A stretch of 64,000 nt of DNA. It comes from Syntrophomonas sp. Lineage in GTDB: Bacteria > Bacillota > Syntrophomonadia > Syntrophomonadales > Syntrophomonadaceae. A program made the translations under genes and the position numbers. Below, piece by piece: positions 1-64,000 of the stretch; within the stretch, counting starts at the first letter, position 1; the number at the start of each line of letters is the position of its first letter. The DNA lies in assembly GCA_016841875.1 (NCBI GenBank), contig JAENYG010000004.1:123289-187288 (forward strand), in the 5' to 3' direction. Under the pieces are notes generated by a model, which saw nothing but the letters and a program-made list of their open reading frames with translations, was not told the origin of the DNA and did not search any database.

Positions 1-155
1 CGTCAGCATTCGCCGTTACATTCATTTCAATCCACGCACCCACGCAGGGTGCGACAACCATTGACCCGTCAGCATTCGCCGTTACATTCATTTCAATCCA
101 CGCACCCACGCAGGGTGCGACAACCATTGACCCGTCAGCATTCGCCGTTACATTC
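1..155. repeat. Tandem exact spacer-repeat duplication (at least three copies)
   Basis: The spacers at 56-89 and 122-155 are identical over 34 nt, and the partial spacer at 1-23 equals their last 23 nt. The repeat-spacer unit of 66 bp is therefore present at least three times in tandem. Exact copies at the leader-distal side suggest duplication by recombination or slippage rather than fresh acquisition. Confidence 0.9.
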
Positions 156-2718
156 ATTTCAATCCACGCACCCACGCAGGGTGCGACCCCAGGTAGCCGG
201 GCAAGATATGGGTGTGCTCAATATTTCAATCCACGCACCCACGCAGGGTGCGACCAAAGAAAAGAACGGTTATTGGATGAGCAATGAAATTTCAATCCAC
301 GCACCCACGCAGGGTGCGACATTGATTATACTAGTGGTTGCGGGTCATATATTAATTTCAATCCACGCACCCACGCAGGGTGCGACCCGACCTGTACTAT
401 TCTGTGACTTGCTATGGCAGATTTCAATCCACGCACCCACGCAGGGTGCGACCGGCGACGTTATGCACGGGCTCGACCATATGGTAATTTCAATCCACGC
501 ACCCACGCAGGGTGCGACACACCGGGAATCAAACCGCAACGGGCACATGGCCATTTCAATCCACGCACCCACGCAGGGTGCGACTCAAAGTCGTACGAGA
601 CAGGCAGATAGTAAGCCTCATTTCAATCCACGCACCCACGCAGGGTGCGACTTGACACCCGCTCTCTGCTTCTGCCCCCCTGTTATTTCAATCCACGCAC
701 CCACGCAGGGTGCGACCATAATTCCATGCCCCTTTCGATTACATCTAACTATTTCAATCCACGCACCCACGCAGGGTGCGACGGAGAGCAAGGGCATTAT
801 CACTATAATCAGTGGATTTCAATCCACGCACCCACGCAGGGTGCGACAATGCTGGTTTTTGCAGATGTTTTACTTTCGGCAAATTTCAATCCACGCACCC
901 ACGCAGGGTGCGACCCCTGAGATATGGGTTGTTTATATCGGGCTTCTTATTTCAATCCACGCACCCACGCAGGGTGCGACTGTGGTGTTGCTGGGGTTGG
1001 GTTGTTGTTTATGCGATTTCAATCCACGCACCCACGCAGGGTGCGACTATTGATGAATTAATTGAGCCTACAACGTGGCAGATTTCAATCCACGCACCCA
1101 CGCAGGGTGCGACTACCGAGGGGATAACCCTGGGTAATATTTGTGATATTTCAATCCACGCACCCACGCAGGGTGCGACGTTAGGCCGAACCGCCTTCCT
1201 TACGTCTTCTGGATTTCAATCCACGCACCCACGCAGGGTGCGACTAAGCTCTCAAAAATACTTTGCACTATGGTAGATTTCAATCCACGCACCCACGCAG
1301 GGTGCGACCATTAAGCATCAATTATTCCTACATACCAAGACGATTTCAATCCACGCACCCACGCAGGGTGCGACAATATGTGCTAAAAGCTCAGGCCGCA
1401 GAAGCCGAGATTTCAATCCACGCACCCACGCAGGGTGCGACTTTATTTGGCAGGCGGACCGTGGAGGTCACAATTATTTCAATCCACGCACCCACGCAGG
1501 GTGCGACATTTCATCCACAGTCAAAAACCATGAGTTACTGCCTATTTCAATCCACGCACCCACGCAGGGTGCGACGATAGGGCAAGTTAAGCCCTTGCTT
1601 AAGACACAAATTTCAATCCACGCACCCACGCAGGGTGCGACATTTACTACAAGGTTAATGGCTTCTTCCATCTTATTTCAATCCACGCACCCACGCAGGG
1701 TGCGACTTGACCAGGCAGGCCCGTAATGCCAGATTTGATTATTTCAATCCACGCACCCACGCAGGGTGCGACAGGAGTGATTATTATGCTTGACTTAAAG
1801 GAACTACATTTCAATCCACGCACCCACGCAGGGTGCGACTATAAGTTCCTTTAAGGTTCTTGGTATTTAAGATAATTTCAATCCACGCACCCACGCAGGG
1901 TGCGACGGTGGGTGTTAGTTAATGACTGAATTGCAGGCAGCAATTTCAATCCACGCACCCACGCAGGGTGCGACGCAAGGGTAGATTATGCAGCATCTAA
2001 TCCGGATATTTCAATCCACGCACCCACGCAGGGTGCGACTGGTGAGCCAGGAGAGTCTTTTGACATAACGTCGATTTCAATCCACGCACCCACGCAGGGT
2101 GCGACAATGAGCCGACTGTACAACGTGCATCAAAAACATCTATTTCAATCCACGCACCCACGCAGGGTGCGACACAGTATTTTCATGCTCGGTGTACGCT
2201 CCTTTGTTATTTCAATCCACGCACCCACGCAGGGTGCGACTACGCAGTAGTTTGCAAGGCACGGGACAAATGGCAGATTTCAATCCACGCACCCACGCAG
2301 GGTGCGACTAAGGGCATTAAATTTAAGCGCAGAGATGATCCGATTTCAATCCACGCACCCACGCAGGGTGCGACGAAAGGTGGGAGGATGGATAATGGCT
2401 GATTTTTGATTTCAATCCACGCACCCACGCAGGGTGCGACTTTAGGGATATATTTACTCAACATTGCTTGACGATATTTCAATCCACGCACCCACGCAGG
2501 GTGCGACTCAGGGAGATATAGACATCCTAAAAGCTGATACGATTTCAATCCACGCACCCACGCAGGGTGCGACGGTGATTACAAAAAAATAACCTTATAT
2601 AATGCCATATTTCAATCCACGCACCCACGCAGGGTGCGACTCTTAGGAGGTAACTCATGTTAACGATGAAACAAGATTTCAATCCACGCACCCACGCAGG
2701 GTGCGACATGGCTGATTA

Positions 2719-2853
<135 letters not shown>

Positions 2854-3636
2854 TTACTTTCAGGTGTCGGAATTTCAATCCACGCACCCACGCAGGGTGC
2901 GACAGCAGGACTTTTACAGTGCGTTTTCCTATAGCCAGATTTCAATCCACGCACCCACGCAGGGTGCGACTACTCTGCCAACTACACGGGCACGACCCGT
3001 GACCCATTTCAATCCACGCACCCACGCAGGGTGCGACTTTGACATAAAATATACCTTCACCTTCGCTGGTAAACGATTTCAATCCACGCACCCACGCAGG
3101 GTGCGACTTTGAGCTATAACAATATTTTGCTTTATGATTCTGATTTCAATCCACGCACCCACGCAGGGTGCGACCCGGTCCGGTATCGATTGAGCCATCC
3201 ATATAGTATTTCAATCCACGCACCCACGCAGGGTGCGACCGGGCCGGGCTTTCCGCTCCAATTTGCGTCCCTATATTTCAATCCACGCACCCACGCAGGG
3301 TGCGACGTATGGCAAACGGGTGGGAGCCACTACCGAACAAATTTCAATCCACGCACCCACGCAGGGTGCGACCCGTCTGCCATACCTACGATAAGTATCG
3401 TGGCGCATTTCAATCCACGCACCCACGCAGGGTGCGACTAATATCATTGTCTGCAGCGTATTGATTAGCGTATTTCAATCCACGCACCCACGCAGGGTGC
3501 GACGGTCTGTTAGCCAGATGCTGGGCATTGTTGGGGTATTTCAATCCACGCACCCACGCAGGGTGCGACTGCAGTGTATATGTGGGTGCCACTGGCCCGA
3601 TCCGATTTCAATCCACGCACCCACGCAGGGTGCGAC

Positions 3637-3738
3637 TGCCGTACTGGTATCGTTGCCACTTATTAAGTTGTAATTTCAATCCACGCACCCACGCAGGGTG
3701 CGACCCGTACTGGTATCGTTGCCACTTATTAAGTTGTA
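3637..3738. repeat. Adjacent near-identical spacers differing by 2 nt at one end
   Basis: The spacers at 3637-3672 (36 nt) and 3705-3738 (34 nt) are identical except that the first has two extra bases (TG) at its left end. In crRNA orientation the left end is the PAM-distal 3' end, and the PAM-proximal ends are identical. Confidence 0.9.
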
Positions 3739-5630
3739 ATTTCAATCCACGCACCCACGCAGGGTGCGACTTACCTGGTGTGCGAATATTCGGCGGGGAG
3801 ATACAATTTCAATCCACGCACCCACGCAGGGTGCGACATAATGGCAATAAAAAAGGTTTTTATAAAGATTTAATTTCAATCCACGCACCCACGCAGGGTG
3901 CGACTAGTGTCAGGCCGGAGCAAACCGAAGAAGAATCGATTTCAATCCACGCACCCACGCAGGGTGCGACTTATATGTGGAGCAAGCAAGGGTTGACTAC
4001 AAAAATTTCAATCCACGCACCCACGCAGGGTGCGACTAACCTTTCCATAACCGTTACGCTCTTTGATCCAATTTCAATCCACGCACCCACGCAGGGTGCG
4101 ACTTTGCGCCACTCTTCCCATAACTGCTCATCCTCCGGATTTCAATCCACGCACCCACGCAGGGTGCGACCTTGCGCTCGATGCAAGCATCGACTACATT
4201 CTGAATTTCAATCCACGCACCCACGCAGGGTGCGACCCGATTTCTTGTATCTATTGGCCATGTAACAAATATTTCAATCCACGCACCCACGCAGGGTGCG
4301 ACGCAGGTGCATCGGCAACGGTAAAGATAGTACCCCTATTTCAATCCACGCACCCACGCAGGGTGCGACGAGATTCCAAAGGCTGAAAAAGATGCTGCAG
4401 ACATTATTTCAATCCACGCACCCACGCAGGGTGCGACATTGACAGCAGATGCCACCTTGACCTCTCTTTTAGATTTCAATCCACGCACCCACGCAGGGTG
4501 CGACAGGTCTCCGGCCATGGCCACCACTGAAGCAGCAATTTCAATCCACGCACCCACGCAGGGTGCGACACTGGCCACCGGGGCGGCAATCGGGCCCTTT
4601 GGGATTTCAATCCACGCACCCACGCAGGGTGCGACAGCCAGTTTACTAGCACCATGAACAATATGTCAAATTTCAATCCACGCACCCACGCAGGGTGCGA
4701 CTAGATTAATTGAATTAGCATTAAATAATCAACTAATTTCAATCCACGCACCCACGCAGGGTGCGACTTTATAAAATAAATTAAAAAGGAGTTGATACCT
4801 ATAATTTCAATCCACGCACCCACGCAGGGTGCGACAATTGGGAGACATAATGCTTTAACTTTGTTATTCTTAATTTCAATCCACGCACCCACGCAGGGTG
4901 CGACACTTGTTATAGGCCAGACCTTTATAATAAAAATATTTCAATCCACGCACCCACGCAGGGTGCGACGAAGTGATTGTAAGACCGGTGGTGGGTTAAG
5001 CATATTTCAATCCACGCACCCACGCAGGGTGCGACCATGCAGTAACAGGGGAGACCGATAGTAATGTGATTTCAATCCACGCACCCACGCAGGGTGCGAC
5101 CTGAAAACATAAAAGCATGGTCCAAAATCACACTAATTTCAATCCACGCACCCACGCAGGGTGCGACTCTGGCACTAATTGCAGGTTGAGGGTGTCGTCT
5201 ATATTTCAATCCACGCACCCACGCAGGGTGCGACGGCATCATCCCAACCATAGGCGGTATCGCATCGTTATTTCAATCCACGCACCCACGCAGGGTGCGA
5301 CTGGCAGTAACATGGGGAGCAACTACCCTTAAAGTATTTCAATCCACGCACCCACGCAGGGTGCGACATCGAAGAACTTAAACATGTTGATCTTTTAATC
5401 ATTTCAATCCACGCACCCACGCAGGGTGCGACACAATAGAGTTTGGTACGGGGACGCTTCTTGCTATTTCAATCCACGCACCCACGCAGGGTGCGACTAT
5501 ATGGCATGGTCAGATGGATCTGGGGCGGTGAATTTCAATCCACGCACCCACGCAGGGTGCGACTGAGGGGGCGCAGGTACATGGAACAGGAGTTGTATAT
5601 TTCAATCCACGCACCCACGCAGGGTGCGAC

Positions 5631-5733
5631 CTGGACAGCTGGAGCTTCCAAAACGGGCGGAGCCGATTTCAATCCACGCACCCACGCAGGGTGCGACCCT
5701 GGACAGCTGGAGCTTCCAAAACGGGCGGAGCCG
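5631..5733. repeat. Adjacent near-identical spacers differing by 1 nt at one end
   Basis: The spacers at 5631-5665 (35 nt) and 5698-5733 (36 nt) are identical except for one extra C at the left (PAM-distal) end of the second. They are among the four newest spacers. Confidence 0.9.
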
Positions 5734-5832
5734 ATTTCAATCCACGCACCCACGCAGGGTGCGACGGTCAAGTATCGTATCTTCCCGATCATCGTTCGGT
5801 ATTTCAATCCACGCACCCACGCAGGGTGCGAC

Positions 5833-6001
5833 AGCAAAATTGAACAAAAATATGTTCATTACCTAAGACTTTTGTTCAATTTTTGTCCTATAATTATTAA
5901 ATTACATCACAACCCATTATATATTTTTTTTTCATCCGAAGATTTTAACTATATTCACGGTGCGAAGGCTCTAACAAATTCATGTTCACTAAGTGTTCGC
6001 A
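5833..6001 (-). promoter_or_regulatory. CRISPR leader with a 14-bp inverted repeat
   Basis: This AT-rich, gene-free stretch lies between the last repeat and the cas2 stop codon, the expected place for a leader driving the array leftward. It contains a perfect inverted repeat, AAAATTGAACAAAA at 5836-5849 and TTTTGTTCAATTTT at 5870-5883, starting 4 bp from the first repeat. A third TGTTC half-site lies inside the loop (5853-5857). Near cas2 there is a small AGTG-TTCG-CACT hairpin (5992-6003). The role of the inverted repeat is unknown; it could be an integration signal, a regulator site or part of the cas operon terminator. Confidence 0.75.
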
Positions 6002-6292
6002 CTAAATTATTAGTGTACCCTCAACGTCATAGGACTCCTTTGCACCTATATGATCGACTTTATTTTTGTAATTCTTTCCCAGATAATAAAACCGCAAGCT
6101 ATCTACATCTTTATCAATAATTTGTTCAAGTTTATGCTGCACCTCACGGCATTTAGCTGCATCTAGTATACACTCAAAGACTGAATTCTGTACACGTTGA
6201 CCATAATTCAAGCATTGCTTCGCAACCTGACGCAAACGCTTCCTTCCAGCCGGTGTTTGTGTATTTACGTCATAGGTTATTAAGACTAACAT
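6002..6292 (-). CDS. cas2: CRISPR-associated endonuclease Cas2 (type I-C)
   Basis: This 96-aa protein starts MLVLITYDV, the typical ferredoxin-like Cas2 first strand, with the conserved metal-binding Asp at position 8. Cas2 dimers bridge two Cas1 dimers in the spacer-integration complex. A longer reading frame runs upstream, but the residues before MLVLITYDV overlap cas1 and do not resemble Cas2. The ATG at 6292 has a GGTGAT-like ribosome binding site and lies 8 bp after the cas1 stop. It is the last gene of the cas operon and is followed directly by the leader. The length is normal for the family. Confidence 0.95.
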   Translation of the reverse strand: MLVLITYDVNTQTPAGRKRLRQVAKQCLNYGQRVQNSVFECILDAAKCREVQHKLEQIIDKDVDSLRFYYLGKNYKNKVDHIGAKESYDVEGTLII

Positions 6293-6300
6293 TTTATCAC

Positions 6301-7332
6301 CTACTTCCACATAAACGGCGGATACCCATCCAAATCGCCGCGAATAAATCTGGCCAAAAGCATCGCCTGGGCATACGGAACAAGTCCCCATGCTATTTTT
6401 TCTTGTAAAAATGGATGTGTAATTTTCTCCTGCTTCCTACTTTGCCAAGCTTTCAATATTGTTTTTCTTGTATCATCATCCATAATAACCGCACCATTTT
6501 CTTTTTGAGTAAAACCCTCTGCATTTACTTCTCTTTTGTTAATTAAAGAAATGACAAATCGATCTGCGTAAACCGAACGCAACTCCTCCATCATATCAAG
6601 AGCAAGTGAAATTCGCCCTGGTCTGTCTCGATGTAAAAATCCGACATAAGGATCAAGTCCAACTGTTTCTAGTGCAGCCGCAGCATCATGGGCCGAAAGC
6701 GTATAAACAAATGACAACATTGCATTAACATTATCAAGCGGTGGACGTTTATTCCTGTAATTAAAATAGAAAGAATCTTTTTGTTGAAGAATTAAATCTT
6801 CAAATACACTAAAATACTGCGATGCTGCTTCCCCTTCATAACCTCGTAGTTGTTCTAAATCTTCACTTTGCTGAATTAATTTCATAGAATTTACAAGAGT
6901 TTTAGAAACACCTTTCAACTTATCAACATCCAGTCGTGTTGCGTAGTCGCGAGTTGCACGTTCAATCACCCAACGAGCATTATAAACTTTTCCCAGAAGA
7001 AAGTTTCTGGCAATTTTGTTGCTTTCCTCCACATTATCCGAAAGCCTATATTGGGCCTTTCTTAGAGTTACATTACCTCTAACCTCGCCAACTACTCTGG
7101 AAAGAAATTTACCACTTTGTTTCATAAAACTTAAGGCAATATTACGTTTTGCACATGCACCCATTAATGCTGGACTTGCGCCAGTATAACCAAAAGCAAC
7201 AATGCCTTCAAGATTATGTAATGGAATTCGCGAGAGTTCTTTTTCTTCTTTTAATATCACAACATTTTCTCCGTCAAGTGATAAATAGGTATTTGGCGAA
7301 GTGACATAAACTGTATTTAGCAACTTTCTCAT
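6301..7332 (-). CDS. cas1: CRISPR-associated integrase Cas1 (type I-C)
   Basis: This 343-aa protein begins MRKLLNTVYVTSPNTYLSLD, a start typical of type I-C Cas1, and is full length. Cas1 is the metal-dependent integrase that inserts new spacers at the leader end. The conserved acidic/His regions are visible as GYEGEAAS near residue 165 and LHRDRPGR followed by LALDMMEEL near residues 230-250. The start overlaps the end of cas4 by 4 bp, indicating translational coupling. With cas4 and cas2 it forms a complete adaptation module, and the uniform repeats and re-acquired spacers suggest it is or was active. Confidence 0.97.
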   Translation of the reverse strand: MRKLLNTVYVTSPNTYLSLDGENVVILKEEKELSRIPLHNLEGIVAFGYTGASPALMGACAKRNIALSFMKQSGKFLSRVVGEVRGNVTLRKAQYRLSDNVEESNKIARNFLLGKVYNARWVIERATRDYATRLDVDKLKGVSKTLVNSMKLIQQSEDLEQLRGYEGEAASQYFSVFEDLILQQKDSFYFNYRNKRPPLDNVNAMLSFVYTLSAHDAAAALETVGLDPYVGFLHRDRPGRISLALDMMEELRSVYADRFVISLINKREVNAEGFTQKENGAVIMDDDTRKTILKAWQSRKQEKITHPFLQEKIAWGLVPYAQAMLLARFIRGDLDGYPPFMWK

Positions 7333-7997
7333 TCATCCACCTCCAAAAGATTATTCTTGATATATCCTATAGCGGAGGGGTTTTTACATAACTTCGGCAT
7401 ACAAACCTCAACAAGCGAACAGGCTTTACAACTTTTCGGCAGTTTAACTTTAGGGGTATATCTTTTGTCATATAATTCGTGCATTTCTTTAAATATAGTT
7501 TTAACGTGCCCGCGCAAACCATCATCAAGTGCAACTTTAAGCCTGCGTTTTGTTTCTCCATAGAACAAAAATGCTTCGGGAATTTCACATAATAACATTT
7601 CCTCAAGACACATAGCCTGTGCACATAGCTGCAGAACGTCGGCTTCATTTTCTTTTGGTTTCCCGCGTTTATACTCTACCGGAACTGGCTTATAAGTTCC
7701 ATCCCTACCGAATATATTCACCCCATCCGAATCTTTATGCAGTTCAACTACATCGCAAGTTCCAGTTGTGCCGAGTGTACGCGAGAATATTCTCATTCCC
7801 CGAGAAATTATCAGATCTCCACGCTTTTCCTTAATGGTGTTATCATGTGTTTTCTCATGAAGAATCTCGCCCTCAATTGTGCGAAGGTTATCCTGCCATT
7901 GCTGTTCTATATGTATTAATGCCCACTGGCGTTTACAAAATGCAAAGTGCTGTATCCCAGACAACAGCAAGAAATCGTCTTCTTTATATTCCATCAT
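7329..7997 (-). CDS. cas4: CRISPR-associated exonuclease Cas4
   Basis: This 222-aa RecB-family nuclease trims prespacers and selects those carrying the right PAM, working with Cas1-Cas2. A Cys lies early in FCKRQWALIH (about residue 21), and the C-terminal cluster CKACSLVEVCMPKLC supplies the other iron-sulfur ligands. The nuclease core appears as VEYKRGKP followed by LQLCAQAMCLEE. Two tandem ATG codons open the gene; the first overlaps the cas7 stop codon as ATGA, and the 3' end overlaps cas1. The tight overlaps fit a single operon. Length and order (cas7-cas4-cas1-cas2) are those of type I-C. Confidence 0.95.
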   Translation of the reverse strand: MMEYKEDDFLLLSGIQHFAFCKRQWALIHIEQQWQDNLRTIEGEILHEKTHDNTIKEKRGDLIISRGMRIFSRTLGTTGTCDVVELHKDSDGVNIFGRDGTYKPVPVEYKRGKPKENEADVLQLCAQAMCLEEMLLCEIPEAFLFYGETKRRLKVALDDGLRGHVKTIFKEMHELYDKRYTPKVKLPKSCKACSLVEVCMPKLCKNPSAIGYIKNNLLEVDE

Positions 7998-8878
7998 ATC
8001 ATTCTAATACACTGTACTTCTCTTGGAATTTCTTCTGTGTTAACACTTATACTATAATCAGAATATCTTCTAGCTGGTTTTTTTTCATCAATACGATTAA
8101 TTGTTACAGTATCGAATAACTTATATGCTTGAGTATTTCCAAATTCACTTTCATGCTTAAATACAATCAATTCTCTAACATTCATTTTCCCTCTTGCCGC
8201 AGAATGATCGTGTTCAAACATGTTTATAATTGCTTCCCACAAAAGTTTTATATCTTCCTCCGAAAATCCTGTTACATTTTTTGCTAAATTGGCCGATATG
8301 TAACCTTCTGCTCTATAGAGAGCGTACGGTACGATGTGTTTTCTACCCATTTCCGTTTCTTTTTTCTTAAAGTCTGCTTCTGTTGTAATCGCAACTCTTG
8401 TTATAGTAATTTCCTGTTGAACTATTGGGTCAACACTTCTGGCAAATCCAATTTGCACAGGACCTCTAACTTGTCCACAGTTTAATTTTGCCTTTACAAA
8501 AGTCGTCATAACGGCACCAAATGTTCTTATATCAAAGAAGTTCGCACACATAAAATCCCGAATCTGACTATCCTTTTCGCCCTTGCTCTTTTGTGCTTCT
8601 TCCTCTTTGATACCCAAATATTCATAAGCTAACTTATCACTGGTGTTTAAGGGAATACCATCTTTGATATATATTTTGTAACCCTTACTGTCCCCTTTCA
8701 CTGTTTCAACATAATTTCTGATTTTTCTTTTTAAGCATACATCCGTAACAATGCCATAGCCTGTTTCCGCATCTATTCTGGGCATATTCCCGGCATCAGG
8801 GTCCCCGTTCGGGTTTCCATTTTCAACTTCGAATATAATTACAAATTCATACCTGTTCTTAATTACATCGCTCATCAT
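7994..8878 (-). CDS. cas7: Cascade backbone protein Cas7 (Csd2, type I-C)
   Basis: This 294-aa protein has the Csd2/Csh2 N-terminal signature YEFVIIFEVENGNPNGDPD and IVTDVCLKRKIRNYV. Several Cas7 copies coat the crRNA spacer along the Cascade backbone. The start ATG overlaps the cas8c stop codon (TAATG arrangement) and the end overlaps cas4. Length and order match type I-C. It would be the main protein covering any crRNA-like guide made from 11420-11548. Confidence 0.96.
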   Translation of the reverse strand: MMSDVIKNRYEFVIIFEVENGNPNGDPDAGNMPRIDAETGYGIVTDVCLKRKIRNYVETVKGDSKGYKIYIKDGIPLNTSDKLAYEYLGIKEEEAQKSKGEKDSQIRDFMCANFFDIRTFGAVMTTFVKAKLNCGQVRGPVQIGFARSVDPIVQQEITITRVAITTEADFKKKETEMGRKHIVPYALYRAEGYISANLAKNVTGFSEEDIKLLWEAIINMFEHDHSAARGKMNVRELIVFKHESEFGNTQAYKLFDTVTINRIDEKKPARRYSDYSISVNTEEIPREVQCIRMI

Positions 8879-10659
8879 TATTTCTCCTCACTTTTTTTAT
8901 TATTTTTCGGATAGAATGCATTTTTTTGATGGTAGTAGCCTAAAATGAATACGCCTTGTTCTTCTAACGATAAATTTGCTGGAAATGGATTCTTTTCCAT
9001 ATCTAGTTTGTCTAAAATATCGGCTATCCTTTTATCACTAGCATATCCGTAGTCTGCTTTGGAAATATGGTGTTGCGATAATCTTAACAACATTGGAAAA
9101 ACTGACGCCGGTGTGGCACAAGCTGATGTAAAATACCGGTCTTTAATCGTTGTATTAATTCCTGGACTGGCATCTTGCTGTGCCTTTTCTAAAACTGCAA
9201 ATAATCTTCCTAAGATATAAGTGCTGTTTTCGCTTTGCTCATTCAGGGCCATCGTTAATACCTCCTCGAATTTATTTGTGTTTCTTGATAAATACGCTTT
9301 GATTATTGACACCTTATAATAACTGATATCTTTTTCCGCTTTAATTCTTAGCATGATGGAATTATATAGGCTTGCAGGATATCGCGTACCGGTAATAATC
9401 GCCTTGAGTGTAGCGCCAGCCATTAACGGTGTAGCTACTTTATCCTTAGACGTTGGAGATACTGTTTCGTTTAACAATCTCCATATGGAAAAAGTATCAG
9501 GATCTGTAGGATATTGTTTCTCTATTTTTAAATCTTCGTAATGATTTCCTATTTTTTTCACAAATTCCCCAAAAGAGTTAGTAATATAAAATCTGACCGC
9601 TAATCTGGCTGCATTTGGAGATATCGCAAGGATATGGAAGTTTGTTTTTTCATCAAAAGCATCGGATAATTCACCGATGGGTTTCCCTTGGGCTATTTTC
9701 TCGAAAATAGATTTAATTTCCCTTGCCGCTACTTCATCATGAACTGAATTCTCTCCTTTACTTACTTCCAGGCCATTTATATATAAGGACATAAAATCCT
9801 GATAAATTTGTTTTGGACTTTCTGCCCAAAAAATAATGGTTGCATCGCCTAAATTTAGTTTATGAGAACTATCTGCTAAGAGGAAATGTAAAACTGTGGT
9901 ATAGGCAAAAGTTGCATATTCACTTACCGGTGCATTCAAACCCTGCTCTTTTTCACGACCGTAAGACTCATAGGCGCGTTCATTAAAAGAAACCAGCGAA
10001 CCGCCTACAGATTGTGCACCCCGAACCCCCTTGATACTTGGGTGTAATCGCGCAATGGAACTCTCTTTGCCAGTAACTAGGCATTGCATAACATTTGTAT
10101 AATCTGAATTGCTCTTATGTTTTTCCCAAGCATGTCTGATTTCCCGGTTTTGATGAACATATTCTCCGCCATTAATTTTAAACACAAAATTTGCAACAGA
10201 TATTTCATCTAAATATTCGATGAGCGCAGGATGTTCCTTTGCTTTATCAGCATCCCAATGACTCACAAAATTGATAATCGCCTGTGCTGTCACATGATCA
10301 ACATCTTTTAATACTTTTATATGTAATTGCTTAAATGCTTCAAAACACGCTTTGGATCTTTCCGGTTTTCCTTTATTATCTATTCCAAATATATAGGTTG
10401 AATTTTCACATAGAAAATTTGATTTTATGCCGACTGATTTCTTTTCTTGTTCAGGCACTTCCATACTTTGCGGAACTTCTACTATTTTTTTTCCCCGCTG
10501 AGCACCTATCTTGAGAGGAATGATATTTAATAATTCACCTTCTAATGATAAATTAACAGCATATGAAACATTCGCCTTGCTGTAGCCCAATTTGGGTATG
10601 TTGCTATCCTCATCATTTGCCAGGATCTCATAATATTTAACTAAAGACTGTAAAATCAT
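8878..10659 (-). CDS. cas8c: Cascade large subunit Cas8c (Csd1)
   Basis: This Csd1-family protein of 593 aa begins MILQSLVKYYEILAND. I chose the ATG at 10659 because it overlaps the cas5c stop (ATGA) and follows a GAGGTGG ribosome binding site; an upstream in-frame start would add five residues inside cas5c. Csd1 features visible include the N-terminal SLVKYYE segment, the central NFVFKINGG region and LGRLFAVLEKAQQDA near residue 490. Cas8c recognises the PAM and recruits Cas3. In type I-C the gene also supplies the small subunit (Cas11c) by internal initiation; a start near residue 470 (MALNEQSEN) is a candidate but was not tested. Confidence 0.95.
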   Translation of the reverse strand: MILQSLVKYYEILANDEDSNIPKLGYSKANVSYAVNLSLEGELLNIIPLKIGAQRGKKIVEVPQSMEVPEQEKKSVGIKSNFLCENSTYIFGIDNKGKPERSKACFEAFKQLHIKVLKDVDHVTAQAIINFVSHWDADKAKEHPALIEYLDEISVANFVFKINGGEYVHQNREIRHAWEKHKSNSDYTNVMQCLVTGKESSIARLHPSIKGVRGAQSVGGSLVSFNERAYESYGREKEQGLNAPVSEYATFAYTTVLHFLLADSSHKLNLGDATIIFWAESPKQIYQDFMSLYINGLEVSKGENSVHDEVAAREIKSIFEKIAQGKPIGELSDAFDEKTNFHILAISPNAARLAVRFYITNSFGEFVKKIGNHYEDLKIEKQYPTDPDTFSIWRLLNETVSPTSKDKVATPLMAGATLKAIITGTRYPASLYNSIMLRIKAEKDISYYKVSIIKAYLSRNTNKFEEVLTMALNEQSENSTYILGRLFAVLEKAQQDASPGINTTIKDRYFTSACATPASVFPMLLRLSQHHISKADYGYASDKRIADILDKLDMEKNPFPANLSLEEQGVFILGYYHQKNAFYPKNNKKSEEK

Positions 10660-11318
10660 TTGACCACCTCGCAAGCTGACAAATCAATAATCCCGTCACA
10701 CATAACTGCTCTAAAAAACATGGGTTTAATATCTTCCGGATCCGTAAAATCCATATCATAGAGCATATACCCAAGTTCTGTTTCTCCTATCAAGCCGGAT
10801 TTGGGCACGTCATCCTCAACCAATCTAAAATTTGCCGGAAATTCTCTGCAGCCAAAACAAGGATTATGATAACATTGGCCTTTTCTCATCCTCCTAAGCG
10901 CGATATTATAGTGTTTTTCGATTGTATCCGTTTCTCCGGCCTTATCAGTTAATTCAAAGTGCGCTTCAATGATATAATGAACATTTTTAAGCACAATTGA
11001 CGCTCTTTGTTGTCTATCTTCATTCGTATTGATGTATAAGGGTTTAGCGCCACCGCCGATAACCGAATCAACGGATCTTGCCGATATTTTGGAGCTGACT
11101 TCGTTTCTTCTAATATTGGTAAATTCAATCGGATTGTAGACATGTATCTTGTCTATGCGCCAGATAATCGCGGGTTTCCAGTAAATCGAATCTATAATGC
11201 CCCGTGCTGCAGATGGCGTGATGACGTCATAGCTGACCCGCTCCACTTTCATTTCGGGTCGCGTCATCAGTGCATAATCGCCCCAAACTTCCAACTTAAT
11301 TCCATATCCCACTCCCAT
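10656..11318 (-). CDS. cas5c: Cas5c (Cas5d), pre-crRNA endoribonuclease of type I-C
   Basis: This 220-aa protein begins MGVGYGIKLEVWGDYALMTR and contains KVERVSYDVITPSAARGI, the canonical Cas5d sequence. In type I-C, Cas5 replaces Cas6: it cuts the repeat hairpin and leaves the 11-nt handle TGGATTGAAAT on each crRNA, then caps the 5' end of Cascade. The ATG at 11318 follows AAAGGGG; a GTG one codon upstream is less likely. It opens the cas5c-8c-7-4-1-2 operon, separated from cas3 by 226 bp containing the guide-like unit at 11420-11548. Confidence 0.96.
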   Translation of the reverse strand: MGVGYGIKLEVWGDYALMTRPEMKVERVSYDVITPSAARGIIDSIYWKPAIIWRIDKIHVYNPIEFTNIRRNEVSSKISARSVDSVIGGGAKPLYINTNEDRQQRASIVLKNVHYIIEAHFELTDKAGETDTIEKHYNIALRRMRKGQCYHNPCFGCREFPANFRLVEDDVPKSGLIGETELGYMLYDMDFTDPEDIKPMFFRAVMCDGIIDLSACEVVK

Positions 11319-11328
11319 CACCCCTTTG

Positions 11329-11348
11329 TTCTTATTTTAGTTATTAAT
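11329..11348 (+). promoter_or_regulatory. PAM-flanked protospacer-like target in the cas5c promoter region
   Basis: TTC at 11329-11331 is the type I-C PAM. It is followed by TTATTTTAGTTATTAAT (11332-11348), which matches the first 17 nt after the degenerate-repeat handle at 11477-11493 in 14 positions. The differences are at positions 6, 8 and 12. Positions 6 and 12 are bases flipped out of the crRNA-DNA hybrid in type I Cascades, and 8 and 12 would be G-T wobbles. Identity stops after position 17. The site lies between the putative cas5c -10 element and the start codon. Confidence 0.6.
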
Positions 11349-11357
11349 AATATATCA
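11349..11357 (-). promoter_or_regulatory. Putative cas5c operon promoter (extended -10)
   Basis: On the minus strand the sequence reads TGATATATT, an extended -10 element (TG-N-TATATT, five of six matches), placing the transcript start near 11341 with a leader of about 23 nt before the cas5c ATG. No good -35 is spaced correctly, which extended -10 promoters tolerate. An alternative is TTGGCA-16-TAAATT slightly upstream. Confidence 0.4.
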
Positions 11358-11383
11358 CTACCAATTTACTCCATATTGCAAGT

Positions 11384-11413
11384 TTGCCAATATATTGACT
11401 CAACATTTATATT
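11384..11413 (+). promoter_or_regulatory. Putative promoter of the guide-like RNA
   Basis: TTGCCA at 11384-11389 and TATATT at 11408-11413, with 18 bp between them, resemble a sigma-70 type promoter directed into the degenerate repeat. Transcription would start near 11420. The strand is opposite to the cas genes. Confidence 0.4.
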
Positions 11414-11419
11414 TGACAA

Positions 11420-11548
11420 AGAAAATTATCAATGAAAAAATCCAGCTGTCATTTCTGTTGAAGTGTGGATTGAAATTTATTCTGGTTGTTAATCGAAAAA
11501 ATTATGTCGAGCAGCTAATGGTAGATCATTGGCTGCTTGACGTTTTAT
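11420..11548 (+). ncRNA. Predicted crRNA-like guide RNA (CreR/CreA-like) in the type I-C locus
   Basis: GTGGATTGAAAT at 11465-11476 is identical to the last 12 nt of the array repeat in crRNA orientation and so includes the entire 11-nt handle left by Cas5c; the rest of the repeat is degenerate. AATCCA (11439-11444) can pair with TGGATT (11466-11471), giving a hairpin around the handle. The guide-like part starts at 11477 and its first 17 nt match a TTC-flanked site in the cas5c promoter region. A G-U-containing intrinsic terminator follows at 11506-11548. There is no second repeat. Small RNAs built this way (degenerate repeat plus partial spacer against a cas promoter) are known as CreA and CreR from other type I systems. 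That this unit works so is my inference. No separate toxin RNA was recognised. Confidence 0.6.
11506..11548 (+). terminator. Intrinsic terminator of the guide-like RNA
   Basis: The left arm GTCGAGCAGCTAATG (11506-11520) pairs with CATTGGCTGCTTGAC (11527-11541) over all 15 positions if two G-U pairs are allowed, with a 6-nt loop and then GTTTTAT. Read on the minus strand the two wobbles become C-A mismatches, so the hairpin is better formed in plus-strand RNA. It abuts and slightly overlaps the cas3 stop codon. Confidence 0.65.
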
Positions 11549-13713
11549 ACAAAAATTCCCACACCGGATTCTACGGTAAATTCAAGTCCTGTTTTACCAT
11601 TGTACATATTGATATCCCGCAAAACATAAATCCCATCATTGATAATTTCCACCATACCTGCCCCGTTCATTTTCTCAAACTCATTTCCATAAATATTCAC
11701 TGAATAGGGTTGTATCGCTCTTAAGATAGCCTTATATTCATTAATATAACGAAGCTTATTAATTAATCCTTCTGCTTTCTCATCAAATCCAATGATGATC
11801 GGCACTGTATTTTCATCAATCAATTTGAATTGACCGGCAATTTGCTTGAAGTTGAAATTAAAATTACAACCTTCCGCTCCTTTCTCCATTTCCTTAAATA
11901 CGTTGTTGACATCCAGTCCTTCCTCCCCTTCGAAGTCATATAATTCTTTAAAGTATGTCTCTATGGCTTGGGGAGAGAGGATGTCTTCAAATCTTGTAAT
12001 TATTGTTTTGGCTACTTCAATCGGTCGTTTTATTGAACTCGGCATATTTTTGGTAAAAATGCTTTCCGGCTCAAAAACATTGACGACACCGACATCTAAT
12101 TTATTCTCCCTGTTACATCTCCCTGCAGCTTGCACAATTGAATCGATTCCGGCCATTGATCGATAAACCAAAGGGAAATCAACATCAACTCCAGCCTCAA
12201 TTAATTGCGTGGAAACAACTTTACAAAGCTGTCCATTTCTTAATCTTCGCTTTATTTCATCCAATACTTCGCTCCGATGTTTGGGACACATCCTTGTTGA
12301 TAAATGAAATACCCCCTCTCCATTTAACTTTGCATAGATTTCTATAGCGTGTTTCTTGCTGTTAACGATGCATAAAGCCTGATTGCTGCTGTTTAAGTCC
12401 GCTGCAATTTGTGCTGCTTCCATTTTCCCTCTATTGATTATTCTGGTGCGTCTGAAAAATTCGTATAACGAATTCGTGTTTTCACATATTTCATTGACTT
12501 TTATTTCTTGGGGGAATCTGTCCTTCAATGATGGTTGGGTAGCGCTGCATAATACACAGGTTGATTGATAACTCATGACTAATTCTGAAACAGCCATAAG
12601 ACAGGGCGTAAGAAATTGTGTGGGTAGCATCTGGGCTTCATCAAAAATAATGACGCTGTTGGCAATATTATGAAGCTTTCTGCATTTTGAAGACTTATTG
12701 GCAAACAAGGATTCGAAAAATTGAACATTCGTTGATACAACAATCGGTATATCCCAGTTCTCCGAAGATAATTTCAGTTTATTCAATATTAAATCTTCAT
12801 CATCCTTAAAATCAAAATTGGAGTGATGTTCCAAGACATTCTCTTGGCCAAAAATATCTTTAAATATTTTCCCGGTTTGTTCGATTATGCTTGTATACGG
12901 AATCACATAAATAATTCTCTCCATACCATGCTCAAGGAGATGGTTAATGGCAAATGCAAGTGAGGAAATTGTTTTACCCCCGCCAGTTGGAACAGTAAGC
13001 GTATATAGACCTTTTTCACGTTTTGCTTTTTTGATGCAATAATTTAAAATTTCGGCTCTTTTTTTATTGATTTCCCTTTCAATATTTTTAAAATTACTGA
13101 TATAAAGATTCAGTTTCTCGTTAAAAAGTTGATAATCATAATGAACGCTTCTATCAACTTTACCCATATTTATAAATTCTTCTGTATCTAGAAAATCGGA
13201 ATCTATCAAGCATGAATAGATCATTCTGATGAAAAAAGACAGTGAAAATCCGCCTTTATTTAAAGGTTTTATATTGGGAGGCTTTCCATGTAAAAAATCA
13301 GTAATATTTATCTCTTTTTCAAAATTCGAGTAGTCGGGAAGTTGTTTTGCTCTTTTTAATCGGCCATTTAATGTTATTTCACTTGCAGTATCGCTCTTGC
13401 TGCCACCATCTGGTAGTCCACCATGATGACCCGCAATGCAATATGCTAACAATTTACCAATTATATAAATATTTTTATTTACTTCAATCGCCCCAGCTGT
13501 AGAATGATCAACCCTAATATTAGGATCATTAGTTAATTTTTTTTGAAATTCAGCAGAATACTTTCCTATGTCATGTAACATTCCACACATATAAGCATAA
13601 TCACCATTATTAAAACTATTACCAAAATTTTTGGCTCTGTTAGCAGTATTTTCTGAATGTTCTTTTATACTTTGAGTTTCTAAATCATCTTCTCTCGTAT
13701 GTGCTATATACAT
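11545..13713 (-). CDS. cas3: CRISPR-associated helicase/nuclease Cas3 with N-terminal HD domain
   Basis: This 722-aa protein carries the Cas3'' HD nuclease followed by the Cas3' superfamily 2 helicase. HD residues include H19, the HD pair at 47-48 and HHGG at 96-99. The Walker A motif PTGGGKT is at 242-248, and the motif II variant DEAQ is at 358-361. CSATQP (motif III) and QAAGRCNRE (motif VI) follow. Recruited by Cas8c at a PAM-flanked target, it nicks and degrades the non-target strand. It is the first cas gene. Its upstream region holds a possible TTGACC -35 near 13764-13769 with no clear -10. The 226-bp gap to cas5c allows cas3 to be controlled apart from Cascade. Confidence 0.97.
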   Translation of the reverse strand: MYIAHTREDDLETQSIKEHSENTANRAKNFGNSFNNGDYAYMCGMLHDIGKYSAEFQKKLTNDPNIRVDHSTAGAIEVNKNIYIIGKLLAYCIAGHHGGLPDGGSKSDTASEITLNGRLKRAKQLPDYSNFEKEINITDFLHGKPPNIKPLNKGGFSLSFFIRMIYSCLIDSDFLDTEEFINMGKVDRSVHYDYQLFNEKLNLYISNFKNIEREINKKRAEILNYCIKKAKREKGLYTLTVPTGGGKTISSLAFAINHLLEHGMERIIYVIPYTSIIEQTGKIFKDIFGQENVLEHHSNFDFKDDEDLILNKLKLSSENWDIPIVVSTNVQFFESLFANKSSKCRKLHNIANSVIIFDEAQMLPTQFLTPCLMAVSELVMSYQSTCVLCSATQPSLKDRFPQEIKVNEICENTNSLYEFFRRTRIINRGKMEAAQIAADLNSSNQALCIVNSKKHAIEIYAKLNGEGVFHLSTRMCPKHRSEVLDEIKRRLRNGQLCKVVSTQLIEAGVDVDFPLVYRSMAGIDSIVQAAGRCNRENKLDVGVVNVFEPESIFTKNMPSSIKRPIEVAKTIITRFEDILSPQAIETYFKELYDFEGEEGLDVNNVFKEMEKGAEGCNFNFNFKQIAGQFKLIDENTVPIIIGFDEKAEGLINKLRYINEYKAILRAIQPYSVNIYGNEFEKMNGAGMVEIINDGIYVLRDINMYNGKTGLEFTVESGVGIFV

Positions 13714-13864
13714 ATATCTTTTACTCTTGCCCTTTCATAAGAATTACGCCGAGTGTATTCTGCGGTCAATTATCTAAAAGTTGTTTCCGGCAGTTTTTAT
13801 AATGATTGTCATTACCTCGCCCTAGTAAATGTATAGGTCATCTTCTTTCCTAATCACTCCTCGT

Positions 13865-13981
13865 TTATTCCCGCAAATTCCCAAAGATTGGCAATACATG
13901 TGTTAATCCCTGCAGGATATGATTATATTGTATCGGCAGAGTTATCTCCCGATCAGCTGCAAGTATTACACTTATCCTCAT
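13865..13981 (-). pseudogene. Truncated cas6 remnant
   Basis: A 38-codon frame reads MRISVILAADREITLPIQYN then HILQGLTHV and stops at 13865. Its first 25 residues match the N-terminus of the intact Cas6 at 15701-16456 (MRISVVFNSDQEIVLPVQYN then HILQG), and the two are also alike at DNA level around ATCCTGCA. A GGGGAGGAA ribosome binding site precedes it. After residue 26 similarity is lost and the rest of cas6, including the Gly-rich loop, is absent. It lies upstream of cas3 on the same strand. It looks like the broken end of a second cas6 copy, perhaps cut when the type I-C genes arrived. Confidence 0.75.
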
Positions 13982-14022
13982 ATTTCTATATTTCCTCCCC
14001 ATTTTTTCCATGCAATGACATT

Positions 14023-14265
14023 TTACACCTTTTCTTTCCAGTCATCAATTTTATCGGGTTTATGTTCAAATGTTATAGCATACCTGTGAAACATTGATCT
14101 AAACCTCATTCTAATTACTGCCTCCTGCAGCGGTGAATCTCTTCGATGTGACCACCTGCACGCTGCAAGCAGCTGAAATTCATTTTGCCATTTATTATTC
14201 GTGTTGGATGAAATCACCGGCACGTTCTTGCTCTGACACCAGCCGAAGTAATTTCCATTGTTCAT
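14023..14265 (-). CDS. Uncharacterised 80-residue ORF upstream of the cas6 remnant
   Basis: This frame (MNNGNYFGWCQSKNVP to DDWKEKV) ends 41 bp before the cas6 remnant on the same strand. It is rich in Arg, Lys and aromatic residues, with no membrane segment. I recognise no domain. No strong ribosome binding site precedes the first ATG. It could be the C-terminal piece of a larger gene lost with the rest of an older CRISPR locus, or a chance frame. Confidence 0.3.
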   Translation of the reverse strand: MNNGNYFGWCQSKNVPVISSNTNNKWQNEFQLLAACRWSHRRDSPLQEAVIRMRFRSMFHRYAITFEHKPDKIDDWKEKV

Positions 14266-14330
14266 TTTATATACCGATCATTTTCCATTCGATATTTTTA
14301 CATCAGCTTGATTCTTCTGGATAAATAATT

Positions 14331-14393
14331 TCAAAATTGTGTTCCCGAGGGGCTAATATGGTCTATGTGTGTTTCGGGGACACATGATTTTGA
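14331..14393. repeat. Imperfect inverted repeat upstream of the MBL-fold gene
   Basis: The arm TCAAAATTGTGTTCCCGA (14331-14348) is the reverse complement of 14374-14393, apart from one mismatch and a 2-nt insertion; the loop is 25 nt. There is no T-tract on either strand, so a terminator is doubtful. It contains CGGGGACACA, reminiscent of the GGGGACA core in the palindromes at 43678 and 47223, and may be a small mobile palindrome. The rest of 14266-14538 shows nothing recognisable. Confidence 0.5.
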
Positions 14394-14538
14394 ATATTTT
14401 TGGAGCAATTCATTGAAGGAGATTTTTTGTGAAAGGTACAGTTTTTAAATTTGTCAGGGATTTGATTTAAAATTTGAGAATATCTTAATAATTAGAAATA
14501 CGGTATCATTGAGATAATATCTATAAAAGGGGAATACT

Positions 14539-15375
14539 ATGCAGCTTACGGTATTAATGGATAATAACACTATAATTGACAGATATCTCTTCGCTGAACC
14601 CGGACTCTCCTTCCTTATTGAAGATAAAGGAAAGAAATTTCTCTTCGATACCGGTTATTCTGATCTATTTATCAAAAACGCGACTAAGATGGGTATCGAC
14701 CTTCTGGATACAGATTCTATCATCATCTCACACGGACACCTCGATCACACCGGAGGTCTTGAACCACTGGTAAAGCTATATACTGAGGCCAAAACAGAAG
14801 GCCTGGACCATAAGAAACCCGAACTTCTAGCCCATCCCCTGGCTTTCGTCAGCAAGTGGATAACAGATTTCATCGATATTGGTTCCCTACTGGACGAATC
14901 CAGAATCCGTGGTTATTTTGATCTCCACCTGAGCAGCGGCCCCGTTTTCCTTACCGAAAATCTGGTTTTCCTGGGTGAGATCAAAAGGATCAATAATTTT
15001 GAAGGCCAGACACCTATTGGCAGTACCATAATAGATAGAAAAGAAGCAGCCGATTATCTACGGGATGATACTGCCCTGGCCTACCGGACAGCTCAAGGCC
15101 TGATTATCATTACCGGATGTTCCCACGCTGGTATCTGCAATATCATAGAACAGGCTAAAAGGGTGTTAAAAGAAGATCGAGTCATAGACATCATAGGAGG
15201 CCTTCACCTGCTGGACCCATCAGCCGAACAACTGGATGGGACCCTCGATTATCTGAAGCGGCTGCAGCCTGCCGCTGTTCATGCCTGCCACTGTACCGAT
15301 CTGTCTTCAAAGATCGCCATTTCTAAAGTCGTAAATCTTATAGAGGTAGGAGTCGGGTTGAGATTTGCTTATTGA
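14539..15375 (+). CDS. MBL-fold metallo-hydrolase
   Basis: This 278-aa metallo-beta-lactamase-fold protein has the zinc motif SHGHLDHTGG (HxHxDH), a second His in CSHAGICN, and later IGGLHLLDPS and HACHCTD. The pattern resembles the MJ0937-like group annotated as phosphoribosylaminobenzene-phosphate (methanopterin-related) synthases and similar hydrolases. The substrate cannot be told from sequence. The start ATG follows AAAGGGGAATACT. It lies alone on the plus strand between the cas6 remnant and the intact cas6, so it may be a passenger. It has no CARF or other CRISPR-ancillary domain that I can see. Confidence 0.85.
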   Translation: MQLTVLMDNNTIIDRYLFAEPGLSFLIEDKGKKFLFDTGYSDLFIKNATKMGIDLLDTDSIIISHGHLDHTGGLEPLVKLYTEAKTEGLDHKKPELLAHPLAFVSKWITDFIDIGSLLDESRIRGYFDLHLSSGPVFLTENLVFLGEIKRINNFEGQTPIGSTIIDRKEAADYLRDDTALAYRTAQGLIIITGCSHAGICNIIEQAKRVLKEDRVIDIIGGLHLLDPSAEQLDGTLDYLKRLQPAAVHACHCTDLSSKIAISKVVNLIEVGVGLRFAY

Positions 15376-15551
15376 GCAATAGAACCCAAAAGTACGTAAA
15401 TCTAGTAATCCGATTGCGGATGTAATAGAGTAAGTCAGGGTTGACAGGCCCCGATATATGGGTCTGTCCATCGGTAAAGCCAGTATAACTTGAAAAATAG
15501 CCAACTATAGTGCCGTCAATAGACGGTGTTAGCTGCCTATTTAATTTCTAT
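15376..15551. other. Gene-free stretch with two hairpins
   Basis: GACAGGCCC (15443-15451) pairs with GGGTCTGTC (15460-15468), with one G-U pair favouring plus-strand RNA, and a CCGTC-AATA-GACGG hairpin follows near 15511-15524. Neither has a T-tract. They could end the MBL-gene transcript or be part of an unrecognised structured RNA. No coding frame was recognised. Confidence 0.35.
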
Positions 15552-15587
15552 GGAAAAACAGAAAATACCGCCGTTTTACCGGCGGTA
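15552..15587 (-). terminator. Intrinsic terminator downstream of cas6
   Basis: TACCGCCG (15566-15573) and CGGCGGTA (15580-15587) form a perfect 8-bp stem with a 6-nt loop. On the minus strand it is followed by TTTTCTGTTTTT. It lies 113 bp past the cas6 stop. Confidence 0.75.
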
Positions 15588-15700
15588 GAATTGTCTGGGC
15601 ATGGTGTATATAAAGTTAGTGTAAGCATTAGTCATAATTCCAAGTTTTTATTGGATTTCTAATTATACACTTACATTATATACTTAGATCAAAAAATTTT

Positions 15701-16456
15701 CTATACCGCTTCCTGTTTTACTACTTCCCAGCACCCGAATCCCTGATTATTTTTAAAACCCAGACCAGCTTCATAGGCTACCTTTATTAGTTCCGGACAG
15801 CCTTTAAGCCAGTAAATGCCCGCATATCCTTTAACAACCGTTCCTCGATAGTTGAGTATTTTTTCAAATTTCTTCTCCTGGCTGCCGTTGGGAATAATCT
15901 TAATTTCCTTGTTATCTGGCCGGTAACCATGCACCACCTCATATTTGGTGAGCAGATTATTCTTGGCTATTTCTGCAAACTGGGATTGCCAGGGGGAGTA
16001 ATAGTTGGTGTATTTTTTTTCTTCGCGCATGCTGGTAGTACATCCTACCAGTGGTGAAAGCATTTTTATCTGTACTTTCTTTCCGAACTCAATACATTCG
16101 TGCATATCTATCCGCTCGATTTGCACTTCATTATTGCCCAGAAATACTAGATCTGATCTTTCCAGTTTGTCAGCCAGATCAAGAATGAATTCATCAACGA
16201 CAGAGGATATAATGAGCTTTGCTGGAGGAAACAAGGTGATTCTCCCGGTCTCCTTATTAAATTTAAACTTCCCCATCAGACGTGAGAACGTAAAGAGATT
16301 GAACTTCCCATTACATATTCCTTTACCTTCCTGGTGAAGAAATTTACTGTAATCCCTATCTAGTTGATTTTTATACATAAACCCTTGCAGGATGTGATTA
16401 TATTGTACTGGAAGTACGATCTCCTGGTCAGAATTAAATACTACACTAATTCGCAT
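15701..16456 (-). CDS. cas6: Solitary CRISPR endoribonuclease Cas6
   Basis: This 251-aa RAMP-fold protein has the Cas6 N-terminus MRISVVFNSDQEIVLPVQYN and the C-terminal glycine-rich loop GLGFKNNQGFGCWEV. Cas6 cuts pre-crRNA in type I-A/B and type III systems. Type I-C uses Cas5c instead, and no repeat suited to Cas6 is visible in the window. I start at the second ATG (16456) because it aligns with the remnant at 13981 and with the family; an ATG three codons upstream (16465) lies only 2 nt after the ribosome binding site. It is either a relic or serves another array elsewhere in the genome. It has its own terminator. Confidence 0.9.
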   Translation of the reverse strand: MRISVVFNSDQEIVLPVQYNHILQGFMYKNQLDRDYSKFLHQEGKGICNGKFNLFTFSRLMGKFKFNKETGRITLFPPAKLIISSVVDEFILDLADKLERSDLVFLGNNEVQIERIDMHECIEFGKKVQIKMLSPLVGCTTSMREEKKYTNYYSPWQSQFAEIAKNNLLTKYEVVHGYRPDNKEIKIIPNGSQEKKFEKILNYRGTVVKGYAGIYWLKGCPELIKVAYEAGLGFKNNQGFGCWEVVKQEAV

Positions 16457-16845
16457 ATTGTACATATCCCTTCCACTTATTACCTACACCAAGTATTATT
16501 ATAATTCTACTACCCCAGAATGCCTATAGATAGCTTCTTTTACCGTCAAATTCTTTCATATTTTGCATGTTTGCAACAGATATTGAGCGCTATGGTGTTT
16601 TTGCCAAATTAGAATTTTATTATAATTATTGTTAAAAGTCATTGATAATAGTGAGTTTATTTAATATTGGAGTTTCTTTGGGGCACTGTCCGTTTTTGTC
16701 AAATAATAATGGCTAACCTGTTTGCAGAAGTAGTTTTTCTATTATTATTTGAGTCTATTCGATTTTAATATTATACTTGGTTTTACTAGACTTACGGTTA
16801 GGCCATATAATTCTAAAAGCCTTAACCTGTTACAGGGGATATATA
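16457..16845. promoter_or_regulatory. Intergenic region with an AT-rich inverted repeat before the MATE gene
   Basis: The region separates divergent cas6 and the MATE gene. TCAAATAATAAT (16699-16710) and ATTATTATTTGA (16741-16752) form a perfect 12-bp inverted repeat with a 30-nt gap about 95 bp before the MATE start. It could be an operator or leader hairpin. No gene or other clear signal was recognised. Confidence 0.35.
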
Positions 16846-18222
16846 ATGCTTATCTACAAGGACGCAGTGCTGAGGCGCAAACTTTTAAAAATTTCCATCC
16901 CGGCTATGAGTGAGATGGTACTTTACATGATTATAGGGGTAGTGGATACCATGGTGGTGGGAAGACTGGGAGCGGCTCCACTGGCCGCCGTAGGACTGGG
17001 AGCAGAGGTCTTTTTTGCCATTATTCTCCTGGTAGTGGCCCTGAGCATCGGTGTATCTGTACTGGTGGCTCAGGCCTGGGGAGCCGGGAAAAAAGAGTAT
17101 GCAGCTCAGGTAGCTGGTAAAGGTATTGCTCTGGGTGTTGGGGCTGGGCTGCTGACCGCAATATTAGGCCTGCTTTTTTCAGATAATCTATTAAGCTTGT
17201 TTCCGCTTGAGAAGAGTGTATACATTCAGGCTCTCGCTTATTTACAAGTTGCCTTCTGGATTTCCCCCCTGGCTATTGTATATTATATGGTTAATTCTAT
17301 ATTTCGTGGGATGGGGCGTACGGACCTGCCTATGAAAATTGCAGTTGTAACCAATGTTATCAATTGCCTGGGAGATTATATTCTGGTGTATGGCAAACTG
17401 GGAATGCCAGCTCTGGGTGTAGCAGGGGCCGCCTGGGCCACCAGCATCGCTCACATCACAGGTTTTTTACTGGCACTGTATATTCTTTTTTCAGGTCGGA
17501 GCAGTTTAAGAATTGAAGTGAAATATATCTTTACCGGTCGTTTCGATATAGTTAAGAGTATTATCCGGCTGGGCCTTCCCGGTCTGCTGGAAGATTTTTT
17601 CCGTAAATCAGCTGATATTATTGCTATGTTTTTTATCGTTTTTCTGGGTACGCTGGCTTTTGCCTCCCACGAGGTAGCCTTGATTGTTGAATCAGTATCC
17701 TTTATGCCCGGAATAGGGGTGGCAATCGCTGCCTCGGTTATGGTAGGTCATGCAATAGGTGCACGAGATAAAGAGCAGGCACTCCTGGTCAGCCGTGGCT
17801 GCCTGGAACTGGGAATGACTGCCATGGGTTTTCTGGGCCTTATTTTTGCCTTCTTCCCTTACTTCATCGCTTCTTTATTCACCAATGACCCGGCTATAAT
17901 ATCAACTGCCGGATTTCTTATTCGCCTGGCAGCATTTGAACAGTTAACTATCGCAGCAACTTCAATTATGGAAGGGATTATCAAAGGTTCTGGGGATACC
18001 AGAACTCCCCTGCTGATCACCAGTTTTTTTACCTGGTTTATTCGTCTGCCAGCTCTGTATGTTATGACTCACATCCTGGTCCTGCCGATAACATATATAT
18101 GGGGATTATTTGTCACTGACTGGCTGCTGCGGGCAGCAGTCTTTGCTAGCCTGTACAAAAAACGTCAATGGTTGGAGAAGTCTTTATCTAATCCACTTAT
18201 CGGTGAACCCGATGTATTTTGA
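16846..18222 (+). CDS. MATE family multidrug/Na+ antiporter
   Basis: This 458-aa polytopic membrane protein has about 12 hydrophobic segments and the MATE arrangement: ISIPAMSEMVLYMIIGVVDT in the first helix, then VVGRLGAAPLAAVGLG, and an internal second half repeating the fold (LGLPGLLEDFFRKSADIIAM). Members export cationic drugs in exchange for Na+ or H+. The frame is open further upstream, but the ATG at 16846 follows CAGGGGAT at good spacing and gives the usual family length. It stands alone. Substrate is unknown. Confidence 0.92.
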   Translation: MLIYKDAVLRRKLLKISIPAMSEMVLYMIIGVVDTMVVGRLGAAPLAAVGLGAEVFFAIILLVVALSIGVSVLVAQAWGAGKKEYAAQVAGKGIALGVGAGLLTAILGLLFSDNLLSLFPLEKSVYIQALAYLQVAFWISPLAIVYYMVNSIFRGMGRTDLPMKIAVVTNVINCLGDYILVYGKLGMPALGVAGAAWATSIAHITGFLLALYILFSGRSSLRIEVKYIFTGRFDIVKSIIRLGLPGLLEDFFRKSADIIAMFFIVFLGTLAFASHEVALIVESVSFMPGIGVAIAASVMVGHAIGARDKEQALLVSRGCLELGMTAMGFLGLIFAFFPYFIASLFTNDPAIISTAGFLIRLAAFEQLTIAATSIMEGIIKGSGDTRTPLLITSFFTWFIRLPALYVMTHILVLPITYIWGLFVTDWLLRAAVFASLYKKRQWLEKSLSNPLIGEPDVF

Positions 18223-18438
18223 TTTACAAATTATAATCAATTACTGCAGCTTTCAAATCACTACTGTGCGTTAGAGATTTTACTATTAACTACGTCAAAA
18301 TAAACACAAATACTATTCATCTCGGTTGCTTATTATCGGCTGATAATAAAGATAAGGGTTGAATTGTTAAGGAAAAACAAATAGATGATAAAACGGGGAC
18401 GATATCTAGCTATAAGGAGTAGATCCATCCCCGCTTAT

Positions 18439-19203
18439 TTATCTATTCTTATTACGGGCGAAGAATTTTTCCACCCGTTTCTTTGGCTCATCGGCAGTAA
18501 AACAGCGGCCCCAGAGCTCATTCTCCAGAGCCAGACCTGACTGGGTTACGTAACTAGCTCCCTGTGCTACTGCCTTTTTGGCATAACGAATGTTATCCGG
18601 GCCATTTTGGGCAATCTTCCGTGCCAATTCATACACCTGATCCTGAAACTCGGCCTGAGGATATACACCGCTGACCAGCCCAAGGCGGTAAGCCTCTGCT
18701 GCGCCGATAGGCTCCCCGGTTAGTATAATCTTCATGGCATCACTTCTTCCAATCAGCCAGGGAAGACGCTGGCATCCACCCCACCCGGGGAAGGTTCCCC
18801 ATAGGACCTCCTGTTGCCCAAACATAGCATTCTCAGAAGCTAACCGGATGTCACAGGCCAGGGCAAATTCCATTCCTCCGCCGAAAGCAATACCATTTAC
18901 AGCCGCTATCACCGGTACGCTGCAATAAGCGATCTTATCACATACGATCTGTCCGGCCCGGGACCCTGCTTGAGCGGAGGACTGATTCAGGGTTAAAAAT
19001 AGGCTGATATCGGCACCAGCGATAAATGCCTGGTCTCCAGCCCCGGTTAAAATAGCAACAATCACCGAAGGATCTTTTTCCAATTCGTCAAAGGCCTGGC
19101 CAATTTCGGCTACTGTTTCCATGTTTAATGAATTCATAGCCTCGGGACGATTTACAGTTACCGTTGCGATACCTCCATCTATTTTCAGAAGTACCTGATC
19201 CAT
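18439..19203 (-). CDS. Enoyl-CoA hydratase (crotonase family)
   Basis: This 254-aa crotonase hydrates trans-2-enoyl-CoA to 3-hydroxyacyl-CoA in beta-oxidation. The oxyanion-hole segment AGADISLF and both catalytic glutamates are present, in FGGGMEFALACD and MFGQQEVLWG. GWGGCQRLP follows. The length is typical for the family. The ATG at 19203 follows GGAGGAGA. It is the last gene of the minus-strand fatty-acid block, 253 bp after fadE; whether it shares the transcript is not certain. Confidence 0.93.
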   Translation of the reverse strand: MDQVLLKIDGGIATVTVNRPEAMNSLNMETVAEIGQAFDELEKDPSVIVAILTGAGDQAFIAGADISLFLTLNQSSAQAGSRAGQIVCDKIAYCSVPVIAAVNGIAFGGGMEFALACDIRLASENAMFGQQEVLWGTFPGWGGCQRLPWLIGRSDAMKIILTGEPIGAAEAYRLGLVSGVYPQAEFQDQVYELARKIAQNGPDNIRYAKKAVAQGASYVTQSGLALENELWGRCFTADEPKKRVEKFFARNKNR

Positions 19204-19456
19204 ACAATTCTCTCCTCCTTAATCGATCAATGTTCTTCTAAATTATTAATGGTTGATTTATCACCGTCTTTGATCATCTTTCTCTGGGTATGGATTATGT
19301 GCATGGGATTCAGCAGAGATTTAATGATCTGCCCCCGTCTCAAAGGGCAAGTGGGGCGAAGGTACCCTCTCTGTCTAACCGGATGCAGGCCTCCGCTCAC
19401 CTACACATATACAAATCTTTCTATCAGCTGATACCAGGCTGACAATGAACATTGAT

Positions 19457-21313
19457 TTAGTATTCGAATATCTCATCAGGGGCTTCTAATACTGATGTAT
19501 CGCCTATTTTAACCAGCTCTGCTACGTGCCACACATTGGGAACCGCATTGTTCAGGTAGTAACGGGCTGATAAGACTTTGCCCAGATAGAAATTATAATC
19601 GTGGTGATCTTTACCTAACTCATCGATTCGTTTCCTGGCAATAACCGCCTGTTCCATCAGCAGGTAACCACAGTACAATTGGGCTGTGGCGGTCAAGATT
19701 CGCCTTGCGTAAACCCCCAGCAGGCCAAGCTTTCCGGATTGGACATATCCGGCAATCATCATCTGTATTCCCTTGTAAGTTTTCAGGGCTTTTTCCAGGT
19801 GTCCCATCTCTTTATCTAATCCCAAGGGATATTGCCCGTCAGGAGTGTGTCCCTTTTCCTTATATTCAGCAATAAAATCTTCAATTTCTTTCAGAGTATC
19901 AGCAAATATTACTCCTTTACCCTGCATCCACTTGCGGCCAATAAGATCCATGGACTGGATAAAGTTAGTACCTTCCCATATGGACCATATTTTGCAGTCC
20001 CGGGCTGAATTAGCAGCCGGATAGTCTTCACAATAACCATAACCACCATAGGATTGTAAAGATTCAGCAATCAAACCCCAGGCTTCATCACTGGGATAAG
20101 CTTTACACAAGGGAGTCAGCATATCCAGTTTATTCTGGGCCCATTTTCTGCGCGCCTTATCAGGGGCAAATTCCCTGACATCTTCGTAGTAATAGCACTT
20201 GGCCAACAGTGCCCGGCATGCTTCAGTAGTAGCCTTATTTAAGAGATACATGCGTTTTACATCTTCATGTTTATTGATGGTTACGCGGCCTGATTTGGGA
20301 TTGGTCAGCAGCCGACCCTGAGTACGCTCTTTACCGTATTCTTTTGCTGCCCAGTAGGCATTGGCGGCTACTGCTGTGGCCAGACGCCCGGTATCCAGAC
20401 GTGCCTCATTCATCATGTTAAACATCTGCATTATTCCTTGACCGACCCCATTTTCATCAGGAGGATTTCCAATCAAATAGCCACGGCAGTTATTGTTTTC
20501 ACCAACTACCAGTTGACAGGTAGATTGACCTTTCAAACCCATTTTGTGTTCTATTCCGATACACTGCACGTCATTGTCAGTAAAGCTGCCGTCTTCATTT
20601 ATCCAGTATTTGGGCATGACAAAAAGGGATAATCCTTTGGTTCCCGGTGCCGCACCATCGACCCTGGCCAGGAATAAGTGTATTATATTCTCTACATCAT
20701 CCCGGTCACCAACGGTTATGAATATCTTCTGTCCTTTGATTTTGTAGATTGCCGGGTCATCAGTGGGAAAAGCCTTAGAAAGCATGTCCCCCACGTCGCT
20801 TCCTGCGCTGGGCTCAGTCAAGCACATGGTCCCGCCCCAGATACCGCTCAGCAGGTTGCGCAGGAATTTTTCTTTTATTAAGTCATTGGCATACAGCTGA
20901 ATAACATTAGCTACTGCTCCTGCACAGCCCACGTAAGGCATTAAGGCTGGATTGGCTGCGGACAGTATTTCCCACAGAAGGCCAAAAACCGTAAGAGGAA
21001 GGCCTCCTTCCGTTTGTTTATCAAAATTACTGGCACCCCAACCTTGATCTTGCAAAAAGCGATGGGCCTGATGGAATGAAGGGGGGATAAAAACCTTTCC
21101 ATCTTCCCAACGAACTCCGATATTTTCACCATCTTCCGCTGTAGGCGCTATGACTTCGTCCGCAACTTTTTTCACCTGGTCAATAATGGTGTCCAGGTCA
21201 TCTTTACTATAATAGTCTTTATACCGGTCATAGCTCAGGACATCATCAATGGGCAGCCATTCTTTCAGGATGAATTTGGCATCTCTTGTGCTATAGGCAT
21301 ATTTATATGACAT
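19457..21313 (-). CDS. fadE: Acyl-CoA dehydrogenase, FadE-like long form
   Basis: This 618-aa flavoprotein oxidises acyl-CoA to trans-2-enoyl-CoA. It is of the long class (about 600 residues) with an extra C-terminal domain, like the B. subtilis fadNAE product. Recognisable segments are MCLTEPSAGSDVG (flavin/substrate loop), KIKGQKIFITVGD, and IWEGTNFIQSMDLIGRKWM near the catalytic region. I chose the ATG at 21313 (MSYKYAYSTRDAKF) with a GGAAGAG ribosome binding site; the longer frame would run into fadA. It lies 28 bp after the fadA stop, giving the order fadN-fadA-fadE. The electron acceptor (EtfAB) is not in the window. Confidence 0.92.
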   Translation of the reverse strand: MSYKYAYSTRDAKFILKEWLPIDDVLSYDRYKDYYSKDDLDTIIDQVKKVADEVIAPTAEDGENIGVRWEDGKVFIPPSFHQAHRFLQDQGWGASNFDKQTEGGLPLTVFGLLWEILSAANPALMPYVGCAGAVANVIQLYANDLIKEKFLRNLLSGIWGGTMCLTEPSAGSDVGDMLSKAFPTDDPAIYKIKGQKIFITVGDRDDVENIIHLFLARVDGAAPGTKGLSLFVMPKYWINEDGSFTDNDVQCIGIEHKMGLKGQSTCQLVVGENNNCRGYLIGNPPDENGVGQGIMQMFNMMNEARLDTGRLATAVAANAYWAAKEYGKERTQGRLLTNPKSGRVTINKHEDVKRMYLLNKATTEACRALLAKCYYYEDVREFAPDKARRKWAQNKLDMLTPLCKAYPSDEAWGLIAESLQSYGGYGYCEDYPAANSARDCKIWSIWEGTNFIQSMDLIGRKWMQGKGVIFADTLKEIEDFIAEYKEKGHTPDGQYPLGLDKEMGHLEKALKTYKGIQMMIAGYVQSGKLGLLGVYARRILTATAQLYCGYLLMEQAVIARKRIDELGKDHHDYNFYLGKVLSARYYLNNAVPNVWHVAELVKIGDTSVLEAPDEIFEY

Positions 21314-21341
21314 TTTTTCACTCTTCCTTTCCTTATAAAAT

Positions 21342-22526
21342 TTAGCATAACTCGAAAATTCCGGCGGCTCCCTGGCCGCCGCCAATACACATACTGACCA
21401 TACCGTATTTGACCTGCCGTCTTTCCATTTCATTCATAAGGGTAACTGTCAATTTGCTGCCGGTAGATCCCATGGGATGTCCCATGGCAATAGCTCCGCC
21501 GTTGACATTTACAATATCCGGATCAAGGCCCAATTCCCTTACGCAGTAAAGTGATTGGGATGCAAATGCTTCATTTAACTCGATAAGTCCAATATCCTTT
21601 AGTTCAAGCCCAGCGTACTTTAATGCTTTGGGAATAGCAAATATCGGTCCAATTCCCATTTCATCTGGAGCGCATCCATGAACAGCGAAGTTTACGAATT
21701 TCAGGCGGGGCTTAAGGCCTAATTCTTTGGCTTTGTCGGCTGACATAACCATTACCGCTGATGCTCCATCAGTAGTCTGGGATGAATTACCTGCGGTCAC
21801 CGTTCCACCGGCTACGAATGCAGGTTTAAGCTTGGCTAATCCTTCAATAGTGACATCATATCGTATGCCCTCTTCATAGTCATATATGATTTCCTGGGTA
21901 ACAGGTTTTCCGTCAACACCTAATGTAGTGATCTTTACAGGAACCGGAACGATTTCCTCTTTAAATTTTCCGCCTTTCATAGCAGCAGCACATTTCTGGT
22001 GACTGGCAACGGCAAAAGCATCTTGATCTTCCCGGCTGACATTATATCTTTTGGCGACATTTTCTGCCGTCTGACCCATAGAGGTGTAAACATTACCTAA
22101 TACCTTATCTTCGGCAATCTCCGGATGTACTCTGATAATTCCTCCCATGGGAATTAAACTCATGTGTTCAATCCCACCGGTTAACACCACGTCACAACGA
22201 CCGCTCATAATGGCTTCCGCCCCAAAAGCTATAGCCTGCAGCCCCGACGAACAAAAACGATTAATAGTTACCGCAGGAACGCTTTCCGGAATACCGGCAT
22301 ACAAGGCTGTGATCCTGGCGGTGTTCATGCCGCAAACCTGCTCAGGGGTTGCGCATCCCCATATTACGTCATCTATCATCTCAGATGAAAAACCTGGGCC
22401 TAATCTTTTTATGGCTTCTTCCATACATAATTTCCCTAAAAATTCCGGTCTGGTATCTCTTAAGGTGCCCCGGGGAGCTTTTCCTCCCGCTGTACGGACT
22501 CCTGAAACTATTACGGCTTCTCTCAA
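21342..22526 (-). CDS. fadA: Acetyl-CoA acyltransferase (3-ketoacyl-CoA thiolase, FadA-like)
   Basis: This 394-aa thiolase cleaves 3-ketoacyl-CoA with CoA to acetyl-CoA and a shortened acyl-CoA. The nucleophile Cys92 lies in NRFCSSGLQA. The catalytic His is in AIAMGHPMGSTG and the second Cys in SMCIGGGQGAAG near the end. The length is standard. It sits between fadN and fadE on the same strand, about 42 bp after fadN, so a shared transcript is likely. Confidence 0.95.
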   Translation of the reverse strand: MREAVIVSGVRTAGGKAPRGTLRDTRPEFLGKLCMEEAIKRLGPGFSSEMIDDVIWGCATPEQVCGMNTARITALYAGIPESVPAVTINRFCSSGLQAIAFGAEAIMSGRCDVVLTGGIEHMSLIPMGGIIRVHPEIAEDKVLGNVYTSMGQTAENVAKRYNVSREDQDAFAVASHQKCAAAMKGGKFKEEIVPVPVKITTLGVDGKPVTQEIIYDYEEGIRYDVTIEGLAKLKPAFVAGGTVTAGNSSQTTDGASAVMVMSADKAKELGLKPRLKFVNFAVHGCAPDEMGIGPIFAIPKALKYAGLELKDIGLIELNEAFASQSLYCVRELGLDPDIVNVNGGAIAMGHPMGSTGSKLTVTLMNEMERRQVKYGMVSMCIGGGQGAAGIFELC

Positions 22527-22568
22527 TCTAATTACCTCCCCGATAATATATTTTAAATATCGATGTGC

Positions 22569-24959
22569 CTAATTACGAAGTGGTTTACCTGTTTTCAGCA
22601 TGTGCATGATCCTGTCCTGGGTCTTCTGCATACCACAGAGGCTGATAAAGACTTCTCTTTCCAGATCCTCCAGGTATTCTTCAGTAATCATGGCCCCTGC
22701 TATAACATTGCCCCCGGCCATTACATCTACAATTCTGCAGGCAATATGCCAATCATGGTCGCTGATAACTCCGGCCTGCCACATCTGTCTGGTTCCAACT
22801 TTTAAGAGTGATAGTGCATTTTGCCCAAAGGCCGGGAATGGTTTCTTAACCGGAGGTGTATATCCATCTTCAATCATATCAAGTACTCGTTTTTTAGCAT
22901 CTGCAATCAGGTAATCCAGATTTAAGGTTATACCATCAGCAGGTCGAAGGTATCCCAGGTTGACTGCTTCTTTTGCACTGGTGGCGACCTTCGCCATGGC
23001 AATGTTCTGGAAATAATGCATGATAACATCAACAGGTGGAGCTGTAGTATTTTTCATTTTAGCCCGGGTATTCAAAACAGCTTCTTTGATTCCTCCCCCG
23101 GCAGGAATCAGCCCTACACCAACTTCTACTAAACCGATGTAACTTTCCCCGGCAGCTTGCACAGCGGAGCTCTGTATCGTCATTTCGCAGCCGCCACCTA
23201 AAACCATGCCATTGATGGCCATTACCACCGGTTTCTCAGAATATTTATTGGCACGGTAAACAGCCTGGGTCTTGGCTAGCAGGCGGTCAACAAGATCCCA
23301 GTTCTTTTCGCTGGCGACTTTAACAACTATTGATAAATCGGCTCCTACACAGAAATTACGTCCAGATCCAGCAATCACCATTCCTTCCCAGTTTTTAGCC
23401 AGTTCCTGCTGCGCTAACTCCATAAAGTCAATTACTTCAGGGCTTATAGCAGCTGTCCTGGTATGCAGCTGCAAGCATAATACACCGTCTCCGATGTCAT
23501 AGAGAGTGGCTGCATCACTGGTCTTAACCACTTTATTTTGTTCTTTTAGTTCTTTAAGGATAATAACTTCCGGTTTGTGTTCGATGGGGACATATTTCTT
23601 ATCAGGGATGGAGTAATAATAATCAATTCCTGCTTCTGTCTTATAGAAGGACTTGATTCCATCTGCCAGCATTTCCTTTATCCAGGTCGGTATGGACGCG
23701 CCTTCATTTTCCATACGGGTGATATATTTTTCCAGGTCCAGTCCGCTCCATAATTCGAACGGGCCTTTATCATTGTTATAGCCCCAGCACATAGCCCGGT
23801 CCATATTGAGAATATCATCGGATACTTCAGGAATCTTTGAGGCGGCATACAGGAACAGGCCGGTAACATGTTTCCATACAAACTCGGCCGCTTTATCATG
23901 GCCTTCAAAGAATGCTTCCAATTTCCCGCTTAATGTTTTGGTTTTCCTGGCTGCATCCAGACTATCAAATTGTGCCTTTCCTATAGAAACATATTCGAAG
24001 GTATTTACATCCAGGACTTTTTTCTCTTTGCCAAATTTCTTGTAAAATCCACCTTTGGTTTTGGCTCCCAGCATTCCCTTGTCAAGCATCTGCTGTGGAA
24101 ATGGCGGCATGGTATACATGGCCTTTTCAGCCGGATCGCTAACATTATGCAGTACTTCTGCCGTGGATAGTACCGCAATGTCCACCCCAACCATGTCGAA
24201 GAGTCCGAAGGTACCGACTTTGGGACGACCGATAGCACTCCCGGTCAAAGCGTCTACTTCTGGTATAGTAAGTCCCAGTTCCAGCATCAAGTTGCAGCAT
24301 GACGGTCCTGCCCAGTTCCCCAGCCGGTTGGCAATAAAGGCTGGAGTATCCTTGGCATAAACGATTCCCTTACCCAGTACTTTTTCTCCAAAGTCAGCCA
24401 TAAATTCAACGACTTCAGGAAGTGTATCGTTGCCCGGAATCAACTCCAATAACTTCATATATCTTACCGGATTAAAAAAGTGGGTTCCCATCCAGTATTT
24501 TTTAAATTCCAACGGCATGTCTTCGACTATATTATTAATGGAAATACTGGATGTATTACTGGTTACAAAAGTTCCAGGCTTAATAAAAGGAGCAATTTGG
24601 TTTAATACTGACTTTTTGATTTTAATATTCTCAGGAACCACCTCAACCACCCAGTCACATTCACCAAGCCAGTCCAGGTTGTCTTCCATGTTTCCCACTG
24701 TGATCAAGTATGCTTCTTCCTTGTTCATAAGTGCGGCTGGCTTTGCTTTAATCAGTAAAGCTTTGTTCGCTTCAGCAATCCTGTTTCTAAAGGCAGAACT
24801 ATCCACAGTCAGGCCCTGGGCATTTTCTTTCTCATTCAGTTCTCTCGGAACAATATCCAACAGATAACTTGGAATGCCAGCGTTAGCTAATTGAGCCGCA
24901 ATGCCGCCGCCCATTGTTCCTGATCCCAGTATAGCGACTTTCCTAATCTTCCTCTTCAT
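22569..24959 (-). CDS. fadN: 3-hydroxyacyl-CoA dehydrogenase / enoyl-CoA hydratase fusion (FadN-like)
   Basis: This 796-aa two-domain enzyme has an N-terminal NAD-dependent 3-hydroxyacyl-CoA dehydrogenase (VAILGSGTMGGGIAAQLANA, then GTHFFNPVRYMKLLELI with the catalytic His) and a C-terminal crotonase domain (FCVGADLS, VLGGGCEMTI and YIGLVEVGVG with both glutamates). This domain order is FadN-like and reverses E. coli FadB. The ATG at 24959 follows GGAGG with 10-nt spacing; an earlier ATG at 25007 has no ribosome binding site. The gap to the upstream CoA-transferase is 156 bp, so both may be on one sigma-54-driven transcript. Confidence 0.95.
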   Translation of the reverse strand: MKRKIRKVAILGSGTMGGGIAAQLANAGIPSYLLDIVPRELNEKENAQGLTVDSSAFRNRIAEANKALLIKAKPAALMNKEEAYLITVGNMEDNLDWLGECDWVVEVVPENIKIKKSVLNQIAPFIKPGTFVTSNTSSISINNIVEDMPLEFKKYWMGTHFFNPVRYMKLLELIPGNDTLPEVVEFMADFGEKVLGKGIVYAKDTPAFIANRLGNWAGPSCCNLMLELGLTIPEVDALTGSAIGRPKVGTFGLFDMVGVDIAVLSTAEVLHNVSDPAEKAMYTMPPFPQQMLDKGMLGAKTKGGFYKKFGKEKKVLDVNTFEYVSIGKAQFDSLDAARKTKTLSGKLEAFFEGHDKAAEFVWKHVTGLFLYAASKIPEVSDDILNMDRAMCWGYNNDKGPFELWSGLDLEKYITRMENEGASIPTWIKEMLADGIKSFYKTEAGIDYYYSIPDKKYVPIEHKPEVIILKELKEQNKVVKTSDAATLYDIGDGVLCLQLHTRTAAISPEVIDFMELAQQELAKNWEGMVIAGSGRNFCVGADLSIVVKVASEKNWDLVDRLLAKTQAVYRANKYSEKPVVMAINGMVLGGGCEMTIQSSAVQAAGESYIGLVEVGVGLIPAGGGIKEAVLNTRAKMKNTTAPPVDVIMHYFQNIAMAKVATSAKEAVNLGYLRPADGITLNLDYLIADAKKRVLDMIEDGYTPPVKKPFPAFGQNALSLLKVGTRQMWQAGVISDHDWHIACRIVDVMAGGNVIAGAMITEEYLEDLEREVFISLCGMQKTQDRIMHMLKTGKPLRN

Positions 24960-25115
24960 TTCATCATTACCTCCAATTTGCTGAACTTTTGAAATTTTAT
25001 TTGCCATTCAATAAGCATCCGCTGCTTAAAAAATCTGAAAAAGAATCTCATCACATATCAGTCTATTTAAGCTATTTCTACATATTTCATTCCTCTCCTT
25101 GAATAGTACAATGGG

Positions 25116-26423
25116 TTAATCCAGAATCCGCATCTTTTTAGCCTGGAAAGTCAGCTCATCACGGAAGTCCGGATGGGCAATAGCAATAAGATTCTGGGCC
25201 CGAACTTTAGCACTCATCCCCTTTATAAGTGCTACACCGAATTCGGTAACTATATATTCCACTTCACATCTGTTTCCGGTGACTATTGATCCCGGGGACA
25301 TGGCGCTTACGATACGAGACTTTTTCTCTCCATCTTTATTCGAATAGGTTGAGTAAAGAGCAATAAACGATTTTCCTCCCCTGGAATTCCAGCAGCCCTG
25401 AACAAAATCAATAAATCCACCCATGCCTGAATACTGTACTGTACCCACTGTTTCTGCATTGACCTGGCCGGATAAATCAGCTTCAATGGCAGTATTGATT
25501 GAAACCATTTTGTCATTCATACCTATAACCGTCGGGTCATTGACCCATTCGCTGGAGTGGATTTCGGTCATTGGGTTGTCATGAATGAACTTATAAAGCT
25601 TATTGGTCCCCAGGGCAAAACAGCCTATCCATTTCCCAGGTTTAAGAGTTTTTTTCTGGCCAGTGATCACCCCTTGAAGATAAAGTTCCAGCATCGCATC
25701 CGAAAACATCTCGGTATGAATCCCCAGGTCGTGCTTGTTTTCCAGGAAATGCCCTACCGCATTGGGAATTCCACCTATACCCAGCTGTAAAGTAGACCCG
25801 TTTTCAATCATTTCAGCAATAGTTCCGCCAATGATTTCGTCTTCCTTGGTCATGGGAATATCCGGTAATTCTACCATCGGCTGATTGAATTCTATTACTG
25901 ATGACACCTCGGAAATATGGAGGTGATTATCCCCCCAGGTGCGGGGCATGTTTTCATTGACCTGAACAATTACGTTACGGGTGGTTGGCATTTTAGCTAT
26001 TGCATAACAGTAATCAGCATTGGCACCCATACTGAAGTAACCATGCTGATCCATCGGTGAGACTACCGCCATCACAACGTCAATATTCAAATGGCGGCGG
26101 ATAATCTCCGGGCACTGTCCCAGACGGCCTGGAACTTTAGTGATCCAACCGTGCTGAACCCCTGGTCGAACCGCCGGCCCCAGGAAAACGCTGTGTACAT
26201 GCAAGTTTGGGTTATGGTCTGGTTTGTAAAGATCTAAGGGGAAAAGCTCGATCCCACTGTATATACTTACATCCTCCAGGTCACTTCGGGCATTCAATGC
26301 TTTCAGCAGTGGTATCGGGATTCCGTTACTCAGTGGAGTGATGATACGGTCGCCTTTCTTAACCAGCTGTACTGCCTCCACAGGGTTACTGAGTTTGGAT
26401 CTATACTCCTCCTGAACATTCAT
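25116..26423 (-). CDS. Acetyl-CoA hydrolase/transferase family CoA-transferase
   Basis: This 435-aa protein belongs to the family of butyryl-CoA:acetate and 4-hydroxybutyrate CoA-transferases. The segment DLGIHTEMFSDAMLELY places the expected catalytic Glu at 238, which would carry the CoA thioester. LQLGIGGIPNAVGHFLE binds CoA. It probably activates a fatty acid at the expense of acetyl-CoA, the first step of beta-oxidation in syntrophs. The ATG follows GGAGG. A sigma-54 promoter lies about 40 bp upstream and the divergent activator gene begins at 27249. It is the first gene of the fad block. Confidence 0.93.
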   Translation of the reverse strand: MNVQEEYRSKLSNPVEAVQLVKKGDRIITPLSNGIPIPLLKALNARSDLEDVSIYSGIELFPLDLYKPDHNPNLHVHSVFLGPAVRPGVQHGWITKVPGRLGQCPEIIRRHLNIDVVMAVVSPMDQHGYFSMGANADYCYAIAKMPTTRNVIVQVNENMPRTWGDNHLHISEVSSVIEFNQPMVELPDIPMTKEDEIIGGTIAEMIENGSTLQLGIGGIPNAVGHFLENKHDLGIHTEMFSDAMLELYLQGVITGQKKTLKPGKWIGCFALGTNKLYKFIHDNPMTEIHSSEWVNDPTVIGMNDKMVSINTAIEADLSGQVNAETVGTVQYSGMGGFIDFVQGCWNSRGGKSFIALYSTYSNKDGEKKSRIVSAMSPGSIVTGNRCEVEYIVTEFGVALIKGMSAKVRAQNLIAIAHPDFRDELTFQAKKMRILD

Positions 26424-26462
26424 AAATAAGGCCTCCTTTCTTGTCTATCACAATTGCTATTC

Positions 26463-26478
26463 GCAATAATAATGCCAA
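26463..26478 (-). promoter_or_regulatory. Sigma-54 promoter of the CoA-transferase/fad block
   Basis: The minus strand reads TTGGCATTATTATTGC, i.e. TGGCAT-N5-TTGC with the invariant GG and GC exactly 10 bp apart. It is 40 bp upstream of the CoA-transferase start and next to a divergent sigma-54 activator gene. Confidence 0.8.
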
Positions 26479-27248
26479 AAGAATATTTAAGGCCTAAAAA
26501 TTGTGTTCAAAGTTACATTAATGAATTTATAGATCCTTATTCTCCCCATCAATTCGGCCAAATCTTTCTTGCCGAAATAGTTCAACTGATGTATGCAGTT
26601 GTGAAAATTATGCTTGTTATATATATAAGTAGTGGGACATTCCTGTCTTTCCGTGAGATTTATAAGTAACAGTTGAGATTGTTATGTCTCAGTACCATGA
26701 CGATAAAGAAGTGGGAATATCGTGTATTTTAATAAGTCTGAAGAAAAAGTCTGTTCCATAGAAGCCTGATAAATGGAAATAGTTTTGTGAACATTTTCCT
26801 AAGATCAATATTTGTAATATATTAGTAAATTGTCATACAATAAATATAATATAAATAATAATTAATTATATAAAAGTAGTTGCTTGAATCGGCCCAAACC
26901 CTATAAAGAGGATAATTCCAATGATTTACGGTTGGAAATTTAATTAAAATGGTTTATTTATTCGCACCTGCATCTAGTAATATATCCTTCCAGATAAGCT
27001 GTCACTCTAAGACTATTCCGGAATAAAACTATGGTAAAGAATAATACTGCGCATCTGCTTGTTGTTTGGAATCAAATAGTCCCATTATTTGAGGTCTGTA
27101 TTTTTTTCAAGCGGACTAAGGATTGCAGAATGGGAGCGCTAAAACAAGTTCAATAATAACGATATGCTGGTTGGCTCTATCGCATCAGATTTTACTGTTA
27201 GGAAAAAGGATTTGTCGGCAGTTAGTATGGATGATATGGAGGAAATAA
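26479..27248. promoter_or_regulatory. Regulatory intergenic region, possible activator sites
   Basis: No gene was recognised in this AT-rich stretch. About 200 bp upstream of the sigma-54 promoter, 26674-26691 reads TGAGATTGTTATGTCTCA, an imperfect palindrome. Another TGAGAT half-site lies 20 bp away at 26654-26659. The distance suits an activator binding site, but five-base half-sites are weak evidence. Confidence 0.35.
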
Positions 27249-29105
27249 ATGGCATATTATATTGAATATCTTGAGAAGGAGCATAATCAAAGAAACAATG
27301 AGGAAATAATGTCCCGGCAGTTTATGAAAAACATGCCGCTGTACATGTTTTCAATTCAGGGAAATACATTCACCTATGCCAATCCCGCCACATTGAATAC
27401 GTTGGGATATAGTATGGAGGAACTCAGAAGTAAGAACTGGTGGGATATTGTTCATCCCGATTACCAGGAAATGATGATAGAACGCAATAAACGTCGTTTA
27501 AACCGGGAGCCGGTACCGGATCAATATGAAATTATTGTAACAGATAAAAACCACAAGCAACACTGGGTGGAAATTTTGAATACTAATATTGAAGTGAACG
27601 GCATCGCTTCTACGATTTCTGCAGCCATGGATATTAGTGAACGCAAACATATGGAGATCGAATTACAGAAAACCCAAAATGATCTGGAACAGAGAGTCAT
27701 TCAGCGAACCTCCCAATTACATCAGACTAATCAAGAAATCTCCATTACCAACAAAATATTAAAGAGCATCATTACCAACATGTCAGACGGGGTCTTGATT
27801 ATTGACATTTACGGTAATGTAGAGCACATGAACCCCACCGCACGTGATATTCTCAAAGAAGGCTTAGAATATTTGAAATTTTGTGCTCAGAATAAGGACA
27901 AATCTATATTGTGGAGAATGTTAAACCGGGGGCAGCCTTTTCGAGATGAAGAAATCATGCTCAACACTAAAAAAGGTAATATTCATTTCTTAGCTTCAGG
28001 TGCCCCAATTCATAATGAACAGGGAGAAATTCATCGGGGCGTTATTATTGTTCGTCCCATCAAAGAAGTTCACAAACTTATCAATCGCTTTACAGGTGCT
28101 AAAGCAAAGTTCTGTTTTGAGGATATTATTTACGAGAGTAAAAAGATGAAAGAACTAATCGTAATGGCAAAAAGGGCCGCATCTAAAGAGAGCAATGTAT
28201 TGCTGGAAGGTGAAAGCGGAACGGGAAAAGAATTGTTTGCTCAGGCTATTCATAACAGCAGCAAATGCTTTAAAGGTCCCTTTGTAGCGCTGAACTGTGG
28301 TGCTCTTCCAAGAGATTTGATCGCCAGTGAACTTTTCGGTTATGCGGAAGGGGCTTTTACTGGTGCCAAAAAAGGTGGTAATCCAGGCAAATTTGAACTG
28401 GCTTCGGGGGGCACTATTTTTCTGGATGAAATAGGAGACATGCCGTTAGAAGAACAGACCAACCTCTTAAGGGTCATTCAAGAAAAAAGTATTACTCGCG
28501 TCGGGGGCAATAGGCTCATTCCTGTTCATGTTCGAATCATTTGTGCCAGTAATAAGAATCTTCGTGAAGAAGTGGAAAAAGGAACGTTCCGGCAGGATCT
28601 TTTCTATCGATTACATGTATTAGCTATTAAGATCCCTCCCCTGCGAGAGCGGCCGGAGGACATCCCCGTCCTATTTAGATACTTTCTTATCAATACTTAT
28701 GGGTTTGACCAGCAATATATCGACATGATTGATCCCTTGATCTATGAGCGTTTTTGTCACTTTCAGTGGCCCGGCAACGTTCGTGAGCTTCAGAATGTCA
28801 CAGAACGAATGGTTAACACGACTAACGGTCAGTATCTTCGTTTGGAACACCTTCCAACAGAGTTCAATAATAATTCTAAACCACCTGTTCTTCAAATACA
28901 TTCGACTGCCTCATCAGACGTAAAAGGAAATAAGAAGATACGTCAATTAGTGGCCCAAGTAGAGCGAGAAGAAATTATCAAGTTGCTGGATAAACATAAC
29001 GGCAATGTCTCACAAGTAGCAAGAGAGATGGGCTTCAACCGTCGTACCATACACCGCAAAATTAAGACCTATGGCATTACCCGTTTATGGGGTAGACGAG
29101 AATAA
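27249..29105 (+). CDS. PAS-domain sigma-54-dependent transcriptional activator
   Basis: This 618-aa activator has an N-terminal PAS domain (about 25-135, FTYANPATLNTLGYSMEELR), a coiled coil, and a second PAS (about 165-275, GVLIIDIYGNVEHMNPTARD). A AAA+ domain follows with Walker A GESGTGKE, the sigma-54 loop GAFTGA and Walker B IFLDEIGD, and then a Fis-type helix-turn-helix (NVSQVAREMGFNRRTIHRK). There is no response-regulator receiver domain, so it likely senses a small molecule or redox state directly. The ATG follows GGAGGAAATAA. It faces the CoA-transferase/fad block whose sigma-54 promoter it probably activates. Confidence 0.95.
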   Translation: MAYYIEYLEKEHNQRNNEEIMSRQFMKNMPLYMFSIQGNTFTYANPATLNTLGYSMEELRSKNWWDIVHPDYQEMMIERNKRRLNREPVPDQYEIIVTDKNHKQHWVEILNTNIEVNGIASTISAAMDISERKHMEIELQKTQNDLEQRVIQRTSQLHQTNQEISITNKILKSIITNMSDGVLIIDIYGNVEHMNPTARDILKEGLEYLKFCAQNKDKSILWRMLNRGQPFRDEEIMLNTKKGNIHFLASGAPIHNEQGEIHRGVIIVRPIKEVHKLINRFTGAKAKFCFEDIIYESKKMKELIVMAKRAASKESNVLLEGESGTGKELFAQAIHNSSKCFKGPFVALNCGALPRDLIASELFGYAEGAFTGAKKGGNPGKFELASGGTIFLDEIGDMPLEEQTNLLRVIQEKSITRVGGNRLIPVHVRIICASNKNLREEVEKGTFRQDLFYRLHVLAIKIPPLRERPEDIPVLFRYFLINTYGFDQQYIDMIDPLIYERFCHFQWPGNVRELQNVTERMVNTTNGQYLRLEHLPTEFNNNSKPPVLQIHSTASSDVKGNKKIRQLVAQVEREEIIKLLDKHNGNVSQVAREMGFNRRTIHRKIKTYGITRLWGRRE

Positions 29106-29172
29106 GCATTTCCTACCAAGTATTACGAAATAAATACAGCGCCTTGTATTTTTTTCCGTTGTTTTATCAAAA

Positions 29173-29196
29173 AGGCCATCCCTTTTGGGACAGCCT
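29173..29196 (-). terminator. Intrinsic terminator after the TIGR00266 gene
   Basis: AGGC-CA-TCCC, a TTTT loop and GGGA-CA-GCCT form a stem with an internal CA/CA loop. On the minus strand it is followed by TTTTTG. It lies about 80 bp past the stop at 29275 and also separates it from the convergent activator gene. Confidence 0.65.
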
Positions 29197-29274
29197 CTCT
29201 TATGTTGAGGTTATTATTTGAATAGTTGTGCTTTCGAGTTAATAGATAAATAGTAATTTCGGGCCTGACCCCAA

Positions 29275-30063
29275 TTAGTCTCCGCTGATCATACCGCCCA
29301 GGATACCACCTATGCCTCTGCTTTCCCCGCCGCTGTTTCCGGCCTTGAATCCGGCTGCAGCTGAGATACGGTCAGCCAGCCTGGATAAGGGCAGGCTCTG
29401 CAGGTAAACGATTCCCGGTCCGGTTAAGGTGGCCAGGAAAAGTCCTTCCCCGCCAAACAGGGCATTCTTAAATCCGCCTACGAATTGTATATCATAGTTT
29501 ATTGAGGCATCCATTCCGCATAAACAGCCGGTATCCAATTTTATCATTTCACCCGGGCGCAGTTCTTTTCTTACTATGGTTCCCCCGGCATGGATAAAGG
29601 CCAACCCGTCTCCTTTTAATCTCTGTAGAATAAATCCTTCCCCACCGAACAGTCCAGCCCCAATTTTGCGGGTAAACGCTATTTCTATATCTACGCCATT
29701 GGCAGAACACAGGTAGGAGTCTTTCTGAGCTATGAACTGTCCCCCGTGAGCGGTCAGGTTAATGGGGATTATTTTCCCGGGATAAGGGGCACCAAATGCT
29801 ACATGCTGTTTCCCCTGAGAGTTGTTAAAAAAGGTGGTAATAAAAAAGCTCTCCCCGGTGACTGCCCTTTTTAAACCTTTAAAAATTGCTGTACCGACAC
29901 CAGCACCGGCACCCGCACCAGTTCCGGTTTCCATTACTATCCCCTGTTCCATGTACATCATGGCACCAGCTTCAGCTCTCACACCTTCACCAGGGTCCAG
30001 TTCAATTTCTACCATCTGCAGATCATCACCAAATATCTGATAATCAATTATATCTGCTGCCAT
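29275..30063 (-). CDS. TIGR00266 (AIM24-like) family protein
   Basis: This 262-aa protein has the TIGR00266 layout: IIDYQIFGDDLQMVEIELDP, GAMMYMEQGI, a Gly/Ala-rich linker (GTGAGAGAGVG), then beta-rich repeats with FGGEGFILQRLKGDG and FGGEGLFLATLTGPG. The family forms beta-sandwich folds related to mitochondrial AIM24; its biochemical role in bacteria is not known. It has a single-gene transcript with its own terminator. No signal peptide or membrane segment is evident. Confidence 0.88.
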   Translation of the reverse strand: MAADIIDYQIFGDDLQMVEIELDPGEGVRAEAGAMMYMEQGIVMETGTGAGAGAGVGTAIFKGLKRAVTGESFFITTFFNNSQGKQHVAFGAPYPGKIIPINLTAHGGQFIAQKDSYLCSANGVDIEIAFTRKIGAGLFGGEGFILQRLKGDGLAFIHAGGTIVRKELRPGEMIKLDTGCLCGMDASINYDIQFVGGFKNALFGGEGLFLATLTGPGIVYLQSLPLSRLADRISAAAGFKAGNSGGESRGIGGILGGMISGD

Positions 30064-30267
30064 TGTTTATCCCCTTTCGGTTTTTTATTAAAATACTTTT
30101 TCCTATATATTACTTTATACATGTAAAAATTCCTGCCTTTATGAGCAGAGTTTTTAGCCGGTGCTGCTCCGAGCTATAAATTAAGTTTTTTTGGCATTTT
30201 ATTACAGGAAATTACCAGGTAAAGGCAGAAATTGTATTGATATTATATTATTTCAAGGAGGCTATCA

Positions 30268-30630
30268 ATGAAATTTAAAGCACTTAAAATGCTTGGCAAT
30301 TTTTCTTTGATCTTGATCAACATCTTTCTAATAATTAAATATCTTGAGCTGATAATTGGGTTTTATGATCCGTTTATGCTGGAACACCTGCTTAACCTCT
30401 TCTGGGGCCAATTCGGAGCTGGAGTCATATTTGCTATTTCTGAAGGTTTTCAGGTGGGCATGCCGGCAGTACCTGTGTTAGCTGGTATTGGGCTGTTTAT
30501 GGCATGGGTAATCGGTATGGAAATAAATAAAGTGAAAAAACCGGCCTACTGGAGTATCAGCCTGATCATCCTGATCATAGTTAATATGATAATTTTCCCC
30601 TTAGTAGTTGAATTTCCCGTTAATCTTTAA
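30268..30630 (+). CDS. Small integral membrane protein, unknown function
   Basis: This 120-aa protein begins MKFKALKMLGNFSLILIN, with about three hydrophobic segments (residues 10-35, 62-85 and 95-118) and few charges. The ATG follows CAAGGAGGCTATCA, a strong ribosome binding site, which supports it being real. I recognise no family. It lies just before the AraC-type regulator on the same strand, 78 bp apart. Confidence 0.65.
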   Translation: MKFKALKMLGNFSLILINIFLIIKYLELIIGFYDPFMLEHLLNLFWGQFGAGVIFAISEGFQVGMPAVPVLAGIGLFMAWVIGMEINKVKKPAYWSISLIILIIVNMIIFPLVVEFPVNL

Positions 30631-30708
30631 GTAATCCGCTGCAAGACAAGCGTCCTGCTATGTGCTATCATGCTGGATATACTGCTTGGATATAGGGAGA
30701 GAATATCT

Positions 30709-31422
30709 ATGAACAATCAGGAAGGCATACTTTGCGAGCGCAGAACATATTCTAACGATTCCAGTACCCATCACCACGACTTTGCCCAGCTTATTCTGCC
30801 CCTGGAGGGTACTCTTACCATCGAAACCAATTATCATAATTTGAAATTGGATGCTGATCACTTGTTTTTTATCCCCCCAGCGTTAGACCATACTTTTTGT
30901 GCCCGGGAGCGCAATGAATTTCTGGTGCTGGATATCCCTGTTTTCACCTTTCCAGAAGTATATCAACCAGATCTCAATAACGAACTTTTTACAGAGCTGG
31001 ACGATAAATTGAGAGCCATCCGTTTATTGATGGTATATGAATCTCAACCAGGCAAAAACCACAGCCGTGGACTAACTGACTTGATTCGTTATACTTCTGG
31101 TCTGCTGTTTCCTGCTGCTGTACCAACATCTATAGATTATATCCACCAGCATTACTTTGAAAAAATAAGTCTGGATCAGCTGGCTTTACTGGAGCATTTT
31201 AATACTACTTATTACTGTGAATGGTTTAATAAAAAAATGGGGGTCACCCCCATCACTTACATTCAAAATATTCGCCTGAAAAAGGCCCAGGAATTGTTAC
31301 AAGAGACTGACCTGTCGGTGATGGAAATTGCCCACCTGGTTGGTTATGAGCAGCAGTCCTCACTCACCCGGCTTTTCAGAAAACATTTAGGACAATCCCC
31401 CCGAGCTTATAGGAATACTTAA
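30709..31422 (+). CDS. AraC family transcriptional regulator
   Basis: This 237-aa protein has an N-terminal cupin sensor (THHHDFAQLILPLEGTLTIE, then DHLFFIPPALDHTF) and a C-terminal pair of helix-turn-helices (ISLDQLALLEHFNTTYYCEW, then SVMEIAHLVGYEQQSSLTR followed by FRKHLGQSPRAYR). The ATG at 30709 follows GGGAGAG; an upstream in-frame ATG at 30670 lacks a good site. It precedes an EamA exporter by 91 bp, which it may control. The ligand is unknown. Confidence 0.92.
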   Translation: MNNQEGILCERRTYSNDSSTHHHDFAQLILPLEGTLTIETNYHNLKLDADHLFFIPPALDHTFCARERNEFLVLDIPVFTFPEVYQPDLNNELFTELDDKLRAIRLLMVYESQPGKNHSRGLTDLIRYTSGLLFPAAVPTSIDYIHQHYFEKISLDQLALLEHFNTTYYCEWFNKKMGVTPITYIQNIRLKKAQELLQETDLSVMEIAHLVGYEQQSSLTRLFRKHLGQSPRAYRNT

Positions 31423-31513
31423 CCCGGCTATAATAACCCGAATATCGGCTAAAAAATCACTTGTGATTTCGATTATAATAAACTTTAGTATTTAAGTTAA
31501 AGAAGGAGTCACT

Positions 31514-32383
31514 ATGCAGCGCGGGATTTTATTAATTTTACTGGCGGCCATACTCTGGGGAACGACCGGTATTTCTGCCCGATACATAAACGATATTTAT
31601 CCGCTGTCTCCCTTGACTATCGGAGCCTGGCGGCTCCTGTTTGCTTCACCCCTTCTCATCTTGCTCTCCTTTCTAAGCAAGGGTAATAAAGAACCTTTGC
31701 AGAAAGAACATTTGGGTATTTTTCTGATATATGGTGTGACTGTAGCCACCTACCAATTGAGTTTTTTCTCGGCCGTTACTTTTGCCATGGTTTCAACCGC
31801 CACTCTGATTGCGATATGTACCTCTCCAGTGTTTGTAGCCATTTTATCGAAATTATTTTTAAAAGAAAGCTTAAACGCTAAAGTTTTTATTGCCCTGGTC
31901 TTGAGCATCAGCGGTACTATATTAATCATGGATATATACCAGCTTGATTTTTCTCTCGATTCCAACAGTTCGCTGGGTTACCTGCTGGCACTCGGTGCCG
32001 GTTTATCTTATGCCATTTATGCAGTAGCAGGAAAGTCCCTGCTGACTCATTACTCGCCGCTGCGGATAGTATCTATAACGTTTTCCCTGGGAGCATTATT
32101 TATGCTGCCATTTATACCAGTACCAGCTGATCTTCCGCTGGCAGTATGGGGCATCCTCTTATTCCTGGGAGTTGTACCTACTGCTCTGGCTTATATTATT
32201 TACACTACCGGTTTAAAAAGCACTACCGCTACCAGTGCCGCTATAGCATCTCTATTCGAACCGATGACTGCCACTTTTTTGGCTTTGACCTTCATTGGTG
32301 AGCGTCTCAATTTGATGCAGTCTATTGGTGCAGTTCTGTTATTTTCCGCCCTGTCCATTATAAGTATAAAGAAAACATCCTGA
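31514..32383 (+). CDS. EamA/DMT family transporter
   Basis: This 289-aa protein has ten predicted membrane helices in two EamA repeats, beginning MQRGILLILLAAILWGTTGI (the AAxLWG motif). The second repeat starts near LGYLLALGAGLSYAIYAVAG. Members export metabolites or amino acids. The ATG follows AGAAGGAGTCACT. It may share regulation with the AraC gene upstream. Confidence 0.92.
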   Translation: MQRGILLILLAAILWGTTGISARYINDIYPLSPLTIGAWRLLFASPLLILLSFLSKGNKEPLQKEHLGIFLIYGVTVATYQLSFFSAVTFAMVSTATLIAICTSPVFVAILSKLFLKESLNAKVFIALVLSISGTILIMDIYQLDFSLDSNSSLGYLLALGAGLSYAIYAVAGKSLLTHYSPLRIVSITFSLGALFMLPFIPVPADLPLAVWGILLFLGVVPTALAYIIYTTGLKSTTATSAAIASLFEPMTATFLALTFIGERLNLMQSIGAVLLFSALSIISIKKTS

Positions 32384-32392
32384 GCATTTTGA

Positions 32393-33481
32393 CTAAAACC
32401 ATTTCCTGCGGCGGAAGTAACTGAACATAAGAAGTGCAGTGACCAGCATAAATCCCAGAATAGTAATATAACCGTAAGGCCAGTTTAATTCCGGCATATT
32501 TAAGGGACCTGCCTGAGGGTTAAAGTTCATCCCATAGATCCCGGTAATGAATGTAAGCGGTATAAATATGGTTGCTATCAGGGTTAATACCTTCATTACC
32601 TCATTCATCTGGTTGTTCACCAGTGAAAGGTAGGATTCCAGTATGCTGCTGGAAATCTCACGATAACTGGCGATAATACTCAAGAGCTGAATGGTGTGAT
32701 CATAGGAATCACGCAGGTATACTTTCACCTGCTCATCTATCAAACTGGTTTCGTCTTTGAGCATGGTATTAACTACTTCCTGGGCCTCCCAGATATATTT
32801 TTCCATCATAATTAATTGTATTTTTAAATTATGTACTTCTTCTATAACATTGTCACCTTGTCTGGTAAACACCGATTCCTCTAAAAGGTCAATATGGTCT
32901 CTCACTCTGGTCAAACCCGGGAAATATCGATCTATCAGGGCATCACATATACTATAACATAAATAATCCGCACCCTGACTGCGTATCATTCCTTTGCTGC
33001 TTCGCAGACGGGTCCGTATTAATTCAAAAGCATCTTCTTCATTTTCTGCCAGCGTTAATATAGTATTATCTGCAGAAAATATGCTAACCTGCCAGGCAGT
33101 ATGGGTATTGTCTTGTAATAAGTACATGACTATAAAATAATAATTATCATAAAAATCAATTTTAGAGCGCTGCCCGCTATTTAGAACGTCCTCCAGGGAC
33201 AGGGGATGAAGATTAAAACGCTTTCCCAGAGAATCCAGCATAGCCGCTGAGGGGTGTCCATCTATATTTATCCAGGTTATCACACCCTCCTCTTCTCCCA
33301 CCCCTAATTCCTCTAAATTATTGATGGTTTTTTCGAAGAAATAATCAGGTGAAAACTTAATGATGTGAATATTGTTCCGAAGTTCCTCATCTTCTACGTG
33401 ATTAACCAGTGTTCCAGGTTCCGTGCCCGGGGGATGGTAATAATTTGAACTCGGGTGATAAAAGGATTTTGCTTTAGACAT
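32393..33481 (-). CDS. corA: CorA family Mg2+/Co2+ transporter
   Basis: This 362-aa protein has a long cytosolic N-terminal domain and two C-terminal helices with the signature GIYGMNF (GMN motif) between them (FIPLTFITGIYGMNFNPQAG). CorA pentamers conduct Mg2+ down the membrane potential. It is convergent with the EamA gene, with 9 bp between stop codons. Length and motif make the call firm. Confidence 0.95.
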   Translation of the reverse strand: MSKAKSFYHPSSNYYHPPGTEPGTLVNHVEDEELRNNIHIIKFSPDYFFEKTINNLEELGVGEEEGVITWINIDGHPSAAMLDSLGKRFNLHPLSLEDVLNSGQRSKIDFYDNYYFIVMYLLQDNTHTAWQVSIFSADNTILTLAENEEDAFELIRTRLRSSKGMIRSQGADYLCYSICDALIDRYFPGLTRVRDHIDLLEESVFTRQGDNVIEEVHNLKIQLIMMEKYIWEAQEVVNTMLKDETSLIDEQVKVYLRDSYDHTIQLLSIIASYREISSSILESYLSLVNNQMNEVMKVLTLIATIFIPLTFITGIYGMNFNPQAGPLNMPELNWPYGYITILGFMLVTALLMFSYFRRRKWF

Positions 33482-33668
33482 CTACCCTGCTTCCCTTCTT
33501 ATAAGTTCATTGGAGGTTTTTCATAATTATACCAAAGATATCTGGCGGGGAGTGTTCTGTTTGCAGCTTGACGTTCCCTACTTCCCATATTTGGTACAAA
33601 TAATAGAATATAAGCAAGGTTTGAAATGCCTCTAGCAAGTATCTGGGAGGGGCCAACAGGTGGTGAAT

Positions 33669-34769
33669 TTACAGAAGCTTCCTCACTACTTTACATATAC
33701 GATAGGTTCGAACTGCAGGGGGGCCCGACTCGGCCAGCAGTTCTCGGGCTGCTTTTTCTAATCCCTGTTCCTTGATTTTACGGTCGGATAAATACATGGC
33801 CAGAAGTCCTTCCACTACTGTTTTGGCAAAGGCACTTGCGGGCAGGCAGCCGATTGAACGGTGTGACTGGCGCACAAAAAGCTTCAGACGCTTCATCATC
33901 TCTTCGCTGCTATCATAGTAGAAGGTAAAGTTCAAATCACCGCCCAGAATGTCTTCCCGACGGTCTATAAAATAGTCCAGGAGTATATGCAGTCCGCATA
34001 TCCAGGGAAAGTAAGCCTTAACAGTGTTCTCGACTTCCTCCTGCCCCAGGTTTTTCCTGCTAGCCAAACCCATCAGAGCAAAAACTGCCAGGGTTGATCC
34101 ACAAGCGGCAGCGTATTCCTGCCAGAAAAGACAGTTGTGCCTGGTATTTGCGGATGTTGCCCAATCTTTCAGGGTATCCTCTCTGATTTCTATCATAAGG
34201 TGTTTGTTAACCTGCAGGTTTGCATACAGATCTACCAGAGCCAGCACATGATCCTCTACCCTTTCCCATGATGGGAGTTCTGCTATATGAATTCTGCATT
34301 CATGAACCAGTTTTTCTAAATATCCATTATCATTTTTATATGGATAATATTTATAGTAGTCGGCCGGTTCCTTTCCCGGACTCAAAGCATCAATCAATGA
34401 GCAATGCAGCTGTTCAAAAGCTCTTCCATCAGTACATCCAGCCCGATCACAAAGATTATCCAGATAATCGCAGATGGTCTGAAAAGCGACTATAAGTTTC
34501 AGTAGTTCCCGGCGTTTTTCGGGATAGGGCACGGCAAAAACCGCTCCCCCCTGGCAGTGAAAATCTTTGGTCTTCAGACTCAAGAGGGCCTGGCGCTTCA
34601 GTTCACTACTGGGGCCAAGTTCCGCTTCTTGTTGCCAGTATTTGAGCAGTTTTCTTACTTCGGGCAGTATCCCGCTGATATAAGTGTACAGGATGCTGCT
34701 CTGCCCCTTTACCTTTCTGCTGCTCATCCGGTATATTAATTCATTGCCGGTACTATCAAGTGTTCCCAC
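33669..34769 (-). CDS. ytpB: DUF2600 / tetraprenyl-beta-curcumene synthase-like protein
   Basis: This 366-aa protein resembles YtpB-type enzymes, which cyclise long prenyl diphosphates to sesquarterpenes. Visible features are GGAVFAVPYPEKR, the acidic IVAFQTICDYLDNLCDRAG near residue 100 and HILLDYFIDRREDI near residue 260, both plausible metal-diphosphate sites. I accept the GTG at 34769, because GGGAGG lies 7 nt upstream, although this overlaps the prenyl synthase by 34 bp. Location next to the prenyl diphosphate synthase supports a terpenoid role. Confidence 0.82.
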   Translation of the reverse strand: MGTLDSTGNELIYRMSSRKVKGQSSILYTYISGILPEVRKLLKYWQQEAELGPSSELKRQALLSLKTKDFHCQGGAVFAVPYPEKRRELLKLIVAFQTICDYLDNLCDRAGCTDGRAFEQLHCSLIDALSPGKEPADYYKYYPYKNDNGYLEKLVHECRIHIAELPSWERVEDHVLALVDLYANLQVNKHLMIEIREDTLKDWATSANTRHNCLFWQEYAAACGSTLAVFALMGLASRKNLGQEEVENTVKAYFPWICGLHILLDYFIDRREDILGGDLNFTFYYDSSEEMMKRLKLFVRQSHRSIGCLPASAFAKTVVEGLLAMYLSDRKIKEQGLEKAARELLAESGPPAVRTYRICKVVRKLL

Positions 34770-35788
34770 TCAGCAGCCTCCCTTCCGAAAGAGACTATAT
34801 TTTCAGTGGGCCGATAGTGTCTTTCCATTAAATAAATAGCAGTATCTTTGAGGGCCTGTCGAGCAGGACTCACCGGTAGTTCGTCAATCATATCCAGAGC
34901 CTGATGTAAAAAAACCTGGGATCGCCTGATGCTTTCTTCCAGGGCGCCACACTCGGATAGTAATTCAACTATCTCTGGCAGTCTTTCGATACTGCTCTTT
35001 CCATTTTCCAATAGCTTACGCAGTTTTATTCCCTGCTCATGGTCTCTTAGTGCCAGTATTACCGGCAGAGTGATGTTACCCTGGGTAAGATCGTTTCCTA
35101 CCGGCTTACCAAGATTAACTTCATCGTCCGTAAAATCGAGAACATCATCGATCAATTGATACGCATAACCCAGATTAAGCCCAAATTTTTCAAGTATCCA
35201 AACTTCTTCCGGTTCGGCTTCTGCCGCCAGTGCTCCTACCCGACAGGAAGATGCAAACAGGCAGGCTGTTTTGCGGTAGGTCTTTTCGCAATACTCTTCC
35301 TCACTGATATTTAAATCACAGTTTAAGGATAGCTGTTTTATTTCTCCGGTACACATAACCTGTATGGTGGAAGTTATGTTATCCATCACTTCTTTCAGGC
35401 TGTGCTGATTAATCAGGTTGAAAGCCGCGGCAAACAGGTAATCCCCGGTAAGCACACTGGTCTGGTTTCCCCAGCGGTTGTTGACGCTTTCCCTGCCCCG
35501 CCTGCTGGCCGCTTTATCTATCACATCATCGTGAACCAGAGAAGCCATATGAATAAGCTCCACCGCCGCCGCTATATCGATTATTTTATTCTCATCATGA
35601 GGCTTGATCGATGCGGATAAAAAAACCAGACGAGGGCGCAGCATCTTTCCGCTGCTCTGCAAAAGGTAACTTAATATATCATCAATCTCATCATAGCCTG
35701 TCTTTAATACTTCCTTCATTCGGATGCTTATGGCTTTTTCAGGAAATACAACCGGGCTGTCATTTTTGTCAATGTTGATAATCAACAC
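34736..35788 (-). CDS. Trans-polyprenyl diphosphate synthase (heptaprenyl-type, large subunit)
   Basis: This 350-aa all-alpha prenyltransferase elongates allylic diphosphates with isopentenyl diphosphate. The first Asp-rich motif is in LVHDDVIDKAASRRG and the second in YQLIDDVLDFTDDE. SSGKMLRPRL and the GNITLPVIL segment are also typical. The product length (hexa- or heptaprenyl, for menaquinone or the neighbouring DUF2600 enzyme) is not certain. The start is unclear: a GTG at 35788 abuts AAAGGA and a TTG follows it, so true initiation may be a codon or two later. Confidence 0.88.
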   Translation of the reverse strand: MLIINIDKNDSPVVFPEKAISIRMKEVLKTGYDEIDDILSYLLQSSGKMLRPRLVFLSASIKPHDENKIIDIAAAVELIHMASLVHDDVIDKAASRRGRESVNNRWGNQTSVLTGDYLFAAAFNLINQHSLKEVMDNITSTIQVMCTGEIKQLSLNCDLNISEEEYCEKTYRKTACLFASSCRVGALAAEAEPEEVWILEKFGLNLGYAYQLIDDVLDFTDDEVNLGKPVGNDLTQGNITLPVILALRDHEQGIKLRKLLENGKSSIERLPEIVELLSECGALEESIRRSQVFLHQALDMIDELPVSPARQALKDTAIYLMERHYRPTENIVSFGREAAEWEHLIVPAMN

Positions 35789-35865
35789 TCCTTTGTGGGG
35801 ATTCTCATATTAGTTTTACCTCCCGGTTTACACAATATACCACTGGGATGGATTTGATCGCAGGC

Positions 35866-35894
35866 AAAAAAACAGCGGCATTATTCTACCGCTG
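35866..35894 (-). terminator. Intrinsic terminator after the toxin gene
   Basis: CAGCGG (35873-35878) pairs with CCGCTG (35889-35894) across a 10-nt loop. On the minus strand the stem is followed by seven T residues. It lies about 30 bp past the toxin stop. Confidence 0.8.
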
Positions 35895-35923
35895 CTTCTT
35901 CTATATTCGCAAATATCTCGGGG

Positions 35924-36232
35924 CTACAATAACCAGGCATAGTCCTGGCGGGTAAGCGTCCACATAAACGGTGCTTCTTTGATCTGATAAACCAACAAAT
36001 ACCGTTGTCCCAGCAAAAGCTTTCGGTATTTTCCTGCCGGAAGCAGAGTATCCGTCAGCCATGGATTCCTTTCCGGGAACTGTTCCAGCGACCTGGCCTT
36101 TTCCTGAAAGGCTTCAATTAACTTCAGGGCTGCTTGCTCACTGACCTGGGCTAGAAACCGTGCATGGGATACCAGCATTTGCGTGGCCTCATCTGAAATG
36201 ACTACGATATGCCGCTTATTTTGGCTGTCCAT
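35924..36232 (-). CDS. RelE/ParE-superfamily toxin
   Basis: This 102-aa protein (from MDSQNKRHIVVISDEATQML) has the compact ParE/RelE layout, with a helix rich in LEQFPERNPWL and the C-terminal strands YRKLLLGQRYLLVYQIKE. I start at 36232 because GTGAGG lies 6 nt upstream; a start four codons earlier is possible. It overlaps the end of the antitoxin by 17 bp, the normal translational coupling. The toxin frame appears intact although the antitoxin frame is broken, which is unexpected. Confidence 0.82.
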   Translation of the reverse strand: MDSQNKRHIVVISDEATQMLVSHARFLAQVSEQAALKLIEAFQEKARSLEQFPERNPWLTDTLLPAGKYRKLLLGQRYLLVYQIKEAPFMWTLTRQDYAWLL

Positions 36233-36507
36233 CCAGTACCTCACGGATGGCAGATTTCATCATAGCAGAGACCTCGTCAATGGAATGACCCGTCTTTCCG
36301 TTCAGCCTGCCTTCCTCGGCAGCAATCAGATTTTCGCGCAGCCGCAGCATGCTTTCCCTTCTCACAAAACTTTCTATATCCATTACCACGAGATCTCCCT
36401 CGCCGTTTTTCGTAAGATAAACCGGTTCTCCTGAGCGCTTGCACAACTCAGATATTTCATTGTAGTTTGTAGTTTTTGCGGATTGCTGCAGAGGGTTTAA
36501 TGTTCAT
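36216..36507 (-). pseudogene. Phd/YefM-type antitoxin with a 7-bp duplication frameshift
   Basis: From the ATG at 36507 the frame reads MNIKPSAAIRKNYKLQ and stops at 36457. A tandem 7-bp duplication (plus strand TGTAGTT at 36461-36467 and again at 36468-36474) shifts the frame. Removing one copy gives MNIKPSAAIRKNYNEISE and then LCKRSGEPVYLTKNGEGDLV, a standard Phd/YefM start. The remaining frame is intact to the stop at 36216 (76 residues if read from a TTG at 36446) and keeps the C-terminal toxin-binding part. It is a broken or phase-variable antitoxin, or a sequencing error. Confidence 0.8.
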
Positions 36508-36535
36508 TATGCAAATCGCCTCTCTTTATAGCAAG

Positions 36536-36575
36536 ATTATATCTTTATTATATGCTTATAGTACTACCTATAAGC
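36536..36575 (-). promoter_or_regulatory. Promoter and operator palindrome of the toxin-antitoxin pair
   Basis: GCTTATAG (36554-36561) and CTATAAGC (36568-36575) form a perfect 8-bp palindrome with a 6-nt centre. A consensus -10 TATAAT lies at 36536-36541 on the minus strand, placing the -35 position inside the palindrome. This is the usual geometry for antitoxin autorepression. Confidence 0.6.
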
Positions 36576-36708
36576 CGTTTTGTCTCTAACATGCTGTTAT
36601 CTCCTTACTGGGCCGCCCCTCAGGCTAATGACAAAAGCGATCTGCAAAAGCGCTGCATGTCTCCCCAGCAGTCTATTGTTCAACCCTTAACTAAAGGAGT
36701 TCTATCTA

Positions 36709-37443
36709 TCAAGTAGCCAGCAGTTTCTTTTTGACCTGCTCATGAGCCATCTGTTCTATGTAATCATCCAGCCTGCGGTTTAACTCGATCCCCCGTCGCG
36801 CAGCCATAGTCTTCAAATAATAATCTGCAGCTCCTGGATTTTTAGGCAGCAGCGGCCCATGCAAATAGGTCCCAATAAGATTTTTGTATTTTATGCCTTC
36901 TTGCTTATCTTCCCCATTGTTCCCATAGCCTTTGATAACCGTACCGAAAGGCCGTAAAGAGTCATCTTCAAAGTAGGTCCTTCCACCATGATTTTCAAAT
37001 CCTACCACACTTATTTCCTCTCCATCTATACAGGCTTTTATTAAGACATTGCCTATCAAGCGATTCTTCGCTCCCCGGGTGATGAAATCAAAAAATTTCA
37101 AACCCTCCATAACCTGCCCATCAACAGCTATATAAGATATTCCCAAGAGCTGATAAGCTCCGCAAATGCACAGAACCGGCATGCCATCCTCAATATGGGC
37201 CATGAATTCATCCGAACGTCCCACCAGATCACGGTATACCAGCCCCTGTTCCCGGTCTGAACCTCCACCCAGGAAGATCATATCGATGCTGGCATAATCT
37301 ATTTTTTCTCCTAGACGGATATTTTTTATTCTGCAGTCGTGGCCGTGCCAGCGCATCCTCTGCTGCAGGCACAGCAGGTTACCTCTATCTCCATAAAGGT
37401 TTAGCAGATCCGGATACATATGTGCAATTACAAAACCAGCCAT
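36709..37443 (-). CDS. gatD: Lipid II isoglutaminyl synthase, glutaminase subunit GatD
   Basis: This 244-aa class I glutamine amidotransferase of the CobB/CobQ type has the nucleophile Cys in VLCICGAYQLLG and the catalytic His in GTYLHGPLLPKNP. With MurT it amidates the D-glutamate of lipid II to D-isoglutamine. I start at the ATG at 37443, which has GGGAG at 9-nt spacing; the ATG three codons earlier abuts that site. MurT lies upstream on the same strand, separated by two small genes, which is unusual because the pair is often adjacent. Confidence 0.9.
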   Translation of the reverse strand: MAGFVIAHMYPDLLNLYGDRGNLLCLQQRMRWHGHDCRIKNIRLGEKIDYASIDMIFLGGGSDREQGLVYRDLVGRSDEFMAHIEDGMPVLCICGAYQLLGISYIAVDGQVMEGLKFFDFITRGAKNRLIGNVLIKACIDGEEISVVGFENHGGRTYFEDDSLRPFGTVIKGYGNNGEDKQEGIKYKNLIGTYLHGPLLPKNPGAADYYLKTMAARRGIELNRRLDDYIEQMAHEQVKKKLLAT

Positions 37444-37598
37444 GTCTTTCATCTCCCAGAAGCAGGATCATTTTATCTATACCAAGAACCTAATATTTTT
37501 TGCACTTCCTTGAGCAAAGCCAGGTTCGATAAAGAACCCAATAATGCTGCCTGGGCAGCAAATTATTGTAGTATTTCTCCCCTGCGGTAGTATATAAG

Positions 37599-37862
37599 TC
37601 ATTGTTTAACCACAGTCCTGCATATGAATACCGTAATCAGAGAACTAATACAGGCCAATCCAGAAACGAGACTTATAAGCATAGGGATAAATGTCAGCCA
37701 CCAGTCCAGGGGGTATAATAACATGCTGGCCATGGCAATAATAAAAATCGTCCCACTTATTATAGCTGGAAGAAACCTGATGGTCTTTTTTTCATGTCGG
37801 GCTGCAGCCAGCGAAAAAATAATAAAAACCAAAATTGTGATAGCTGCTGCGGGATACACCAT
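37599..37862 (-). CDS. Small membrane protein between murT and gatD
   Basis: This 87-aa protein is almost entirely hydrophobic, with about three membrane helices (ITILVFIIFSLAAA, FLPAIISGTIFIIAMASMLL and FIPMLISLVSGLACISSL). It lies 20 bp after the lipoprotein gene and follows GGGGTGATGTTAT. I recognise no family. Its place in the cell-wall operon suggests an envelope role, which is inference only. Confidence 0.6.
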   Translation of the reverse strand: MVYPAAAITILVFIIFSLAAARHEKKTIRFLPAIISGTIFIIAMASMLLYPLDWWLTFIPMLISLVSGLACISSLITVFICRTVVKQ

Positions 37863-37882
37863 ATAACATCACCCCTTAACCT

Positions 37883-38329
37883 CTACTGCTTGGCTGGCAG
37901 CTCGATCAACTCTTCAGTGCCAACCCGAAAGCCGGTAATTATGGGTTCCATGGCTATAATATCCTGCTTGCTTAAGTCACTGGAATCAAAAACGATTTCT
38001 CCATCAACCCCTATTGAATCGCTAGCGGCTACCTTTTTTTTAACCTCTACTCTGGTATCCCCGCTTATTATCCTCCCGTTTATATCTGCAGTTAGCAGCG
38101 GTTCTAAAAAAGAAATATATGTGTCTTGATCTGAATCATTGCAGAGATTAATAGTAAAAGACAGCTTCTGCTCATCAAATTTATCTGGATCTACAGATCC
38201 CATGGCTGAAGTCATGCTGCTTATCTGCAGACCTTTGCTGCTCTGCTGTGATTCTGCACAACCGGCGGTAAAAACCAGCAGTAATATAACTGCTGTAGCA
38301 TAAACTAATGATCTTCGATGTTTTCTCAT
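37883..38329 (-). CDS. Putative lipoprotein, unknown function
   Basis: This 148-aa protein starts MRKHRRSLVYATAVILLLVF followed by TAGCAES, a signal peptide with a lipobox-like TAGC, so it is probably lipid-anchored outside the membrane. The mature part is beta-rich with no family I recognise. The ATG at 38329 follows AAAGGGGAG; a GTG at 38344 overlapping the murT end is an alternative. It sits in the murT-gatD operon. Confidence 0.7.
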   Translation of the reverse strand: MRKHRRSLVYATAVILLLVFTAGCAESQQSSKGLQISSMTSAMGSVDPDKFDEQKLSFTINLCNDSDQDTYISFLEPLLTADINGRIISGDTRVEVKKKVAASDSIGVDGEIVFDSSDLSKQDIIAMEPIITGFRVGTEELIELPAKQ

Positions 38330-38340
38330 GGACTCCCCTT

Positions 38341-39744
38341 TCACGCCTGAAGCTGTCGTTGTCCAGTCACTTCTGAATTTTCATCCTTCTGGAGTTTCTT
38401 CAATATTTTCTGGCACTCGAATAAGGCCGTATAGGTGGATAGGATATAGTTTACTTCCCCCGCTCCGCCAACTGCTAATTCAATTCCCTCGGCCAGATTA
38501 CTTTTTATATTAATGATACTGGAATCTATTCCGCTGTATTTGATTCTTACCGCTATATCTCCGCTCCTCTGACCCGAACATACTACATAGCTGATCCGAG
38601 CCTTTTCACCGGCCAGCATCTCCACATCCGCGTCCCAGATCCAGGATATGTCACGGCCGTCTGCAGCATTATCATTTAATGCTATGAAGAGGTTCTTGCT
38701 TTTTGCATCGTAAAGTAATGTTGACAGGGTTTGGTTGAGACCAGTTGGGTTCTTGACCAGTATCAGAACAGTTCGCTTACCGTTAATAATAAAGTTTTCC
38801 ATACGTCCGGCCCGTGGGCGGTACCCTGCTATGGCGCTCTGGATGATGCTGTCTTCTATTCCTACCAGTCGTGCTGCTGACACTGCCGCCAGAATATTAT
38901 ACGCATTATAGAACCCTTGATACGGGCTTTGAATTACCAGATCATTTACATTCATTTCTATAAAGGGGTTCATCTTAAGCTTATGGCCAGTGAAATTCAA
39001 ATCAGGATTATGGTTATCACACTGCGGACATCTGAACTGTCCCAACTGAGCATAATGATACCTTTGATAATCAAGTTCATGACCACAGAAGACACAGTAT
39101 CTGCCTTCTCGGCTTTCCATGCTTTCCAGGGCATCATAAATGGTATCCTCAAATCCATAGTACCAGCAGTGCAAGCCGGTATCATTATGGAAATGACTCA
39201 CCAGCGGATCATCACCATTTAAAACCAGTTCAATATCGCTGTTTCGCACTCCGTCTTTTATAAGATTGATGGTATGATCTAGTTCCCCATACCTGTCCAG
39301 CTGATCCCTGAAGAAGTTCGTAATTATCACTACCCTGGGCCGGGCTTCTTTAATAAGCAGGGGAACAAAGGCTTCATCAACTTCCAGCAGGGCATAATCA
39401 AATTTCTGCCTGCCCAATAAATCAGATGCCTCAATAAAAGCAGTGGTAATACCGGTCAGCATATTGGCCCCGGCGGTATTGTGAACCAACGAATAACCCT
39501 TTTCTCTTAGAATGGAGGCTATCATGTTGGTAGTAGTAGTTTTACCATTGGTACCAGTCACGATAAATATCTCTTCCCGGATGTTGGCGGCCAGGGTTTT
39601 TAGAATTTCGGGATATATTTTTCTGGCTACTCGGCCCGGAAAATCGGTACCCTGGTTCCCCAGCATACGGCTTAAGAATATTATTATTTTTCCTGCAGTT
39701 ATAGCAAGTATTTTTCTCAATCTCTCACACTTCCATATTTGCAT
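38341..39744 (-). CDS. murT: Lipid II isoglutaminyl synthase, Mur ligase subunit MurT
   Basis: This 467-aa protein has the Mur-ligase ATP motif IVTGTNGKTTTTNMIASI and a four-cysteine zinc ribbon (CVFCGHELDYQR to FRCPQCDNHNPD), diagnostic of MurT, plus the DUF1727-type C-terminus. An N-terminal hydrophobic stretch (ILAITAGKIIIFLSRML) is present. It supplies the ATP-driven step, with GatD delivering ammonia, to amidate lipid II. It is the first gene of the operon murT - lipoprotein - membrane protein - gatD. Confidence 0.92.
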   Translation of the reverse strand: MQIWKCERLRKILAITAGKIIIFLSRMLGNQGTDFPGRVARKIYPEILKTLAANIREEIFIVTGTNGKTTTTNMIASILREKGYSLVHNTAGANMLTGITTAFIEASDLLGRQKFDYALLEVDEAFVPLLIKEARPRVVIITNFFRDQLDRYGELDHTINLIKDGVRNSDIELVLNGDDPLVSHFHNDTGLHCWYYGFEDTIYDALESMESREGRYCVFCGHELDYQRYHYAQLGQFRCPQCDNHNPDLNFTGHKLKMNPFIEMNVNDLVIQSPYQGFYNAYNILAAVSAARLVGIEDSIIQSAIAGYRPRAGRMENFIINGKRTVLILVKNPTGLNQTLSTLLYDAKSKNLFIALNDNAADGRDISWIWDADVEMLAGEKARISYVVCSGQRSGDIAVRIKYSGIDSSIINIKSNLAEGIELAVGGAGEVNYILSTYTALFECQKILKKLQKDENSEVTGQRQLQA

Positions 39745-39779
39745 ATTAGGTTCATTTGAGCATTTAGCTAATAATTAAT

Positions 39780-40087
39780 TTACCACAGATACCAGACTAA
39801 TAAAAGTCGGCAAGATGCCAGGCCGATGACAGGAGCCCACAGGACTACAATTTGGGCTCGCTTTACTCGAAACAATATGGTAGCGAAGATCAAGGCATGA
39901 AAAAAGCCCGTGATTGAGGCGTACCTGAGTACGTTGATTGAGCGGGCTTTTTGAAATAACGCTGAGATTCGTTTCTTTATTATTCGTGAGCCATGAGCGA
40001 ACTTTAACTGTGATCCCCGAAAGAAGGGGGTTTTTGTCATCGGCCTGACGGCCTGTTAACGCAGGCCGCAGGCTGCTTTCCCCCATC
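39780..40087 (-). other. Structured intergenic element with terminator
   Basis: No credible gene was found here. Read on the minus strand after the glycosyltransferase stop, a GGCCTG-CGTTAA-CAGGCC hairpin and a CCCC-TTCTTT-GGGG hairpin are followed by a long terminator hairpin (39900-39952). The density of structure, and GC content higher than other gaps, suggest a repeated element or structured RNA rather than decayed coding sequence. Confidence 0.45.
39900..39952 (-). terminator. Long two-storey hairpin terminator
   Basis: AAAAAGCCCG (39901-39910) and CGGGCTTTTT (39943-39952) form a perfect 10-bp outer stem. Inside is a second stem CGTAC-CTGA-GTACG (39920-39933), flanked on both sides by a TGATTGAG direct repeat. 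Minus-strand reading ends in six T residues, suiting termination of the glycosyltransferase transcript; the plus strand ends in five T. Confidence 0.75.
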
Positions 40088-41284
40088 TTATGGAGCAATA
40101 CGAGAAATAAACTCCTGCATTTTGGTCCGTCTGGGGGGGCTGCTGACCAGCAATTCTTCATAAACCCTTTCCAGTTTGAGAGCCATATTGCTAGAGGAAA
40201 GACTATTTGCTTTCTTATAGGCATTCTTTTTATAGTAACTGTACAATTTTTTATCAGATAAAATTCCGGTTATAGCTCTGGCGAACTCTTCTTTATTACA
40301 TTCAGTTAGAATTCCGTCTATACCGTTATCTACCATATCCTGTACCCCGTAGGCCCTCACCGCTACTACGGGAAGACCTGCAGCCATAGCCTCGATAAGT
40401 ACCAAACCCTGTGTTTCAGTCATGGAAGAAAAGACAAACAGGTCGGCAGAATAATAAATATCTACCAGAGTATCAAAAGGCTGGGCACCGGTAAATATTA
40501 CATCCACATCTAATTCCATTCCCAGGTCTATCACCAGCTGTTTTAATTCACTTTCCAACGGGCCTTGAGCGGTTAAAACCAGTGTAGTATTAGGCATCTC
40601 CATTTTAACCAGAGTAAAAGCTTCGATCAAATACTCCAGGTTCTTCTCTCGGGTCAAACGGCCTACAAAGAGCAGGATTTTGTTTCCCCGCGGTATTTCA
40701 TAGTTATTTCTTAACCAGTTTTCTCTTGGTCCCTGGAATTTGTGCAGTGGTACCCCGGTGGGAATTATCGTAATCGGAGTACTTATTTCGTAACTATACA
40801 GCAATCTCTGTATTTCCTTACTGGGTACTACTATATGGTCACACCTGTTGCAGAAGTTGTTGCTGAAGCGCAGTGCCATCTCCTTGACCATTTCCTGTGC
40901 TACTGGCACATAATGGGCATACTGGTCATATAGTGTGTGATAGGTGAATATCAATGGTACATGCTGACGGTTAGCCCAGTGCATACCCACTCGTCCCATG
41001 GTAAAGGGCGAATGAACATGAATAATATCCAGATCTAATTTTTTCAGCAGCATATGCATACCAGGATAAACCGGTATAGCAAGAGCAAAGTCAGGATTCG
41101 TAGGAGAGGTCATGGAGTAATAACGGTATACATCTGGTTCTTCATCCTCATAGTCGGGATAGCTGGGTGCAAAGATAAACACTTCATGCCCCAGTTTATT
41201 CAATTCTTCTTTGAAAGTAGCAATAGACGTAACTACACCGCTGGTATACGGCTTATAGCTGTCTGTAAATATTCCGATTTTCAT
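40088..41284 (-). CDS. Glycosyltransferase family 4 protein
   Basis: This 398-aa GT-B enzyme begins MKIGIFTDSYKPYTSGVVTS and contains the donor-site segments FVGRLTREKNLEYLIEAF and SSMTETQGLVLIEAMAAGLP (EX7E type). It resembles enzymes that glycosylate diacylglycerol or phosphatidylinositol, but the acceptor cannot be told. The ATG at 41284 follows AAGGAGG (11-nt spacing); a longer start at 41311 would run through that site. Confidence 0.92.
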   Translation of the reverse strand: MKIGIFTDSYKPYTSGVVTSIATFKEELNKLGHEVFIFAPSYPDYEDEEPDVYRYYSMTSPTNPDFALAIPVYPGMHMLLKKLDLDIIHVHSPFTMGRVGMHWANRQHVPLIFTYHTLYDQYAHYVPVAQEMVKEMALRFSNNFCNRCDHIVVPSKEIQRLLYSYEISTPITIIPTGVPLHKFQGPRENWLRNNYEIPRGNKILLFVGRLTREKNLEYLIEAFTLVKMEMPNTTLVLTAQGPLESELKQLVIDLGMELDVDVIFTGAQPFDTLVDIYYSADLFVFSSMTETQGLVLIEAMAAGLPVVAVRAYGVQDMVDNGIDGILTECNKEEFARAITGILSDKKLYSYYKKNAYKKANSLSSSNMALKLERVYEELLVSSPPRRTKMQEFISRIAP

Positions 41285-41466
41285 GGTGCAATAAGCCTCC
41301 TTAATCATCAAATAGCTTTGTTATAGTGCTGCAGCATACTGAATTAGCCGCAAGGTTCTGCATATCTATCCAGGAAGCAATAAACAGATATTATAGAACT
41401 ATTTTCCTCGTCTCTCAATCTCTGCATATATCTAATATACACCAAATTTGATAGTAATGTTGCAAA

Positions 41467-41811
41467 TCAATGCAGCATCATCTTTTTGTCCTGTTCGCAT
41501 TTGGAACATAAAGCAGTGTCCACTCGGCTCTGTAATCGTTCGGCTTCAATTGAACTTCCACAGGATTCGCATTTACCATATTCTCCTGCAGCACATTTTT
41601 CCAGAGCTTCGTTCACTTTTCCCAGCTCAATTTCCAGCAGTTCCATCAGGCCGATATTCTTTTCCCTTTCATACATGTCAACCACCACATCATCGGGATT
41701 GTGATTAAAAATCGATAATTCTGTGCTGGCTTCCATTAGCTGTTCCCTTTTTTCTGCAATCATCTTTTGTATTTCTTGCTTACGTATGTGCAAGCTGGCT
41801 TGGTAAACCAT
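41467..41811 (-). CDS. TraR/DksA family zinc-finger protein
   Basis: This 114-aa protein has an N-terminal coiled-coil region and a C-terminal four-cysteine finger (CESCGSSIEAERLQ, then ALCSKCEQ). Members of this type in Firmicutes (YteA-like) are thought to touch RNA polymerase through its secondary channel, but regulatory targets are not known. It stands alone on the minus strand. Confidence 0.85.
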   Translation of the reverse strand: MVYQASLHIRKQEIQKMIAEKREQLMEASTELSIFNHNPDDVVVDMYEREKNIGLMELLEIELGKVNEALEKCAAGEYGKCESCGSSIEAERLQSRVDTALCSKCEQDKKMMLH

Positions 41812-41856
41812 TTGTTAACACCTCAATTCAAATAAAGTATTAACAAACCCTGTCCC

Positions 41857-42207
41857 CTAATATAATTGTAACCTAGTTTGAACAATCTTTACTATTTCAG
41901 CTATAAAATCCCCAATTACCGGGATATTAAGGGTTATTATCTCCTGCAGTACATATATAACTATACCGGCCAAAATGGTAAATCCTATAGCCATTCCAAA
42001 ACCTCGATAGACGCCCGCCCAAAAGTTGGTCAAAAACAGTCTTCTGGGATTATGGAGCATTTCCAGGTACTCGGATACCCCCAGCTTTTCCATGTTATAG
42101 GATATTTCGTCTATTTTTAACTGGATATAACTTAATCTTTCGTTAATATGTTCTTTCTCATGATCCTGTTCATTATGCATTATTTCCTTTTTATCATCCT
42201 GCTTCAC
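41857..42207 (-). CDS. Small membrane protein, DUF5665-like
   Basis: This 116-aa protein has a charged N-terminal helix followed by YLEMLHNPRRLFLTNFWAGV and one membrane segment (YRGFGMAIGFTILAGIVIYV). The NPRR-to-membrane arrangement resembles DUF5665 proteins, which have no known function. The family name is from memory and not verified. It is encoded alone. Confidence 0.65.
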   Translation of the reverse strand: MKQDDKKEIMHNEQDHEKEHINERLSYIQLKIDEISYNMEKLGVSEYLEMLHNPRRLFLTNFWAGVYRGFGMAIGFTILAGIVIYVLQEIITLNIPVIGDFIAEIVKIVQTRLQLY

Positions 42208-42280
42208 ATTCTCCCCACCTAATATTTATTATTCCATATATATGAAATTACATACCGCATTAGGTCAGTTACTTTATTAC

Positions 42281-43648
42281 TTAGTTATTTAGGGCTTGTA
42301 TGGGTGCAGGAATTCTCCCTTTGCGGTTAATGAATAAAGTAGAAAGATTTTTGTTTACCGACATCACCGGCGCCCTGCCCAGCAATCCGCCAAATTCAAC
42401 ATAATCACCCTCTTGCTTGCCCGGGGCGGGTATGATTCTTACTGCCGTGGTTTTACGATTTATCATACCAATAGCTGCTTCATCTGCAATTATGGCAGAC
42501 AATGTTTCAGCCGGGGTGTCTCCAGGAACAGCAATCATATCTAATCCCACCGAACACACGCAGGTCATGGCTTCCAATTTGTCTATGGACAAAGCTCCAG
42601 CTGCTGCTGCCTCTATCATACCTGCATCCTCACTGACAGGTATAAAAGCTCCTGAGAGTCCGCCAACATAGGAAGAAGCCATGGCTCCTCCCTTTTTGAC
42701 CGCATCATTGAGCAGAGCCAGGGCTGCTGTGCTGCCATGAGTGCCCACTCTTTCCAAACCCATGGCTTCCAGAATTTCTGCTACACTGTCCCCTACTGCT
42801 GGAGTGGGTGCTAAAGACAGATCAACTATGCCAAAAGGCACTCCCAGTCTGCTGGACGCCACGCGTCCTACTAGTTCTCCACTGCGGGTAATCTTAAATG
42901 CAGTATTCTTAATCCGATTAGCCAGTTCTCCCAGATCGCAATCAGGGTTATTCTTAACCACGTTACCAACTACTCCCGGGCCGCTGATTCCTATATTTAA
43001 TACCAATTCCGGTTCGCCCGGCCCATGAAATGCTCCAGCCATAAAGGGATTATCATCAACTGCATTGCAAAACACCACCAGTTTGCAACAGCCCAGACCA
43101 TCTCTATCCGCTGTTAGTTGGGCGGTAGTCTTGATTATTTTACCCATATCGTAGACTGCATCCATGTTGATGCCTGCCTTGGTAGTACCTACATTTACGG
43201 AAGAACACACATGCTCGGTTGAGGCCAGGGTCTCAGGTATCGCTTTGATCAGTTCCCGGGCTCCCCGGGTATAACCTTTGTGAACCAGAGCTGAAAAACC
43301 TCCTAAAAAGTTGACTCCAACTTCTAGAGCTGCCTGGTCCAGGTAGTGACCGATCTTGATTATCTGATCTGCAGAGAAGCCGTCCACCAGCATAGCAATA
43401 GGTGTTACAGAAATCCGCTTGTTAATGATGGGGATACCGTAATCTTTTTCTATATCTTGCCCAACTTTAACCAGATCCCGGGCCGAGAGGCAAATTTTAT
43501 CGTATATGTTCCGGCCGGTTTTTTCTGCATCTGCATCCCGGCAGTCCAGTATGTTTATACCCATAGTTATGGTCCGGATGTCAAGCTTTTCAACTTCCAC
43601 CATACGCCAGGTCTCTAAAATTTCTTCGTTACTTATGTTGAAAGGCAC
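42281..43648 (-). CDS. PFL family protein (UPF0210/DUF711)
   Basis: This 455-aa protein matches the UPF0210 family ([50 protein letters not shown]). I start at the GTG at 43648, which follows GAGGAGG at 8 nt and gives the family length; the longer open frame reads through the palindromic repeat upstream. The family has a glycyl-radical-enzyme-like fold but no established activity. It typically follows an ACT-domain gene, as here. Confidence 0.9.
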
Positions 43649-43677
43649 TCGCAAAACCTCCTCGATAATGGGGACAC

Positions 43678-43746
43678 GGGACAGGGGGACAGGTTCCTTG
43701 TCCCAATTTATTTCTAGCTGGGACAAGAAACCTGTCCCCCTGTCCC
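43678..43746. repeat. Palindromic repeat element, copy A
   Basis: The 28-bp arms (43678-43705 and 43719-43746) are reverse complements with one mismatch, and the loop is 13 bp. The arms contain GGGGGACAGGTTCCTTGTCC. It lies between the ACT gene and its PFL partner. It shares its core with the element at 47223-47334. Confidence 0.85.
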
Positions 43747-43758
43747 TTCAAAACCTTC

Positions 43759-44040
43759 TTAAATCCGGTGCATAAACTTAAATATATCTTCATGCTGCAG
43801 GTTTACCTGCAGACCTAATTCTTTCCCTTTTCCGGCCAGCTGTTCTTTTAACTCGGCAAATTCAACCAGACTCTGGGAAACATCGACTACCATTACCATG
43901 GTAAAAAACTCCTTCAATATAGTCTGGCTGATATCCAGAATATTGACATTGTTGTTGGCCAGCACTCCGGAGATGCCATATATTATACCTACCCTATCAT
44001 GGCCCAGCACGGTGATTATAGCTCTTTTGCCTTCTTCCAC
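43759..44040 (-). CDS. ACT domain-containing protein (UPF0237)
   Basis: This 93-aa protein is a single ACT domain (RAIITVLGHDRVGIIYGISG, then VLANNNVNILDISQTIL). Such proteins bind amino acids and usually precede the PFL/UPF0210 gene, as here. The target is unknown. Its stop is 110 bp before the PFL start, and palindrome copy A fills that gap. Confidence 0.9.
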   Translation of the reverse strand: MEEGKRAIITVLGHDRVGIIYGISGVLANNNVNILDISQTILKEFFTMVMVVDVSQSLVEFAELKEQLAGKGKELGLQVNLQHEDIFKFMHRI

Positions 44041-44051
44041 CTGCTTCCCTC

Positions 44052-46835
44052 CTATCCTTCCAGCCTGGATACAACATCACTGCATCTCTGGCAAAGCGTC
44101 GGATGAGCTGTATCAGTCCCAACCGAGGGTTCGATAATCCAGCACCGCTCGCACTTTTCACCTTCAGCAGCTTGTACGCTTACCCAGATACCGCTTACCT
44201 CTTCCAGAGCCAGTGAGTCTGATGTACGTTCATCCTCATCTTTCACATCTGCCCGCGAAACTATCAGTATTTTCTCCAATCCCTCAACTTCTTCCAGGAG
44301 TTTAAACTTATCAGGATCGGCATAAATAGTTACCCATGCACCAAGAGAATGCCCGATCACCTTCTTGATACGAGCTTCTTCCAATGCTTTGGTGACCACT
44401 TCTCTTACTATCAATACTTTATCTATTTTCTCTTCGATTTGTTCATTGGCGTTTTTTTCTTTGGCTTCTGGCCACTCCAACATTTGTACACTGATAGGAT
44501 CTCCCTGTTTTTTGAGATGAGTCCAGATCTCCTCGCTGGTAAAGGCCAGAACGGGTGTGAGCATGACTACTACAGCATTGATCAGCTCATAAAGCACGGT
44601 TTGAGCGGCTCTCCTCTCAGGATCATCCGGGTGTGAACAGTACAGTTTGTCTTTCAATACATCAAAATAAATACTGCTCAGATCCAAGGTACAGAAGTTA
44701 TGTACCGAATGAAAAACCACATGAAACTCATATTCTTCATAAGCCTTGCTTACTCTGCGCACCAGTTTATCAAGTTTGGTCAAGGCCCATTTATCCAGCT
44801 CAGTCAGCTTTTCATACTCAACCGTGTCTCTTCCTGGCTCAAAATCAAACAAGTTGCCCAGGATAAACCGGCAGGTATTCCTTATTTTACGATATGCCTC
44901 AGCGCTCTGCTTAATAATATTTTGAGATACTGCCACATCAGTCCGGTAGTCGGCAGATGAAACCCATAATCTAAGTATATCCGCCCCCATCTGCTCAATC
45001 ATCTTTAACGGATCGACTACATTACCCATAGATTTTGACATTTTGCGGCCCTGTTCATCTACTAAAAAGCCGTGAGTCAATACCTGCCGATAGGGAGGAA
45101 TACCGCGCACTGCTACCGAGGTGGATAGTGATGAATTAAACCATCCCCGATGCTGGTCACTGCCCTCCAAATACATATCGGCCGGCCAGCGCTGGTCATC
45201 ACGGGTCTCCAGAACCGCCATATGGCTGGAACCTGAATCAAACCACACATCCATTATATCCGTCTCTTTACGGAATTTATCTCCTTCACAATTCGGGCAC
45301 TGGTAGTTATCCGGCAGCAGGTTTTTGGCCTCTTCTTTAAACCAGATATCAGATCCATGCTCAGCGAAAAGCTTACTTACACGATCTATGGTATTTTCAT
45401 TGATTATTGCTTCACCACAGGATTCACAGTAGAAAATAGGGATGGGAACACCCCAGGTTCTCTGTCGAGAGATGCACCAGTCTCCACGATCTCTTACCAT
45501 GTTATAGATCCGTTCACGTCCCCAGGCTGGAATCCACTTAACCTGGTCGATACCTTTTAAGGCATCCTCGCGAAAACCATCGATAGATGCAAACCATTGT
45601 TCAGTAGCCCGGTAAATGATGGGCTCTTTACAGCGCCAGCAATAGGGGTACTGATGGTTAATACTGCCATGGTGAACCAGCAGACCCAGCTGATCAAGCT
45701 CGGCAACTATGCCTTTGTTAGCCTCATATACAAATTGGCCCGCAAACAAGCCGGCCTCATCTGTAAAATGACCGCTGTCATCCACCGGAGAAATCACATC
45801 TAAACCGTATTCTCTGCCTACATAAAAGTCATCTTCGCCGTGACCCGGAGCAGTATGAACGCATCCGGTTCCAGCTTCCAGAGTCACGTGTTCACCCAAC
45901 ATCAGCAGTGAATCACGGTCGAAAAACGGGTGCTGACAAGTCGCTCTCTCAAGTGCAGTTCCCTTAAACTCATTTAGTATTGTATATTTATCCCAGCCGA
46001 CTTCCCGGGCCACATTTTCCAGTAATTCTTTGGCTACTACATATTTTTCGTTATCAACCTGCATTAACACATAATCATAATCGGGATGCAGACAAATACC
46101 CATATTAGCAGGAAGCGTCCAGGGAGTAGTGGTCCATATGATAACGAAAGCCTCCTGTGGTATTATTCCTTTCCCATCTTTAACCGGAAATTTCACATAT
46201 ATAGAATGAGAAGTCTTATCTCCATATTCAATTTCTGCTTCAGCTAAAGCAGTCTCACAATCTGCACACCAATATACCGGTTTCAAGCCTTTGTATATAT
46301 ACCCCTTTTTGGCCATTTCGCCAAATACCCTGACCTGTACCGACTCAAAGGAGGGATGCAGGGTAAGATATGGGTTTTCCCAGTTTCCCCGTACTCCCAG
46401 ACGTTTAAATTCTTCCCTCTGAATATCCACATATTTAAGAGCATACTGTTTGCAATGGTTCCTGAACTCTATCACGTCCGTTTTATGCCGGTCGATCCCC
46501 AGAGCCTTAATAGCCTGCTGTTCGATAGGCAGACCATGAGTATCCCACCCCGGGACATAAGGCGCGTCAAAACCTGTCATAGACCGGTGTTTTACTATAA
46601 TGTCTTTTAAAACCTTGTTCAAAGTATGTCCCAGGTGAATATCACCATTTGCATAAGGGGGTCCGTCATGCAGAATGAACATATCCCGGCCAGAATTTTT
46701 TTCCTGTACCTGGTCATATATCTGGTTGTCTTCCCAGAACTTCAGTATTTCGGGTTCCTTAGTAGGGAGATTCGCTCTCATAGGAAAATCCGTCCTGGGC
46801 AAATTAAGTGTTGCATCATACTTACCCTTTGCCAT
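44052..46835 (-). CDS. ileS: Isoleucyl-tRNA synthetase
   Basis: This 927-aa class I synthetase charges tRNA-Ile. The HIGH motif is in PPYANGDIHLGHTLNKV and KMSKS in GRKMSKSMGN. The editing domain includes TAPGHGEDD, and WFDSGSSH is typical. The C-terminal zinc site (CERCWIIEPS, LCQRCSDV) marks the bacterial type. The gene is preceded by a T-box riboswitch, so expression rises when uncharged tRNA-Ile accumulates. Confidence 0.98.
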   Translation of the reverse strand: MAKGKYDATLNLPRTDFPMRANLPTKEPEILKFWEDNQIYDQVQEKNSGRDMFILHDGPPYANGDIHLGHTLNKVLKDIIVKHRSMTGFDAPYVPGWDTHGLPIEQQAIKALGIDRHKTDVIEFRNHCKQYALKYVDIQREEFKRLGVRGNWENPYLTLHPSFESVQVRVFGEMAKKGYIYKGLKPVYWCADCETALAEAEIEYGDKTSHSIYVKFPVKDGKGIIPQEAFVIIWTTTPWTLPANMGICLHPDYDYVLMQVDNEKYVVAKELLENVAREVGWDKYTILNEFKGTALERATCQHPFFDRDSLLMLGEHVTLEAGTGCVHTAPGHGEDDFYVGREYGLDVISPVDDSGHFTDEAGLFAGQFVYEANKGIVAELDQLGLLVHHGSINHQYPYCWRCKEPIIYRATEQWFASIDGFREDALKGIDQVKWIPAWGRERIYNMVRDRGDWCISRQRTWGVPIPIFYCESCGEAIINENTIDRVSKLFAEHGSDIWFKEEAKNLLPDNYQCPNCEGDKFRKETDIMDVWFDSGSSHMAVLETRDDQRWPADMYLEGSDQHRGWFNSSLSTSVAVRGIPPYRQVLTHGFLVDEQGRKMSKSMGNVVDPLKMIEQMGADILRLWVSSADYRTDVAVSQNIIKQSAEAYRKIRNTCRFILGNLFDFEPGRDTVEYEKLTELDKWALTKLDKLVRRVSKAYEEYEFHVVFHSVHNFCTLDLSSIYFDVLKDKLYCSHPDDPERRAAQTVLYELINAVVVMLTPVLAFTSEEIWTHLKKQGDPISVQMLEWPEAKEKNANEQIEEKIDKVLIVREVVTKALEEARIKKVIGHSLGAWVTIYADPDKFKLLEEVEGLEKILIVSRADVKDEDERTSDSLALEEVSGIWVSVQAAEGEKCERCWIIEPSVGTDTAHPTLCQRCSDVVSRLEG

Positions 46836-46869
46836 TTATTAACCACCTCACCAGTTTATTTCCAATTAA

Positions 46870-47142
46870 CTAAAAAACACTTTCCATCCCCAAGGGACGA
46901 AAAGCATTTTCCGCGGTACCACCCTTGTAGTACCCGATTAAACCAGGCACCACTCCGAACTCTTAACGCGAGTGACGTCCAAACCTTATCTATCATTATT
47001 CGGCTTGAAAACTCCCGGGTGATCTTCAACCAAAACTCGCTGTCGGGCTTACACCGTCCCCAACTCGCTGATAGCGACCGCTTTCGTTTACTGTCCCGTT
47101 CACAGTAACTATTGGATAAAATTTTCTATACCATTAAAAATC
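46870..47142 (-). promoter_or_regulatory. T-box riboswitch (isoleucine) for ileS
   Basis: The T-box sequence AAGGGTGGTACCGCGG is at 46911-46926. A terminator follows: CTTTTCGTCCC (46894-46904) pairs with GGGATGGAAAG (46880-46890), then TTTTTT. The specifier is read as ATC at 47021-47023 in the stem I loop (GAAGATCACC), an isoleucine codon that agrees with the gene. The leader is about 270 nt. Confidence 0.95.
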
Positions 47143-47148
47143 CTTATT

Positions 47149-47178
47149 ATTGTAGCATATCGCCGGCCTTCAGGACAA
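47149..47178 (-). promoter_or_regulatory. Promoter of the T-box/ileS transcript
   Basis: On the minus strand TTGTCC (47173-47178) and TACAAT (47149-47154) are 18 bp apart, starting transcription near 47142 directly before the T-box leader. Confidence 0.65.
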
Positions 47179-47222
47179 CTCTTCCCTGTAATTATTGCCA
47201 TATTCATCAAACTTTACTCATA

Positions 47223-47334
47223 GATGACAATGGGTACAGGGACACGGGGACAGGTTCCTGGTCCCAGCAAAAATAATATAAGCTGGGACAAGGAACCTGT
47301 CCCCGTGTCCCTGGAACCGTCCCCAATTGTCATC
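47223..47334. repeat. Palindromic repeat element, copy B
   Basis: This is a 112-bp near-perfect palindrome. The outer GATGACAATGGG pairs with CCCAATTGTCATC at 47331-47334 and inward, and the inner arms contain ACGGGGACAGGTTCC and GGAACCTGTCCCCGT around a short AT-rich loop. The core is the same as in copy A. Its right end supplies the stop codon of nth. Confidence 0.85.
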
Positions 47335-47980
47335 TTTCTATATTCTTTGGGCATAATTCTTCTAAAACGCATTCCTCGCACAAGGGTTTTCGAGCTTTAC
47401 ACACCCGACGCCCGTGCCAGATAAACAGGTGATGACTTTTGCTCCATAATTCTTGTGGTATCAATGCTTTTAGTTCTTTTTCAGTCCTATTGGCGTTTTT
47501 GGCAGCTACCAGCCCTAACCGGTTAGCCACCCGGTGCACATGGGTATCAACACCCAGGCCGGGTTGGTTAAAGCCGACTGCTAACATTACATTAGCGGTT
47601 TTTCTGCCTACTCCTGGTAGTTGCAGTAGTTCATTGAAGTCAGCCGGAACCTGCCCATTGTGTTCTTTGATAAGCATCTCAGCCATGGCCCTGATATTTT
47701 TAGCTTTTGACTTATGCAGGCCAACTCCCTTAATGAGCTCTTCTATTTCACTCAGGTTGAGAGCTGCAAAGTCTTCTGGGGTTTTATGCATTTGGAATAA
47801 TTCAGCAGTGACCCGATTAACCTGCACATCGGTACTCTGGGCCGATAATATAACCGCCACCAGCAGCTCAAATCGGGAGTTGAATACCAGCATGGTCTGG
47901 GCATCCGGGTATTCAGCCATCAATATTTCTAATATTTCTTTTACATGTTTACTGCCGATTACTATTTCCCCCAAACACAT
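47330..47980 (-). CDS. nth: Endonuclease III
   Basis: This 216-aa DNA glycosylase/AP lyase removes oxidised pyrimidines. It has the helix-hairpin-helix LPGVGRKTANVMLAVGF with the catalytic Lys, the Asp in GLGVDTHVHRVANRLGL, and the iron-sulfur cluster spacing Cys-x6-Cys-x2-Cys-x5-Cys (CKARKPLCEECVLEELC). Translation may begin slightly later than the ATG at 47980. The stop codon lies inside palindrome copy B. Confidence 0.95.
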   Translation of the reverse strand: MCLGEIVIGSKHVKEILEILMAEYPDAQTMLVFNSRFELLVAVILSAQSTDVQVNRVTAELFQMHKTPEDFAALNLSEIEELIKGVGLHKSKAKNIRAMAEMLIKEHNGQVPADFNELLQLPGVGRKTANVMLAVGFNQPGLGVDTHVHRVANRLGLVAAKNANRTEKELKALIPQELWSKSHHLFIWHGRRVCKARKPLCEECVLEELCPKNIER

Positions 47981-48078
47981 TGAATAATCTTCATATTGAT
48001 ATGGTTAGCAAGCCCGAACGAATGCGTAATTCGAGGTACTTATGAGCAGTTGTGTCAGAAGAACCGTTCCGTGATACA

Positions 48079-48801
48079 TTAAAGCACTTTGCTCAAAAAG
48101 GACTGAGTACGAGGATTCTGTGGATTATCAAATATTTGTGAAGGGGTTCCTTCTTCCATGAGTATTCCCTCATCCATAAAAAATACCCGGTGTCCGACTT
48201 CTCTGGCAAATCCCATTTCATGGGTTACCACGATCATGGTCATTCCTTCGTGGGCTAAATCTTTCATTACCTCTAATACTTCGCCTACCATTTCCGGGTC
48301 CAGTGAGGAGGTAGGTTCGTCAAAGAGCATGACCTTGGGCTGCATTGCCAGAGCTCTAGCTATAGCCACCCGCTGCTTCTGTCCGCCTGAAAGCTGAGCT
48401 GGAAAAACATGGTCTTTATCCCCCAGTCCTACTTTCCTCAGGAGTTTTATAGCGATGTCTTCCGCTTGCTCTTCACTCATCCCCTTTATCTTGATAGGTC
48501 CCAGGGTAACATTTTCCAGGGTAGTCTTGTGTGGAAAAAGGTTAAATAGTTGAAACACCATACCCATTTCCTGGCGTATCCGATTAATATCTGCGTTGGG
48601 AGCTGTTACTTCTTCGCCATCCAGGAATACCTGTCCTTGCTGAGCTTCTTCCAAACGGTTTATGCAGCGCAGGAAAGTGCTTTTACCGGACCCACTGGGG
48701 CCAATAACGCAAACCACTTCTTTCTGATCTATGTGACAGTCAATCCCTTTTAACACTTCCAGTTTGCCGAAGCTCTTGTGCAGGTTCTTTACTACAATCA
48801 T
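48079..48801 (-). CDS. glnQ: Polar amino-acid ABC transporter, ATP-binding protein
   Basis: This 240-aa ABC ATPase has Walker [10 protein letters not shown], signature LSGGQKQR and Walker [13 protein letters not shown], with the GlnQ-type sequence [17 protein letters not shown]. It powers uptake of a polar amino acid, probably glutamine or a relative. Its start overlaps the permease stop (ATGA). It is the last gene of a binding protein - permease - ATPase operon. Confidence 0.95.
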
Positions 48802-49514
48802 TCAGTGGCCAGCCTCCTTTCCGTCCAATCGCCCAGCATAGATATAGCCTTGGTCATAATGAAATAAAATACACAGACTGCTCCCCATACCCATACTGCC
48901 TGGTAAGTACTGGCATAAAGCATTTTCCCGGTATGAGTCAGCTCATGGGCCGATATTGCGGAAACCAGCGAGGTGTCTTTAAGAAGCATAACAAACTCAT
49001 TGATCAATGGCGGAATTACAATTTTAAACGCCTGGGGCAGTATTATATAGCGCATAGACTGCCCATGAGTCATCCCCAGAGAGCGGGCAGCTTCCATCTG
49101 TCCTTTGTCTACCGCCTGAATTCCTGCCCGCACTATTTCAGCCACATATGCACCACTGTTCAAGCCGCATGCAATAATAGCAGCCTGTACTGGCGTGGCA
49201 TCAAAAATCAAGGGGATTATTCCGAAATAGAGCAGCAGTATCTGTACAAACAGAGGTGTTCCGCGGAAGAAATCGATGTAGGCTACAGCCACAAACTTTA
49301 TCAGCTGATTATTGCTCATTTTCCCCAGAGCAGCGATAAGCCCCAGAACCATGCCAATCAGCAATGAGAAAAGGGTTATTTCCAGAGTCAGCACTGCCCC
49401 CATGGCAAAATTCCCCAGATTGTTGGCAACCACCTGAAAACCATGTATTTCATTGAGCCTGTCCAAAATAATTGTGCCAAAAATCCATTCAGTACTAGTA
49501 AAACCTAAGTTCAT
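48798..49514 (-). CDS. glnP: Polar amino-acid ABC transporter, permease
   Basis: This 238-aa HisM/GlnP-type permease has five or six membrane helices and the EAA motif [20 protein letters not shown], which couples to the ATPase. The ATG follows GGGGAGG at long spacing. It lies between the binding-protein gene and the ATPase gene on one strand. Confidence 0.94.
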
Positions 49515-49548
49515 ATTTCAGGTGTTCCTCCCCTGTGCCAATAGCAAT

Positions 49549-49575
49549 GAAAGCGCGAGTAAGACCCGCGCTTTC
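49549..49575 (-). terminator. Hairpin between binding protein and permease genes
   Basis: GAAAGCGCG (49549-49557) and CGCGCTTTC (49567-49575) form a perfect 9-bp stem with a 9-nt loop and no T-tract. In such operons a hairpin here commonly stabilises the binding-protein mRNA or partly stops transcription. Confidence 0.55.
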
Positions 49576-49624
49576 AAGTTACCGTCTTATCCTCAACAAA
49601 TCATCATCGCTGAACATACTCCGC

Positions 49625-50431
49625 TTATTTAAACCACTCGGCGTAAATTGCGTCATATGTTCCATCAGCTTTAATTTTGGCCAGACCTTCGTTCAACAGG
49701 GTAAGGGTTTCTGTATCTCCCTTTTGAACCGGCATTCCATAGTGGTCATCAGCCTGGAAAACTTCACCAACCATCTTAACTTTATCGGAAGCTTCGGTCT
49801 TAACATAGTAAGCGGTAACTGGCATGTCATTGACAACTGCGTCTGCTCCACCTTTTTGCAGTTCCATAAATGCTTCTCCAACATGGTCATAGGTTTTTAC
49901 TTCGGTCGCTGGATCTTCAGTTTGAACTGCTACACAGGCATCCGCTCCGATAGTTCCGATCTGAGCAGCTAACACTTTGCCTTTCAGGTCGTCCATTGTT
50001 TCAATTCCTTCAGTATCAGCAGCTACTGCAATTATCAGACCTGCATCAAAATACGAATCTGAAAAATCGACTACCTCAGCTCTTTCATCAGTAATAGACA
50101 TAGCTGATATAGCACAGTCAATTTGACCATTCTGCAGAGCAGGAATTAATGCTGTAAACTCCATACTCCTTATTTCGACTTCAGCGCCCATAGCTTCGCC
50201 GATGGCCTTAATAATATCCATATCGAATCCTATGTAGTCCCCGGTTTTTTCATCAACCATCTCAAATGGTGCATAGGCAGTTTCAGAACCCACAACCAGC
50301 TTGGTGATGGTATTTTCTTCGGCAGCCGGTTCCTGTTGAGCCGGTTCCTCTTCATTCCCTCCGCATCCTGCTACTGCCAGCATTCCGATAGCCAGCATAA
50401 CAATCAGCAACAAACTCAAGAATTTTTTCAA
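49625..50431 (-). CDS. glnH: Polar amino-acid ABC transporter, substrate-binding lipoprotein
   Basis: This family 3 binding protein of about 268 aa starts MKKFLSLLLIVMLAIGMLAV followed by AGCGGNEEEP, a lipoprotein signal with lipobox AVAGC. Characteristic segments are YAPFEMVDEKTGDYIGFDMD, FTALIPALQNGQIDCAISAM and DGTYDAIYAEWF. I prefer the TTG at 50431 because AAGGAG lies 8 nt upstream; the GTG at 50440 abuts that site. The ligand is probably glutamine-like but is not proven. Confidence 0.92.
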   Translation of the reverse strand: MKKFLSLLLIVMLAIGMLAVAGCGGNEEEPAQQEPAAEENTITKLVVGSETAYAPFEMVDEKTGDYIGFDMDIIKAIGEAMGAEVEIRSMEFTALIPALQNGQIDCAISAMSITDERAEVVDFSDSYFDAGLIIAVAADTEGIETMDDLKGKVLAAQIGTIGADACVAVQTEDPATEVKTYDHVGEAFMELQKGGADAVVNDMPVTAYYVKTEASDKVKMVGEVFQADDHYGMPVQKGDTETLTLLNEGLAKIKADGTYDAIYAEWFK

Positions 50432-50440
50432 TACTCCCAC

Positions 50441-50862
50441 TCCTTTTCCTCATTTCTTCCTGTTATAACTACATCTCATTATACATTCATATCCAGGCCT
50501 CGACAACAGTAAAAGAACCCGGCAGAAGCTTGTGAGAGCATTATAAATATCGATTTATTGGGATTGGTGGGTAATTTTACAAGTTAATAACACTTTACTC
50601 AACATTTATTGACTGTATAAAGCAGATTATATTTATACGTGTTTTTTGGATAACAACGGAGTATTAGGTCAGAAAATGCTGTTAAATATTGACCCGCTAG
50701 TGACCTTATCTCTGAAGAATTATCCGAAGTGCTATGGGTTATTAATCTTTGTTATGACCTGGATAAATAATGCTGCGGGTGTTGTATTGTCCGGATAATA
50801 TTGTTAATGTAATATAGTTAGCCATTAATATCGATAGGCGGTACGGGAATGGGGTTATAATT
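50441..50862. other. Divergent intergenic region
   Basis: The stretch separates the glnH operon (minus) and an EamA gene (plus). It is AT-rich and holds TTGACT at 50609 followed 17 bp later by TTTATA, at best a weak promoter. I see no RNA motif or gene. Confidence 0.3.
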
Positions 50863-51783
50863 ATGCTCTATAAAATCAATAAACGTTCACAGGCAGAAAT
50901 ATCCATGCTTATAGTTGCATTCATCTGGGGCACCACTTTTGTAATGACTAAAAATGCTCTGGCAGATATTGGTCCTTTCCTTTTCCTGGGCATAAGGTTT
51001 ATAACTGCGTTCATACTCTTAGCCATACTATCTTACAAAAACATTAAACAGATAGCTCGTTCCACTGTGTGGAGCGGAATTCTAATCGGATTCTTCCTCT
51101 TTATCGGTTATACCTTCCAGACGGTGGGGCTTCAGTATACATCATCCTCCAATGCTGGATTTATTACCGGCCTCAGCGTTGTACTGGTGCCGATCATCTA
51201 TTCCATCGTAAACAGACGTCTGCTGGGAGGATCAGTCATCTTCACCGTATTGTTAGCTGCTGCTGGCCTTTACCTCATGTCGGTTCAACCTGGAACATTT
51301 CACCTGGGCCGGGGTGACCTGCTGGTTCTGGTTTGCGCTTTAGGTTTCGCTATGCATATCATATCAGTCGATCGTTATTCACATCGGCATAACCCGGCAG
51401 CCATAACTGCAATACAAATTTTATTTGTGGGTGTGGTTTGTTTGATCATAGGCCTGATTTTTGAACCACTCCCCCATAGTTTTCCAGCCAGTGTGACTGG
51501 CGCAATACTGGTTACCGCAGTTTTTGCCACCACTATGGCTTTTCTCCTGCAGAACGCTATGCAAAAATACAGCACCCCTACCCGTTTTGCTGTTATACTA
51601 ACCATGGAACCGGTTTTTGCCGGCATGGCTGGCTATCTCTGGGGCGGAGATATCTTAACCGTACGCATCATGGCCGGTATGGCATTAATACTCGCAGCTA
51701 TGCTTTTATCTATACTGGGAAAGAAGGAAGATGTAAGTAATATAGAGACCAAAGACCAGAATCCTGCACCCGTATTGGATTGA
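50863..51783 (+). CDS. EamA/DMT family transporter
   Basis: This 306-aa ten-helix transporter starts with MLIVAFIWGTTFVMTKNALA (first EamA repeat, residues about 15-140). The second repeat begins near GDLLVLVCALGFAMHIISVD. It ends in a short charged tail. It probably exports a metabolite. It is a single gene with a strong terminator. Confidence 0.92.
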   Translation: MLYKINKRSQAEISMLIVAFIWGTTFVMTKNALADIGPFLFLGIRFITAFILLAILSYKNIKQIARSTVWSGILIGFFLFIGYTFQTVGLQYTSSSNAGFITGLSVVLVPIIYSIVNRRLLGGSVIFTVLLAAAGLYLMSVQPGTFHLGRGDLLVLVCALGFAMHIISVDRYSHRHNPAAITAIQILFVGVVCLIIGLIFEPLPHSFPASVTGAILVTAVFATTMAFLLQNAMQKYSTPTRFAVILTMEPVFAGMAGYLWGGDILTVRIMAGMALILAAMLLSILGKKEDVSNIETKDQNPAPVLD

Positions 51784-51849
51784 AATTTAATAGTTTTTGG
51801 CGTTAATCTATTGATTCATTGCTTTAAACTTATCTTAAACCACCCAGGT

Positions 51850-51891
51850 CGGGGGGGCAGTAAGGGCTCTGCCCCCCCGTTTAGCTTTTTT
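51850..51891 (+). terminator. Strong intrinsic terminator after the EamA gene
   Basis: CGGGGGGGCAG (51850-51860) pairs with CTGCCCCCCCG (51869-51879), followed on the plus strand by TTTAGCTTTTTT. It lies between convergent genes. Confidence 0.85.
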
Positions 51892-51892
51892 G

Positions 51893-53227
51893 CTAACTAC
51901 CGGGAAAATAGTTCTTTTTTAAACTGGCTTCCAATTCTCCTCTTAGATCCGGGTGAGCAATAGCTATCAGTGCCCGGGCGCGTTCCCGTCGCGTCTTGTA
52001 TTTTAGGTGCGCTACCCCATATTCGGTCACTACGTAATCAGCAAAAGTACGAGGCACGGTTATGGGACTTCCAGGTGGAAATTCAGGAACTATGGAAGAT
52101 GATAATGTTCCATCCGGCAGCCGGCGGGAGGAGTTTACCAGGGTTATCCCTTTACCCCCATCAGACCAGTAGGCCCCCATCATGAAATCCAACTGTCCCC
52201 CGGATCCGCTGATCTGGGTATGGCCCATGCCTTCAGACACTATCTGCCCGCTGAAGTCAACCATAACCGCATTGTTTATGGCTATCATATTAGGATGCCG
52301 GGCGATAAAAGCTGGATCATTAGTATATTCAGCCGGATAAAATTCGCATGCCGGGTTTTCCCGGGCATATTCATAAAGACTCTGATCTCCGACACAGAAG
52401 GTGGCCAGCGTGACTCCTTTGTGGATGGGCTTCTTTTTATTGGTCACTATCCCTTTTTCCACCAGCTGGGCAAGCCCTATAGGGAGCATTTCAGTCACCA
52501 CACCCAGGTCATGTCTTCCTTCCAATCCTGCTACTACTGCCTCAGTAATTCCACCTAAGCCCATTTGAATGGTATCCCCGTTATTTATTAATTCAAGGAC
52601 ATATTGACCGATGGATCTTTCTTTATCAGAAGGTTCCCCTCTCTGCATGCTGGGAATAGGGCTAGTATTTTCTACAAAGTAATCAAATTCTGATATGTGC
52701 ATCCAATTATTACCGAAAATGATCGGCATTTGCTCATTGACCTCAGCAATTGCGATTCTTAAATTCCCCCTGGCCCTACCGTCCCGGATGGCCCTCATGG
52801 TATAGAAATTAGTCAGCCCTAGATTAACGAATCCCTGGTTATTAGGTGGTGTAACCATTACCATGTAAACGCTGGATCTTTCCGCCACCCTATCTCCGGC
52901 ATCCAGGGTAGTCGCAGGAAGGAAATCAGACAGTTGGGCCTTATTCATTTTGCGGATGGTAGCCATTCCGAAGGCCGGGATATGATTGATATGCCCATCC
53001 AACTGCTTCATAAGGTCAGGATCATATAGTTTACAGGGTCTGACCTGTACAGTATCTAATATTTTTACGTTTTCCAGCTCTTCATGCCGGTTCAGAATGG
53101 CATGATACATATCTGCTGAGCAAGCGCCGATACCTAATGCCATACTAACAAAATCCCCTGATTTTATAGATTGCGCTGCTTCATCAAAGGAGACCAGTTT
53201 TTGGTTATATTCCTCTCTCCAATTCAT
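51893..53227 (-). CDS. Acetyl-CoA hydrolase/transferase family CoA-transferase
   Basis: This 444-aa protein is the second CoA-transferase of this kind in the window. The predicted catalytic Glu246 is in LGVVTEMLPIG, and the CoA-binding segment is TIQMGLGGITEAVVAGLE. The C-terminus YVVTEYGVAHLKYKTRRERA is typical. The ATG at 53227 follows GGAGG at 8 nt. It differs in the TEM loop (VVTEML rather than IHTEMF) from the other two, so its acyl specificity may differ. It is the last gene of the sigma-54 operon beginning at 56582. Confidence 0.92.
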   Translation of the reverse strand: MNWREEYNQKLVSFDEAAQSIKSGDFVSMALGIGACSADMYHAILNRHEELENVKILDTVQVRPCKLYDPDLMKQLDGHINHIPAFGMATIRKMNKAQLSDFLPATTLDAGDRVAERSSVYMVMVTPPNNQGFVNLGLTNFYTMRAIRDGRARGNLRIAIAEVNEQMPIIFGNNWMHISEFDYFVENTSPIPSMQRGEPSDKERSIGQYVLELINNGDTIQMGLGGITEAVVAGLEGRHDLGVVTEMLPIGLAQLVEKGIVTNKKKPIHKGVTLATFCVGDQSLYEYARENPACEFYPAEYTNDPAFIARHPNMIAINNAVMVDFSGQIVSEGMGHTQISGSGGQLDFMMGAYWSDGGKGITLVNSSRRLPDGTLSSSIVPEFPPGSPITVPRTFADYVVTEYGVAHLKYKTRRERARALIAIAHPDLRGELEASLKKNYFPGS

Positions 53228-53251
53228 TCTTTCTTCCTCCTTCACCTGATT

Positions 53252-54016
53252 TTACTGTGGTCCCATCCGGATCCCGCCATCAAGTCGAATACATTCCGCG
53301 TTCAGGTATCCATTCTCGATTATGTGCTGCACTAATCTAGCAAATTCATCTGGTTCCCCCAGTCGGGCCGGGAATGGAACTTGTTTGGCCAGCGACTGGC
53401 GGGCCGGCTCGGGAACCTCCTTGAGCATGGGAGTGTCAATGATCCCGGGTGCTATGGTACATACCCTTATCCCATGCCGGGCTAGATCCCTGGCAATGGG
53501 TAGGGTCATACCTGCTATGCCGGCCTTGGAGGCTGCATAAGAAGCCTGCCCGATTTGGCCATCATAGGCGGCTATGGAAGAGACATTAACGATCACACCT
53601 TTTTCTCCATCCTCCCCTTCGTTTTGGTCCATTTCCCAGGCTGCGTTGCTCAGCATATTAAATGCTCCCACCAGGTTGACTTCAATCGTCTTTTTAAAAA
53701 CATTAAGATTAAGTGGACCCTTTTTCCCCAGCGTACGTCCAACTGTTCCCAATCCGGCATTGTTAACCAGGATATGGATAGCACCAAAGGTTTCCATAGT
53801 AGACATACATAGGGATTTAACATCATCAACTGAAGATATGTCAGTTTTCATACATATAGCATTGTTACCCAGCTGTTCAGCCAGCGCTTTACCCTTTTCT
53901 TCATTAAGATCTGCTATCACCACCCGGGCTCCGGCCTGATACAGACGGATTACCGTGGCTTCACCCATCCCGGATGCTCCACCGGTAACGATGGCGGTTT
54001 TACCATTTATAACCAT
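53252..54016 (-). CDS. SDR-family 3-hydroxyacyl-CoA dehydrogenase
   Basis: This 254-aa short-chain dehydrogenase has the cofactor motif TGGASGMGEATVI, NNAGLGTVGRT, a catalytic Ser region (NVSSIAAYDG) and YAASKAG (Tyr-x3-Lys). It resembles type 2 3-hydroxyacyl-CoA dehydrogenases, which use NAD. Since no other dehydrogenase for this step is in this operon, it probably oxidises 3-hydroxyacyl-CoA between the hydratase and thiolase. It lies between two CoA-transferase genes. Confidence 0.88.
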   Translation of the reverse strand: MVINGKTAIVTGGASGMGEATVIRLYQAGARVVIADLNEEKGKALAEQLGNNAICMKTDISSVDDVKSLCMSTMETFGAIHILVNNAGLGTVGRTLGKKGPLNLNVFKKTIEVNLVGAFNMLSNAAWEMDQNEGEDGEKGVIVNVSSIAAYDGQIGQASYAASKAGIAGMTLPIARDLARHGIRVCTIAPGIIDTPMLKEVPEPARQSLAKQVPFPARLGEPDEFARLVQHIIENGYLNAECIRLDGGIRMGPQ

Positions 54017-54054
54017 TTTTCCACTCCTTTTCGAAAAACATATCCGGCAAACGC

Positions 54055-55350
54055 TTAGATAAACCGGGCTTTTTGCGCTTCGGATCTCAATTGGTCTCTA
54101 AAATTGGGATGGGCAATATTAATAAGGCGTCTAACCCTTTCCCACATGCTCTGGCCTTTCAACTGAGCTACCCCATATTCGGTTACGGCATAATGGATAT
54201 CATAACGGGCAGTAGTTACAAACGATCCGGTTTTTAAATGAGGTACGATTTTTGATACCAGCCCTTCCTTGGTCATAGCAGTGGACTCGAAGGCCAGGAT
54301 CGACTTACCATTTTTGGACCTGCTGGCTCCCAATACAAAATCGGCCTGCCCACCGGTATGGGTATATGGAATGTGTCCGATGGATTCTGAACATGCCTGG
54401 CCGGAGAGGTCCATTTCCATGGTGCTGTTTACTGATACCATATTGTCGATCCGGGCAATAACCTCGGGATTATTAACAAAATCAGTAGGATAGAATTGGA
54501 CCATGGGGTTGTCATCCAGCCAGTCATATAGTTCACGACTGCCCAGGGCGAAGGTACAGCACATAAAATCAGGCATGAAGGTCTTCTTTCGGTTGGTAAC
54601 GACCCCTTTCTCCCAGAGAACCCGCATACTATCTGCCACCATTTCGGTATGAATGCCCAAATCCTTTTTATCCTCTAATGCCAGAGCAGCGGCATTGGGT
54701 ATCCCTCCTATGCCTAGCTGAATACAGGAACCATTCTCCACCAGTTCGGCTATATATTGACCTATAATCTTTTCATTTTCATTAGGGGGCACGTCCGGCA
54801 GGGTAGCCAAAGGGACGTTGTCTTCAATAATTGCAGTTACTTCACTTACATGCACAAAATTTCGTCCAAAAGTACGTGGCATATTTTCATTGACCTGAAC
54901 CAGTACCACCTCAGCCTGCCGCGCCCAGGGAAGAGTATAGTCGCAAGATAAGCCCAGGCTGAAATAGCCATGACTGTCCATGGGAGCCGCCTGAAACATA
55001 ACTACATTAAACTTCCGGCCCCAATCCGGCCACCTGGGTACATCTCCCAACCGGCCCGGGGTATAAACGTATTTGCCTTCCTGCAGGCCTTTGCGCTGGG
55101 CTATACAGTAACTATAGTCCAGTATAAAGGCTGGATCACGTTCGCTATTATGGAAAAGGGTTGGATATACATCTACTACCGTCAACAATTCACCCCTGGT
55201 GAATTGTTCTTTGCGGCGCGCCAGAGCATTTATCAAGGTTGGCGGCTGACCCACCGCAACTGGTACCGCTATAGAAGATCCATCTTTAATTAATGCCACC
55301 GCTTCATCAGCAGTAGTCAGTTTCTCTTTATACATAGCCCTGCTTTCCAT
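54055..55350 (-). CDS. Acetyl-CoA hydrolase/transferase family CoA-transferase
   Basis: This 431-aa protein is the third family member. The predicted catalytic Glu236 is in DLGIHTEMVADSMRVLW and the CoA site in IQLGIGGIPNAAALALE. It is closer to the 25116-26423 enzyme than to the 51893 one. The ATG at 55350 follows AAGGAGG; the frame is open 13 codons upstream. It follows the thiolase by about 47 bp. Confidence 0.92.
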   Translation of the reverse strand: MESRAMYKEKLTTADEAVALIKDGSSIAVPVAVGQPPTLINALARRKEQFTRGELLTVVDVYPTLFHNSERDPAFILDYSYCIAQRKGLQEGKYVYTPGRLGDVPRWPDWGRKFNVVMFQAAPMDSHGYFSLGLSCDYTLPWARQAEVVLVQVNENMPRTFGRNFVHVSEVTAIIEDNVPLATLPDVPPNENEKIIGQYIAELVENGSCIQLGIGGIPNAAALALEDKKDLGIHTEMVADSMRVLWEKGVVTNRKKTFMPDFMCCTFALGSRELYDWLDDNPMVQFYPTDFVNNPEVIARIDNMVSVNSTMEMDLSGQACSESIGHIPYTHTGGQADFVLGASRSKNGKSILAFESTAMTKEGLVSKIVPHLKTGSFVTTARYDIHYAVTEYGVAQLKGQSMWERVRRLINIAHPNFRDQLRSEAQKARFI

Positions 55351-55397
55351 TATCATCTCCTCCTTCATCTCCATTGAAAGAGATACCAAATATCTTC

Positions 55398-56582
55398 TTA
55401 AAGCATTTCAAAAACTACTGCCATAGCCGGCCCCCCACCAGCGCAAAGCGAGGCACAGCCTATCTTTTTATCTCTTTTCAATAATTCATACATAGCGGTA
55501 ATAACCAGCCTTATGCCGGTTTGACCGGTAGGGTGCCCCAGGCCGATGCCAGATCCATTGGCATTGATCTTATCCATGCTGATATTTAGCTCCCGATTAC
55601 AGGCTAGAAATTGCGCAGCAAATGCTTCATTGATCTCAAAGTAATCTACATCGCTCATCTCTAAACCGGCATATTTGAGTGCCCGGGGTATTGCATAAAC
55701 AGGGCCAATTCCCATTATGTCCGGATGTACTCCGCAGGAAGCGGTAGATAGAATCCGGGCCATAGGTTTTACACCCCTGCTTTCTGCGGCCTCCCTGGCC
55801 ATTACTACTACCGCGGCACCTCCATCATTTAGTCCCGAGGCATTCCCCGCAGTAACTGTACCTCCTTTTTTGAATACCGCCTGAAGCCTGGATAAACTTT
55901 CCAGGGTAACATCGGCTCGCGGGTGTTCATCGGTATCAAAAATCACTGTTTTCCCCTGCCTTTTCATCTCTACTGCAACAATTTCATCTTTGAATTTTCC
56001 ATTGGCGATAGCGGTAATTGCTCTCTGATGGCTCAAGTAAGCCAATTGATCCTGTTCTTCGCGGCTTATCTGGTAGCGATCAGCCAGGTTTTCTGCTGTG
56101 ACTCCCATGTGATAACCCATAATGGCACAATTCAGCCCGTCATAAATCAAACTGTCATAGGGTCCATCGTTACCGTGGAAAAGCCGATATCCCTGCCGGG
56201 CCTTTAAAAGATAATACGGCGCACTGCTGGTACTCTCGATTCCCCCTACCAGAGCAATATCGATTTTGCCCAGCATGATATCTTCACAGGCTATCTCCAG
56301 AGAACGCATAGCCGAAGCACACTGCTGGTTTATAGTTACAGCGGGGGCTTCCCAGGGAATGCCGATCTCTTTCTGGACCTGCCGGGCCGGGTTCCCTTTA
56401 GCCCCACCCTGCAGGCAGTGCCCTACCAGGACCTCCTCTATGTCTTCTGGTTCTAATCCGGCCTTCGATACCGCAGCCCTGCCAGCAAGCCCGCCCAAGT
56501 GAACAGCCGGAAAAGAACTCAAGCTGCCTCCGAAATCCCCGATCGCGGTCCTGACGCCACTGGCAATAACTATGTCTCTCAC
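55398..56582 (-). CDS. Acetyl-CoA acetyltransferase (thiolase)
   Basis: This 394-aa thiolase has the nucleophile Cys88 in [14 protein letters not shown], the catalytic His in [12 protein letters not shown] and the second Cys in [12 protein letters not shown]. The sequence type suits acetoacetyl-CoA (short-chain) cleavage. It is the first gene of the operon thiolase - CoA-transferase - SDR - CoA-transferase, whose sigma-54 promoter lies 90 bp upstream. Confidence 0.94.
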
Positions 56583-56672
56583 ATCCTAACCTCCTTCATC
56601 ATTATTAAGATGATCTTCTCCAGCGATAAACCCAGTAGGTTTACCGCCGTTTACCATCTGCTGATTGTATTT

Positions 56673-56688
56673 TGCAAATCATGTGCCA
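56673..56688 (-). promoter_or_regulatory. Consensus sigma-54 promoter of the thiolase operon
   Basis: The minus strand reads TGGCACATGATTTGCA, a full match to TGGCAC-N5-TTGCA, 90 bp before the thiolase start. Confidence 0.92.
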
Positions 56689-57064
56689 CCTGGAAATGCC
56701 GGTTTAATGCTGGTTCATCGAGAAATAACATTAACGGTTTTTGCAAAACCAAAAACCACCCTTGAAGACAATGGCAGGGAGAGTTTGATGAAGTGCATAT
56801 TTACTCTGTTCTTTAATTTGTTTTCTTGATGTCTGGAGGGAGAAATATTTCTCAATAATGAGATTTGCAGCAGCAGATAGTCCGCTTATATTTTTTATTA
56901 TTTTTAGAAGTTGCAGCCTGGATTAGGCATATTTATTGGCGGTACCTATATAATTTAGTAAGTAAAACTAATCTTTTTATGCTAAACCCTCAACTGGCTG
57001 ATTAAACGCATCGGCGGCCTGCTTCTGCCCCTACTTCTGTTGGTATGATAATCCGGAGGTATAT
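56689..57064. promoter_or_regulatory. Regulatory intergenic region with a palindrome
   Basis: No gene was recognised. At 56850-56863 TCTCA-ATAA-TGAGA is a perfect palindrome, about 165 bp upstream of the sigma-54 promoter, a typical activator-site distance. The remainder is AT-rich without clear signals. Confidence 0.4.
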
Positions 57065-58414
57065 ATGAATTTTGATAACCTGGTAAAAAGGGTGTTATAC
57101 AATAACCCATATATGGCGGCCCTGGTGGTGGATAAAGATGGAACCGTTATTTTTGTCAATGATGCTTATCTGAAGTTCTTGAAGCTGCCCCGATACCAGG
57201 TTATAGGCAAAGATATCAGAGACATCACTCCTAACACCCGTACTATAGAAGCTATCGATAAAGGAAAGGAAATCATGTGCTATGAATGGAAAGTAAATGA
57301 TGGTTACGGTATCGCCTGCAGTGTTCCCTTATTCGAAGAAGGAGAAGTGGTTGGAGCTCTAGCCTACAGTATTTTCATGGATAGCTGGGATAATAAAATT
57401 AGAGAAAACGTGATATCCAGGCTTATAAACCCTACTCATAACACCCACCATACATATATGGCCAGATATGACCTGGATTCTTTGATTGGAGAAGATAAAT
57501 GCTTTAAAGATATGAAGTACCTGGCCCGGGAAGTCTCTCAATTCGATGGCATCACTGTCTTGTTGACCGGTGAAAGTGGTACAGGCAAAGAACTCTTTGC
57601 CCAGGCCATACACAACCATAGCCGGAGAGCTCATTTACCATTTGTTAGAGTAAACTGTGCCGGTATTCCGGACAATCTTTTGGAGGCGGAACTATTTGGC
57701 TATGAGGCAGGTGCCTACACCGGAGCACAGAAAAAAGGTAAACCCGGGAAATTCGAAATAGCTGACCAGGGGACCATTTTTCTTGACGAGATAGGGGAAA
57801 TGCCTCTGGCTATGCAGAGTAAGGTACTGATTTTCCTGCAGGAAAGAGAAATTGAAAGATTAGGCGGGAATCGACCCATAAGGGTAGATGTTAGAGTAAT
57901 CGCTGCTACCAACCGTATGCTTGAACTCATGGTTGAAGATGGTGCCTTCAGGCAGGATCTATATTATCGGTTAAATGTGGTCCGCATAGATATACCACCG
58001 CTGCGTAATCGGAAGCAAGATATACCGTTACTGGTCAATCATTTTATGGAGAAAATCCGCACCAAATTAGGTCTTGACATAGATACTATTTCAGATGAAG
58101 CCCTGGATATGCTGCTAAAACATCATTGGTCGGGTAATGTCAGAGAATTGGAAAATGTTTTAGAAAGAGCAATAATCATGAGCAGTTTACGCAAGTCAGC
58201 GATAATTGATAAGAATTGCCTATCCCTAACTAACGATAGTAAAAAGACAACTACCAACCTGACTGACTTAAAAAGTATGATAAATGCCTATGAAAAGAAA
58301 ATCATAGCCCAGATATTAAATGAAACCAGTAATGATAAAAACGAGGCTGCCAAATATTTGGGTATTAATCTTTCATCCTTATATAGGAAAACAAAAAAAT
58401 ACGGAATTGAATAA
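57065..58414 (+). CDS. PAS-domain sigma-54-dependent transcriptional activator
   Basis: This 449-aa activator has one N-terminal PAS domain (about 10-115, [20 protein letters not shown]), a AAA+ domain with Walker [17 protein letters not shown], the sigma-54 loop as GAYTGA (Tyr in place of the usual Phe), Walker [10 protein letters not shown], and a C-terminal Fis-type helix ([20 protein letters not shown]). There is no receiver domain. The ATG follows GGAGGTATAT. Flanked by two operons with sigma-54 promoters, it is the likely activator of both. Confidence 0.95.
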
Positions 58415-58526
58415 TTTTCATATAAATCTTGCTTTTTAATTAGCTCCTTAACCATCTAAGAATTTCTTTTGTTTTTTATCTCCAACCCTTGACTTCTTAC
58501 CATCGGTTTTTCCTAAAACTGATATT

Positions 58527-58560
58527 AAAGAGTCATTTCTGCAAAATGACTCTTTTGGTT
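58527..58560 (+). terminator. Intrinsic terminator after the sigma-54 activator
   Basis: AAAGAGTCATTT (58527-58538) pairs perfectly with AAATGACTCTTT (58544-58555) over a 5-nt loop, followed by TGGTT. Confidence 0.75.
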
Positions 58561-58684
58561 TATGTTTGACATCCTCCTGCCTTATATAATCACCAGTTTT
58601 CATATTTAACAAAAACAGCCGGTATCGATTATAAATCCAACCCGGTTATCTCCTGATTTTCAGGCATCATCCCCTGCTGAAAGC

Positions 58685-58700
58685 TGGCATACATTTTGCT
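58685..58700 (+). promoter_or_regulatory. Sigma-54 promoter of the acyl-CoA dehydrogenase operon
   Basis: TGGCATACATTTTGCT matches TGGCAY-N5-TTGCW with GG and GC 10 bp apart, 68 bp before the acyl-CoA dehydrogenase start. The rest of 58561-58767 shows nothing else clear. Confidence 0.85.
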
Positions 58701-58767
58701 CATTACATAATTAATCTGTGGGAAAGGAGGCAATTCAAGCAAATATTAATGAAAGGAGTGTATAAGA

Positions 58768-59913
58768 ATGGCCTTATCTTTTGATTATACCGAAGAGCAG
58801 ACAGCGCTGCAGGCAATGCTTCACAAGTTTGTCGAAAATGAAATCATTCCTGTTCGGGCTCACTATGACGAAAGTGAAGAGTTCCCCCGCCAGGTATTAA
58901 AGAAAATGCAGGAACTGGGCTTGAACTGTTTAGTGGCACCAGAGAAATATAATGGCGTTTATTACGATTCTGTCACCCAGTGTATTATAGCCGAGGAATT
59001 GTGCCGTGGTTGTACCGGTATAGCTCTGGGAGTGCTGGCCAACTGCCTGGCCTCTGATCCGGTTGTGATAGCTGGAAATGAGGAACAGCAGGATTGGTGG
59101 TTTAATCGGGCCTGCCAGGAGGGAAAGTTTCAGGCTTTCTGTGTAACCGAACCTGGAGCAGGCTCTAACGTAGCCGGTATAACTACTACCGCAAAAAAGG
59201 ACGGGGACTATTATGTTTTAAATGGTACCAAATGTTTTATAACCAATGGTGGAGTTGCCAGCCAGTTTACGGTGCTGGCCACATTGGACCGAAGTAAGGG
59301 ACCAGCGGCTATGGCATTTTTTATTGTAGACTCCGAGCTGGAAGGAATATCTGTCGGTAAGGAAGAGCTTAAAATGGGTATCCGAGCATCAAACACGGTA
59401 GAGATCATTTTTGATAATGTCCGGGTCCATAAAAAATGGCTGCTTGGAAATGAAGGGGCTGGATTCAAAATAGCTATGAAAACTTTTGATGCATCCCGCC
59501 CCCTGGTTGGAGCTATCGCAGTAGGGCTGGCCCAGGGAGCTTATGAGTACGCCCGGGACTATGCGAGGCAGAGAATTGCTTTTGGAAAACCGATAGCTTC
59601 ATACCAGGCCATACAGTTTATGTTAGCTGATATGCTGATGAAAATAGAGGCTGCTCGCTTGTTGGTGCAAAAAAGCTGCTGGTTATTTGACCATAGTATG
59701 CCCAATACCCAGGCTGCCTCTCTAGCCAAATGCTTTGGGGCTGATATATGCATGGAAGTAACTACTAATGCGGTGCAAATACTGGGCGGGTATGGTTATT
59801 CCAGAGAATACCCGGTGGAGAAAATGATGCGGGATGCTAAGATTCTGCAGATCTTTGAAGGTACGGCCCAGATCCAGCGCATGATTATTGCCGGTAATCT
59901 ATTGAAAGAATAG
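58768..59913 (+). CDS. Short-chain-type acyl-CoA dehydrogenase
   Basis: This 381-aa flavoprotein has FCVTEPGAGSNVAG, KCFITNGG and the C-terminal QIFEGTAQIQRMIIAGNLL, whose Glu is the catalytic base in butyryl-CoA-type enzymes. It would oxidise acyl-CoA (probably butyryl-CoA) to enoyl-CoA, the energetically hard step in syntrophs. The ATG follows GAAAGGAGTG. It leads a two-gene operon with the hydratase downstream, under the sigma-54 promoter at 58685. Confidence 0.95.
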   Translation: MALSFDYTEEQTALQAMLHKFVENEIIPVRAHYDESEEFPRQVLKKMQELGLNCLVAPEKYNGVYYDSVTQCIIAEELCRGCTGIALGVLANCLASDPVVIAGNEEQQDWWFNRACQEGKFQAFCVTEPGAGSNVAGITTTAKKDGDYYVLNGTKCFITNGGVASQFTVLATLDRSKGPAAMAFFIVDSELEGISVGKEELKMGIRASNTVEIIFDNVRVHKKWLLGNEGAGFKIAMKTFDASRPLVGAIAVGLAQGAYEYARDYARQRIAFGKPIASYQAIQFMLADMLMKIEAARLLVQKSCWLFDHSMPNTQAASLAKCFGADICMEVTTNAVQILGGYGYSREYPVEKMMRDAKILQIFEGTAQIQRMIIAGNLLKE

Positions 59914-59949
59914 AAGTGGATCCCCATAAGGGTACAGGAGGAGGTATTT

Positions 59950-60729
59950 ATGGAATATAAACATCTGCTTTTTGAAAAGGTTGATGGGGTCGCTATAGCT
60001 ACCCTGCATCGGCCCCAGGTCCTGAATGCTTTGAATGATAGAATGCTGCAGGAGCTATCTGCGCTAATGGACGACATAGCTGCAGATAATGAAATTAAAG
60101 CTCTGGTAATCACCGGTGGCAGTAAGGTGTTTGCTGCCGGTGCAGACATTGGCTTCATGTCATCAGTGAGCCCCCTGGAAGCGGAGAAGTTCATTACCCT
60201 CGCTCATGAAGCTATCAACAAAATAGCAGACCTGGATAAGCCTGTTATTGCAGCAATTGCAGGATTGGCCCTGGGTGGAGGGTGTGAACTTGCACTCAGC
60301 TGTGATATTCGCATCGCAGCGAAAGGCTCCCGCATCGGTTTACCAGAAATAAACCTGGGCCTTTATCCGGGTGGAGGCGGTACTCAGCGATTAGCCCGCC
60401 TGGTAGGACCGGGCTGGGCCAAACACTTGCTTATGACCGGTAAACCTATAGATAGCGAAATGGCATTTCAAATCGGTTTGATCACCAAGATAGTTCCTGC
60501 CAACGATTTAATGGAGGAAGGCAAAAAATTGGCCGCTGAACTGGCATCCAAATCATCCATAGCCATGCGGTTGATGAAAAAATCTATCAATTATACAGAG
60601 AATGTTGATCTGCCTTCGGGTCTTTTATTTGAACAAAAGACTTGGGCTTTCTTGATGAGCACCGAAGATGCCCACGAAGGTCTAACTGCCTTTCTGGAAA
60701 AAAGGCCACCGGTTTTCAAGGGTAAATAG
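59950..60729 (+). CDS. Enoyl-CoA hydratase (crotonase family)
   Basis: This 259-aa crotonase has FAAGADIGFM for the oxyanion hole and both catalytic glutamates, in LALGGGCELALSCD and RIGLPEINLG, followed by YPGGGGTQRLARLVG. It hydrates crotonyl-CoA-like substrates. It lies 36 bp after the acyl-CoA dehydrogenase with ribosome binding site AGGAGGAGG, and a strong hairpin follows. Confidence 0.95.
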   Translation: MEYKHLLFEKVDGVAIATLHRPQVLNALNDRMLQELSALMDDIAADNEIKALVITGGSKVFAAGADIGFMSSVSPLEAEKFITLAHEAINKIADLDKPVIAAIAGLALGGGCELALSCDIRIAAKGSRIGLPEINLGLYPGGGGTQRLARLVGPGWAKHLLMTGKPIDSEMAFQIGLITKIVPANDLMEEGKKLAAELASKSSIAMRLMKKSINYTENVDLPSGLLFEQKTWAFLMSTEDAHEGLTAFLEKRPPVFKGK

Positions 60730-60732
60730 AGA

Positions 60733-60775
60733 AACAACAGAAAGGACTGGCGGTAAGCCAGTCCTTTCTGTTGTT
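60733..60775 (+). terminator. 19-bp perfect hairpin between convergent genes
   Basis: AACAACAGAAAGGACTGGC (60733-60751) pairs fully with 60757-60775 over a 5-nt loop. T-tracts are poor on both strands, but the placement between convergent genes suggests a bidirectional terminator. Confidence 0.7.
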
Positions 60776-60792
60776 GTTGGTAGTATGAAATT

Positions 60793-61971
60793 CTAGTTTA
60801 TTATTCCCTGCTCTTTCAGCTTCCCTATTTCTGTTTCATTATAACCTGCCTCCAGCAGGATAGCTGTAGTATGCTGCCCTACCTCCGGGAATTGTACCTT
60901 TATTTCTCCCGGGGTAGATGATAATTTGATAGGGATGCCAGCCAAGAATAAGTCCTGCCCGCTGTCCTGGTAATTGGGCAGGTTAATCAGCATCTCTCGT
61001 CCCTTAACATGAGGATGTTTCGCCATTTCTTCTAATGTAAGTACCGGGGTAAGACAAATATCCAGGTCCCCAAAAATTTCCAGCCATTCCTCTCGGGTTT
61101 TATCTATAAATAACGCCTTAATATCATCTATCATGCCTTTCTGTTGTTCTTTTATCCATTGCAGCTGAATGTAGGCCGGACGGTCAATGCGGATGCAGAA
61201 ATTACGCCAGAATTTATCCTCGATGGCTCCCAGACTGATGAATTTATTATCCCTGGTTTTATATATATTGTAACAGGCATATCCCCCGGTCAGCATTTCT
61301 GAGCCCCGATCCGGAAGTTCACCTTTCCCTGACCATTCACCCAGAGTATAAGATAATAAGCTGATGGCACCGTCAGTCATAGAGATGTCACAGAATTGCC
61401 CTTCGCCAGTCACTTCCCGTGCTCTCAAGGCCATAAGTATAGCAATTACCGAATAAAGGCTCCCTCCTCCAATATCGGCCATTTGAACAGCAGACATAGA
61501 AGGTTCATCAGAACTCCCGGTCAAACCAGTGATACCAGCTATGCTCAGGTAATTCAGATCATGCCCGGCAATGTACTTAAAAGGTCCGCTGTAACCATAT
61601 CCGGTAATAGCGCAGTGAATAAGACCCTTATTGATTTTTTTAAGTTCATCGTAATCTAAACCCAGTTTTTTCATGACCCCGGGTCGAAACTGTTCGATCA
61701 ATACATCGGTCTTTTCCAGCAGTTTTATAAATACTTCCCGGCCCTTTTCCGTCTTTAGATTTAAGCCCACACTTTTTTTATTGCGATTAACTGAGTAAAA
61801 ACGGGCACTTTGCCTGCCTAGCAAGGGTTCTACCCATCGTCCCCATTCACCGTTTATTTCCTCTATTTTTATTACTTCCGCTCCAAAATCTGCCAGTATT
61901 TGTGAACAGAGAGGTCCAGGGAGATACATAGAAAGATCCAGCACCTTGATTCCTTGTAATGCTTGAAGCAA
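60793..61971 (-). CDS. CaiB/BaiF (family III) CoA-transferase
   Basis: This 392-aa protein begins MLQALQGIKVLDLSMYLPGP, followed by FGAEVIKIEE and the catalytic Asp at about 166 in AVQMADIGGGS. RPGVMKKLGLDYDELKKIN is typical. Family III enzymes move CoA between free acids without an acyl-enzyme of the Glu type. The substrate is unknown. A terminator at 62011-62046 separates it from the upstream OB-fold/thiolase pair, so it is probably transcribed separately. Confidence 0.93.
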   Translation of the reverse strand: MLQALQGIKVLDLSMYLPGPLCSQILADFGAEVIKIEEINGEWGRWVEPLLGRQSARFYSVNRNKKSVGLNLKTEKGREVFIKLLEKTDVLIEQFRPGVMKKLGLDYDELKKINKGLIHCAITGYGYSGPFKYIAGHDLNYLSIAGITGLTGSSDEPSMSAVQMADIGGGSLYSVIAILMALRAREVTGEGQFCDISMTDGAISLLSYTLGEWSGKGELPDRGSEMLTGGYACYNIYKTRDNKFISLGAIEDKFWRNFCIRIDRPAYIQLQWIKEQQKGMIDDIKALFIDKTREEWLEIFGDLDICLTPVLTLEEMAKHPHVKGREMLINLPNYQDSGQDLFLAGIPIKLSSTPGEIKVQFPEVGQHTTAILLEAGYNETEIGKLKEQGIIN

Positions 61972-62010
61972 ATGAATCCCTCCCTTTCATAACGTAAGAA
62001 TTCTTAATAT

Positions 62011-62046
62011 AAAATTCCCCTTTATGCCATGAATAAGGGGAATTTT
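62011..62046 (-). terminator. Intrinsic terminator after the OB-fold protein gene
   Basis: AAAATTCCCCTT (62011-62022) pairs perfectly with AAGGGGAATTTT (62035-62046) over a 12-nt loop. AT-rich ends give a U-rich 3' side on the minus strand. Confidence 0.75.
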
Positions 62047-62059
62047 ATTGATCAATCTT

Positions 62060-62473
62060 TTATTCCACTATACTAAAAACTGGCCTGGCTATGGGACCAT
62101 CTGAATAGGTGTCCCCGGGGAATACCCGTCCGGCGGTAGTAACTTGTTTCCCAATCAAGTTCATATCCATCTTTCTGGGGTTAATATCTATCAGATTTCC
62201 TAACAGCCAGGGACCCTCATCCAGCTCCACCAGCGCAACGGTATAAGGAATTTCATTGTCCCTTCCCAGCGGAGCAATATAGTGCGTACTAAAGCTCAGC
62301 AGTTTTCCCTTTCCGGTCAGCTCAACAATTTCTAAATCCAAGCCTTTGCACTCCTGGCAGGCCATTTTCGGCGGGCAGGTAATAGTGCCGCAATGAATGC
62401 ATTTCAAACCCAGCAGTTTATTTTTTCTCAGGGCTTTATTATATTCTTTAAAAGGAAGTTTATAATCCATCAT
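62060..62473 (-). CDS. Zn-ribbon OB-fold protein (DUF35 type), thiolase partner
   Basis: This 137-aa protein has an N-terminal rubredoxin-like zinc ribbon (LKCIHCGTITCPPKMACQEC) and a C-terminal OB fold (LTGKGKLLSFSTHYIAPLGR). DUF35 proteins bind acyl-CoA and form a complex with non-classical thiolases or hydroxymethylglutaryl-CoA-type enzymes. The gene lies directly after such a thiolase, 15 bp apart. Confidence 0.9.
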   Translation of the reverse strand: MMDYKLPFKEYNKALRKNKLLGLKCIHCGTITCPPKMACQECKGLDLEIVELTGKGKLLSFSTHYIAPLGRDNEIPYTVALVELDEGPWLLGNLIDINPRKMDMNLIGKQVTTAGRVFPGDTYSDGPIARPVFSIVE

Positions 62474-62488
62474 TCCATCCCCCTTTTC

Positions 62489-63673
62489 TTATACCCCGTC
62501 AGCGGTTAGAATCAGGTTGCAGATGCATCCGTCTCCACCCAGGGTATCTACCATACCAATCCTGGCTCCGTCAACCTGTACTCCATCCTCTGCCAGCTCG
62601 CCCCTTAACTGTCTGGTAATGTGATACAGCTGGGAGACGCCGGTAGCACCGATGGGATGCCCTTTAGCTTTGAGTCCGCCGGAAATATTTATAGGAATCT
62701 TACCACCGATAGCAGCAGCACCTTTTTCCCAGGCTTCCCCGGCTGTGCCAGGTTCAAAGAAGCCCAGACCTTCAGCCGCTATAAATGATGCTATACTAAA
62801 GCAGTCGTGAAGTTCACATACGTCAATATCTTCGGGCCTGAATCCGGTCATCTGGTATGACTGCTGGGCCGCCAGTTCCCTGGCCCTCAAGCGGGGCAGG
62901 TATTTGTATTGAGATGTCATTTTACCTGAAGTCGCTAACCCTATCCCACTGATATAGACCGGTTTTTTATTGGATATTTTCCGGGCTGCCTCTTCTGAAC
63001 ACAGCACTGCCGCAGCTGCACCATCAGAAAAGGGACAGCAGTCATGCAGATTTAATGGGGTGCAAACCGGCATGCTTTTCAATACATCATCCACACTTAT
63101 TTCCTGCTTTATTTGTCCATGAGGATTTTCCATACCATATTTGTGGGACTGCACCGATACCGATGCCATTTGTTCCTTAAGTCTGGCCAGCGGCAGGTTG
63201 TATTGGGTGGCATAAAGACGGGTCAATAGAGCGAAAAAGCCCGGAAAGGTAAGCCCCGTTCCAAATTCATACTTACTATCGGTTCCCATACAGAAGGTTC
63301 GGGTAGCCAGGGAAGTACCCATAGCAGTCGCTTTCTCTACTCCGCCCACCAATACAATATCATAAAATCCGGAGGCCACCCACATAAAAGCCTCTCTTAT
63401 AGCTATACTCCCAGAGGCACAGGCACCTTCGTATCTAACCGCAGGGATGTTCAAGCAGCCTATATCATCACACGCAAACTGGGATATCGTGGCCTGGCCC
63501 TCACAGAAGGTTCCCAGTACATTGCCGATATATGCTGACTGTATATCCTGGGGCGTCAAATTGGAATCCAGGATGGCTTCTACAGATGCTTCAGCCAGCA
63601 TCTCCACCCCGGTTTTGGGGGAATTAAAACAAAACTGGGTATGACCAAGTCCTAAAACCACAACTTTTCTCAT
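62489..63673 (-). CDS. Thiolase-family protein (lipid-transfer/BbsB type)
   Basis: This 394-aa protein begins MRKVVVLGLGHTQFCFNSPK and has the nucleophile Cys85 in YEGACASGSIAI. Later it has ELHDCFSIASFIAAEGLGFF and NISGGLKAKGHPIGATG with the catalytic His. The C-terminal GGDGCICNL places a Cys in the usual second position. It is closest to the non-classical thiolases that need a DUF35 partner, which is encoded next door. The ATG at 63673 follows GGAGGAG; an upstream frame to 63730 has no support. Confidence 0.88.
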   Translation of the reverse strand: MRKVVVLGLGHTQFCFNSPKTGVEMLAEASVEAILDSNLTPQDIQSAYIGNVLGTFCEGQATISQFACDDIGCLNIPAVRYEGACASGSIAIREAFMWVASGFYDIVLVGGVEKATAMGTSLATRTFCMGTDSKYEFGTGLTFPGFFALLTRLYATQYNLPLARLKEQMASVSVQSHKYGMENPHGQIKQEISVDDVLKSMPVCTPLNLHDCCPFSDGAAAAVLCSEEAARKISNKKPVYISGIGLATSGKMTSQYKYLPRLRARELAAQQSYQMTGFRPEDIDVCELHDCFSIASFIAAEGLGFFEPGTAGEAWEKGAAAIGGKIPINISGGLKAKGHPIGATGVSQLYHITRQLRGELAEDGVQVDGARIGMVDTLGGDGCICNLILTADGV

Positions 63674-63789
63674 TATTTTACAACTCCTCCCTTGGTGGAT
63701 TCTTAGCAATCCAAGTATTATTAAGAACATTCCATCTGGTATTTGAAATATTAAGAGTCATATAGGGGTTTTAATCAACTTCTCCCCAA

Positions 63790-64000
63790 TCACAGCCCTA
63801 ATCCCCGGCTGATGATCACCTTCATAATTTCTGAAGTGCCAGCGTAGATAGTCTGTACCCGGGCATCGGTAAACAGCCGGGATATTTCGTATTCCCTGCA
63901 GTATCCATACCCGCCAAACAGCTGCAGACAGCGGGTAGCAGTCCGGTTTGCCATTTCACAAATCCAGTATTTGGCCATACTTACTTCATGTACAATGTTG
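63790..64000 (-). CDS. Acyl-CoA dehydrogenase, C-terminal part (runs off window)
   Basis: The last 69 residues are visible, from the window edge to the stop at 63790, ending LFGGYGYCREYEISRLFTDA and VQTIYAGTSEIMKVIISRGL. The frame is open through the edge. Here YAGT replaces the YEGT of short-chain enzymes, so the catalytic Glu is not at this position. In long-chain and isovaleryl-CoA dehydrogenases it comes from another helix. It precedes the DUF35-type thiolase pair, suggesting one pathway for a longer or branched acyl-CoA. Confidence 0.9.
   Translation of the reverse strand, partial: NIVHEVSMAKYWICEMANRTATRCLQLFGGYGYCREYEISRLFTDARVQTIYAGTSEIMKVIISRGLGL

Follow-up and report, generated by a model that had tools for sequence, protein, structure and literature searches.

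CreR RNAs repress cas promoters in type I-B, I-E and V-A CRISPR systems and respond to crRNAs and to anti-CRISPRs (PMC13131331, PMC12737573). Type I-C is absent from the CreR subtypes listed in these two reviews. It is among the commonest CRISPR subtypes, and little is known of its regulation. The I-C Cascade uses Cas5c in place of Cas6 to process the crRNA and to clamp its handle (PMC7684278). For CreA, from a I-B system, only positions 1-5 and 7-11 are needed, positions 6 and 12 are ignored and the PAM is TTC (PMC8501985). I-B Cascade pairing over at most 26 nt represses without cutting in the presence of Cas3 (PMC10551041).

The window, i.e., the whole 64,000-nucleotide stretch of Syntrophomonas sp. 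DNA that we analysed, holds a complete type I-C locus with cas3, cas5c, cas8c, cas7, cas4, cas1 and cas2 together with I-C repeats. The gap between cas3 and cas5c measures 223 bases, and its plus strand carries, in this order, a target with TTC, a promoter-like TTGACA-17-AAAAAT, a degenerate repeat, a guide and a strong hairpin. The features are as follows.

24..5870, minus strand: I-C array of more than 90 repeats, extending past the window start.
6002..11321, minus strand: cas5c-cas8c-cas7-cas4-cas1-cas2, the operon half downstream of the putatively regulated promoter (NCBIfam TIGR01876, TIGR01863, TIGR02589, TIGR00372, TIGR03640, TIGR01573).
10656..11321, minus strand: cas5c, likely starting with the ATG at 11318.
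11329..11331, plus strand: TTC PAM of the target site, from the sequence and from TTC in 20 of 21 perfect non-flip matches in the two surveys combined (below).
11332..11348, plus strand: target (protospacer) TTATTTTAGTTATTAAT, matching the guide at 14 of 17 positions, in the 5' leader of cas5c.
11363..11390, minus strand: putative cas5c promoter TTGGCA-16-TAAATT (alignment A1, consensus scan); relatives have TTGACA-17-TAAATT.
11413..11441, plus strand: putative creR promoter TTGACA-17-AAAAAT (alignment with relatives, consensus scan); relatives have TTGACA...TAAAAT or TATAAT.
11450..11465, plus strand: degenerate repeat stem of 6 pairs including one G-T (catttc tgtt gaagtg), from folds.
11466..11476, plus strand: intact 11-nt crRNA handle TGGATTGAAAT, identical to the end of the array repeat.
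11477..11493, plus strand: pairing part of the guide, 17 nt, TTATTCTGGTTGTTAAT; the pseudo-spacer continues to about 11505.
11504..11547, plus strand: strong hairpin with a U-run, probably a terminator that serves creR and cas3 from both directions (fold, z-score, kept in relatives).
11545..13713, minus strand: cas3 (HD and helicase), upstream of the gap and not in the regulated half.

From the sequence evidence we are highly confident that the window unit is a single-unit regulatory CRISPR, a CreR of type I-C, which would direct Cascade to its own operon and bring about repression with no attack by Cas3. The evidence presented here is sequence anatomy, conservation, guide-target coevolution and a pairing code. 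As expected for a CreR, the crRNA-like unit stands outside the array beside its own cas genes, and its degenerate repeat retains the processing stem and the handle according to folds and a stem test. The repeat remnant GTGTGGATTGAAAT directly precedes the guide and shares its final 12 bases with the array repeat (GTGGATTGAAAT), and the guide starts at 11477, the exact position where a spacer would begin. A second repeat 3' of the guide was considered and rejected, only a possible GTCG remnant being present there, which merges into the terminator hairpin. Both strands of the hairpin at 11504-11547 carry U-runs, and it probably terminates the cas3 as well as the creR transcript, which would set cas3 apart from the remainder of the operon; a simple terminator scan did not flag it. 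The weak creR -10 (AAAAAT) in the window counts against the CreR reading. A pattern search of 398 genomes of the phylum found the exact guide in the window only, other matches with 3 mismatches being at chance level, and searches of plasmid and viral contigs gave no copy of the guide. A lone cas6 (TIGR01877) lies at window positions 15701-16465 (minus strand), near an I-C locus, which can do without Cas6; those of its downstream genes that were checked encode a MATE transporter and fatty-acid metabolism, with no cas gene among them.

The initial annotation had described the site as TTC followed by 17 nt that differ from the guide only at positions 6, 8 and 12, and sequence comparison confirms this, with 14 of 17 positions in agreement. 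The wobbles it proposed at 8 and 12 fit the sequence, where a guide G stands opposite a non-target A and would give rG:dT. The wobble at guide position 8 is an extra one and counts against the CreR reading. Beyond 17 nt, where pairing had been said to stop, identity is at background. The best TTC-flanked match in the gap is 11329, the next best TTC site agreeing at 7 positions, and no other TTC site in the 3.97-Mb genome is free of mismatches outside 6, 8 and 12. The cas operon promoter region is matched in the manner of a CreR, with PAM and seed complementarity that is incomplete overall. Chance similarity between two AT-rich stretches has to be weighed here, and it gains from the 66 of 20,000 dinucleotide-preserving shuffles of 11318-11545 that reached at least 14 of 17 matches with any PAM allowed. 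With TTC required, the shuffling check proposed in the annotation gave such a match in only 2 of 20,000. The similarity moreover recurs in relatives and, with unrelated guides, at other loci; the replication and the all-locus controls described below already refute chance, to which we assign next to no probability. The initial observation holds; a single locus by itself gives moderate odds, with the remainder supplied by relatives.

The annotation had further placed the site on an extended -10 element of cas5c, and this is not supported. The promoter conserved across relatives, with its -35 (TTGGCA, 11390-11385) and -10 (TAAATT, 11368-11363) on the minus strand of the window, lies upstream of the site. 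The target would therefore fall in the 5' leader, where it spans roughly +8 to +25 and reaches the ribosome-binding site; Cascade bound there is still expected to cover the cas5c start point and the -10. CreA and CreR resemble each other in anatomy (PMC8501985, PMC12737573), which gives some ground for a CreTA or CrePA module whose guide represses a toxin instead of cas genes. From the targeted promoter, however, cas5c is the first gene reached; its ribosome-binding site is good, no other reading frame intervenes and a toxin gene is absent there. This explanation is hardly credible.

Three I-C loci (L013, L014 and L015), two of them from Desulfosporosinus and one from a Clostridiales MAG, encode Cas5c proteins 86-89% identical to that of the window and have the same gap, with repeat, guide, terminator and target retained. 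Desulfosporosinus fructosivorans is one carrier of such a unit. Their guides and targets (TTATTCTAGTTATTAAT/TTATTGTAGTTTTTAAT in L013, TTATTTTAGTTTTTAAA/TTATTATAGTTATTAAA in L014 and TTATTTTAGTTATTAAT/TTATTTTAGTTTTTAAT in L015) show mismatches at 6 or 12 only, and in L014 a T-to-A change at position 17 is found in guide and target alike. The stem has diverged in sequence from the array repeat; it nevertheless folds beside the same 11-12-nt tail in the window, L013 and L014, and this stem with its 11-nt tail resembles the canonical repeat. The alignment shows one conserved promoter per strand, TTGACA-17-TAAATT into cas5c and TTGACA-17-TAAAAT into the guide. In L015 (4690-4860, minus strand) the guide ends a mini-array with canonical repeats and two extra spacers in front, each containing a long palindrome (AACGTTTC..GAAACGTT and AGAGCTAC..GTAGCTCT). 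This mini-array could illustrate how a creR arises from, or reverts to, an array.

The canonical repeats and additional spacers of L015 would also suit a decaying array relic, in which the guide is a functionless, leftover self-matching spacer. Against such decay, the stem and flanks diverge without loss of the handle, the stem pairing, the promoter, the terminator or the pairing of guide with target, and guide and target covary. We consider a relic very improbable.

A survey of about 100 further I-C loci from Bacillota was carried out with the rule of an isolated exact handle and, within 1.5 kb, a TTC site matching at least 11 of the 12 non-flip positions in the first 14. A target was found for 7 of 32 isolated exact handles, against a background of 1 in 1472 for two-mismatch handles. 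When every triplet was tried as PAM, perfect matches were obtained with TTC (7) and TTT (1), and when any two positions were left free, the pair (6,12) explained 7 guide-target pairs and every other choice at most 1. Because the rule had been framed on these data, 79 new loci were collected for replication, with the rule unchanged; they came from Actinomycetota, from the class to which one carrier belongs and from the family of the window. Targets were found for 18 of 30 exact handles, with a background of 2 in 1340 and none for 30 reversed guides; TTC was present in 13 of 13 perfect cases and (6,12) was again the best free pair (13 versus at most 5).

When the 213 loci are taken together, a TTC target lies near 25 of 63 isolated exact handles, compared with 1 of 1,260 shuffled regions and 3 of 3,776 tests of a guide in a foreign locus. 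The loci are related to varying degree, so these counts overstate the number of independent events; judged by eye there are roughly 15 unrelated guide groups. Some 60% of isolated exact handles have no such target, a point against the CreR reading; many of them lie inside genes or at array or contig ends. L025 and L220, which have two-mismatch handles, were counted as background, and array spacers of L106 and L176 that passed the search were rejected as low-complexity or duplicated spacers. L177 (4205-4300) was retained as a doubtful case, either a creR or an unrelated hairpin: beside cas3, its guide and target make up an 18-nt near inverted repeat that mismatches at 6 and 12 alone, and the handle ends in GAAGC. 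Isolated exact handles with AT-rich guides and no target under the strict rule at L256:7398 (plus strand), L230:4803 (plus strand) and L279:4017 (minus strand) are probably further creRs with other PAMs or added mismatches.

The pairing code comes from 26 distinct guides that make up 29 I-C guide/target pairs. All 29 pairs match at positions 1-5; positions 7-11 match in 26-29 and positions 13-16 in 25-29, while position 6 matches in 4, position 12 in 7, position 17 in 14 and positions 18-25 in 5-12, which from 18 onward is background. Since positions 15-25 were not used in the search, the match at 15 and 16 (27 and 25 of 29) and the drop past 17 are unbiased. Where related guides differ at non-flip positions, the target follows in 552 of 606 comparisons (552 versus 54), and where they differ at 6 and 12 in 7 of 180 (7 versus 173); these are pairwise counts that share loci and are not independent. 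A stem of at least 4 pairs, with at most one G-T, abuts the handle in 22 of 29 units, against 16% of control sites. Upstream bases that pair with the handle confounded an automatic measure of stem offset, and the direct stem test was used instead. The freedom at 6 and 12 that the annotation had assumed recurs over 29 pairs with many unrelated sequences, and CreA shows the same insensitivity (PMC8501985). The annotation's interpretation of PAM, seed and short hybrid as Cascade binding without Cas3 destruction likewise gains support from the 29-pair code and from PMC10551041.

At most loci the targets lie at the 5' regions of cas5c or cas3, and two layouts dominate. In the first, creR lies between cas3 and cas5c, antisense to both, with the target before cas5c (the window group, L171, L180, L229, L231, L238, L239, L240, L243, L244, L247, L250, L251, L252, L254, L257 and L258). 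In the second, creR is found upstream of cas3 and its target is close to where cas3 starts (L028, L175, L210, L215, L255 and L259). An ordinary antisense RNA on the cas5c mRNA leader, blocking translation at the ribosome-binding site, would fit the window family, whose guide is complementary to the leader and adjoins that site. An RNA of this type would need neither PAM nor handle and would leave 6 and 12 no freedom, and all three features recur. Relative to the mRNA, targets are found in either orientation, and one in L175 lies upstream of the -35, which speaks for DNA binding and against antisense pairing; at many other loci such pairing is impossible, the target having the same sense as the cas mRNA or lying upstream of the -35. 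Antisense action is very unlikely.

Another point against the CreR reading is that the creR promoter itself, and not clearly a cas promoter, is targeted in L144, L249 and possibly L177. At L144:2922-4271 (minus strand) and 4400-4450, the creR-like unit that targets its own promoter is flanked by cas3 and by a divergent gene (MRDDVALVSRALEQVDTLILLVGGNPLP...). By eye this gene resembles CARF-nuclease proteins, and it may link I-C repression to an ancillary gene. In L249 (10075-11040, minus strand) a creR with a target in its own promoter stands before a gene (MINGFYLDESGNNGF...) that precedes cas3 on the same strand; this gene is DUF3800-like by eye and is a possible guide-controlled ancillary gene.

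For the CreR reading of the window we propose the following mechanism. The plus-strand promoter would produce a short RNA with the degenerate repeat stem, the intact I-C handle, the 17-nt guide and the terminator. Cas5c would cleave at the base of the stem, and the RNA, with a predicted 5' end at UGGAUUGAAAU and a predicted length of the handle plus about 30 nt, would be loaded into Cas5c-Cas8c-Cas7 Cascade. This complex would read the TTC PAM, pair through positions 1-5, 7-11 and 13-17 with the leader of cas5c-cas8c-cas7-cas4-cas1-cas2 and block transcription. By covering the cas5c leader, start point and -10, Cascade would lower expression of the Cascade and adaptation genes, and cas3, behind its own terminator, would not be directly affected. 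Because pairing ends at about 17 nt, Cas3 would not be licensed and the chromosome would survive, as other subtypes suggest. By analogy with published CreRs, the loop might hold Cascade at a set point and be released when array crRNAs or anti-CRISPRs deplete free Cascade; the I-C array would be the source of competing crRNAs.

We consider it likely that RNA-guided self-repression is general in type I-C systems of Bacillota and Actinomycetota. It would have been acquired with guides of many unrelated sequences and would obey a single strict pairing code (TTC; 1-5, 7-11 and 13-16 paired; 6 and 12 free; stop at about 16-17), which sets the amount of pairing that represses but does not license Cas3. 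Should the RNAs work in the proposed way, I-C Cascade would control its own level through a guide that can be recognised from sequence. Their pairing profile would then be a natural measure, taken from many lineages, of the hybrid length at which Cascade binds and represses but Cas3 is not triggered. The autoregulation of I-C systems, and how it responds to anti-CRISPRs, become directly testable, and isolated repeats near cas genes would be flagged as functional and not as debris.

The CreR kind is already known. The literature searched, which did not include the original CreR article, describes no I-C version that combines one repeat with a terminator and a code of 16-17 nt. Such a version is apparently undescribed, although an earlier mention of I-C is possible. 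Like the CreRs of I-B, I-E and V-A systems (PMC13131331, PMC12737573), the window unit is a crRNA-like gene beside cas genes, with partial complementarity to a cas promoter and no toxin. It differs in its I-C effector, with processing by Cas5c and no Cas6, in its one degenerate repeat and predicted intrinsic terminator, in pairing that extends to 16-17 nt, and in its position between cas3 and cas5c, where it would control the Cascade and adaptation half only. With CreA of CreTA from I-B haloarchaea (PMC8501985) it shares a degenerate mini-CRISPR, the TTC PAM, pairing at 1-5 and 7-11 and indifference at 6 and 12; whereas CreA represses an RNA toxin, the target here is the cas5c operon and pairing includes 13-16. 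Truncated-crRNA I-B Cascade (PMC10551041) likewise combines short pairing with repression without cleavage despite Cas3, but its guides were engineered and the subtype is different.
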